Positions 1-43,714 of a DNA stretch of 43,714 nucleotides are shown one piece after another. The notes beneath the pieces were generated by a model. The model was not told the origin of the DNA and did not search any database. It was given only the letters and a program-made list of their open reading frames with translations. Every line of letters begins with the position of its first letter. Within the stretch, counting starts at the first letter, position 1. This DNA is from Candidatus Nanopelagicales bacterium (GTDB taxonomy: Bacteria; Actinomycetota; Actinomycetes; S36-B12; GCA-2699445). The translations under genes were made by a program, and so were the position numbers. Where the stretch lies: NCBI GenBank assembly GCA_030700225.1, contig JAUYJT010000028.1, forward strand, positions 1-43,714, in the 5' to 3' direction.

Positions 1-102
1 TGCCTGCACAGCGAGCCCGGAGGACCTACCTCCATCACCAACACAGCACGGTCCACAATCACGACCTCCTACATCGCAACCACTCGCCTTTCAGGACACA
101 CT

Positions 103-172
103 CCTCTGATGATCATGGAGGTCGACGATCACCCAGGAAGGAATGATCGCTGACGAGCTTGATCATCAGAGG
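103..172. repeat. Perfect 13-bp inverted repeat, 44-nt spacer
   Basis: The arm CCTCTGATGATCA (103-115) is matched exactly by its reverse complement TGATCATCAGAGG (160-172). The arms flank 44 nt that contain further GATC-containing words. The element lies in the 222 nt downstream of the miaA stop, a stretch with no recognisable gene. It could be an operator pair, a transcript hairpin downstream of miaA, or the ends of a small degenerate element. The symmetry is plainly visible; the function is unknown. Confidence 0.5.
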
Positions 173-222
173 ATTCGCATCATCTGGGCCTCCGTAGAGA
201 CGAATGCGCCGGTGGATTCGAG

Positions 223-1179
223 TCAATCCTGGGGCGTTGACCCGGACTCCCTCCATCGTTGTAACAAGTCCGCCGCTTCCTCGAGCCTGTCATGATCACA
301 GCCGTCCAGCCATTTGACGCGCGTGTCGGCCCGGAACGTACGGTCCTGCCGACGAGCCAGGCGCTTCGTCGCTCTGACCGTTTCAGCTTGAGCCTCGGCC
401 TGGGTCATCTCCCCTTCGATGAACCCGATGGCCTGTGAGTACCCGACTGCCTTGCATGCTGTGGGCCCGGACAGCAAACCCGCCGATATCAGCCGACGTG
501 TTTCCTCGATCAGCCCCGACTCCCACATGCGGGCAACACGCTGCGCGATCAGGTCATCGAGCTCGGGTCTGGGTCGAGTTACCCCGAGCCACAGCGTGGG
601 ATGCCAGCTATGAGGCTCGGGCAGCACAGCCCGGTACCTGCCGGTCAGTGAAATCACTTCCAGGGCTCTGACGATTCGCCGGCCGTTTCCCGGCAGGATC
701 CCGGACGCGGCGGCTGGGTCCAACTCAGCCAAGCGCGCATGCAACGTTTCGGGGCCAACGGCCGCTAACTCCGCGACAAGCTCAGCCCTGATCCCAGCGT
801 CGCGCGGCGGGATCTCCAGCACGTCGCACACTGCGCGCACGTACAGCCAAGACCCACCCACGACCAGCGGAATCCGACCCCTGTCCCAGACTTCCACGAC
901 GATCGCGCGAGCGAGGTCACGGTACTCCTTGACGGACGCTGGCTCGGCTACGTCCCAAATGTCGAGGCAGTGGTGTGGCACTGCCGCACGCTCAGCCGCA
1001 CTCGCCTTGGCGGTCCCTATGTCCATGCCTCGGTACAGCTGCATCGCATCCGCGTTGACGATCTCGCCGCCAATCCGGAGGGCCAGTCGCGTAGCCAGTG
1101 CGGACTTGCCCGCCGCCGTTGGACCGACGATCGCCACGACCGCTGCTGCGTTCAGGGGCGAGTCGGGCATACCAATCAT
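223..1179 (-). CDS. miaA: tRNA dimethylallyltransferase MiaA
   Basis: Transfers the dimethylallyl group of DMAPP to N6 of A37 in tRNAs reading codons that start with U; MiaB then methylthiolates the product. The 318-aa length is normal for the family. A P-loop GPTAAGKS sits at about residues 19-26, followed by the NADAMQLYRGMDIGTAK segment with the catalytic Asp, the PHHCLDIW motif and the NGRRIVRALEV motif. Two in-frame ATGs (1179 and 1170) are possible starts and neither has a strong ribosome site. In many actinobacteria miaA lies near miaB, as here, but a small gene on the opposite strand separates them. The usual neighbours dapF and hflX are not seen downstream within the window. Confidence 0.96.
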   Translation of the reverse strand: MIGMPDSPLNAAAVVAIVGPTAAGKSALATRLALRIGGEIVNADAMQLYRGMDIGTAKASAAERAAVPHHCLDIWDVAEPASVKEYRDLARAIVVEVWDRGRIPLVVGGSWLYVRAVCDVLEIPPRDAGIRAELVAELAAVGPETLHARLAELDPAAASGILPGNGRRIVRALEVISLTGRYRAVLPEPHSWHPTLWLGVTRPRPELDDLIAQRVARMWESGLIEETRRLISAGLLSGPTACKAVGYSQAIGFIEGEMTQAEAQAETVRATKRLARRQDRTFRADTRVKWLDGCDHDRLEEAADLLQRWRESGSTPQD

Positions 1180-1223
1180 GATTCCGTATGCTTCACACCA
1201 CTAACCCAATGGGAGGAGACGCA

Positions 1224-1520
1224 GTGAGCGACGCGTTGGACAGTCTCAAGGACAAAGCCAGTGACGTTCTGGGCAAAGCCGCCGCCGGAGCAGGCGAAGT
1301 TCAAGAACAGGTCAGCGGTGCCGTTCAGCAGGTCACGGGGAAAGTCAGCGAGCTGGCCGAACAGCACGGAGACAAGGTCACCGGAGCTGTCGGACTCGCC
1401 AAGGGCATCATCGACGAAAAGACAGGCGGGAAGCTGACGCCAGTGACCGACAAGGTCGAGGACGTCACCAACAGGATCGCCCAAGCTCTAGGTGCGAGCG
1501 GGGATCAAGAGACATCCTGA
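1224..1520 (+). CDS. MT0933-family (antitoxin-like) small protein
   Basis: A 98-aa, Lys/Asp/Glu/Ala-rich, probably helical or partly disordered protein. The GTG start at 1224 is preceded by GGAGGAG at 1212-1218, so upstream in-frame ATGs are unlikely starts. The segment GIIDEKTGGKLTPVTDKVED matches the core of the actinobacterial MT0933/Rv0909 antitoxin-like family (ID-KTGGK-x-V-K/D). A TATGCT hexamer at 1187-1192 is a candidate -10 element overlapping the divergent miaA start region. No toxin gene lies beside it, so an antitoxin role is not supported by context. It could equally be a stress-type coiled-coil protein. The reading frame is convincing; the function is not. Confidence 0.75.
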   Translation: MSDALDSLKDKASDVLGKAAAGAGEVQEQVSGAVQQVTGKVSELAEQHGDKVTGAVGLAKGIIDEKTGGKLTPVTDKVEDVTNRIAQALGASGDQETS

Positions 1521-1530
1521 GCGCCTGAGC

Positions 1531-2970
1531 TCATCGCACAGTTGGCATCCCAATCTCCGTCACCGAAGATGGGTCGCCGCAGACAGTCGTCTGAGGGAAA
1601 GGATCCGTCACCGCCACGTCTTTGTCCGCGACCAAGTAGTGAGGGGAGGTCGCAGTGACAGTCGCGATCGCCACATCCCCGGGCGCCAACGTCACCCCCT
1701 CCGGCCTTGCCGCGTGTACGAGCCGGTTGTCCCGAGCTCGCCCGCTGACTCTGCTCGTGGAACCGTCCTTGCGCCCGGATGAGTCGGAGATCATTACCTC
1801 CACCGTGCGCCCGGTGAACCTGGCGTTCTCTTCCATCGCGATTCCCGCGACCAGTCGCTCCAAGCGGTGATAGCGACTCGACACGACATCGGCAGGCACT
1901 TGATCCTCGTATTCGGCAGCTGGCGTGCCGGGCCTGGGCGAGTACTTGAACGTGAACGCCCCGGCGAACCGCGACTGTTCGACAACCGCCATCGTCTGGT
2001 CGAAATCGTCGTCTGTTTCGCCCGGAAACCCAACGATGATGTCCGTGGTGAACGCCGCGTCCGGGATGCTGGCGCGAACGTCCGCGATAGTCCGCAAGAA
2101 CTTGTCAGCCCTGTACGAGCGGCGCATCCGTCGCAGCACGTCATCCGAGCCGCTTTGCAGTGGAATGTGCAGATGCGGCATGACGGTCGGTGTTTCCGCC
2201 ATCGCGGCGATCACGTCAGCGGTGAAGTCCCTCGGGTGCGGGCTCGTGAAGCGCACGCGGCGAATGCCAGGAACAGCCCCGACTGTGCGCAGTAGCTCCG
2301 CGAAGGCTCCGCGCTGACCGAACTGGACACCGTAGGCGTTCACGTTCTGCCCCAGCAGGGATATCTCCCGCGCTCCCGATTCCGCCAGGGCGCGCACCTC
2401 CGCCACGATCTGCTCCTGCCGACGATCCCGCTGGCGGCCTCGCAGCTTCGGCACGATGCAGTAGGTGCAGGTGTTGTTGCAGCCCACGCTGATCGACACC
2501 CACGCTGAATGCGCCGATGCCCGCCTAGCTGGAAGGTCTGACGGGAAGGCCCGCAGCGACTCGATGATTTCGATCTGAGCTTCGCCGGAACCGCTGGCGC
2601 GTTCAAGCAGTACGGGCAGCGCGTCCACGTTGTGCGTGCCGATCACGACGTCGACACACGAGGCTCTTTCGAGGATGCGCTCCCGGTCTTTCTGAGCCAG
2701 ACAACCCGCCACGGCCACGAGAAGGTTGGGGTTCTCCCTCTTGCGCGCCGCCAGTATGCCCAGGTTCCCGTAGAGGCGGTTATCGGCATTCTCGCGGACC
2801 GCGCAGGTGTTGATCACGATGACGTCCGCTTGGTCTCCGGGCGATGCCTGCCGGAATCCGGCGGTGTGAAGGACTCCCGCGATCCGCTCAGAGTCGTGCG
2901 CGTTCATCTGGCATCCGATCGTGCGCACTTCGAACGTGCGCGCCCGCGATGCCGTCGGTGCCGGCTTCAC
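1531..2970 (-). CDS. miaB: tRNA-2-methylthio-N6-dimethylallyladenosine synthase MiaB
   Basis: Radical-SAM methylthiotransferase that converts i6A37 to ms2i6A37 using two [4Fe-4S] clusters. The N-terminal UPF0004 domain starts with [14 protein letters not shown]. The radical-SAM cysteines are in GCNNTCTYC (C-x3-C-x2-C), and a TRAM-like domain ends the protein. I place the start at GTG 2970, which overlaps the TGA of the upstream lipoprotein gene as GTGA and gives 479 aa. The frame is open further upstream, but that part reads as non-homologous sequence lying over the lipoprotein gene. Translational coupling to the lipoprotein gene is likely. The Fe-S need links it functionally to the suf operon at 21-28 kb. 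Confidence 0.95.
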
Positions 2971-3947
2971 TCGATGAGGATGTACTCGGGCTGCGGCCGA
3001 AGCTTCAGAACCTGCTTGGGCGTCATAAGGACACCGCCCGTCGCGACATCCTCCTCGTAGAACAGCTTGAAGCCCGCGTGAATGTACTTGGGCTGATTCT
3101 TGGTCAGCACGTTCCATGTGTAGGTCTTCGCGCTCGGACTACCTATTCCATCAACCGATCGGATAATCACGACGCCTTCGTGTGGCTTCAGCGCCTTCGG
3201 CTTGGCGACCACGTACGGCGCCACCTGGTGGAAGACCATTACCTTCTCCGGCAGGTCGTACTGAGCCACTATCTCGGATAGGTACTCGGCCACCTCGTTG
3301 AGTTCCTTGCCTGACGAGTTGCCGTAGCCATCACGGATCGGCACCTCGTCCGGATCCATAGCCCATTCGGGGTCAAGCGCGACGCCGACGTCCGGCTCCT
3401 TCAGGAATTTCTCATAATGCTTGAGCTCGGGCAGGAAGTCCGACCGACCGGGCTGAATGTCCAGCAGCAGAAGGGCCTTGTCGCGACGCGCGGCGTTCAG
3501 GTACCTGCGCACGAGCTTGTCGCTCTGCCGGACTCGGTACATGCCGTCCGTGCCTGGCGACCCCATGACGAGCACGGTGATCAACTCGTACACCGGCAGC
3601 ACCTTGCGGCCTCCCGCGTAGCGGGCTCCGACGCGCTCGATCTGAGCACCCACCGCGTCCAAGTCACCGTATAGCCTCCCTAGAGCCGGAGCCCCTTCCA
3701 GTCCGGAGTAGCCGAAGAGTCGGTATTCGGGGAAGATCTCGCGGCCACCTCGCGGCAGCTCGGGCGGCGGGGCGGATGGGCTGGGCGCCGGGTCGTCTCC
3801 GGTCCCGTCCCCCGGCTGGTTAGACCCGGTCTGGAAGAGGGAGCATCCTGAAAGAACCAATGAGACCGCCAGAAGCGGGAGACCCACCGCGAGACCCTTG
3901 CGCTTCACCGCAACCCGCTTTCGTAGTGAAGCCCAAGGATAGGCCAC
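2967..3947 (-). CDS. Lipoprotein of unknown function
   Basis: The 326-aa precursor has a basic N-terminus (KRKG), a hydrophobic stretch and a lipobox LVLSGC near residues 30-35, then a Gly/Pro/Ser/Asp-rich linker and a soluble domain. It is expected to be lipid-anchored on the outer face of the membrane. I do not recognise the family with certainty. The soluble part contains [28 protein letters not shown] and a HQVAPYVV segment, which look like a TIM-barrel-type fold but prove nothing about catalysis. It lies between ackA (20 nt) and miaB (4-nt overlap), so it is probably cotranscribed with them. A GTG at 3908 is an alternative start. Confidence 0.85.
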
Positions 3948-3967
3948 GCCATCTGGACCATTGCCGG

Positions 3968-5149
3968 TCAGCTCATGGCGAGGACCTCCGCTGATTGTTC
4001 CGCGATGGCGTGCTCCTCGTCAGTCGGCACCACTAGCGCCCGGACCGGGGCTCGCTTCGCGCTGATGTCGCGGATCCCGGAGCCACCCTCGTTGGCCACC
4101 GGATCCAGTTCAATCCCCTGGGACTTGAGTCCAGCGCACACGGTCGCCCTGATCCAGGGGTCGTGTTCTCCAATGCCAGCGGTGAAGACGATCGCGTCAA
4201 CGCCACCCAGCGTGAAAACGTAGGCGCCCAGGTACTTGCGGATCCGGTGAGCGGAGACGCGCCTAGCGAGATCGGCATCCTTGTCGCCGGATTCCGCTCG
4301 CCGGTGCACTTCGCGCATGTCGTTGACTCCGCACAATCCCAGCAGCCCCGACTTGTGATTCAGCATCGAGTCGATGTCGTCCGCAGACCAGCATTCGCGC
4401 CCCAGGATGACTGGAATCGACGGATCGATATCACCACTGCGGGTGCCCATGACCAGGCCCTCCAGAGGCGTGACGCCCATCGACGTTTCAACGCTGCGGC
4501 CACCAGCAACGGCGCAAGCACTCGCCCCGTTGCCCAGATGCATCGTCACGGCGCGCATCCGGTCGAGCGGAATCTGGAGGAACTCCGCCGCGCGTTGGCT
4601 GACGTACTGGTGGGAAGTGCCGTGGAATCCGTAGCGATGGAGGCGGTGCTTACCAGCGACTTCGCGGTCGATCGCGTAGGTTCGCGCGTCGGCGGGAATC
4701 GTCGTGTGGAAGGCCGTGTCGAAGACAGCGACCTGCGGCACGCCTGGAAACGTCCGCATCGCCGCACCGATCCCACTCAGGCCAGCCGGGTTATGAAGCG
4801 GCGCCAAGGGGACGCAGTCCTGGATCGCGGCGATGACGTCGCGATCGATGAGGGTCGGGCGCGTGAACGAATCGCCGCCATGAACAACCCGATGGCCGAC
4901 AACGCCTGGGTGGTGAACTCCAACCACGTCCAACCGGCGCCGGACCTCAGCGAACGCCGCATCGTGATCCGGAACCGGCGTCTGCGTCTGCTCCCCGGCG
5001 GCACCGCAGGCGGGCTCATGCGAGATCGTTGACGTCGCCTCACCTATTCGCTCGACTATGCCGGCCACCATTCTGGCCCCGCTACCGGAATCGACCACCG
5101 CGTACTTCAGCGATGACGAGCCGGCGTTGATCACCAGCACCTGAGTCAC
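3968..5149 (-). CDS. ackA: Acetate kinase
   Basis: Reversibly interconverts acetyl phosphate + ADP and acetate + ATP in the cytoplasm. The 393-aa length is standard for the ASKHA acetate kinases. Visible motifs are NAGSSSLKYAV near the N-terminus (phosphate/nucleotide site), GHRVVHGG (substrate Arg), VFDTAFH (catalytic Asp), MHLGNGASACA and TRSGDIDPSIP (second Arg). The GTG start overlaps the pta stop as GTGA, so the two genes are translationally coupled in the order pta-ackA. Together with phosphoketolase at 32.6-35.0 kb it gives a route from sugar phosphates to acetate with ATP gain. Confidence 0.98.
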   Translation of the reverse strand: MTQVLVINAGSSSLKYAVVDSGSGARMVAGIVERIGEATSTISHEPACGAAGEQTQTPVPDHDAAFAEVRRRLDVVGVHHPGVVGHRVVHGGDSFTRPTLIDRDVIAAIQDCVPLAPLHNPAGLSGIGAAMRTFPGVPQVAVFDTAFHTTIPADARTYAIDREVAGKHRLHRYGFHGTSHQYVSQRAAEFLQIPLDRMRAVTMHLGNGASACAVAGGRSVETSMGVTPLEGLVMGTRSGDIDPSIPVILGRECWSADDIDSMLNHKSGLLGLCGVNDMREVHRRAESGDKDADLARRVSAHRIRKYLGAYVFTLGGVDAIVFTAGIGEHDPWIRATVCAGLKSQGIELDPVANEGGSGIRDISAKRAPVRALVVPTDEEHAIAEQSAEVLAMS

Positions 5150-7239
5150 GACGACCTCTGTTGGATCTGTTGGGCTTGCAGCGCGGTGATGATCACAGTG
5201 TTGACGATGTCCTCGACCGTTGCGCCGCGGCTTAGGTCGTTGACGGGTAGCCGGAGCCCCTGCAGGATCGGGCCCATCGCCTGAGCCCCCGAGGATCGTT
5301 GAACAGCCTTGTAGGTGTTGTTGCCTGTGTTGAGATCGGGGAATACCAGCACGGTCGCATGTCCGGCCACAGCCGATCCAGGCAACTTAGCGGCGGCGAC
5401 TCCAGGATCAACGGCGGCGTCGTACTGGATCGGACCCTCTACGGGCAGGTCCGGTTCCAGCTCCCTGACTATGGCGGTCGCGGCCGCGACCTTCTGCACG
5501 TCTTCACCACTTCCGGACGACCCTGTGGAGTACGACAACATCGCCACGTATGGGTCGATCCCGAACGCCCGCGCGGTCCTGGCCGATGAAAGCGCGATGT
5601 CAGCGAGCTGCCGCTCATCCGGATCGGGAATCACGGCGCAGTCCCCATAAACAAGAACCCGGTCCGACATCGCCATCAGGAACACGCTGGAGACGACCGA
5701 AGTTCCGGGTGCGGTTCTGATGATCTGAAGGGCTGGCCTGACGGTGTCAGCCGTGGTGTGCGTGGCTCCGCTGACCATGCCATCGGCCAACCCGGCGTTC
5801 ACCATCATCGTGCCGAACCACGTGGGATCCCCAGACAGGTCATGGGCGCTTTCCTCGGTCATCCCCTTGGCCTTGCGCTTCCGCAGAATCTCCGCAGCGA
5901 ACCCGTCGCGCAGTTCGCTGGTCCATGGGTTGATCACCGCGGCGCTCGACAGGTCCAAGCCCGCTCGCACACACTTGTCAGCGATACCGTCGGGGTCCCC
6001 CAGTACAGTCACGTCAACAGCGTCCATGCGCAGCAGCCTGTCGGCAGCCGCGAGAACACGCGGGTCCGATCCCTCAGGCAGGACGATTCTTCGCTTGTCG
6101 GCGCGAGCGCGGGAAAGTAGCCTCCGCGCGAACATGACCGGCGTCACCGCGTCCGAACGCGTCGCGCTCAGCCGGTCCACGAGTTGTTCAACCGGCATGT
6201 TGTCCTCGAACAGCCGTACCGCCAACTCCACCCGGTTCCGATCACCGCTGGTCAGTGAACCCTGCAAGTGCGAGAGGCGCTCAACAGTTTCGTATGTCTG
6301 TGCCGCTGTTAGCAGGACGGGCACCGACTCACCGCGAAGTCCCCTCGCGAACCGCAGGAGCGCGGGATCGGGTTCGTACCCGCCTGTGAGCAGCAAGCCG
6401 GAAACCGGCGGAATGCCTGAGCTGAACCGCCCAACAAGCGCGAGGAGGATGATGTCAGATCTGTCGCCGGGAACGATCACCAATGCTTCTGGATGCAGCC
6501 GCTCCATGACGTGAGCCAATGACATCGCACCGACCGCGAACGTGGAGATTGTGCGCGCGAGTCCGGCACCACTGCCCGCGAGGACCTTCGCGTCCATCGC
6601 GCCGGCAACGTCGGCGACAGTTGGCAGAGCTAGCGACGGCTCATCGGGAAGCAGCCAGATCGGAACGCCGCCCACGTCGCTGCCCGCGTCAACGAGCGCT
6701 GACATCTGCTCTGGAATCACCCGGCTAACGATGAAACCGAAGACTGGGACCTTATGTTCGTCGAAGCTCTTGCGGGCCGCGTCAAGCACACCGTGGACCT
6801 GTCCCACCGGATGACGGCGCGCGTTCACGACGACCAGCGCAGGCGCGCCCAGCTCGGATGCCATCTGCGCGTTCAGGGCGAACTCAAACGCCGCCGAGGC
6901 GCCCGCGAAGTCGGTTCCCTCGATAACCACAGCGTCACAGAACTCGGTCAGTGAGTCGTAAGCCGACAACACCCTGTCCAAGAGAGCACGTGGCGCGCTC
7001 TCGCCCAGTAAGGCCACGTCATCAGTCGTTGCGCCGAATGACTGGTCATAGGTTTGCGCCAAGTGATAGCGGCTTCGCATCAACTCAATGACAGGGTCAA
7101 GTTCGTCACCGCCCTTGATCACCGGCCGGAAGTAGCCCAGCTGGCCCGTCCTCGCGGCGGCCTCTTCCATGCAGCCGAGGGACACTATCGACTTCCCGCT
7201 TTCGGGCTCGACCGACGTGATGTACACAGCAGGCGTCAT
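5146..7239 (-). CDS. pta: Phosphate acetyltransferase (long form with N-terminal P-loop and DRTGG domains)
   Basis: Interconverts acetyl-CoA + Pi and acetyl phosphate + CoA. At 697 aa it is the long Pta type. The N-terminal BioD-like P-loop domain has TSVEPESGKSIVSLG. A middle DRTGG-type domain follows, and the C-terminal catalytic domain begins near residue 365 (ARRLLSRARADKRRIVLPEG) and carries DGMVSGATHTTADTVRPALQ and SYSTGSSGSG. No strong ribosome site precedes the ATG at 7239; TAGTGA lies a few bases upstream, so a very short leader is possible. It is the first gene of the run pta-ackA-lipoprotein-miaB. Confidence 0.97.
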   Translation of the reverse strand: MTPAVYITSVEPESGKSIVSLGCMEEAAARTGQLGYFRPVIKGGDELDPVIELMRSRYHLAQTYDQSFGATTDDVALLGESAPRALLDRVLSAYDSLTEFCDAVVIEGTDFAGASAAFEFALNAQMASELGAPALVVVNARRHPVGQVHGVLDAARKSFDEHKVPVFGFIVSRVIPEQMSALVDAGSDVGGVPIWLLPDEPSLALPTVADVAGAMDAKVLAGSGAGLARTISTFAVGAMSLAHVMERLHPEALVIVPGDRSDIILLALVGRFSSGIPPVSGLLLTGGYEPDPALLRFARGLRGESVPVLLTAAQTYETVERLSHLQGSLTSGDRNRVELAVRLFEDNMPVEQLVDRLSATRSDAVTPVMFARRLLSRARADKRRIVLPEGSDPRVLAAADRLLRMDAVDVTVLGDPDGIADKCVRAGLDLSSAAVINPWTSELRDGFAAEILRKRKAKGMTEESAHDLSGDPTWFGTMMVNAGLADGMVSGATHTTADTVRPALQIIRTAPGTSVVSSVFLMAMSDRVLVYGDCAVIPDPDERQLADIALSSARTARAFGIDPYVAMLSYSTGSSGSGEDVQKVAAATAIVRELEPDLPVEGPIQYDAAVDPGVAAAKLPGSAVAGHATVLVFPDLNTGNNTYKAVQRSSGAQAMGPILQGLRLPVNDLSRGATVEDIVNTVIITALQAQQIQQRSS

Positions 7240-7278
7240 CTGATCACTACTTCCCGCCTAGCCAGCCGCGCGGGGAAT

Positions 7279-7824
7279 TCACGGCAGCACTCCCGCATGG
7301 GCCAGGGCCATTCGCAACAGCCTGTCGCGACCTCCGGTCATCTCCATGACGACGTCACTGCTCACGACCTGCGCCGGGGTGTACCAGGCGAGATCCAGAG
7401 CCTGCCGCGACGGCTGGCAGTCGCCGTCGAGCGGTACCACGAACGCCAGGCTCACAGCGTGCTGTCGGGGATCCTGGAATCCGGTGATGGAGGGGTCGGG
7501 GAAGTACTCCACGACGGTGAATGGCTGCGGAGCCGCGGGAATTCGGGGCAGGGCGACGGGTCCCAGGTCCTTCTCCAGGTGTCTGAGAAGAGCGTCCCGA
7601 ATCCGCTCGCCCACGTGAACGCGGCCTGAGACCACGGTTCGACTCAGGGAGCCGTCTGGCATCGCTTGAAGCAGAAGTCCGACATGAGTGACTTGCCCGA
7701 CCGCGTCGACTCGAACAGGGACCGCGTCCAAGTACACGACCGGCAGCTGGCCTCTTGCCTGGATCAAGTCGTCGTCGCTGAGCCACCCGCCTTGCGTTTG
7801 CGTGAAGTCGGCAACCTCGCCCAT
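7279..7824 (-). CDS. Nudix-superfamily protein of the DUF4916 type
   Basis: A 181-aa protein opening with GGWLSDDDLIQARGQLPVVY and VPVRVDAVGQVTHVGLLLQ, the pattern of the actinobacterial DUF4916 group, which has a Nudix fold. A canonical Nudix box (GX5EX7REUXEEXGU) is not visible: the equivalent region reads GERIRDALLRHLEKDLG, lacking the full REUXEE set, so pyrophosphohydrolase activity is uncertain. The ATG at 7824 has GGAGG just upstream on its strand, which fixes the start. It lies 39 nt upstream of pta on the same strand and may be cotranscribed with it. Confidence 0.82.
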   Translation of the reverse strand: MGEVADFTQTQGGWLSDDDLIQARGQLPVVYLDAVPVRVDAVGQVTHVGLLLQAMPDGSLSRTVVSGRVHVGERIRDALLRHLEKDLGPVALPRIPAAPQPFTVVEYFPDPSITGFQDPRQHAVSLAFVVPLDGDCQPSRQALDLAWYTPAQVVSSDVVMEMTGGRDRLLRMALAHAGVLP

Positions 7825-7958
7825 GTGTCCTCCGAGTGAATCCTGCCGGGTAACCAGGGGATTCGCGACCGTTTTGGTGATTCGGATCGCCTCCGCGCTC
7901 GCCCCGCATCCGCTGACGCCGGCGCGTAGGGTCGCAAAGGAGTAGCCGGAGGTGAGCC

Positions 7959-8288
7959 GTGGCCTACGACCGGGGGCTAGCTGACAGGGTCCTAGCCGAG
8001 ATGGATGACGAACCGGACGTAATGACGCGCAAGATGTTCGGAGGGCTTTGCGTGATGTGGCGCGGGAACATGCTCGGCGGCGTCATTGGCGATGACCTGG
8101 CGCTCAGGGTCGGCGCGGACGCCTATGACGATCTCATCGATCGACCCGGCGCCCGGCCGATGGACTTCACCGGCAGGCCCATGAAGGGCATGCTCATGGT
8201 CTCCCCGTCCGTGCTGGGTGACGAAACAGCGCTGGCCGAGTGGATCGGCAAAGCGAAGGACTTCGTGGGGACGCTTCCGGCCAAGTAG
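7959..8288 (+). CDS. TfoX N-terminal-domain protein
   Basis: A 109-aa protein that is essentially a TfoX/Sxy N-terminal domain: MTRKMFGGLCVMWRGNMLGG followed by DDLALRVGADAYDDLIDRPG and MKGMLMVSP. In gammaproteobacteria TfoX regulates competence, but stand-alone actinobacterial versions have no established role and competence should not be inferred. The GTG start at 7959 has GGAGG at 7948-7952, a 6-nt gap. The gene diverges from the Nudix-like gene across 134 nt and lies 149 nt upstream of the peptide transporter. Confidence 0.88.
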   Translation: MAYDRGLADRVLAEMDDEPDVMTRKMFGGLCVMWRGNMLGGVIGDDLALRVGADAYDDLIDRPGARPMDFTGRPMKGMLMVSPSVLGDETALAEWIGKAKDFVGTLPAK

Positions 8289-8437
8289 GAACGTTCGCCA
8301 ATCAGTCCGCGAAGGCCCAGTAGCACAACAGCAAGCTCTACCGGCAAGCACTCGTACGACGTGTCGAATTCAGCCGATTCCGGATCAAACCCGGCAACCG
8401 GCCGCTACGGTGATCTCCACGCGGGCGAGGGGGTGTC

Positions 8438-9937
8438 ATGACGAGTAAACCACCAGGCGACGCCGGAGTCACCCGGTCAACGTTCCTCGGACATCCACGC
8501 GCACTGGCGACCCTCTCCATGACCGAGATGTGGGAACGCTTCTCCTACTTCGGCATGCGCGCGCTGCTCGCCCTGTACCTAGTAGCTCCACCGGATGGTG
8601 TGACTCCCCCCGGAGGTGGGCTGGGGTTCTCCAGGGGCGAGGCGACAGCGATCTACGGGACGTACATAGCGCTTGTGTACATGTTCCCGCTCGCGGGAGG
8701 CTGGATCGCGGACCGGATCCTGGGCGCCCGGCGCTCAGTGCTCATCGGCGGGATAGTGATCGCGTCCGGTCATTTCATGATGGCCGTGCCGACCGAACTG
8801 ACGTTCTGGCTGGGCCTGCTGTCGATAGCGCTGGGGACAGGTCTGCTGAAGCCCTGCATGTCGGCGATGGTTGGCGGTCTGTACGCACCGGGGGACGACT
8901 CACGCCGGGACGCTGGCTTCTCGCTGTTCTACATGGGTATCAACATTGGGGCGTTCTTGTCCCCCCTTGTCTGCGGAACGCTGGCCAACGCGATCAACTG
9001 GCACTGGGGCTTCGCCGCGGCGGGCGTGGGCATGACGCTCGGCCTGATCCAGTACGTGGCAGGCTGGCGACACCTCGGCAACGTAGGAGGTCAGCCCGAC
9101 AACCCTGCCTCCCCGGAAACACGGAAGCGGGTCTTCGTCGGCGCCTCCATCGGACTGCTGTGCTTCGCGATCGCCGTCGCCGCGGACTCGCTCTGGCGAG
9201 GGTTCAGCATGGCGAACCTCGTGGACATCCTCACCATCGTCATCGTCGCCCTGCCCGTGGTCTACTTCTGGCGGCTGTTCCGATCAAGGGATCTGAGCGA
9301 CGACGAGCGATCCCGCGCGCGGGCGTACGTGTTTCTGTTCCTCGCTTCTGCCATGTTCTGGATGATCTTCGATCAGGCGGGATCGACCCTGAACGTCTTC
9401 GCCCAAGACAACACCGATCGCACGATCCTCGGCTGGCAAATGCCGGCACCGTTCCTTCAGGCCGTCAATCCACTGTTCATCATCTTGTTCGCGCCTGTGT
9501 TCGCTCGCCTGTGGAGCAAGCTGGGCGACCGGGCTCCCAGCACACCCGTGAAGTTCTCGCTGGCGCTCTTCGGGATCGGAGGGTCATTCCTCATCATGAT
9601 CATCCCGGGGACAAACGCGGACAACGGCATCCCCTCCGCAGTGTGGTGGCTCATCCTGGTCTTCCTAATCCAAACCTGGTCGGAACTCCTGCTTTCCCCG
9701 GTGGGATTGTCAGCGACCACCCGGCTCGCGCCGCGCGGAATGGAAAGCCAACTCCTGGCGCTGTGGTTCCTGTCATTCGCAGTCGGGGACACGCTGGGAG
9801 GGCAGATCGCCAATGAACTTGAGGATTTGCAGTTCGGCTCCTACTACGCGGTGTTCGGCGGAGCGGCCGTGGTCTTCGGCGTAGTGCTGTTCGCACTCTC
9901 CCCGGTCGTACGCAAACTGATGCGCGGAACCCGCTGA
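8438..9937 (+). CDS. Proton-dependent oligopeptide transporter (POT/PTR2 family)
   Basis: A 499-aa inner-membrane symporter with about 12-14 hydrophobic segments that imports di- and tripeptides with protons. The N-terminus carries the family hallmark GHPRALATLSMTEMWERFSY, which includes the ExxER motif (EMWER) tied to proton coupling, followed by FGMRALLALYL. The later FYMGINIGAFLSPL stretch is the second POT signature. The ATG at 8438 is preceded by a purine-rich GAGGGGG. TACGGT at 8406-8411 is a plausible -10 element, which would give a leader of about 20 nt. It runs convergently toward the ABC ATPase gene. Confidence 0.95.
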   Translation: MTSKPPGDAGVTRSTFLGHPRALATLSMTEMWERFSYFGMRALLALYLVAPPDGVTPPGGGLGFSRGEATAIYGTYIALVYMFPLAGGWIADRILGARRSVLIGGIVIASGHFMMAVPTELTFWLGLLSIALGTGLLKPCMSAMVGGLYAPGDDSRRDAGFSLFYMGINIGAFLSPLVCGTLANAINWHWGFAAAGVGMTLGLIQYVAGWRHLGNVGGQPDNPASPETRKRVFVGASIGLLCFAIAVAADSLWRGFSMANLVDILTIVIVALPVVYFWRLFRSRDLSDDERSRARAYVFLFLASAMFWMIFDQAGSTLNVFAQDNTDRTILGWQMPAPFLQAVNPLFIILFAPVFARLWSKLGDRAPSTPVKFSLALFGIGGSFLIMIIPGTNADNGIPSAVWWLILVFLIQTWSELLLSPVGLSATTRLAPRGMESQLLALWFLSFAVGDTLGGQIANELEDLQFGSYYAVFGGAAVVFGVVLFALSPVVRKLMRGTR

Positions 9938-9964
9938 GCCGCCTGGCCGTCTCCGACCGGGACT

Positions 9965-10759
9965 TCAGTCGGCGAAAGCCCAGTACCTCCCGAACACCCG
10001 GCGTACGGTGAGCGGAACGTCGAAGGTCTTGGTCACGTTCTCGTCGGTCAGCACGCTTTCGGTCAGGCCAGACGCCATGGCTTGGCCATCCCGTAGCAGT
10101 AACGCGTGGTCGAACCCAGGCGGGATCTCCTCGACGTGATGCGTGATCAGCACCTGAACCGGACCCGTGGGCTCCTTGGCCAGCACGGAGAGTCGCTCGA
10201 CCAACGCCTCGCGCGCTCCCAGATCCAGGCCCGCCGCTGGCTCGTCCAGCAGGAGCAACTCAGGGTTGGGCATCAGTGCCCTGGCTATGAGAACGCGCTT
10301 CCGCTCACCATCAGACAACGTCCCGACGGCACGATCCGCCAGCGAAACGACACCCATCACCTGCAGCAGGAAGTGGGCGCGTTCCACGTCCTCGTCGGCG
10401 TATTCCTCACGCCACCGGCCCGACCTGGCCCAGGCGGCTGTCATCACCGCGTCCAGCACGGACTCCCCGTCAGGTATGAGCGTTGCGGAACGCGGCGAAA
10501 CCACACCGATCATGGGACGAATACTGAACACGTCCACTAGGCCCAGCGTCTCGCCAAGCAGCTTGACCTGTCCACGAGTCGGGTGGACAACAGTTGCAAC
10601 CATGTCGAGCAACGTCGACTTTCCCGCCCCATTCGGGCCCAGTACGACCCAGCGCTCCCCCGTGCGCACGGACCAGTCGACACGGTCCAGCACGGGAACA
10701 CCCCCGCGCACCACCGTGGCGGCCGCTAGTTGGATGACCTCGCTCACAGTTCGCGACAC
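9965..10759 (-). CDS. ABC transporter ATP-binding protein (no permease nearby)
   Basis: A 264-aa single nucleotide-binding domain with Walker A GPNGAGKST, signature LSDGERKRVLIARAL (D in place of the first G of LSGGE), Walker B LLLLDEPAAGLD, and a switch His in LITHHVEEIP. The partner and substrate are unknown because no permease gene is adjacent. Two GTG starts are possible, at 10759 and at 10747; the latter has TAGTGT eight bases upstream, which could be the -10 element of a leaderless mRNA. The gene lies just downstream, on the same strand, of the broken sixA copy, so before island insertion it probably followed the intact sixA. Confidence 0.93.
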   Translation of the reverse strand: MSRTVSEVIQLAAATVVRGGVPVLDRVDWSVRTGERWVVLGPNGAGKSTLLDMVATVVHPTRGQVKLLGETLGLVDVFSIRPMIGVVSPRSATLIPDGESVLDAVMTAAWARSGRWREEYADEDVERAHFLLQVMGVVSLADRAVGTLSDGERKRVLIARALMPNPELLLLDEPAAGLDLGAREALVERLSVLAKEPTGPVQVLITHHVEEIPPGFDHALLLRDGQAMASGLTESVLTDENVTKTFDVPLTVRRVFGRYWAFAD

Positions 10760-10807
10760 TACCTGAGCCTGGGCTCATTCCCGTGCGACCGCCGTCGGGC
10801 GCGCCCC

Positions 10808-11172
10808 TCAGATACCCCGCGGCGCCACAAACTCGACCAGTTGAGCGCGACCTTCATCGAGACCCGCCCAGGATCCGGCGAACCGCAACACGGCGATACC
10901 CATCGTCGGATACTTGGCCCTCATCCGGTCAAGCGCGGTTGAGTCACTGCCCGAGCCCGCCAGGCTGTCAACGAGGTCCTGGCAGCCTGGACTGTGGGCA
11001 ACCACGGCCACGACTCGATCCTCGCCTGCTGACGTCCGGATGACATCCAGCAGTCCGCCCCCGGGCGCCGCGTAGACGCCTGGGCGGGAGGTCGTCACCG
11101 GCTCGTCGGTTCGGTCCCGTGACACGATCTCCCCTAGGTCTGCCTCGTCCGAGTTGCTGGCGAGACCCAGAC
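10808..11172 (-). pseudogene. sixA: Truncated, frameshifted sixA copy
   Basis: Encodes the C-terminal two-thirds of a SixA-type phosphatase, ending VEFVAPRGI versus VEFAAPRG in the intact gene at 13274-13786. The first ~50 residues, including the catalytic Arg-His pair, are missing. Near 11134 a 2-nt length difference breaks the frame: RVWVSPATRTRQT is in one frame and EIVSRDRTDEPVT in another, whereas the intact copy reads RVWLSPATRTRQTWEIVSRD without a break. It is therefore a non-functional remnant. It abuts the restriction gene and marks the left edge of the island. Confidence 0.88.
10821..11172. repeat. Left copy of the ~350-bp sixA direct repeat
   Basis: Aligned by eye with 13284-13633 in the same orientation. 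A hand count gives about 42 mismatches and one 2-nt indel, about 88% identity. Weak similarity continues on the left to about 10789. Positions 11001-11078 are identical to 13464-13541 over 78 bp, far more than expected at the average divergence. Confidence 0.9.
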
Positions 11173-11210
11173 GCGAACGAAGGGGGCAGGGCAGGGCATG
11201 GCGCGCTGGC

Positions 11211-12155
11211 ATGATGACAAGCACCTCGTTCGGAATCCACGAGTGGTACGGCAACATCGTCCAGGATCTGGGTGTCGCCGAGCGACAGGCTCTCGCCCGG
11301 CGCGCGCTGGAGCACTACCGCGAGAAACAAGATGCTGTGCGAGATCCATGTCCGTTTCACGCCTCTGTAGCGCCCGGTGCTTCGTGCAACAAGCCGGGCG
11401 GGGTGTGCTCGATCCAGCCACTGATGAAGTCTCACGGCCACGTGTCGCCTGTTCCCCACGCGGTCCCAGCCGTCACGTGTCCTCAGCGCTTCTGGGGGGA
11501 CAGGCTGAAACTGCTCCGTTGGATCGCTAAGACGATCCTCGGATCGTCAAGCGTGCTGGCGGTCAAGGAAACGCCGTTCCTGAGGAGGCTCGGCGACGAA
11601 GTTGCTGACTCCGATGACAGGAACACGGCGGGGCGCATCGACTGGCTGTTGATCGACACCAAGTCTCCTGACAACAAGGTTGCAGTCGAGATTCAGTCGC
11701 TCTACTTCTCAGGACACAATATGGGCGACGATATTCAGCGATACGTGGGCTCGAGTGGCCTTGTGTTCCCAGCGAGGCCGCGGCGGCCAGATTATCGGTC
11801 TGGAGGCCCGAAGAGACTCGCGCCCCAACTTAGGGTCAAGGTTCCGGCCCTGGCTGATCTCGGGATAGGGACTGCTGTGCTGGTTGACAGGTACTTCCAC
11901 CAGCAGATGGCTCAAGGGATCCTGTCAGGAACCCCCGCTTCTACTGAGGGGCTCCACAACCTGACATGGTTCGTGGCCGAGTATCAGGTGGGAGGCGGAC
12001 TGGGGCCATCTGAGATCGCCTACGCTTCCCTCGACGAGTCTGTTCTGGCGATGGACGCGGTGCGCCCGATGGAACGTCGTGAGTTCGACGCGAATCTAGG
12101 AGTGACCCTCCGCAAGCCATCGAATCAAGGGACCAAGGTCTTCACCCTCTGCTGA
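11211..12155 (+). CDS. NotI-family type II restriction endonuclease
   Basis: A 314-aa protein predicted to cut double-stranded DNA at a specific site. The N-terminal region matches the NotI layout: SFGIHEWYG, then four cysteines in DPCPF, ASCNKP, GGVC and VTCPQRF (residues 47, 59, 66, 90), which in NotI bind one metal ion. The nuclease core shows GRIDW (Asp144) and VAVEIQSLYFSG (Glu160-x-Gln162). This is a PD-(D/E)XK variant with Gln in the Lys position, which as I recall NotI also has. The start is placed at ATG 11211, where the family similarity begins; the frame is open back to 11154, but that part lies in the sixA repeat. No clear ribosome site is seen. Its 3' end overlaps the methyltransferase gene tail-to-tail by 14 nt. 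Confidence 0.85.
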   Translation: MMTSTSFGIHEWYGNIVQDLGVAERQALARRALEHYREKQDAVRDPCPFHASVAPGASCNKPGGVCSIQPLMKSHGHVSPVPHAVPAVTCPQRFWGDRLKLLRWIAKTILGSSSVLAVKETPFLRRLGDEVADSDDRNTAGRIDWLLIDTKSPDNKVAVEIQSLYFSGHNMGDDIQRYVGSSGLVFPARPRRPDYRSGGPKRLAPQLRVKVPALADLGIGTAVLVDRYFHQQMAQGILSGTPASTEGLHNLTWFVAEYQVGGGLGPSEIAYASLDESVLAMDAVRPMERREFDANLGVTLRKPSNQGTKVFTLC

Positions 12156-13074
12156 GCACAAGCTCCCTGTGCAGCGCGTGATGGGTCGACTTCATGGGAA
12201 CTCGCTCAACTAAGAATTCGAATTCGTCGGCCAGTTCGCGCACCTCTCGGCTTTCGTCGTAGGTCATCATGACTGGGCCTCGCAGTTCCGCAGCCAGCGA
12301 GAAGACCTGCTTGTGGTCGACTTCGTGTTGCGTATACAGCCGACTACCAGCCCGCTTTCCGCCGACGGTATAGGGCGGATCGATGAACCAACCGCACTCG
12401 GATTGATCGAGGTTGCGGTCAACCATCAAGTCCAGGGCGTCAAGCTGTGTGAAGACTAGTCGCTGACGGATCGTGCGAATGATTCGCATTCTGCGAACCA
12501 ACGTCTCCGGATACCATCTGGAGCGCAGTCCCCTTCCAGCCTCGCCCGCCTTGCTGATCCCGGCTCCGCTGGCAAGGATGCCGCCTCGGGCCGTCCGGTT
12601 TCGCACGATCGTCTGGAAGGCCCGACTCACCAGCGTGTCTGGCTTTCGCTCATGCTCGCGTTTCACATTGTCGAGTGTTACTTCGAACTCGAGGATAAGT
12701 TGACACAACGCATTCGTATCAGCGTCTGACCCGTTGACCAAGAGTTCCCACACAGACGCGACGACCGGATCGAGCTCATTGAGGTGCACGGTCCTGGCGA
12801 GAGTTTCAGATGCCACCATCAGTCCGCACGAGGCTCCGCCGGCGAATGGCTCGACGAACGTCGACAGCCTGTGTTTCCTCGCCCATGTGCGAACCCACGG
12901 CACGAGCCACGTCTTGCCGCCCGGATACCGGAAGGGCGAGATGAGAGGCACTTGCGCGACGTTCACGGGTTTGAGTCCCACCCGGGTGGGAGGGAGCGGA
13001 AGTTGTTCACAGTCGAACAGAGGCTCGTCGTAGGACCAGCCAGTCGCGCGCGTCCTGTCCCCACCACCCGCCAT
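12142..13074 (-). CDS. D12-class N6-adenine DNA methyltransferase (Dam-like)
   Basis: A 310-aa enzyme predicted to methylate adenine N6 in a specific site, protecting the host from the adjacent endonuclease. It has motif X SPFRYPGGKTWLVPW, motif I FVEPFAGGASCGL (AdoMet binding) and motif IV DPPY at about residues 232-235, in the alpha-group order typical of Dam/D12 enzymes. A segment rich in Arg and Gly (RNRTARGGILASGAG) lies in the target-recognition region. ATG 13074 is chosen because GGAGG lies at 13080-13084 on its strand; the in-frame ATG at 13086 has none. It converges with the endonuclease gene, so the two have separate promoters and no controller-protein gene is evident. Confidence 0.93.
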   Translation of the reverse strand: MAGGGDRTRATGWSYDEPLFDCEQLPLPPTRVGLKPVNVAQVPLISPFRYPGGKTWLVPWVRTWARKHRLSTFVEPFAGGASCGLMVASETLARTVHLNELDPVVASVWELLVNGSDADTNALCQLILEFEVTLDNVKREHERKPDTLVSRAFQTIVRNRTARGGILASGAGISKAGEAGRGLRSRWYPETLVRRMRIIRTIRQRLVFTQLDALDLMVDRNLDQSECGWFIDPPYTVGGKRAGSRLYTQHEVDHKQVFSLAAELRGPVMMTYDESREVRELADEFEFLVERVPMKSTHHALHRELVLSRG

Positions 13075-13104
13075 GATCACCTCCAAGTCGCCTTCAAGGT
13101 CACA

Positions 13105-13269
13105 CTAGCTTGCGGACGTGGTCACCTCCCGGATGACTCGGCGAAGCTGTGGACACAGTTGGCACCCGGGAAAGGTCACACCCTCCACCGAACAGTGATG
13201 GTGTGCGTAGCAGTAGCCCAAGACAGGAATGGTCCGCGAGGCAACCTCGTGGCACCGCCGCGCGCCCAT
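13105..13269 (-). CDS. Possible small Cys/His-rich protein upstream of the methyltransferase
   Basis: An open frame of 54 aa from ATG 13269, on the same strand as and 30 nt upstream of the methyltransferase. It contains GYCYAHHHCSVEG and FPGCQLCPQL, giving C-x5-C-x8-C-x2-C with three consecutive His, which resembles a metal-binding knuckle and faintly an HNH/endonuclease VII zinc site. There is no convincing ribosome site and I recognise no family. It could be a gene remnant, a small zinc protein of the island, or chance. The methyltransferase promoter must also lie in or near this stretch. Confidence 0.25.
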   Translation of the reverse strand: MGARRCHEVASRTIPVLGYCYAHHHCSVEGVTFPGCQLCPQLRRVIREVTTSAS

Positions 13270-13273
13270 CTGA

Positions 13274-13786
13274 TCAGCCCCTGGGCGCCGCGAACTCAAC
13301 GAGTTGAGCGCACCCTTCATCGAGATCCGCCCAGGGTCCGACGAACCGCAACACGGCGATGCCCATCGTCGGATACTTGACCCTCACTCGCTCGAGCGCG
13401 GCTGAGTCACTGCCCGAGCCCGCCAGGCTCTCAACGAGGTCCTGGCAGCCCGGGTTGTGGGCGACCACGGCCACGACTCGATCCTCGCCTGCTGACGTCC
13501 GGATGACATCCAGCAGTCCGCCCCCGGGCGCCGCGTAGACGGCGGGTTCAATGCACGTCACGGGTTCGTCGGTCCGGTCGCGGGACACGATCTCCCACGT
13601 CTGCCGCGTCCGCGTTGCTGGAGAGAGCCAGACTCTGTCGATCACAGGGACTTCAGCGGCAAGCCAGCGGGCTGCAGCGAACGCGTCCCGGCGGCCACGC
13701 AGTGCCAGCGGGCGGTCCGCGTCCGCGACGCCCAGCGGCCAGTCCGACTTGGCGTGGCGCATGACTACCAACGTTCGCTCACTCAC
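13274..13786 (-). CDS. sixA: SixA-type histidine phosphatase
   Basis: A 170-aa histidine-phosphatase-superfamily protein with the catalytic VVMRHAKSDW motif at residues 7-16 (Arg10, His11), the LSPATRTRQT helix, and VVAHNPGCQDLVESLAG with the second catalytic His. Homologues dephosphorylate phosphohistidine proteins such as ArcB; the actinobacterial substrate is unknown. GTG 13786 is chosen because AGGAGG lies four bases upstream; the frame is open ten codons further. The 3' 350 bp are duplicated at 10821-11172, on the far side of the restriction-modification genes. Confidence 0.92.
   Translation of the reverse strand: MSERTLVVMRHAKSDWPLGVADADRPLALRGRRDAFAAARWLAAEVPVIDRVWLSPATRTRQTWEIVSRDRTDEPVTCIEPAVYAAPGGGLLDVIRTSAGEDRVVAVVAHNPGCQDLVESLAGSGSDSAALERVRVKYPTMGIAVLRFVGPWADLDEGCAQLVEFAAPRG
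13284..13633. repeat. Right copy of the ~350-bp sixA direct repeat
   Basis: Partner of 10821-11172, same orientation, about 88% identical by hand count. This copy lies wholly within the intact sixA gene, from codon ~51 to the stop. Similarity to the left copy fades outward of the stop at about 13252. Confidence 0.9.
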
Positions 13787-13867
13787 GATGCCTCCTAGCA
13801 GGGCCGGATCGCTCATCGGCAGCTACCTCGGTTCGCCGACGCGACGGTACTCCTGCACCATAGGGCC

Positions 13868-15379
13868 GTGAGCCCTTCCTCCCTGACCGGAATCGATGTC
13901 GACGCGGTGATTGACGCGGCTCTCGACGCGACCAGGCAGATGGACCACTGCGATGTACGAGTCGTCGCGACGCGAACGGCCTACCTGACTCAGCGCGACC
14001 GCGACCCGATGGCGAACGTGGATCAACTCGCCCTGGGAGTTGGAGTCAGGGTGCTCGACCAGGGCTGTTGGGGATTCGCTGGCACCGCGGACGTCACCCC
14101 TGAGGGAGCGGCGAAGGCGGCCACCCAGGCCTCGGCCATGCTGCGGGCGAGCCGCGCGGCCGCGACCTCACGCGTTGAGCTCGCGCCAGAACCTGTTCAC
14201 GCCGGTGAGTGGTCAAGCCAGTTCGACGTCGACCCGTTCGACATACCGCCAGCGGACCGGATGAGCTGGCTTTCGGCGCAATGCGACAACTTGTTGGCGG
14301 CGGGCCCAGTGCATCACGCGTCTGGCAGCGTGATGGCTGTTCGTGAGGAGACCGCCTTCGGCAGCAGCGCCGGGAGCCGCCTCAACCAGAAGCGGGTCCG
14401 CATACATGCTGAGATCACCGGGATCCGTGTCTCCGATGACGGGGGATTCGAGTCGCTGCGCACGACGGCACCGCCGACCGGGCGCGGCTGGGAGTACCTG
14501 ATCGGGGGCTGCGAGCCGGTCGGACCCGCCAGACCATGGGACTGGGACGCCGAACTGTCAGAGCTGCCGGGGCGGCTGGAGCAGAAGGCCGCGGCACCCT
14601 CGATAGAACCTGGCAGGTACACCCTCGTCCTGCATCCCACGAACCTGTGGCTGACGATCCACGAGTCGGTCGGCCATGCCACGGAACTCGACCGGGTTCT
14701 GGGGTACGAGGCGAACTACGCGGGGACGTCATTCGTGACCACCGACGGTCTCGGTCGGCTCAAGTACGGTTCGCCGCACATGAACGTCATGGCCGACCGG
14801 GTGACACCACATGGACTGTCCACGGTCGGCTGGGATGACGAAGGCGTCGCGGCGCAGCGTTGGCCGCTGGTCTCGCGCGGGGTCCTGGTGGGTCTTCAGT
14901 TGGACCGCGCGATGGCGGCTGCCTCTGGTCAGTCGCGAAGCAACGGCTGCGCGTACGCGGACTCCGCACTCCATACACCGATCCAGCGCATGCCCAACGT
15001 CGGCCTTGAACCGGACCCGGACGGCGGTCGCCTGGAGGATCTGGTCGGCGGCGTCGAAGACGGAATCCTGATCGTGGGCGACGGCTCCTGGTCGATAGAC
15101 ATGCAGAGATACAACTTCCAGTTCACGGGTCAGCGGTTCGAACGGATCAAGGCGGGTCGCCTCGTGGGACAGGTCAAGGACGTGGCCTACCAAGGCTCGA
15201 CACCGGGCTTCTGGGGTTCCCTGGTAGCACTCGGCGGGCCGGATTCGGTTCTGCTTGGCGGGGCATTCAACTGCGGCAAGGGGCAGCCCGGGCAGGTCGC
15301 GCCCGTCTCCCACGCTTGCCCGCCTGCGGTGCTCGAGAATGTCAATGTCCTGAACAGCGCGGCGGAGGGTGTGTCGTGA
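13868..15379 (+). CDS. tldD: Metalloprotease TldD
   Basis: A 503-aa catalytic half of the TldD/TldE heterodimer, a zinc protease that degrades unfolded peptides and in some bacteria matures peptide antibiotics. The zinc motif is HESVGH (His265, His269), followed by the expected YEANYAGTSF. The C-terminal part has SWSIDMQRYNFQFTGQ. The GTG start at 13868 lies 81 nt from the divergent sixA start; no strong ribosome site is seen, so a leaderless or short-leader mRNA is possible. It overlaps tldE by 4 nt. No small precursor-peptide gene was recognised beside the pair. Confidence 0.93.
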   Translation: MSPSSLTGIDVDAVIDAALDATRQMDHCDVRVVATRTAYLTQRDRDPMANVDQLALGVGVRVLDQGCWGFAGTADVTPEGAAKAATQASAMLRASRAAATSRVELAPEPVHAGEWSSQFDVDPFDIPPADRMSWLSAQCDNLLAAGPVHHASGSVMAVREETAFGSSAGSRLNQKRVRIHAEITGIRVSDDGGFESLRTTAPPTGRGWEYLIGGCEPVGPARPWDWDAELSELPGRLEQKAAAPSIEPGRYTLVLHPTNLWLTIHESVGHATELDRVLGYEANYAGTSFVTTDGLGRLKYGSPHMNVMADRVTPHGLSTVGWDDEGVAAQRWPLVSRGVLVGLQLDRAMAAASGQSRSNGCAYADSALHTPIQRMPNVGLEPDPDGGRLEDLVGGVEDGILIVGDGSWSIDMQRYNFQFTGQRFERIKAGRLVGQVKDVAYQGSTPGFWGSLVALGGPDSVLLGGAFNCGKGQPGQVAPVSHACPPAVLENVNVLNSAAEGVS

Positions 15380-16764
15380 TCAGCCCCCAGGAGATCATCG
15401 AGCGAGCGCTTGAGTGCGCTGGCCGAGCCGACCTGGCGGTCGTGGCAAATCACAGCAGCCAAGTGCACTTGCGCTGGGCGGCCAACAGTCTGACGACAAA
15501 CGGACACATGACGTCCCGGGACGTGGACGTGGTGGCGTTCGACCGTCGAGCTGGCGCGGCCGCGACCGCGACGGTGTCTGGACAGGTCCGCACGGCGGCC
15601 GAGGTCGACGATCTCGTCAGGCGGGCCAGCCGGGCGGCCAGCCAGGCCAAGGACAGCGAAGACAACATGCCTCTGGTCGGTGGCAGCTCGGACGCGGACT
15701 GGGGTGACTCGCCCGCGGAGACAGGTGCCGCCGCGCTGGCCGACGTCGCCGCCGGTCTGGGCTCCGTGTTTCAGCGCGGAGCGGCCACGGGCGTTGAGCA
15801 CTTCGGCTATGCCGAACACGACATCACGACTACCTACCTGGGAACGTCATCAGGACTGCGGCGCCGGTACGTCCAGCCGCAGGGCAGGCTCGAGGGAACC
15901 GCCAAGGGAGCGGCCCGGACGCGGTCTGCCTGGGCCGGCATCGCGGATACGGACTTGGCGTCAACCGATGTCGAGGCGATCGACGAACGGCTACGCGCTT
16001 CATTGGACAGGCAGGCAACCCTGATCAGTAGGGCGCCTGGTCGCTACCCGGTGCTTCTCATGCCCAGCGCTGTCGCCGACCTGATGATCGAGCTGTACTG
16101 GGCGGCGGACCTGCGTTCGGCCACTGAAGGCCGCAGCGTCTTCGCCAGCGGAGGCGGCCGCACGCGCATCGGGGAGGATCTGGCCGCCCGGTCCGTAACC
16201 CTCAGCAGCGAGCCTCTCGATCGTGACCCGTCGATGCGATGCGCCGACTTCGAGACATGTGCCGCGCCCGGCGCCGCTACTTCGCCCTTCGACAACGGGC
16301 TGCCGCTCGGTGCCACGTCTTGGCTGGAGGAGGGCAAGCTCAAGCACCTGATGTCGACGCGCCAGACCGCCGAGCGGGCCGGACTCTCCGCAACACCCGG
16401 CATCGACAATCTCCGGCTGGCCTACGCGGGTGGAGCCGGGTCGCCGGAAGACCTGATAGCGCGCATGGGGGACGGCCTGGTCGTGACATGCCTCTGGTAC
16501 AACCGGGTCGTTGACCCCCAAACCCTGCTTGTGACTGGGCTGACGCGCGACGGCGTGTACGTCGTCGAAGGCGGCGAGATTGTCGGATCCTGCGGGAACT
16601 TCCGCTTCAACGAATCCCCCGTCTCGATCCTGGGCCGCATCGTGGACGCCGGGTCAACAGTGCGCACCCTCGCGCGCGAGATGGGCGACTACTTCAACCG
16701 CGCCGCCATGCCGCCGCTGCTCGTGGACGGCTTCAACATGTCAACCGCCAGCGAGGCGCTCTAG
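15376..16764 (+). CDS. tldE: TldE/PmbA, non-catalytic partner of TldD
   Basis: A 462-aa TldD/PmbA-family protein without the HExxxH motif, as expected for TldE. Typical features are NHSSQVHLRWAANSLTTNGH near the N-terminus and LVVTCLWYNRVVDPQTLLVT and GSCGNFRFNESPV in the C-terminal half. The start at GTG 15376 overlaps the tldD stop (GTGA) and is preceded by GGAGGG at 15364-15369, so translation is coupled and the two subunits are probably made in equal amounts. Confidence 0.93.
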   Translation: MISPQEIIERALECAGRADLAVVANHSSQVHLRWAANSLTTNGHMTSRDVDVVAFDRRAGAAATATVSGQVRTAAEVDDLVRRASRAASQAKDSEDNMPLVGGSSDADWGDSPAETGAAALADVAAGLGSVFQRGAATGVEHFGYAEHDITTTYLGTSSGLRRRYVQPQGRLEGTAKGAARTRSAWAGIADTDLASTDVEAIDERLRASLDRQATLISRAPGRYPVLLMPSAVADLMIELYWAADLRSATEGRSVFASGGGRTRIGEDLAARSVTLSSEPLDRDPSMRCADFETCAAPGAATSPFDNGLPLGATSWLEEGKLKHLMSTRQTAERAGLSATPGIDNLRLAYAGGAGSPEDLIARMGDGLVVTCLWYNRVVDPQTLLVTGLTRDGVYVVEGGEIVGSCGNFRFNESPVSILGRIVDAGSTVRTLAREMGDYFNRAAMPPLLVDGFNMSTASEAL

Positions 16765-16805
16765 CCGGGAGCGGGCGTCCGATGGTGCAAATCCCCAACC
16801 CCCCG

Positions 16806-18692
16806 CTAGCACTGGGCGTCCCGCTCCTGGGCGGCGAACTGGGTCAGGTAGAGGTCGGCGTAGGTGCCACCAGAGGCGAGAAGCTCCTCATGGGTCCCGC
16901 GTTCGACGACTCGACCGGCTACGACAACGAGGATCTCGTCGGCGCGCCGTACGGTGCTGAGCCGGTGGGCGATCACCAAGGCGGTCCTGCCAGCCAGCGC
17001 CGTCGTGAGAGCGGCGTGCACGGCGGACTCGCTCTCGCTGTCCAGATGCGCCGTGGCCTCGTCCAGGACAACAACGTCGGGACACTTCAACAGGAGCCTG
17101 GCTATCGCAACGCGCTGCTTCTCGCCGCCGGACAGCCGGTACCCACGGTCCCCAACAACGGTGTCCAGCCCCTCCGGCAGGGCTTCGATGAGCTCGGCGA
17201 TTCGAGCCTGCCCGCACACCCGCCAGAGTTCCTCCTCCGAAGCGTCTGGGCGCGCGTAGAGGAGATTGGCCCGGATCGTGTCGTGGAACATGTGGGCTTC
17301 CTGAGTGACCACGCCGACGACCCGATGCAGCGACTCCTGTGTCACCGTCCGAACGTCCGTGTCGCCAACCAGAACCGACCCGTCGTCAGCGTCGTAGAGG
17401 CGGGCTACGAGCGACGAGATCGTTGTCTTCCCCGCTCCCGAAGGCCCCACCAGCGCCACCATCCGCCCAGGCTCCACACGGAAGGAGACGTCCTTCAGAA
17501 CCTCGCCTCCCGCGCCGCGCGAGTCTGGTCTCGAGACCGGCTCCAAGGACGCGAGCGAAACACGGGAAGCGGGCGGGTACGCGAAGCTGACGTGACGCAA
17601 CTCGACGCAAGTGGGGAGCCCAGATGCCAACTCGAGAGCGTCGGGAGCGTCGGCGACGAGCGGTGGAAGGTCAAGGAGCTCAAACACACGCTCGAACGAC
17701 ACCAACGCGGTCATCACGTCCACGCGGACGTTCGACAGCGCCGTGAGCGGCCCGTACATCTGCCCAAGGATCGCCACGATCGCGAGCAATGTGCCAAGGG
17801 TGAGGGCTCCCCCGATCACTAGATTGCCGCCCACGCCGTAGGCGCTCGCGGTCGCAAGTGCGGCGATCAACGCTAGAGCGGTGATGAAGTACCGGCTGAC
17901 AGTCGCGATCCGCACGCCTGTGTCGCGCACGGCCCCCGCCCTCACGGCGAATTCGGAGTCTTCCTGTTCGGGACGCCCGAACAGCTTCACAAGAAGCGCC
18001 CCGGCGACGTTGAACCTCTCGGTCATCTGCGTGCTGAGCTCTGCGTTCATCTCCATCTGCTCGCGGGTGAGGGACTGCAGCCGACGACCCATCCACCGTG
18101 CGGGCAGAAGGAACAGCGGAACCAGGACCATCGCCAGCAGCGTGATCTGCCACGACAGCCAGAACATCGTCGCGAGCATGACTACGACCGTGATGAGGTT
18201 GCCCACGACGCCGCTCAAGGTCGACGTGAACGCCTGTTGAGCGCCGATAACGTCCGTGTTCAACCGCGAGACGAGCGCGCCCGTCTGCGTGCGCGTGAAG
18301 AAGGCCAGCGACTGCCTTTGGACGTGTCCGAACACCTCGCAGCGCAGGGCGAAGATCAATCCCTCACCAATTCGCGCGGACAGGTAGCGTCCCCACAGGC
18401 CGAAGCTCGCGTCGGCCACGGCGGCCAATGCGACCAGAGCCGCCGTGACCGTCACGACCCCACTGTCTCCCACCGAGATCCCGTCGTCGACGATGCGACG
18501 AAACAGCAGCGGCTGCACGACTGTGAGCACAGCCCCGACCAGGAGCGTGCCCAAGAACAGGATGACCAGTTGCCGGAACGGCCCCGCGTAGCGGATGACA
18601 CGGCGCACAGTGCCCCGGGCGAGCTTGCGCTCCAGGACGCGACGATCACGGGAGTACGAGATCGCCGCCGCGCGAGGGCCCGGCATCGACAT
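16806..18692 (-). CDS. ABC exporter half-transporter (permease-ATPase fusion)
   Basis: A 628-aa type-I ABC exporter half: six membrane segments in about the first 330 residues, then a nucleotide-binding domain with Walker A GPSGAGKTT, signature LSGGEKQRVAIARLL, Walker B DVVVLDEATAHLD and the switch His in VIAHRLSTVRRAD. The D-loop is normal (LDSESE). It probably acts as a homodimer exporting lipids or drugs; the substrate is unknown. ATG 18692 is preceded by GGGGAGG at 18699-18705; an in-frame GTG at 18713 is a weaker choice. It converges with tldE and lies downstream of the enoyl-CoA hydratase gene. Confidence 0.94.
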   Translation of the reverse strand: MSMPGPRAAAISYSRDRRVLERKLARGTVRRVIRYAGPFRQLVILFLGTLLVGAVLTVVQPLLFRRIVDDGISVGDSGVVTVTAALVALAAVADASFGLWGRYLSARIGEGLIFALRCEVFGHVQRQSLAFFTRTQTGALVSRLNTDVIGAQQAFTSTLSGVVGNLITVVVMLATMFWLSWQITLLAMVLVPLFLLPARWMGRRLQSLTREQMEMNAELSTQMTERFNVAGALLVKLFGRPEQEDSEFAVRAGAVRDTGVRIATVSRYFITALALIAALATASAYGVGGNLVIGGALTLGTLLAIVAILGQMYGPLTALSNVRVDVMTALVSFERVFELLDLPPLVADAPDALELASGLPTCVELRHVSFAYPPASRVSLASLEPVSRPDSRGAGGEVLKDVSFRVEPGRMVALVGPSGAGKTTISSLVARLYDADDGSVLVGDTDVRTVTQESLHRVVGVVTQEAHMFHDTIRANLLYARPDASEEELWRVCGQARIAELIEALPEGLDTVVGDRGYRLSGGEKQRVAIARLLLKCPDVVVLDEATAHLDSESESAVHAALTTALAGRTALVIAHRLSTVRRADEILVVVAGRVVERGTHEELLASGGTYADLYLTQFAAQERDAQC

Positions 18693-18767
18693 AAGGGACC
18701 TCCCCGGCGCCACCGGCCTCGACCTGGATCCGGCGGATGACAGGGGGCCGGGTTACTCCATGATCGC

Positions 18768-19562
18768 TCAGGACCCGGCTAGGGCAGCCAGCGCCCTGAG
18801 ACGCCGGGTCTGGGCTGCTCGCTCATTGGACCGCTGCTGCTCGGGCGACGCGGTTTCCGCCTGCCTGAGCAGGGCCTTCATCTCCGGCGCCGTTCCAGGC
18901 AACAGACCCAGGACCTGGCCGACTAGCTGGTCGACTTCTGCCGTAAGTGACGAAGCCGGGACCACGCGAGCGGCCAGACCCAGCGCAGGCGCCTCGGTGG
19001 CATAGACCCAGCGCGTGGTCAGGCACATCTCCAAGGCGCGGTGATACCCCACCGCCCTCACCAGCGGGGAGGTACCGGTCAGATCAGGAATCAGCCCGTA
19101 GGCGGCCTCGCGCATGCAGAACTGCGCGTCTTCGGCGCACACAACGAGATCGCAGGCCAGCGCGAGCTGCAAACCGGCGCCAACCGCGTGACCCTGAACC
19201 GCGGCGATCGAGATCGCCGGAGCGTCGGTCAGGAAAGAGAACGCTGTCTGGAAGAACGCGATCGTGGAGTCAATCTCCGCGTCATCGCCGTCCACCAGCG
19301 AGAGCAGCGACCCCTCGCCGGGGATTCCCTCAGGAGTGAACATCCGCCGATCCAAGCCCGCCGAGAACGACGGCCCCTCAGCGTCGACGACTACGACGCA
19401 CACGCCCTCGTCGTGAGCCAGGTCTGCCCCTTCCCCAGCCATCCGGCGCCACATCGCCGGGGTCTGAGCATTGCGCGCCTCTGGACGGGCCAGTCTGACA
19501 CGCGCGACACTTCCGTCCCGTGCCAGGCGAATCCCGTCGATTACCGGCGCGGACTCAATCAC
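18768..19562 (-). CDS. Enoyl-CoA hydratase/isomerase family protein
   Basis: A 264-aa crotonase-fold enzyme acting on acyl-CoA thioesters. Oxyanion-hole regions are FSAGLDRRMF and VQGHAVGAGLQLALACD. The first catalytic Glu of hydratases (GGGCELA in the rat enzyme) is Gln here (GAGLQLA), while the second is kept in MREAAYGLIPD. Isomerase or other crotonase chemistry is therefore as likely as hydration. It starts with GTG 11 nt after the small HTH gene. Enoyl-CoA hydratase, ABC-F and small HTH genes near suf recall the mycobacterial echA12 neighbourhood, so the cluster is conserved although the functional link is unknown. Confidence 0.9.
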   Translation of the reverse strand: MIESAPVIDGIRLARDGSVARVRLARPEARNAQTPAMWRRMAGEGADLAHDEGVCVVVVDAEGPSFSAGLDRRMFTPEGIPGEGSLLSLVDGDDAEIDSTIAFFQTAFSFLTDAPAISIAAVQGHAVGAGLQLALACDLVVCAEDAQFCMREAAYGLIPDLTGTSPLVRAVGYHRALEMCLTTRWVYATEAPALGLAARVVPASSLTAEVDQLVGQVLGLLPGTAPEMKALLRQAETASPEQQRSNERAAQTRRLRALAALAGS

Positions 19563-19573
19563 CGCCTTTTGGC

Positions 19574-19786
19574 TCAGGACTTGCTCTTCCCGTGGGTAGC
19601 TCCGCCGCGACCACGCATCGCAACTCCATCGTCCTTGAGCATGCGGTGGATGAAGCCGTACGAACGGCCATTAGCTGACGCTAGCTCGCGGACGCTCGCG
19701 CCCCCCTCGTACTTCTTCCTCAAGACTTTGGTCAACTTCTCACGGTCGTCCCCAGTGACTCGCTGGCCTCGCGCGAGTTTCGCCAC
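19574..19786 (-). CDS. Small helix-turn-helix protein (Rv1473A-like)
   Basis: A 70-aa protein beginning AKLARGQRVTGDDREKLTK after the initiator, with a helix-turn-helix in GGASVRELASANGRSYGFIH and a basic tail MRGRGGATHGK. Similar small DNA-binding proteins are widespread in actinobacteria, next to ABC-F and enoyl-CoA hydratase genes. GTG 19786 is fixed by GGAGG five bases upstream; the frame is open to 19858 but that start lacks a ribosome site. It is likely a transcription regulator or nucleoid-type protein with unknown targets. Confidence 0.88.
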   Translation of the reverse strand: MAKLARGQRVTGDDREKLTKVLRKKYEGGASVRELASANGRSYGFIHRMLKDDGVAMRGRGGATHGKSKS

Positions 19787-19896
19787 ATCAACCTCCGTTG
19801 GTCCTCCGTTGATCCTCCAGTCGGGCGACCGGGGGACTGATGACCAATCATCACCCACACGGTCCAGACGTTGCGCGTCGGGACCCTAACTCAGCG

Positions 19897-21492
19897 TCAG
19901 GCCAGCGCCACTAGGTCCGCGTAATCCGGACCCCAGTGATCCTCGACGCCGTCGGGCAGCAGAAGTACGCGCTGCGGGCTCAACGCATCGACCGCTCCTT
20001 CATCGTGCGTAACCAGGACCACCGCGCCCTCGTAGCGATGCAACGCGCCCAGGATCTCCGCCCGACTGGCAGGATCCAGGTTGTTCGTGGGCTCGTCGAG
20101 GAGCAGCACATTGGCGCCCGACACGACCAGCATCGCCAGCGCGAGCCTGGTCTTCTCGCCTCCGGATAGCACACCGGCTGGCTTGGCGGCGTCGTCACCT
20201 CCGAACAGGAAGGACCCCAGTACGTCGCGGGCTTCCTGGGCACCAAGATCGGCAGCGGATCGCCGAAGGTTATCCAGAACCGTGGCCCGCGGATCCAGTC
20301 GCTCGTGTTCCTGCGCGTAGTACCCGATCTGTAGGCCGTGTCCCCTGATGACCTGGCCGGTGTCGGGTTCGTCAACCCCGGCGAGAACCCGCAGCAGCGT
20401 CGTCTTGCCAGCTCCGTTCAAGCCCAGCACGACGACTCGGGCGCCGCGATCGACCGCTAGGTCTACATCCGTGAATACTTCCTCCGAGCCGTAGCTGCGG
20501 CTCAGACCCTCGGCGGCCAGTGGGACTCGACCGCAATGTACTGGCTTCGGGAGTCGGATGCGGGCCACTCGTTCCTCGCGCCGGACTTCCACAGAATCCA
20601 TCAACCGGTCCGCGCGCTTCAGCATGACCTGCGCGGCCTTCGCCTTGGTCGCCTTCGCCCGCATCCGCTCAGCCTGATCGCGCAACGCGCTCGCTTGCTT
20701 CTGCGAGTTGGCACTCTCGCGCCTACGCCTGCGCTCGTCGGTCTCGCGCTGTTGAAGGTAAGCCCCCCAGCCCATGTTGTAGATATCCAGGTGCGACCTC
20801 GTGGCGTCCAGGTGCAGAACGCGGTTGGCTGTCTCACTCAGCAGTCCCGCATCGTGGCTGATCATCAGCACCGAGCCCCGGAACGATGCCAAGAAGGAGC
20901 GCAGCCAGGCGATCGAATCCGCATCAAGATGATTGGTCGGTTCATCTAGCAGGAGCGTGTCAGCGCGGGCGAACAGGATGCGCGCCAGCTCCACGCGCCG
21001 CCGCTGACCACCTGACAACGCACCCAAGGTCTTTCCAAGTGAGCGCGCGTCTAGCCCCAGGTTGCTCGCGATCGCCCCCGCTTCCGATTCGGCCGCGTGA
21101 CCGCCGAGCCGGGTGAATTCAGCCTCCGCGTTTGAGTAGCGCCGCATCGCGCGCTCGCGGACTTCGGGCACAGCGCTCGCCATCCTCCCAGCGGAGGCGT
21201 CCATGCGGCCGCGCGCATCCGCAAGCCCGCGGGCGGACAAGATGCGCTCCAAAGCGGTTTCCGCGGGGTCACTCTCGCGGGGATCCTGGGCCAGGTAGCC
21301 AACTTCGCCAGCGCGACCGACGACGCCGGCGGCTGGCTGAGATTCGCCGGACAGCACGCGCATCAAAGTTGTCTTACCCGCGCCGTTGCGGCCAACCAGA
21401 CCGACCTTGTCCCCGTCAGTGACCTTGAAGGAAGCGTCCGCGAGCAGCAACCGCGCGCCCGCGCGCAGCTCAATCCCGGTAGCAGTGATCAC
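19897..21492 (-). CDS. ABC-F family ATPase
   Basis: A 531-aa soluble protein with two nucleotide-binding domains and no membrane segments: first Walker A GRNGAGKTT and signature LSGGQRRRVELARIL, second Walker A GLNGAGKTT and signature LSGGEKTRLALAML, each with an LLLDEPTN(H/N)LD Walker B. Between them is the linker rich in Arg/Lys (about residues 240-310: YLQQRETDERRRRRESA) that reaches the ribosomal P-site region in ABC-F proteins. It probably acts in translation (Uup/EttA-like); antibiotic protection is possible but not shown. It starts 8 nt after sufT and is probably read as part of the suf operon. Confidence 0.94.
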   Translation of the reverse strand: MITATGIELRAGARLLLADASFKVTDGDKVGLVGRNGAGKTTLMRVLSGESQPAAGVVGRAGEVGYLAQDPRESDPAETALERILSARGLADARGRMDASAGRMASAVPEVRERAMRRYSNAEAEFTRLGGHAAESEAGAIASNLGLDARSLGKTLGALSGGQRRRVELARILFARADTLLLDEPTNHLDADSIAWLRSFLASFRGSVLMISHDAGLLSETANRVLHLDATRSHLDIYNMGWGAYLQQRETDERRRRRESANSQKQASALRDQAERMRAKATKAKAAQVMLKRADRLMDSVEVRREERVARIRLPKPVHCGRVPLAAEGLSRSYGSEEVFTDVDLAVDRGARVVVLGLNGAGKTTLLRVLAGVDEPDTGQVIRGHGLQIGYYAQEHERLDPRATVLDNLRRSAADLGAQEARDVLGSFLFGGDDAAKPAGVLSGGEKTRLALAMLVVSGANVLLLDEPTNNLDPASRAEILGALHRYEGAVVLVTHDEGAVDALSPQRVLLLPDGVEDHWGPDYADLVALA

Positions 21493-21500
21493 CTCAGACG

Positions 21501-21820
21501 TCAGACGTTGAACCCGAGGGCGCGCAGCATCTCGCGGCCCTCGTCAGTGATCTTGTCCGGCGTCCAGGGCGGCATCCACACCCAGTTGATCGCGAACTCC
21601 GACACGACATCGTCCAGCGCCGCCCGGGTCTGGTCCTCGATCACGTCTGTCAGGGGGCAGGCGGCGGAGGTCAGGGTCATGTCGATGACCGCCCTGTTCT
21701 GCTCGTCGACATGAGCCCCATACACCAGGCCCATGTCCACGACGTTGATACCAAGCTCTGGGTCGACAACATCACGCATCGCTTCGATGACGTCTTCTTC
21801 GGTGGCCAGCGTCTGACTGC

Positions 21821-21824
<4 letters not shown>
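21501..21824 (-). CDS. sufT: SufT-type Fe-S assembly factor (MIP18/DUF59)
   Basis: A 107-aa DUF59-domain protein: EEDVIEAMRDVVDPELGINV, VDMGLVYG, then LTSAACPLTDVIEDQ with the conserved Cys, and a C-terminal VWMPPWTPDKITDEGREML typical of SufT. It helps Fe-S cluster maturation or delivery. GTG 21824 overlaps the sufU stop (GTGA), with GGAGG a few bases upstream inside sufU. The frame stays open to 21905, but that extension is non-homologous and lies within sufU. Confidence 0.94.
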
Positions 21825-24335
<2,511 letters not shown>

Positions 24336-24384
24336 AGGTCCTCCAGGTAGTGCCGGTTGCCGGGACGGGGTGCGATACGCGGGC

Positions 24385-25512
24385 TCATGGCGACTCCCCC
24401 ATCCCGTCCAGGACTGATAGTCGTTTGTCGATGGCATCCGAGAGCGCGCTGACGACCGGGCCAACTCCGATCCGGCGGATGATTCCCCCCAGGAATCCAC
24501 GCACCACCAACCGCCGCGCCTCAGCAGGCGGAATCCCCCTCGACCTCAGGTAGAACAGCTGCTCGTCATCGAATCTTCCTGTCGCCGATGCGTGACCGGC
24601 GCCAAGGATCTGCCCGGTTTCAATCTCGAGGTTCGGGACCGAGTCGGCTCGCGCGCCGCGGGTGAGAATCAGGTTCCGGTTGAGTTCGTATGCGCGCGTA
24701 CCCCTCGCGCCAGGTCGAATCAAAACGTCGCCCACCCAAACCGAATGGGCCTTGTCACCGGCGAGGGCGCCCTTGTAGGCGACGTCGCTGCGGCAGTCCG
24801 GCTCGCCGTGATCGATGAACAAGCGATGTTCCTGGTGCTGCCCGGCCGATGTGAAGAATGCACCGAGCAACTCCGCGTCACCGCCGGGGCCGTCGAATGA
24901 CACCTCGGTGGAGTGCCGGACGAGATCCCCGCCGATCGTGACGGCAACCCCCCGAAGCTGTGTATCGCGCCCCAGGATCGCGCGCACGCGTCCGGCGAAA
25001 ACTCCCTTGGGAGCCATGTCCTGCACGGTCGTAACGGTGGCTTGGGCTCCCTCGGCGAGCCGAACGGTGATGTCACCGGCATACGCGCCCGATCCCGTGT
25101 GGCGCACGACGACGCGCACCCGAGCCCCGGCTCCGACGGCTACGAGGACTTGGCCGAACGAAGTGCCACCCGACCCGCCGACAGCATCTAGAACCACCGA
25201 CTCGTCAAGCCTGGCCCCGTCGGGGATCCGCACGACCGCAGCCGTCTCGAACAACCGCGCGATGTTCGCCGAAATCCGGTCCGTTGGCGCTGCCATCTCG
25301 CGCAACCGCTCATCGCCACGCTCAAGGACGCTGAACTCAGCCGCGCCCGGAGCCTGAGCCGCGTAGCTGACGCCGACGTTTTCGGTCGGCTCGGCGTGCA
25401 GACCCCTCATCCTGCGCAGAGGACTGAACCGCCAAGCTTCCTCGTGACCAGTGGGCTCATCGAATGGGCCCGGATCAGCGGTCGCTAGCGCTGGAAGGGT
25501 GGCGGCCATCAT
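24385..25512 (-). CDS. sufD: SufD scaffold protein
   Basis: A 375-aa SufBD-family beta-helix protein, partner of SufB and SufC. The C-terminal core has [20 protein letters not shown] and [20 protein letters not shown], the pattern shared with SufB ([19 protein letters not shown]). The N-terminus is divergent, as is normal for SufD. The initiating ATG (25512) overlaps the sufB stop (ATGA). Confidence 0.95.
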
Positions 25513-27359
25513 CCAACCGTCCCTTCCATCTGCAGCTCGATGAGCCGGTTGAGCTCCAGCGCGTACTCCATCGGCAACTCGCGGGCGATGGGTTCGATGA
25601 AGCCACGCACGATCATCGCCATAGCTTCGTCCTCGCGGATGCCGCGGGAGCGCAGGTAGAAGAGTTGGTCTTCGCTCACTTTGCTGACCGTGGCTTCGTG
25701 CCCCATGGACACGTCGTCGGTGCGGACCACGTTGTAGGGGTAGGTATCAGACCGGCTGACATCGTCGACTAGCAGCGCGTCGCAGCGGACCGTGCTCGCT
25801 GAGCCGTGGGCGTTCGGCTGCATCTGAACCAGTCCGCGGTAGGAAGAGCGGCCGCCACCGCGAGCAACCGACTTGGACACGACAGAGGACGACGTGTTCG
25901 GCGCCGCGTGGATCATCTTTGATCCCGCGTCCTGGTGTTGGCCCGGCCCGGCGAAGGCGATGGACAACGTCTCGCCTCTGGCGTGCTCCCCGGTGAGCCA
26001 CACGGCTGGGTACTTCATGGTCACTTTCGACCCGAGGTTGCCGTCGACCCACTCCATCGTGGCGCCCCGCTGAGCGATCGCGCGCTTGGTCACGAGGTTG
26101 TAGACGTTCGTCGACCAGTTCTGGATCGTCGTGTAGCGGCAGCGCGCGCCGTCCTTGACAATGATCTCCACGACGGCGGAGTGCAGAGAATCTGTGCTGT
26201 AGATCGGCGCCGTACAACCTTCCACGTAGTGCACGAACGCGCCTTCATCGACGATGATCAGAGTCCGCTCGAACTGCCCCATGTTCTCGGTGTTGATGCG
26301 GAAGTACGCCTGCAGAGGGATCTCCACGCGAACGCCCTTGGGGACGTAGACGAATGAACCGCCTGACCACACTGCCGTGTTCAGCGCGGCGAACTTGTTG
26401 TCCCCGGCCGGAATCACGGACGTGAAGTACTGCTTGAACACGTCCTCGTGTTCCCGCAACCCGGTGTCGGTGTCGAGGAAGATCACTCCCTGTTCCTGGA
26501 GGTCTTCGCGGATCTTGTGATAGACGACTTCGGAGTTGTGGACGACCAGGCCTTCGGCCACGAAGTTGTGCGGACCGTCAACCTCGATGTCGAAAACCGG
26601 CTCGACTCCGAACGGCTCGATGGCGGTGACCCTGGTGAACCCAAGGTCCTCGCTTCCCTGATCTGGAGTCGCGACCAGATCCCCGACCTTGAGTGACTCA
26701 ACCGTTCGCCACTTGAGCCGCTGATCCGCTGACTCGCCGGGACCATCGATCTCGCGCACCAGCATCGGATGGTTCGCCGTGGCCCGGATCGCCCGGACCC
26801 CGGCGGTCACTTTGAAAGTCTGCCGATCGCCGGTCCACTGCGAAGCCCGGACGGGAGCGACGATGAACCGGCCGCTCCGCTCGTCGAATGTGTAAACCCC
26901 GTCTCCAAGACCGACATCCTGGATGGGGACCAGGCCGCGGCTGGCGGTCCAGACTCGGGACTCGCCAGCCAGACATTCGTACTGAGCGGCAACTCCAGCC
27001 ACGAGTCGCTGTTTCTCCGCCTCAGGGATCCCGAGTCGGTCGTAGGTGTTCTTGATGTCTGCGGGGAGGTCTTCCCAAGTGGCGGCCTGCTTCTCGGTGG
27101 ACCGCACGAAGTACTTGATCGAATCGAAGTTGATGCCTGACAGGTCCGCGCCCCACGTGGGCAGAGGCTTCTTCTCGAACAGCCGCAGTCCCTTCAGGCG
27201 GAGCTGCAGCATCCAATCCGGTTCGTTCTTCTTCGCGCTGATGTCCCGGACCACGTCTTCGTCCAGGCCGCGCCGGGCGCCCGACCCGGCCTCGTCGGAG
27301 TCGCTCCAGCCGTACTCGTAGGCAGCGGGGCCCGCGAGGTCGTCGGGGGAAGTTGTCAT
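25509..27359 (-). CDS. sufB: SufB scaffold protein interrupted by a mini-intein
   Basis: The precursor is 616 aa. Removing the 147-residue intein (residues 129-275) leaves a 469-aa SufB, the usual size. N-extein: [20 protein letters not shown] and [13 protein letters not shown]-extein: [20 protein letters not shown], then [34 protein letters not shown] and [20 protein letters not shown]. SufB is the main Fe-S scaffold with SufC and SufD. The splice junction lies just before the SEVVYH segment, so unspliced protein would probably be inactive. Its ATG overlaps the sufR stop (ATGA). Confidence 0.97.
26535..26975 (-). other. Mini-intein in SufB (147 aa, no homing endonuclease)
   Basis: It begins with Cys1 ([10 protein letters not shown]) after extein ...AAQYE and ends VVHN before Ser+1 (SEVVYH). 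Block A is [20 protein letters not shown], block B has ATANHPMLV (TxxH type), block F is [16 protein letters not shown] with the conserved His, and block G ends GLVVHN. This is a complete class-1 splicing set. Only about 45 residues separate block B from block F, with no LAGLIDADG motif, so the endonuclease domain is absent. Self-splicing is expected from the motifs but not proven. Confidence 0.95.
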
Positions 27360-28051
27360 GTCGGCACGTTCTCTCGTCGGGCCTGGGCCGGAACATCTCT
27401 GGCCGGGACCTCACTTACCAGCGTCGTGCACACACCATCCCCGCGGGCGATCGTCGCCAAGCGCGTCACGTGAGCCCCGAGCAGTCGGCTGAGCGCTTCG
27501 GTCTCCTCCCGGCACAGCTCCGGGAACTCCTCGGACACGTGAAGGATCGGGCAATTGTGCTGGCAGATCTGGATTCCCGGACCCGTGCCGGGGGCCAGAG
27601 ACGCGGCGAAACCATCCCTGGTCATCGCGGCAGCGAGTATTTCGACGCGCTCGTTCGTCGATGCCCCGGCAGCTACTTCCGCTGAGTACCTGTCCTGGAG
27701 GGCCTTGGCACGGGCCTTGGCGAACTGGGAGATCCCTGATTCGCCTTGACCCTCAGCCAGGAACCTCAGCAGATCCAGAGCCAGATCCTGGTAGCCCTGA
27801 TCGAAGGCATCCCGACCGTATTCGGTGATCGAGTAGATGCGTGGAGGTCGGCCACGGCCGCGATCCGGAGTCCGGCCGAAAGCTGGACGCGATCCGGCGA
27901 CGACCAGTCCGTCCTCGCATAGGGAGTCGAGGTGCTTGCGGACTCCCGTCGGCGTCATTCGCAGGCGGCCCGACAGATCGAAGGCGGTCCCAGGTCCCGT
28001 GACGAGAAGTGAACGCGCGACGCGCTGTCTCGCCTCGGACTGGATTTTCAC
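27356..28051 (-). CDS. sufR: SufR, Fe-S-sensing repressor of the suf operon
   Basis: A 231-aa DeoR/ArsR-type regulator. The winged HTH is near the N-terminus ([20 protein letters not shown], then [20 protein letters not shown]). The C-terminal cluster site reads C-x3-C-x12-C (QICQHNC...ELC) with a fourth Cys 28 residues later (GDGVC), the spacing I recall for mycobacterial SufR. It probably represses its own operon when it holds a cluster. GTG 28051 is the first base of the CAAC-N6-GTTG palindrome read on this strand, and no ribosome site precedes it, so a leaderless mRNA is likely. Its stop overlaps the sufB start (ATGA). Confidence 0.95.
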
Positions 28052-28064
28052 AACCCCATTGTTG
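28051..28064. promoter_or_regulatory. SufR operator CAAC-N6-GTTG over the sufR start
   Basis: The plus strand reads CAACCCCATTGTTG, a perfect CAAC-N6-GTTG palindrome. This is the operator described for cyanobacterial SufR and, as I recall, for Streptomyces SufR. On the coding strand it overlaps the GTG start codon of sufR. The AACAAT hexamer within it (28063-28058) lies where the -10 element of a leaderless transcript would be, so SufR binding would block RNA polymerase directly. The match is seen; the regulation is inferred. Confidence 0.85.
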
Positions 28065-28211
28065 CCTTATTCCGCGCGTTCGCCAATCCCCGGCGAGTGT
28101 GACGTAGATGACCGCTATCGGATCTGGCCGCCAGGGCGTCGCGCCTGGAGGATACTTACGAATGCGGGCTTCTCCGCGCAACGCGATCACGAGCATCGGA
28201 GGACAGACCAA

Positions 28212-28988
28212 GTGCCCCTCGATTCACTTCCCAATGCTCGAGATCTCGGGGGTCGTCCCGGGGCCGAGGGTAGGACTATCCGCGAGGGGCTCGTCTACCG
28301 TTCGGCCGCGTTGTCCGAGGGGCGCTATCTGGAGCCACTGACCCACCTGGGGATTCGCCGGGTCTTCGACCTGCGGACCGCGGGCGAGCGGAACTCACGG
28401 CCCGACGTCCTGCCCGAAGCGGCACGCTTGATCGTAGCTGATGTTCTCAGCGATGACCCGGCGTCCGGTCCGGCGTCACTGGGCAAGATCGCCCAACATG
28501 CGATGACGGGCGACGATGGCACCGACGTCGACACCGAAGCGCTTCGCGAGACCTTCAGGACCGGATACAGGTCGTTTGTTTCGATGGGCAGCGCCCGCCG
28601 GGCCTCCCGGGAGTTCCTGTCAGCGGTGGCCGATCCATACGAACCGGCGATCCTCGTCCACTGCACAGCTGGCAAGGACCGCACGGGCTGGCTGGCGGCG
28701 CTACTGCTTCTCACACTCGGCACGCCCTGGGAGGACGTGCTGGCCGACTACGAGGCGTCAGCCGAACCCGTCTGGAGCCTGTTCGAGCCGTTTCAGGACA
28801 CGTTTCTGGAGCACGGCGGAAACCTGGACGCCATCAAGGTCGCCCTTGGAGTCTTCCCGGAGTATCTGGAGGCATCCCGGGATCAGATGTTGACCGAGTT
28901 CGGATCCATAGACGCTTACTTGACCTCCGGGCTGGGTCTTCCGGCGGACTTCCGGACTCGCCTGGCCGCCCGCATGCTGACGGGCTGA
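28212..28988 (+). CDS. Tyrosine-protein phosphatase-like protein
   Basis: A 258-aa protein with the P-loop signature HCTAGKDRTG (Cys-x5-Arg) near residue 156 and the family start SLPNARDLGG plus IRRVFDLRTAGERNSRP. These place it in the bacterial tyrosine/dual-specificity phosphatase group that includes mycobacterial PtpB-like enzymes; some act on phosphoinositides. GTG 28212 has GGAGG at 28198-28202 (9-nt gap). The frame is open back to 27837 but that part overlaps sufR on the other strand. It diverges from sufR. Confidence 0.92.
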   Translation: MPLDSLPNARDLGGRPGAEGRTIREGLVYRSAALSEGRYLEPLTHLGIRRVFDLRTAGERNSRPDVLPEAARLIVADVLSDDPASGPASLGKIAQHAMTGDDGTDVDTEALRETFRTGYRSFVSMGSARRASREFLSAVADPYEPAILVHCTAGKDRTGWLAALLLLTLGTPWEDVLADYEASAEPVWSLFEPFQDTFLEHGGNLDAIKVALGVFPEYLEASRDQMLTEFGSIDAYLTSGLGLPADFRTRLAARMLTG

Positions 28989-29031
28989 CTACGTTCTGTC
29001 GACGCGCATCCTTGGACCGTAGGCGACCAAC

Positions 29032-29060
29032 CTGCCAAGTGCGCTGAGTTGCGCTAGCCT
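29032..29060 (+). promoter_or_regulatory. Candidate leaderless promoter of the MHS transporter
   Basis: TAGCCT at 29055-29060 ends six bases before the ATG at 29067, the geometry of an actinobacterial leaderless promoter, and CTGCCA at 29032-29037 is a plausible -35 with 17-nt spacing. No ribosome site lies before the ATG, in agreement. The same TAGCCTCGCG string occurs at 37241-37250 upstream of tal. Confidence 0.45.
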
Positions 29061-29066
29061 CGCGCG

Positions 29067-30434
29067 ATGCCCTTGTACACTCCACGGGCCGCCGCATCAC
29101 CGGCACCCATCGCCCGTCGTCGCGATGTGCTTTTCGCGTCCGCGGGAGCGGTCATGGAGTGGTACGACTTCATGCTGTTCGCGTACCTGGCCCCTGTCTT
29201 CGCGAAGGTGTTCTTCCCGGGCTCAGCCGGTCCAACGGCGCTGCTCGAGACCCTGGCGATATTCGCGGCGGGTTTCCTCATGGGGCCAGTGGGGAGCTTC
29301 TACTTCGGCAGCAAGGGTGACCGCAAAGGGCGGAAATGGGTTCTGACCGTCACTGTAGGAATGATGATCTTCCCAATGATGGCTACCTCGATGCTGCCGG
29401 GATACGCGACAATAGGGATCGCCGCTCCAATTCTGCTCTTGATAATGCGCCTCATACAGGGGTTCGCGGTAGGTGGCCAGTACGGCGGAGTGATGGTTGT
29501 GATGATCGAATCCGCCTCGGCCGGCCGACGTGGACGAGTCGCCAGCTACGCGACCATGACATCCGGCGTGGGTGTATTGCTCGCCGCCTGCGTGGCCGCC
29601 TCCCTCACATATTTGAGCACGCCAGCCGGATTGGAGTCATGGGCGTGGAGGATCGCGTACGTCTTCGGCACGATACTCACGATCATTGTCTTCATCCTGC
29701 GGACCAAGATGTCAGAGACCGAGTCATTCTCGGCGATGAGGCGGTCCGGCACGCTGTCACCCGCCCCGATTCGAGACACCTTCAGATTCCAGTGGCGAAC
29801 GCTGGTCAAGACGGTAGCTATCTCTGGCTACGCGAATGTTGTGTACTACATGATCGCCTCGTACATACCAACGTATCTGACAGTCGTGTACGGGTTTCAG
29901 TCGACTAAGTCACTGGTCATCGTGTCGATATTCTCCGCCATATTCGCGATCTCGGCGCCGCTCTGGGGAAGCCTCACTGATCGCGTGGGTCGCAAGCGTC
30001 CGCTAGCCATAAGCGTTGGTTTCATCATTCTGATATCCGTACCCTGCTTCGCGGCCTTCAGTACTGGTTCATCCGGCTGGACCTACCTCTCGGTCATCGC
30101 ATTGTCTCTTCCTTTGATGGCCATATGGGGGTCCTACGGCGCCTTAGGGCCTGAGATGTTCCCGGCGAAATTCAGAAGCACAGGCACCACCATCAGCTAC
30201 AACATAGGGAACTCGGTCTTCGGCGGCACCGTGCCGTTCGCGGCCACCGCACTCATCGCCATTACTGGTTGGAACTGGTCACCAGCCCTGATACTGCTGG
30301 TTGGATCACTCCTGATGATTCCTGTGTTGCGCCACACGCGAGAAACCGCGTTTTGCGATCTGGCCGCGCTGGATGCCAGTGCTCCCGCTAACAAGCCAGG
30401 CCCCTCTGAGATGACAGCGGAGCCACGGGCTTGA
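29067..30434 (+). CDS. MFS transporter, metabolite:H+ symporter (MHS) type
   Basis: A 455-aa, 12-segment transporter. GAVMEWYDFMLFAYLAPVFA near the N-terminus is the MHS signature (proline/betaine, shikimate, citrate and alpha-ketoglutarate symporters), and GSKGDRKGRKWVL is the MFS loop 2-3 motif. The substrate cannot be told; an organic acid or osmolyte is likely. I count 13 ATA isoleucine codons (in LAIFAA, LLLIMRLIQ, SYIPTY and SIFSAIF, for example), versus about four in the longer zwf gene. The base composition is softer than that of its neighbours, which suggests later acquisition. Confidence 0.92.
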   Translation: MPLYTPRAAASPAPIARRRDVLFASAGAVMEWYDFMLFAYLAPVFAKVFFPGSAGPTALLETLAIFAAGFLMGPVGSFYFGSKGDRKGRKWVLTVTVGMMIFPMMATSMLPGYATIGIAAPILLLIMRLIQGFAVGGQYGGVMVVMIESASAGRRGRVASYATMTSGVGVLLAACVAASLTYLSTPAGLESWAWRIAYVFGTILTIIVFILRTKMSETESFSAMRRSGTLSPAPIRDTFRFQWRTLVKTVAISGYANVVYYMIASYIPTYLTVVYGFQSTKSLVIVSIFSAIFAISAPLWGSLTDRVGRKRPLAISVGFIILISVPCFAAFSTGSSGWTYLSVIALSLPLMAIWGSYGALGPEMFPAKFRSTGTTISYNIGNSVFGGTVPFAATALIAITGWNWSPALILLVGSLLMIPVLRHTRETAFCDLAALDASAPANKPGPSEMTAEPRA

Positions 30435-30476
30435 CTGAAGCGCCCCAACCCCAACCAGACCCCACCATCACCGAGG

Positions 30477-30509
30477 AGCCGGTCTGAGCGCGACCCTGGG
30501 GAACCGGCT
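30477..30509. terminator. Possible bidirectional terminator hairpin
   Basis: AGCCGGT (30477-30483) pairs perfectly with ACCGGCT (30503-30509) across a 19-nt loop, in the 81-nt gap between the convergent MHS transporter and ABC permease genes. There is no T tract, as is common in high-GC actinobacteria. The evidence is position plus a short stem only. Confidence 0.3.
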
Positions 30510-30515
30510 GCGTCG

Positions 30516-31937
30516 TCACCCCCCGCTGGCCAGAGCGTCGACCGGATCAGCCCTCGCCGCCCGCGCAGCAGGCAGGACTCCCGCCAGGATCCCAAGCGAA
30601 GTGGTCCCCGCGATGACTCCAACGATCAGCCAGATGGGGAACGAGATGTAGTTGCCCTCCGCGAGGCCTTGGCCAGACAGCTCAGCGTTCAAAGCCGCGT
30701 TGCCAAGTAGCCGCACGACCATCGCGAAACCGAGCCCAATTACGCCTCCCCAGAAGCCGATCATGCCCGCTTCAAGCGTGAACAGTGTCAGAACTGTGCG
30801 TCGGCTGGCACCGGTAGCGCGCATGACGCCAATCTCACGCCGACGCTCGTAAGTCGCCATGATCATTGTGTTGACGATCCCTATGGTGGCGACAAGAAGT
30901 GAGACCGCTCCGATGCCCCCCAGGATCGACCCGACGATCGTCAGGACAGTGGTGATGGCGCTGAGCATGTCCTGGGCGGTCTGCGTGAAGACCCCCATCT
31001 CCTGGATCTCTGAAGCCACACCAGCCACGTTGGCAACCGAGTCAACGTTGACCCCTATGACGCTGTAGCCCTCACGCGCTATGGAATTCTCCCCAACGAA
31101 AGTGCACTGTTTCTCGCCGGACTCGTCGAAGTCGTTCGGGTCCTGACCCTTCCGCGGTTCCTCGAACTTGCAGAAGTACCGCGTCATGAGGGCGGTTCCC
31201 CACTCCAGGCTCACGAAGCTCTCGGAGCCATCGCCAGGCCCGCCCCCGGCGATGCCGACTACGGTGGCCGTGACCTCGACGACCTGATTCTCGTCGTAGT
31301 CGACCGGCTCGCCCGACTTGGTTGGAGGCGGACGAGTCCCGAGTGGCTCACCGGGCTTGCCCTTCAGGATCACCTTCTGCCCAATGAGCTCCCGCGGGTT
31401 GGCACCCAAGCCGAAGCTCTCGGCGTAGCCAGAGCTGAGAACTATGGCCCGCATCTCGCCCGGCTTGACGAAGCGACCTATCGCAACGGGCATGGTGCCC
31501 GCCGCGTTCGCTTCAATCGCGGTGATGTTCTCGATCGCGTACTGCTTGCCGTCCCCGTCCTTCAGGCGAATCGACTGGATCGGGTAGACGCGCAAAGCCG
31601 GGCTCACGGCCGTCACGTGAGGCAGCGCCGCGATTCGCGCGGCGAGCTTCGGGGTCAGGCGAACGGCCTCCTGTCCCTGCTGCCCGGGAGGGATGGCCTG
31701 CGGGCCCCCGCCTCCGGGCCCTTCGTTCATTCGTGACTCGTTCGAGACGATGATCCGCGTCAGCGCTCCCGAGGCCTCGAGTTGCTGTTCGAAGACGGTG
31801 CGCACGGTGATGATCGCGGCCAGGACCGATATCACGGCCACGGATCCGATCACCACAGCCAGGACAGTCAGCCCTGTGCGCAGCTTGTGCTGAACGAGGC
31901 TGGCGTTGACCATGCGGATGTAGTCGAGGAACTTCAT
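30516..31937 (-). CDS. MacB/FtsX-type ABC transporter permease
   Basis: A 473-aa permease: one N-terminal membrane segment (LTVLAVVIGSVAVISVLAAI), a large extracellular domain of about 230 residues, and three C-terminal segments of the FtsX fold, including VATIGIVNTMIMATYERRRE, the cytoplasmic turn and VMRATGASRRTVL. MacB-type pairs work as mechanotransmitters or exporters for peptides, lipids or envelope signals. The outer domain has a Gly/Pro/Gln-rich loop (MNEGPGGGGPQAIPPGQQGQ). Its start overlaps the stop of the ATPase gene (ATGA). Confidence 0.94.
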   Translation of the reverse strand: MKFLDYIRMVNASLVQHKLRTGLTVLAVVIGSVAVISVLAAIITVRTVFEQQLEASGALTRIIVSNESRMNEGPGGGGPQAIPPGQQGQEAVRLTPKLAARIAALPHVTAVSPALRVYPIQSIRLKDGDGKQYAIENITAIEANAAGTMPVAIGRFVKPGEMRAIVLSSGYAESFGLGANPRELIGQKVILKGKPGEPLGTRPPPTKSGEPVDYDENQVVEVTATVVGIAGGGPGDGSESFVSLEWGTALMTRYFCKFEEPRKGQDPNDFDESGEKQCTFVGENSIAREGYSVIGVNVDSVANVAGVASEIQEMGVFTQTAQDMLSAITTVLTIVGSILGGIGAVSLLVATIGIVNTMIMATYERRREIGVMRATGASRRTVLTLFTLEAGMIGFWGGVIGLGFAMVVRLLGNAALNAELSGQGLAEGNYISFPIWLIVGVIAGTTSLGILAGVLPAARAARADPVDALASGG

Positions 31938-32596
31938 GCCGAGACCCGGCCGTCCTGGATGTGAAGCGTCCTGCTAGCTCGCGCCGCTACGTTCGAGTCG
32001 TGAGTGATGACGAGCAGAGTCACACCCTGGTTGTTCAGCTCGACGAAGAGGTCCATGATCTCGGCACCCCGCTTGCTGTCCAGGTTGCCCGTCGGTTCGT
32101 CCGCGATCACTAGGCGCGGGTTGTTGACGAGAGCTCGAGCGATCGCGACGCGCTGCCTTTGCCCGCTCGACAGCTGGTTGGGCCTGTGGCGCAGTCGGTC
32201 CCCCATACCCAGCTTCTCCAGCGCAGCGCGCGCCCGCCGCGTTCGCTCTCGCGCGTTGACCTTCGCGAACACGAGAGGGAGCATCACGTTCCGCTCAGCC
32301 GTCTGGCGCGTGTGAAGGTTGAAGTTCTGGAAGACGAACCCCACATGCTGATTCCGGTAATGCGACATCTCGGCGTCTCCGCATCGCGACAGGTCACGGC
32401 CCTCAACGACGACACGTCCCGAGGTCGGCCGGTCCAGTCCGCCGATCACGTTAGCCAGCGTGGTCTTGCCGCTTCCCGATGGACCCATGATGGCCACGAA
32501 ATCACCGTCGTCGATCGACAGGTTCACATGCGACAGTGCCTCAATCCTCTCGTCGCCCAGGCGGTAGGCCCTGGTGACGTCCTCAAGTTGGATCAC
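31934..32596 (-). CDS. MacB/LolD-type ABC transporter ATPase
   Basis: A 220-aa nucleotide-binding protein: Walker [19 protein letters not shown], signature [17 protein letters not shown] (S in place of the first G of LSGGQ), Walker [16 protein letters not shown], and switch His in [11 protein letters not shown]. It pairs with the downstream FtsX-type permease. The GTG start overlaps the phosphoketolase stop (GTGA), so the pair is translationally coupled to a metabolic enzyme. Confidence 0.95.
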
Positions 32597-34968
32597 CGGG
32601 CCTCCAGCGGATCCCCCAGCGACCAGTTGGCCACCTCCGGCATGTCCTCTAGATGCTCGATGACGTACTCGTCATGGCGCCTCAGTTGCGACTGGCACCA
32701 CTCGCGCAGCGCATGAGCGCCGTCGACCGTCCTGCCAGCGCTGCGCAGAGCGTTCATCACCAAGTGGTACCGGCTCATTCCATTGCGCACGACCATGTCG
32801 AATGGGGTAGTCGTCGAGCCCTGCTCCTTGAATCCGCGCACATGGAACCGGTCGGCATCGGGGCGTCCGTGGACGATCTCATGGATCGCTCCCGGGTATC
32901 CGTGGAAGGCGAAGACAACATCAACTGAGTCCGTGAACAGCTCGTCGAAGTACAGATCATCCATCCCATGCGGATGATCACTGCGTCGGTGCAGAGTCAT
33001 CAGATCTACGACGTTGACCACGCGCACACGCATCTCCGGTAGGCGCAGCTTGAGGATCTCGGCCGCGGCGACCGTCTCCATCGTCGGGACGTCGCCTGCG
33101 CAGGCCAGGATGATGTCGGGGTCGGCCGAGCCGTCGTCCGTGCCTGCCCACTCCCAAGCCGATGCGCCCCGTTCACAGTGTTCAACCGCCTCATCCATCG
33201 ACAAGTACTGCAACTGCGGTTGCTTGTCGATCACGATCAGGTTCAGGTAGTCGACACTGCGGAAGCAGTGGTCAGCGACGCTGAGCAGACAGTTCGCGTC
33301 TGGAGGCAGGTAGACGCGCGCCACCTCGCCGCGATTGGTAATCACGTTCTGGATCAAGCCAGGACCCTGATGGCTGAAACCGTTGTGGTCGTTACGCCAG
33401 CACGTGCTCGTCAACAGGATGTTCAGGCTGGGGACGGGCTTGCGCCACTTCAGCGCCGACCCTTCTTCGAGCCACTTCGCGTGCTGGATCGTCATCGAGG
33501 CACTGACCATGGCGAATGCTTCGTAGGTGGCGAACAGGCCTTGGCGCCCAGTCAGCGTGTAGGCCTCCAGCCAACCTTGGCAGTTGTGCTCGCTGAGGAC
33601 CTCCATCACACGGCCCTGCGGGCTCAGCTTCTCGTCGTCGGGGATCACCTTCTCCATCCAAGCCCGGTCGCTGACCTCGAAGACGGCGCCGATCCTGTTG
33701 GAGTTCGTCTCGTCTGGGCAGAAGACTCGGAATCCGGTCGGATTGGCCGTATAGATGTCGCGCATGAACTCACCCAGTCGGCGCGTGCTTTCGACTCGCT
33801 CGACCGCTGGACCGTCCAGCGCCACCTGATAGTCGCCGAAGTCCGGAAGTGAGAGTGGATGCAGTTCGGCGCCACCGTTGGTGTGCGGGCTGGCGGTCAT
33901 CCGCAAGTCACCAACCGGGTTCGCCGACAAAACCAAATCGCCTGGGCCGCCGGTGTCATCGAACAGGAACTCCGGGTCGTAGGACTCCATCCACTCCCGA
34001 AGGATCCGAAGATGTTCAGGGTTGCCCTTGACGCCTGACAGCGGGACCTGGTGGGAGCGCCAGGAGTCAACTACCCGCACGCCATCCACCTCCTCCGGGC
34101 CAGTCCATCCCTTCGGGCTTCGCAAGACGATCATCGGCCACCGGGGCAGGCCCGAGAAGCCCGTCTCCCGGGCGCTTCGCTGAATCTGAAGGATCTTGTC
34201 ATGGGCCTCCTGAAGAGTCCTGGCGAAGCGATGATGCATGCCGGGCAAGTCGCCGCCTGACACCTCGAGAACCTCGTAGCCATGGCCCTCGAGCATTTTG
34301 CGCAGAACCTCGGGGTCCTTGCGCGCGGAGACCGTCGGGCTCGCGATCTTGTACCCGTTCAAGTGCAGGACCGGCAACACTGCACCGTCATGAACCGGGT
34401 TCAGGAATGAGATCCCCTTCCAGGAGCCCTCCAGCGGACCAGTCTCGGCCTCGCCATCGCCAACGACCGCCAGGCAGAGCAGGTCAGGGTTGTCGAAGGC
34501 CGCACCGAAGGCGTGGACGAGGACGTAGCCCAACTCACCGCCCTCGTGGATCGACCCCGGCGTGGTCACACTGACGTGGCTCGGAATCCCGCCCGGTGCG
34601 CTGAACCGACGAAAGAGCGTCTTCATTCCGTCCGCGTCCTGAGGAGTGTCGGGGTAAGCGTCGGTCCAGGTGCCCTCGAGCCAGGACGCCGCGGTCAAAG
34701 CCGGACCCCCGTGCCCGGGTCCGGCGAAGTAGACGGTCTGCTGGCCGCGCTCCCTGATAAGTCGTGACATGTGCGCGTAGATGAACGACAGTCCTGGGGA
34801 AGTCCCCCAATGGCCAAGTAGACGGGGCTTGATGTTCTCGCTCGTGAGCGGGCGCCGAAGAAGGACGTTCTCCTGAAGGTAGATCTGCCCAACCGTCAGG
34901 TACTTGTTCGCCCTCCACCAGGCGTCGATCTTGGCCAACTCCTGATCGTCCAGGAATACGTCGCTCAC
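32593..34968 (-). CDS. xfp: Phosphoketolase (xylulose-5-phosphate/fructose-6-phosphate)
   Basis: A 791-aa thiamine-diphosphate enzyme that cleaves xylulose-5-P (and often fructose-6-P) with phosphate to acetyl phosphate plus glyceraldehyde-3-P or erythrose-4-P. Family marks are AKIDAWWRANKYLTVGQIYL at the N-terminus, FAGPGHGGPA, VGDGEAETGPLEGSWKG (ThDP/Mg site), LNGYKIASPTVSARK and CPDETNSNRIGAVFEV. GTG 34968 is preceded by GGGAGAG. It diverges from transketolase. It gives a carbon-conserving route to acetyl phosphate, which AckA and Pta (3.9-7.2 kb) can use. Confidence 0.97.
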   Translation of the reverse strand: MSDVFLDDQELAKIDAWWRANKYLTVGQIYLQENVLLRRPLTSENIKPRLLGHWGTSPGLSFIYAHMSRLIRERGQQTVYFAGPGHGGPALTAASWLEGTWTDAYPDTPQDADGMKTLFRRFSAPGGIPSHVSVTTPGSIHEGGELGYVLVHAFGAAFDNPDLLCLAVVGDGEAETGPLEGSWKGISFLNPVHDGAVLPVLHLNGYKIASPTVSARKDPEVLRKMLEGHGYEVLEVSGGDLPGMHHRFARTLQEAHDKILQIQRSARETGFSGLPRWPMIVLRSPKGWTGPEEVDGVRVVDSWRSHQVPLSGVKGNPEHLRILREWMESYDPEFLFDDTGGPGDLVLSANPVGDLRMTASPHTNGGAELHPLSLPDFGDYQVALDGPAVERVESTRRLGEFMRDIYTANPTGFRVFCPDETNSNRIGAVFEVSDRAWMEKVIPDDEKLSPQGRVMEVLSEHNCQGWLEAYTLTGRQGLFATYEAFAMVSASMTIQHAKWLEEGSALKWRKPVPSLNILLTSTCWRNDHNGFSHQGPGLIQNVITNRGEVARVYLPPDANCLLSVADHCFRSVDYLNLIVIDKQPQLQYLSMDEAVEHCERGASAWEWAGTDDGSADPDIILACAGDVPTMETVAAAEILKLRLPEMRVRVVNVVDLMTLHRRSDHPHGMDDLYFDELFTDSVDVVFAFHGYPGAIHEIVHGRPDADRFHVRGFKEQGSTTTPFDMVVRNGMSRYHLVMNALRSAGRTVDGAHALREWCQSQLRRHDEYVIEHLEDMPEVANWSLGDPLEAR

Positions 34969-35118
34969 AGCTCTCCCTGTCGTACGTCCGCCTCCACTCC
35001 TGGCTCACAGTCTCGCCAAGCTCGCGGTGCTTCGCCAGTCGCAGCAGTCCGCGCGCATCCGGATAGGCTGCCAACCATCTGGTCCGCGCGGGCCAGGACC
35101 ATCAGGAGGGACTCGCAG
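34969..35118. promoter_or_regulatory. Divergent xfp-tkt intergenic region
   Basis: These 150 nt must hold the promoters for phosphoketolase (leftward) and for transketolase (rightward). TAGGCT at 35064-35069 is a possible -10 for tkt. GGAGGG at 35105-35110 is the tkt ribosome site. I see no clear operator palindrome. The shared control region suggests that the two pathways competing for xylulose-5-P and fructose-6-P could be coregulated. Confidence 0.35.
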
Positions 35119-37197
35119 GTGACCGACCAGAGGCTGAACTGGACCGACATGGACGACCTGGCGGTGGATACAGCGCGAGTCCTGGCGATGGATTCCGTCC
35201 AGAAGGCGGGAAACGGCCATCCGGGAACAGCGATGAGCCTGGCCCCAGCCGCGTACCTGTTGTTCCAGAAGTACATGCGCCATGACCCAGCCGACCCGGG
35301 GTGGATCGGACGCGACAGGTTCGTTCTGTCCTGCGGTCATTCGAGCCTGACCTTGTACACACAGCTGTTCTTCTCCGGCTACGGCCTTGAGCTGGAGGAC
35401 CTTGAGTCGTTCCGCAAGTGGGGAAGCCTCACGCCAGGCCACCCCGAGTACGGCCATACCGTCGGCGTGGAAACGACTACCGGCCCTCTGGGGCAGGGGC
35501 TTGCGACCGCAGTCGGCATGGCGATGGGCGCCCGCTACGAGCGAGGTCTGTTCGATCCGGACGCCGCCCCGGGCGAGAGCCCGTTCGACCATAACGTCTG
35601 GGTCCTGTGCAGTGATGGGGACCTAGAGGAGGGCATCACGTCGGAAGCGTCGTCCCTGGCGGGAACCCAGCAACTGGGGAACCTGACTGTTATCTGGGAC
35701 GACAACCACATCTCGATCGAGGACGACACGGCCATTGCCTTCAACGAAGACGTACTGGAGCGCTACCGCGCCTACGGCTGGCACACCGAGTCCGTCGAGA
35801 TGTCACCCGACGGAAGCGTCGACACAGCGGGACTCGCCAGAGCCCTCGACGCAGCGGTGGCGGAGACGGGACGGCCATCGTTCATCCGCCTGCGAACAGT
35901 GATCGGTTGGCCCGCGCCGAATCTTCGGAACTCCTACAAGGCCCATGGTTCGGCACTGGGAGCAGCTGAAGTGGCGGCGACTAAGCACATCTTGGGGTGG
36001 GACCCTCACCTGGCCTTCCACATCCCCGCCGGAGTCCTGGAACACGTTCGCCAGGTGAAGCATCGCGGGGGGGTCGCGCACACTGAGTGGAACGAACGCC
36101 TGGATCTGTGGCGCGCCACCAACCCGGACCGCTCAGCGCTACTTGACCGGATCCAGTCCGGCGACCTGCCGACGATCGAAATGCCTACGTTCGAACCCGG
36201 CGCATCGATAGCGACACGCAAGGCGTCGGGATTAGTCATCCAGGCGATCGCCGCGGCCCTGCCGGAGTTCGTAGGCGGCTCGGCGGATCTGGCTGAAAGC
36301 AACCTGACGACGATCCAGGGTGCGCCTTCATTCCTGCCCGACAGCATCCAGATCAAGTCCGACTCACCTTTCGCCGGACCACATTCGCCCTATGGCCGCG
36401 TCTTGCACTTCGGGATTCGCGAGCATGCCATGGGCGCGGCAGTCAACGGCATGGCCCTGTCGGGCTTGCTGCGCCCGTTCGCGGGCACTTTCCTGATCTT
36501 CAGCGACTACATGCGCGGCGCCGTTCGCCTGTCGGCGCTCATGCGGGTACCTGTCGTCTACGTCTGGACCCATGACTCAGTGGGGCTCGGCGAGGACGGG
36601 CCGACGCATCAGCCGATCGAGCATCTGTGGTCCCTGCGGGCAATGCCCGGCCTGTCTATCGTGCGCCCCGCTGACGCCACTGAAACGGCTGCCGCCTGGC
36701 AGGCTGTGCTCCGCCGCCGCGAGCCCGCAGGACTCGCACTGACCCGGCAAGGCGTGCCGACGTTGGCGAGCTCCGACGCCACCTTCGAGGGAGTGGATCG
36801 GGGAGGCTACGTCCTTGCGGAAGCAGACGGTGGCGAGGCCCAGGTCCTGCTCCTGGCAACCGGGTCGGAAGTGCACGTGGCTCTGCGGGCCAGGCAGACC
36901 CTTCAATCCGACGGCATCCCGACCCGAGTCGTGTCGATGCCGTGTCTTGAGTGGTTCGACGAGCAGGACGCTGAATACCGCGAGTCAGTCCTGCCAACGG
37001 GTGTGCGGGCCCGTGTCTCCGTCGAGGCCGGCGCGACGCAGGGCTGGTGGAAGTACGTCGGGGACCACGGCCGGGTGATTGGTATCGACCACTTCGGCGC
37101 TTCGGCGGACGGTGCGACCCTGTTCCGCGAGTTCGGAGTTACCGCCGAGGCAGTCGTGGCAGCCGCGTCTGCCTCCCTGGCCTCTGTCGGCAGCTAG
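35119..37197 (+). CDS. tkt: Transketolase
   Basis: A 692-aa ThDP enzyme moving two-carbon units between pentose-phosphate sugars. It shows QKAGNGHPGTAMSLAPAAYL at the N-terminus, the ThDP motif CSDGDLEEG with SSLAGTQQLGNL, HFGIREHAMGAAVNGMAL, and WTHDSVGLGEDGPTHQPIEH. GTG 35119 has GGAGGG eight bases upstream. It starts the tkt-tal-zwf-opcA-pgl cluster, the standard actinobacterial pentose-phosphate order. Confidence 0.98.
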   Translation: MTDQRLNWTDMDDLAVDTARVLAMDSVQKAGNGHPGTAMSLAPAAYLLFQKYMRHDPADPGWIGRDRFVLSCGHSSLTLYTQLFFSGYGLELEDLESFRKWGSLTPGHPEYGHTVGVETTTGPLGQGLATAVGMAMGARYERGLFDPDAAPGESPFDHNVWVLCSDGDLEEGITSEASSLAGTQQLGNLTVIWDDNHISIEDDTAIAFNEDVLERYRAYGWHTESVEMSPDGSVDTAGLARALDAAVAETGRPSFIRLRTVIGWPAPNLRNSYKAHGSALGAAEVAATKHILGWDPHLAFHIPAGVLEHVRQVKHRGGVAHTEWNERLDLWRATNPDRSALLDRIQSGDLPTIEMPTFEPGASIATRKASGLVIQAIAAALPEFVGGSADLAESNLTTIQGAPSFLPDSIQIKSDSPFAGPHSPYGRVLHFGIREHAMGAAVNGMALSGLLRPFAGTFLIFSDYMRGAVRLSALMRVPVVYVWTHDSVGLGEDGPTHQPIEHLWSLRAMPGLSIVRPADATETAAAWQAVLRRREPAGLALTRQGVPTLASSDATFEGVDRGGYVLAEADGGEAQVLLLATGSEVHVALRARQTLQSDGIPTRVVSMPCLEWFDEQDAEYRESVLPTGVRARVSVEAGATQGWWKYVGDHGRVIGIDHFGASADGATLFREFGVTAEAVVAAASASLASVGS

Positions 37198-37296
37198 GGC
37201 CGCGCGCATGTCAAGGTGGGCATTCATGCCGCCCGGTGAGTAGCCTCGCGGCGAGAAGTCGATCGATCTCGGCCTGGTGCCGGGAAGGAGACACCG

Positions 37297-38412
37297 ATGT
37301 CGGAGCGCCTGCGTACCCTGGCCGATGCCGGAGTGTCCATCTGGCTAGACGATCTGGACCGTGACCGGCTGCGCTCCGGCGGACTGGCGGACCTGGTTGC
37401 CAACAGCTTCGTAACCGGAGTCACCACGAATCCGTCGATCTTCAACATCGCTCTGGCCAGGGAGGCTGGCGCCTACGAGGATCAGTTGCGCGACCTCGCC
37501 ATCCGTCGGGTCAGCCGAGGCGAGGCAGTTCGTGCCCTCACAGGTGCGGACGTGCGGTCCGCCTGCGACGTGCTCCGGCCCGTTTGGGAAGCCACGAACG
37601 GCATCGACGGACGGGTGTCCATCGAAGTCGACCCGCGCCTGGCCCGTAAGACATCCGAGACGGTCGCGGAAGCGCGCGCGCTGTGGTGGGCAGTTGACCG
37701 ACCCAACACGCTGATCAAGATCCCGGGCACAGTCGAGGGTCTGCCAGCGATATCCGCAGCCCTCGGCGAGGGCATCAGCGTGAACGTGACATTGATCTTC
37801 TCCCCCAAGCGCTATGTCGACGTAATGGACGCTTGGCTGACGGGTCTGGAAAGCGCGCAAGCCGCGGGTAGTGACTTGTCAACCATCGAATCAGTCGCGT
37901 CGTTCTTCGTCAGCCGTGTTGACACCGCTGTCGACACGCGCCTCAAAGCGATCGGCACGGACACCGCCGCTGGACTGCTGGGCAAGGCCGCCATCGCCAA
38001 CGCCAGGCTTGCCTATGCCGAGTTCTCCAAGGTGATGGCCAGCCAGCGGTGGCTGGCTCTGGCCGCTGCGGGCGCGAGGCCCCAGCGGCCGTTGTGGGCG
38101 TCCACCGGGGTCAAGGACCCCGCCTACGACGACACGCGCTATGTCGTCGAGCTCGTCACCGCCGGCACCGTGAACACGATGCCGGAGAAGACGATGCGGG
38201 CGGTCGCCGATCATGGTGTCGTCCATGGCGACACAATCCAGCCGTACCTGGACGACGCGTCCCAGGTGTTCGAAGCCCTGGCGGGAGTCGGGATTGACAT
38301 GGACGAGGTGTTCACCGAGTTGGAGGACGAAGGGGTCGACAAGTTCATCGTCGCCTGGAACGACCTGCTCGACTCGCTGGAATCGGTCCTGGAGTCCCGG
38401 TCGTCGACATGA
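37297..38412 (+). CDS. tal: Transaldolase
   Basis: A 371-aa actinobacterial-type transaldolase (longer than the E. coli enzyme) transferring dihydroxyacetone units. Characteristic parts are GVSIWLDDLDRDRLRSGGL, VTTNPSIFN, the Schiff-base Lys in TLIKIPGT, SVNVTLIFS, and LWASTGVKDPAYDDTRYV. ATG 37297 follows AAGGAG at 37285-37290; TAGCCT at 37241-37246 is a candidate -10. The 99-nt gap after tkt suggests it may have its own promoter. Its stop overlaps the zwf start (ATGA). Confidence 0.97.
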   Translation: MSERLRTLADAGVSIWLDDLDRDRLRSGGLADLVANSFVTGVTTNPSIFNIALAREAGAYEDQLRDLAIRRVSRGEAVRALTGADVRSACDVLRPVWEATNGIDGRVSIEVDPRLARKTSETVAEARALWWAVDRPNTLIKIPGTVEGLPAISAALGEGISVNVTLIFSPKRYVDVMDAWLTGLESAQAAGSDLSTIESVASFFVSRVDTAVDTRLKAIGTDTAAGLLGKAAIANARLAYAEFSKVMASQRWLALAAAGARPQRPLWASTGVKDPAYDDTRYVVELVTAGTVNTMPEKTMRAVADHGVVHGDTIQPYLDDASQVFEALAGVGIDMDEVFTELEDEGVDKFIVAWNDLLDSLESVLESRSST

Positions 38413-39935
38413 ACCAACGGGCCACCAACCCACTGCGGGACCCACGCGACCGGCGGCTGCCGAGGATCGCCGGACCATGCGGGATGGTGATCTTCGGGGT
38501 TTCCGGGGACCTGTCCACCAAGAAGGTCATGCCGGCGATCTACGACCTCGCGAACCGCGGGCTCCTGCCCCCGAACTTCGCTCTAGTCGGCTTCGCCAGA
38601 AGGGACTGGACACATGAAGGTTTCGCGCAGATAGTGCACAACGCCGTGCAGGAACATTCGCGGACTCCATTCCGCGAGGAGGTGTGGGCCCAGATCGCCG
38701 AGGGCATCCGTTTCGTCGCAGGGGATTTGTCGGACGCCACGGCATTCGTCCAGCTCCGCGACACGCTAGCCGAGCTGGACAGCATCCGAGGAACCGGTGG
38801 CAATCACGCGTTCTACCTGTCGATCCCGCCCAAACTCTTCTCTGTAGTCGTGAAGCAGCTGGAGACGTGTGGCTTGAGCACGCCGTCGGGTTCGGCTTGG
38901 CGCAGGGTCGTCATCGAGAAGCCCTTCGGCCATGACCTTAGGTCAGCGCAGGAGTTGGACAAGATAGTCGATGAGGTATTCCCCTCATCGTCCGTGTTCA
39001 GAATCGATCACTACTTGGGCAAAGAGACGGTGCAGAACTTGCTGGCCGTCCGCTTCGCCAACAACATGTTCGAACCTATCTGGAACAACAACTACGTCGA
39101 TCACGTGCAGATCACCATGGCCGAGGACATCGGGATCGGCAGCCGGGCCGGCTACTTCGACGGAATAGGTGCCGCACGCGACGTCATCCAGAATCACTTG
39201 ATCCAGTTGCTGGCCCTGACGGCCATGGAGGAGCCGGTCAACCTCGCGGCGGAATCCGTGCGCCACGAGAAGGAGAAGATCCTGCAGGCCACTTCGCGGC
39301 CAAGGAACATCACTAGGCACACCGCGCGCGGTCAGTACGCGGCCGGCTGGCAAGGCGGCGTTCCAGTCCGCGGCTACCTGGAGGAGCCCGGGATCCCGCC
39401 GGACTCCACAACAGACACGTTCGCGGCGATACGGCTGGACATCAACACCAGGCGATGGGCCGGCGTTCCGTTCTACTTGAGGACGGGCAAACGGCTTGGT
39501 CGGCGAGTCACCGAGATCGCGGTCGTATTCAAGGCGGCGCCGCACTTGCCTTTCGCGCGGGCGGCCACCGATGGGCTGTCGCAGAACGCCATCGTGTTTC
39601 GGATCCAGCCCGACGAAGGCGTGACAGTGCGCTTCGGGTCCAAAGTGCCGGCGACGATGGAAATCCGCGATGTGACCATGGACTTCCAGTACGGGGAGTC
39701 GTTCACCCAGTCCTCCCCCGAGGCGTACGAACGCTTGATCCTGGATGTGCTGCTCGGCGACGAACCACTTTTCCCGCGCCGCGAGGAGGTCGAGATGTCC
39801 TGGAGGATTCTGGACCCCATCCTGGAGCACTGGGCTAGCAGCGGAGCGCCGGACCAGTACACGTCCGGAGGCTGGGGCCCGAATTCGTCGCACGAGATGC
39901 TCGCCAACGATGGTCGCGCCTGGAGGCGGCCATGA
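38409..39935 (+). CDS. zwf: Glucose-6-phosphate 1-dehydrogenase
   Basis: A 508-aa enzyme oxidising glucose-6-P to 6-phosphogluconolactone with NADP+. It has the nucleotide-binding FGVSGDLSTKKVMPAI, the active-site RIDHYLGKETVQNLLAVRFA, EKPFGHD, and the substrate-site Lys in YLRTGKRL. The ATG overlaps the tal stop and its TGA overlaps opcA, so the three are translationally coupled. OpcA, encoded next, is needed for full activity in several actinobacteria. Confidence 0.98.
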   Translation: MNQRATNPLRDPRDRRLPRIAGPCGMVIFGVSGDLSTKKVMPAIYDLANRGLLPPNFALVGFARRDWTHEGFAQIVHNAVQEHSRTPFREEVWAQIAEGIRFVAGDLSDATAFVQLRDTLAELDSIRGTGGNHAFYLSIPPKLFSVVVKQLETCGLSTPSGSAWRRVVIEKPFGHDLRSAQELDKIVDEVFPSSSVFRIDHYLGKETVQNLLAVRFANNMFEPIWNNNYVDHVQITMAEDIGIGSRAGYFDGIGAARDVIQNHLIQLLALTAMEEPVNLAAESVRHEKEKILQATSRPRNITRHTARGQYAAGWQGGVPVRGYLEEPGIPPDSTTDTFAAIRLDINTRRWAGVPFYLRTGKRLGRRVTEIAVVFKAAPHLPFARAATDGLSQNAIVFRIQPDEGVTVRFGSKVPATMEIRDVTMDFQYGESFTQSSPEAYERLILDVLLGDEPLFPRREEVEMSWRILDPILEHWASSGAPDQYTSGGWGPNSSHEMLANDGRAWRRP

Positions 39936-40867
39936 TCCGACTGGAGAACACGACCAGCCACGCGGTGGCCTCTGCGATCGCTCGGGAACGCCACCGCATG
40001 GGGTCTCCGGCGACTGGGATGGTGCTCACCCTCATCGTCATCGCCGATGAGGAGACTCAGGCCGCCGCATCAGACGCGGCCGCCTTCGCGGCACAGGAGC
40101 ATCCCATGCGCATCCTCGTCGTGATCCCCCGACCGGGACGAAACGCGCCGCGCCTGGATGCCGAGGTAAGAGTCGGAGGCGACGAAGGCCCTGGGGAAGT
40201 GGCCAAACTGCGTCTACGGGGGCAGCTCGCCGAACACGGCGGATTCGTCATCATCCCACTGCTGCTGTCTGACACCCCGGTCGTTGCCTGGTGGCCGCAC
40301 CTCGCCCCGGAAGTGCCCGCATCCGACCTGATCGGGCAGCATGCGCAGCGCAGGATCACGACGTCACCAGCATCGTCCAGGCAGGTCGCCGCTCTGACGT
40401 CGTGCGCGACCGGCTACACGCCCGGAGACACGGACCTGGCCTGGACCCAGATCACGAGCTGGCGCTCACTGCTGGCTGCCGCCCTGGACCAACCTCACGG
40501 ATCGATCACCGGAGTCGAGGTCACGGCCAGGAGCTCCCACGCGGCAAGTCACCTCCTGGCCTCCTGGCTGTGCTGTCGGCTGAAGGCGCCGACGTCCATG
40601 ATCTCCAGTAAGAATCCGGGGATATCGGGCGTGCGCTTGCTAACCACTGCCGGCGACATCGTACTGTCACGGCCCGACAGAGGCGCCGCTACGCTAACCC
40701 GGCCTGGGCTGCCGCCAGCCAAGATCGCGCTCTTGCGTCCGAACGTGGGAGACCTGCTGGCTGAAGAGCTTCGTCGGCTCGACCCGGACGACGTGTACGG
40801 CGAGACGCTCAAGTCGCTCCACAAGGTCGGCAGTGGGCGCCTGGACCGCGCGGGGAAGGACTCGTGA
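39932..40867 (+). CDS. opcA: OpcA, G6PDH assembly/activation protein
   Basis: A 311-aa OpcA-family protein. Characteristic parts are TGMVLTLIVIADEE near the N-terminus, PLLLSDTPVVAWWP in the middle, and DPDDVYGETLKSL at the C-terminus. In actinobacteria and cyanobacteria OpcA binds G6PDH and promotes its active oligomer. It overlaps both zwf (ATGA) and pgl (GTGA). It is one of the two best taxonomic markers in the window, with rbpA. Confidence 0.95.
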   Translation: MIRLENTTSHAVASAIARERHRMGSPATGMVLTLIVIADEETQAAASDAAAFAAQEHPMRILVVIPRPGRNAPRLDAEVRVGGDEGPGEVAKLRLRGQLAEHGGFVIIPLLLSDTPVVAWWPHLAPEVPASDLIGQHAQRRITTSPASSRQVAALTSCATGYTPGDTDLAWTQITSWRSLLAAALDQPHGSITGVEVTARSSHAASHLLASWLCCRLKAPTSMISSKNPGISGVRLLTTAGDIVLSRPDRGAATLTRPGLPPAKIALLRPNVGDLLAEELRRLDPDDVYGETLKSLHKVGSGRLDRAGKDS

Positions 40868-41619
40868 CCCAAGTCGAGGTCATCGTCCACCCGGATGCCG
40901 ACTCCTTGGCCGCAGCTGTCGCAGCGAGGTTGATCACGAAGGTGATTGATGCCCAGGCAGCCCGTGAGTCCGCGTCGGTCGTGCTCACAGGTGGCGGCAT
41001 GGGCACGCGGTCGCAGTCCGCTGTGCTGGCGTGTCCAGCGTCCGCCGCTGTCGACTGGAGCGCTGTCGACTTCTTCTGGGGCGACGAGCGATTCCTGCCA
41101 TCAGGTCACCCGGACCGCAACCAGACCCAGGCTCAGGAGGCGTTTCTGTCGCCCATAGGCGCCATGGCCGATCGGATCCACGCGATGCCTGCCAGCGACG
41201 GCCGCTGGGGCGATGACGTCGAAGCAGCGGCGGCCGGGCATGCTGAGGAGTTGGCGATCCTGGCAGGCGTCGGCGCAAGAGTGCCGCGATTCGATGTGCT
41301 GATGCTGGGAGTCGGACCTGACGCCCACGTCGCGTCGCTCTTCCCGGGGTTCCCGCAGACACGCGTCACGTCAGCGACCGTGGTTCCGGTCACGGGCTCG
41401 CCCAAGCCGCCGCCAGTGCGGATCAGTTACTCGTTCCCGGCGATAGCGGCCGCCGAGGAGGTTTGGCTTGTCGCGGCCGGCGCCGAGAAGGCAGCCGCGC
41501 TAGCTGAGGCGCTCGCGCCCGGCGCGGACCCGACACGCTTCCCCGCGGCAGGTGCCAGGGGACGGCGACGGATCCTCGCGTTGATAGACCGATCAGCGGC
41601 TACGGGACTTGCTCACTGA
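40864..41619 (+). CDS. pgl: 6-phosphogluconolactonase
   Basis: A 251-aa NagB/SOL-family lactonase hydrolysing 6-phosphogluconolactone, the second step of the oxidative pentose-phosphate pathway. Motifs are VLTGGGMG, VDFFWGDERFLPSGHPDRN, VLMLGVGPDAHVASLFPG, and a C-terminal RISYSFPAI. The GTG start overlaps the opcA stop. It closes the tkt-to-pgl run and converges with rbpA, 45 nt away. Confidence 0.97.
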   Translation: MTQVEVIVHPDADSLAAAVAARLITKVIDAQAARESASVVLTGGGMGTRSQSAVLACPASAAVDWSAVDFFWGDERFLPSGHPDRNQTQAQEAFLSPIGAMADRIHAMPASDGRWGDDVEAAAAGHAEELAILAGVGARVPRFDVLMLGVGPDAHVASLFPGFPQTRVTSATVVPVTGSPKPPPVRISYSFPAIAAAEEVWLVAAGAEKAAALAEALAPGADPTRFPAAGARGRRRILALIDRSAATGLAH

Positions 41620-41664
41620 CTGCGGCGGCTGCCAGATGCGATGGTCTGCGAATACGGGCTCCGT

Positions 41665-42003
41665 CTAGAACTCGCCGGAACGTAAGTCGCCCAGAGCCTC
41701 ACTTAGGATCGCGTCGGCCTCTGAGTCTGTGCGGCGTTCCTTGACGTACGCCAAATGCGTCTTGTAAGGCTCGATCCGCGGCGGGGCCGGAGGGGCCTCC
41801 TGGTCCCGCCCAGCGGGGCAGCCGCAGCGCGGACAATCCCATTGCTGCGGAATGTTCGCGCCGCGCAGGAAGCTCGGTGTCGTGACGTGACCGTGAGCGC
41901 AGTAGAACGAGATGATCACTTTGGGAGCCGCGTCACCCCGCTCCGCTTCCCCCATCGGGCCCGCGCCAACTCGGCTGCCCCGTATCGCGTGACCACCTGC
42001 CAT
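41665..42003 (-). CDS. rbpA: RNA polymerase-binding protein RbpA
   Basis: A 112-aa actinobacterial transcription factor that binds RNA polymerase and principal sigma factors and stabilises open complexes. The zinc-ribbon core is ISFYCAHGHVTTPSF and WDCPRCGCPAG; the sigma-interaction helix is AYVKERRTDSEADAILSEAL. ATG 42003 follows AAGGAG (42012-42017 on its strand); an in-frame ATG at 42042 is less likely. It sits between pgl and secG in opposite orientation to pgl, the usual actinobacterial order. Confidence 0.96.
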   Translation of the reverse strand: MAGGHAIRGSRVGAGPMGEAERGDAAPKVIISFYCAHGHVTTPSFLRGANIPQQWDCPRCGCPAGRDQEAPPAPPRIEPYKTHLAYVKERRTDSEADAILSEALGDLRSGEF

Positions 42004-42141
42004 GTGCGCGACTCCTTCCAAGAAGCTGTGCCCGCCGGACAACCCGACGGCACTGGAGCCTACGGCGAAGACCAGCTAATCCTAGGCACGGCGCGCCGGA
42101 CTTCAGATGCGTTTCCGGCACTTCGGCGAAGACGCGCTCAG

Positions 42142-42375
42142 TCAGCCAGCGCTGACTTGCAGGCCAAGCCCGATGATGCACGCGGCCCAGACGATTCCGA
42201 CGATGATCGTGATCTTGTCCAGGTTCTTCTCAGCGATGGACGAGCCGCCCAGACTGCTGCTGATTCCGCCACCGAACATGTCCGACAAGCCGCCGCCCTT
42301 GCCCTTGTGCAAGAGCACCAGGGCGATCAGCAGCAAGCTGCTTATCACAAGAAACACCTGCAGAACAATCGTCAC
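42142..42375 (-). CDS. secG: Protein translocase subunit SecG
   Basis: A 77-aa membrane protein with two hydrophobic segments (LQVFLVISSLLLIALVLLH and IIVGIVWAACIIGLGL) joined by the conserved HKGKGGGLSDMFGGG loop. It assists SecYE in protein export. GTG 42375 has GAGGAG just upstream; the frame is open to 42561 but that stretch is non-homologous. In many actinobacteria gap-pgk-tpiA lie upstream of secG. Here the DNA upstream holds a repeat-rich tail instead, so that linkage is broken or interrupted. Confidence 0.95.
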   Translation of the reverse strand: MTIVLQVFLVISSLLLIALVLLHKGKGGGLSDMFGGGISSSLGGSSIAEKNLDKITIIVGIVWAACIIGLGLQVSAG

Positions 42376-42604
42376 AGCTGATCTCCTCGTCGGCCCGGCG
42401 AACACACAGAGGCTACCCGACCATGGACGGATGACAGTCCGTGCCCACTCGCAGAAGTCCTGGGCGTGGCCCGCCGCGCGACTATGTAGTGAGCGGTCGC
42501 AGGATCGCGTGCTCGGTTCGGAACGTCTCAACACACCCACACGGCCACCGGTAGCCGCCACAACAACCGCAGCCGGGCACTGAGCGGCAGCGCACCGGCC
42601 GAGA

Positions 42605-43047
42605 CTACTTCTTCATCCAGGCCTTGGTGTCCTTGCCCGCCGGGCCGGCTTGCCGACCGGCTTCACAGCTGACGACGCCGACGAGAACGCCCCCACCCCA
42701 GCGGAATTGATGGCCGCGACACGGAAGGTGTGCGAAGTCCCGTTCGACAAACCGGTGACCACCCGCGACCTAGCCGTGGAGCCTGTGTTGTTGACGACAG
42801 TCGACCAGGAACCCGACCCAGCCCTGCGCTGGATCCGATACCCCGTCACAGCCCTACCGCCAATAGACGCCGGAGCCGTCCAAGACACACTCGCCCTACC
42901 ATCACCGGCCACACCCCGCACCGACCTCGCCGGCCCAGTGTTGACCGCCAGGCTGGCTGAGGATGATGCCGTCACGGTGGGCTGATCTTTCAGCGACGCG
43001 AGGGCCGCGTCAGACCTCGTCATGCCGCTGATCATGTGCGTCGTCAT
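42605..43047 (-). pseudogene. Fibronectin type III domain fragment, probably frameshifted
   Basis: From ATG 43047 one frame gives 144 aa, of which ARSVRGVAGDGRASVSWTAP to FRVAAINSAGVGAFSSASSA is a single FN3 domain of the kind found in secreted actinobacterial proteins. No signal peptide is present. Near the end the frame continues as KPVGKPARRARTPRPG (stop at 42613), whereas the next frame reads GPAGKDTKAWMKK and stops at 42605, which looks more natural and suggests a 1-nt shift near 42640. The N-terminal 37 residues come from the 190-bp repeat. It is most likely the remnant of a larger multi-domain surface protein. Confidence 0.5.
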
Positions 43048-43126
43048 AGTGAGGATGTAGCGAAGGATGGGCGACGGCCCCTCCGTTTGTCTTAACGGAC
43101 ACGGAAGGGCCGTCTTGGTGCATAGG
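42938..43126. repeat. Direct repeat, copy 1 (~190 bp) with long hairpin
   Basis: Pairs with 43205-43396. The hairpin arms GACGGCCCCTCCGT (43073-43086) and ACGGAAGGGCCGTC (43101-43114) form 13 of 14 base pairs. The segment between GTGTTGACCGCC and the hairpin is open on the minus strand in both copies and encodes MTTHM...ASLKDQPTVTASS...SLAVNT; here it runs into the FN3 domain. Confidence 0.9.
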
Positions 43127-43186
43127 TTCGCGGGCATTCCTAGTTGATGCACCGAGGGTGTTTCGCGGGCACTATTCGTGATGCAC
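43127..43186. repeat. Short tandem pair (~34-bp unit) between the large repeats
   Basis: TTCGCGGGCA occurs at 43127-43136 and 43162-43171, and TGATGCAC at 43145-43152 and 43179-43186, so two imperfect units of 34-35 bp stand in tandem. The unit does not match the FN3 sequence. It separates the two 190-bp repeats and holds no recognised gene. Confidence 0.7.
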
Positions 43187-43204
43187 GCCGGGGACATGAC
43201 TTGT

Positions 43205-43396
43205 GTGTTGACCGCCAGGCTGGCTAAGGATGATGCCGTCACGGTGGGCTGGTCTTTCAGCGATGCGATGGCCGCATGGGACCCCGTCATGTAGTTGTTC
43301 ATGTGCGTCGTCATAGTGAGGATGTAGCGAAGGATGGGCGACGGCCCCTCCGTTTGTCTTAACGGACACGGAAGGGCCGTCGTCTTGATGCATAGG
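43205..43396. repeat. Direct repeat, copy 2 (~190 bp) with long hairpin
   Basis: Same orientation as 42938-43126. The outer parts are nearly identical, including the whole hairpin (arms 43340-43353 and 43368-43381), with a 3-nt insertion near the end. Differences cluster between 43253 and 43300, where the two encoded peptides differ (NNYMTGSHAAIAS versus ISGMTRSDAALAS). Here the peptide frame is not followed by an FN3 domain. Confidence 0.9.
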
Positions 43397-43714
43397 AGTG
43401 CACCCGATGATGACAGTAGGGCTAGACGCCCCGGCAGTCGAACGCGACCTGTATTCGGGGTTGTTGGGCTGCCCTGTGGGCGGCTGCGGGGGCTGCGCCC
43501 GGTTCCTCCGGTGCCCGCGCCCGCTTCCTCCGGGGCCGCGCCCGGCGGCTTCAAGCCTCACGCCGGGGGTCCCCCAACGAAGTGGGGGACTGGTCTCGAC
43601 CCCCGGAGGAACCCGTCCCGCGCCCCCGCGTGGCTAGGGCGGGGGTCTTCGCCATCGGTGTCGCGGTGTCGGGGTGACGGTCCACCACGGCTGGGATGGA
43701 TCGCCTGCGGGGGG
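43397..43714. repeat. GC-rich inverted and tandem repeats at the window end
   Basis: There is no convincing gene in these 318 nt. Visible structures: imperfect ~22-bp tandem units starting GCGCCCG at 43495, 43517 and 43538; a perfect 8-bp hairpin GTCCCCCA/TGGGGGAC (43569-43576, 43583-43590); an overlapping 9-bp pair CCGGGGGTC/GACCCCCGG (43563-43571, 43598-43606); and a 7-bp hairpin CCCCCGC/GCGGGGG (43623-43629, 43639-43645). Such sequence may terminate transcription and is a common point of assembly breakage. Confidence 0.6.

Follow-up and report, generated by a model that had tools for sequence, protein, structure and literature searches.

By what route did a restriction-modification (R-M) pair come to lie between two copies of the same chromosomal gene end, at a place with no visible mobility gene? 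The question is raised by a locus of a Candidatus Nanopelagicales genome, within the 43,714-nt stretch of DNA that we analysed (hereafter the window). The original prediction saw here the footprint of an R-M insertion with a long target duplication in sixA. This reading stood in part: the long direct repeat and the lack of mobility genes are there, but an insertion into an otherwise ancestral locus is not what we find, as two neighbours kept by relatives, serB and gene X, are gone. We give about an even chance to another route, in which the R-M pair was captured between sixA and the downstream ABC transporter ATPase gene by recombination with DNA of a related donor that carried a sixA end. The features of the locus are collected in Table 1.

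Table 1. Features of the R-M locus and its flanks, in window coordinates.
Feature	Position	Strand	Basis
ABC transporter ATPase, conserved downstream flank	9965..10747	-	Orthologues; start probably GTG at 10747, in an ORF open as far as 10759
Second sixA 3′ end, truncated (left copy)	10792..11172	-	Ungapped repeat and blastn
78-nt identical block, left member	11001..11078	-	Longest identical run
NotI-family restriction endonuclease, 313 aa	11214..12155	+	Pfam PF12183 (6e-33), AlphaFold fold, invariant residues
D12-class N6-adenine DNA methyltransferase	12142..13074	-	Pfam PF02086 (1e-10), motifs, start context
Short ORF (71 aa) that overlaps the 3′ end of sixA	13105..13320	-	ORF only
Intact sixA-like phosphohistidine phosphatase (right copy), 180 aa	13274..13816	-	PF00300
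78-nt identical block, right member	13464..13541	-	Longest identical run
Conserved flank: TldD/PmbA-family gene, divergent from sixA	13868..15379	+	Orthologues

As had been predicted, the 3′ two-thirds of sixA is present twice in one orientation (about 10792-11172 and 13260-13633). The two copies are aligned by blastn over 376 nt with 86.7% identity (10799-11172 against 13260-13633), and the E-value of about 7e-130 rules out chance as the source of the repeat. A repeat search of the window delimits an ungapped direct repeat of 292 nt (88%; 10792-11083 / 13255-13546) and a second ungapped piece of 41 nt (88%; 11093-11133 / 13556-13596) that keeps the same register, with a spacing of 2463. The intact right copy scores below the TIGR00249 cut-off. 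The left copy is devoid of the 5′ third of the gene, and faint homology may extend it to about 10784. It had been described as truncated and frameshifted: the truncation holds, while the frameshift is restricted to the 5′ edge, where a 2-nt gap lies near 11134-11140. From there on, 107 codons can be read in the frame of sixA up to a stop (PRGI*) that comes one codon later than in the intact gene.

Between the copies we find the endonuclease gene, the methyltransferase gene and a doubtful short ORF, and nothing else, in agreement with the original prediction. The ORF matches no family and has a homologue in none of the compared loci; judging from these comparisons it is probably not a gene. The predicted absence of transposase and integrase was borne out, since neither of these, nor a terminal inverted repeat or a tRNA, was found at the island, and no transposase-type end is visible at its edges. 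No further copy of the island was found in this genome, and a scan for sigma-70 promoters and terminators gave no result. The GC content of the R-M stretch is 58-62%, against about 65-68% in the surroundings.

The identity of the R-M genes is supported by Pfam, conserved residues and fold. The endonuclease scores 114.6 bits against PF12183, for a cut-off of 22. Its AlphaFold model, built from 17 sequences (pLDDT 86.6), aligns with NotI 3C25 over 261 positions with a Z of 17.6 and an rmsd of 4.5 (VIA-align). Indeed, the NotI crystal structures score Z 17.6 and 16.0 and the next unrelated entry Z 7.5, while Foldseek returns 3bvq (7e-6). A sequence search of the PDB did not retrieve NotI, whereas the structure comparison did. 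C46, C65, C89, D143, E159 and Q161 are invariant across the 17 sequences, and C58 is invariant in a separate alignment of six. We take the four cysteines to be a metal site and D...ExQ to be the catalytic residues, with roles as in NotI. Because the partner is an adenine methyltransferase, the recognition site probably differs from GCGGCCGC, the site of the NotI family. Relatives of the endonuclease were found in none of the annotated phages; in viral contigs, none was retrieved with a single-sequence query but some were with an alignment query. No close relative was found in the phage and plasmid collections, the best reaching 35% identity.

The methyltransferase scores 42.2 bits against PF02086 (cut-off 22), and its FVEPFAGG and DPPY motifs are kept among relatives. 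Its ORF opens to 13086, and the ATG start is preceded by GGAGGTG in a clean ribosome-binding site, GGAGGTGATC ATG. The protein also gives a match to PD-Lambda-5, which in the literature is a compact RM+Abi system of prophages (PMC9519451). This assignment was not retained, as the likeness is limited to the methyltransferase and its partner here is NotI-like.

The two genes are convergent and overlap by 14 bp. A NotI-like endonuclease and an adenine methyltransferase are also adjacent on plasmids of Aeromonas (NZ_CP121823) and Variovorax (NZ_LR594665), where the methyltransferase is 55% and the endonuclease 34-35% identical to ours; these plasmid pairs are tandem, in contrast to the convergent pair of our chromosomal contig. 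The pair recurs, in varying orientations, in three other actinobacterial genomes: it is convergent in L163, convergent with a broken nuclease in L164, and tandem with a short nuclease ORF in L165. It is likewise found on viral contigs (L158, L167-L170, L187-L192 and others), and the convergent order of the present pair recurs in L163, L158, L164 and L167. Because nuclease and methyltransferase genes recur side by side in plasmids, viral contigs and genomes, we assign them, on sequence grounds, to a predicted Type II R-M system that looks intact. Long repeats do not flank the homologous pairs found elsewhere, which we count against capture; a duplication is thus no general trait of this NotI-like/D12 R-M family.

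Two further observations concern these families. In two of the actinobacterial genomes the nuclease is split or shortened beside an intact adenine methyltransferase (L164:5569-6103 and L165:5943-6371), which suggests that these nuclease halves are being lost. On other plasmids, NotI-like nucleases are accompanied by cytosine methyltransferases (L161:3515-6326 and L162:37-2059), one locus adding a Vsr-type endonuclease; thus, the NotI-like family swaps methyltransferase partners.

What did the locus look like before the R-M genes? A congener search with TldD over genome contigs gave a best match of 61%, and no congener is present in the collections; the nearest genomes compared belong to the same family, with about 42-53% SixA identity. 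In 7/7 of these same-family genomes sixA has a divergent TldD-family gene on one side and, 1.5-5.0 kb downstream, an ABC orthologue (58-69%). Hit coordinates from ten other members of the order place the two genes 0.85-5.8 kb apart. The empty site that had been predicted, a single sixA followed directly by the ABC gene, was encountered in none of these 17 relatives (seven of the same family and ten others of the order). Where the interval was read, it contains serB (phosphoserine phosphatase) and/or the conserved gene X, both separately confirmed in G002 and G004; in G005, where ORF selection took a different frame, X is a putative assignment. The contrary arrangement, two sixA copies at the locus without R-M genes, did not appear either: a second copy was found in 0/47 relatives carrying sixA.

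The X protein of L037 (6907-7635) has 242 aa, is encoded divergently from the ABC gene and matches no Pfam family; X occurs throughout the family and also outside it (28-81% identity), but is absent from the genome of the window. Further genes occupy the interval in some relatives, namely an MFS transporter (L038), a 299-aa gene (L034) and several genes (L035), and altogether the interval (L033-L039) looks like a tolerated insertion spot with a content that differs between genera.

In our genome, which is 95.7% complete, neither X nor an orthologue of serB was found, the best serB matches (1.6e-11) being other HAD phosphatases, and no remnant of either gene rises above noise within the window. 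With both absent, the two genes were either replaced on balance or deleted earlier, and the event was not an insertion into an otherwise ancestral locus. By comparison with relatives, the R-M pair thus occupies the place of serB and X, and a simple insertion does not account for everything at the locus. The ABC promoter seems to be kept, since a TAGTGT -10-like element at 10756-10761, some 9-14 bp ahead of the ABC start codon, is similar to the elements that precede ABC orthologues; the homology of the left sixA copy stops roughly 20-30 bp upstream of it.

The divergence between the sixA copies informs on their origin. The original estimate of about 88% identity agrees with the repeat segments and is close to the value for the 376-nt alignment, but the divergence is not uniform. 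A block of 78 nt is perfectly identical, while its two sides differ by 27% and 14% (P 5e-5, permutation within codon positions). Selection is an unlikely cause of this identity because most residues encoded by the block vary among relatives; the block likely reflects gene conversion or a crossover between the copies. The differences fall on codon positions 1, 2 and 3 in numbers of 9, 10 and 23, with a dN of 0.084 and a dS of 0.287. In simulations on a trimmed alignment with 39 differences, a left copy that is neutral throughout yields more amino-acid changes than are observed (P 0.04-0.06), and one that is neutral for half its branch fits (P 0.24-0.61). Neutral decay from identical copies is therefore marginally disfavoured, a suggestive and not a decisive result. 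Part of the divergence of the left copy is nevertheless decay, since it has lost an Asn that is invariant in 15/15 relatives. The suggestion that homologous exchange between the copies would delete the island cleanly is well founded: the flanks, joined within the 78-nt block, give a predicted sixA that is intact and in frame and ends 60 nt before the ABC start.

In the scenario that we favour, incoming DNA from a related lineage would bring a sixA end beside the R-M genes, both the donor and the direction of transfer being our proposal. This DNA would anchor by homology in sixA, and its other end would be joined non-homologously at a point some 20-40 bp ahead of the endonuclease start. The result would be one intact sixA and, before the ABC gene, the displaced 3′ end of the other copy; serB and X may have been lost in the same event or earlier. 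Donor capture is favoured because it explains together the divergence, the asymmetry and the intermediate substitution pattern of the copies. We count in its favour that one copy is intact and the other truncated at its 5′ side with only R-M genes between them, that these have a lower GC content and turn up also on plasmids, on viral contigs and in other genomes, that the 78-nt block points to recombination between sixA copies, and that this genome lacks serB and X. The marginal substitution test and the decay of the left copy count against it. The prediction had left the choice between an old event and a donor sixA end; the donor end accounts for the data no worse than an old duplication of identical copies does.

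The main rival, which we hold to be possible but unlikely, is a classical insertion with long target duplication: about 375 bp would have been duplicated at a sixA-ABC junction already without serB and X, giving copies that were identical at first and of which the left one has decayed since. The anatomy corresponds to the published pattern, in which R-M genes are surrounded by long duplications of varying length, around 100 bp in order of magnitude, and no transposase is involved (PMC3874152; PMC3031569). Such cases come from Helicobacter pylori and other organisms (Nobusato 2000; Furuta 2010; cited through PMC3874152, PMC3031569 and PMC1643837). Our locus shares with such insertions the presence of only R-M genes between long direct chromosomal copies, the lack of transposase and one intact target gene; it differs from them in that its copies are 13% diverged and mosaic, its empty allele is not known, and the ancestral neighbours serB and X are missing. 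The frameshift and the lost Asn agree with decay of the left copy, and if one unit is removed, what remains is a sixA with its frame intact, 60 nt ahead of the ABC gene. However, this route requires a separate prior loss of serB and X and a sixA-ABC adjacency seen in no relative, it starts from the identical copies that the simulations marginally disfavour, and it leaves the identical block unexplained unless gene conversion came later.

Integration of a circle by a single crossover, either of a plasmid or of an excised R-M and sixA-fragment circle from a relative, seems to us improbable. The crossover would lie in the identical block, the expected site for it, and both copies would be hybrid; a spacing of 2463, divisible by three, a resolved sixA predicted to be intact, and the carriage of the pair on plasmids and viral contigs are all in line with it. 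Yet plasmid backbone genes are absent between the copies, and no nuclease from the phage or plasmid collections comes closer than the 35% given above. A still bolder proposal, to which we attach very little probability, takes the 2463-bp unit, made up of the R-M pair and a single sixA 3′ end, for a mobile element that needs no transposase. It would excise as a circle and integrate into sixA of relatives by ordinary homologous recombination, with an intact sixA kept or restored at every step; if so, its signature would consist of the spacing that preserves the frame, the identical block and the intact hybrid sixA predicted upon excision.

Finally, a duplication independent of the R-M genes, or a wrong join of two strains at the 78-nt repeat, is doubtful: the assembly is a draft of 85 contigs, 78 nt is close to common assembler k-mer lengths and the content of the interval varies among relatives anyway, but a wrong join at the block would yield neither the sixA/endonuclease junction nor a second diverged copy, and 0/47 relatives carry a second sixA at the locus.

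Capture from a donor has a counterpart in homology-facilitated illegitimate recombination, which leaves orphaned 3′ ends at Rhs and T6SS effector loci (PMC5361080). As there, a cassette appears to be joined by homology on one side, with the 3′ end of the old gene displaced downstream; unlike there, the cassette consists of R-M genes and not of effector-immunity pairs, and the donor is putative.

Both R-M genes and a recombination scar of this kind are already known, and the present case is a further example. If our reading is true, it adds an actinobacterial NotI-type case to the described transposase-free routes of R-M genes into chromosomes. Given congener sequences, the mosaic sixA copies could serve to distinguish ends that came from a donor from a true target duplication. 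The locus also suggests that the capture of R-M genes can be accompanied by the loss of conserved neighbours, here serB and X.
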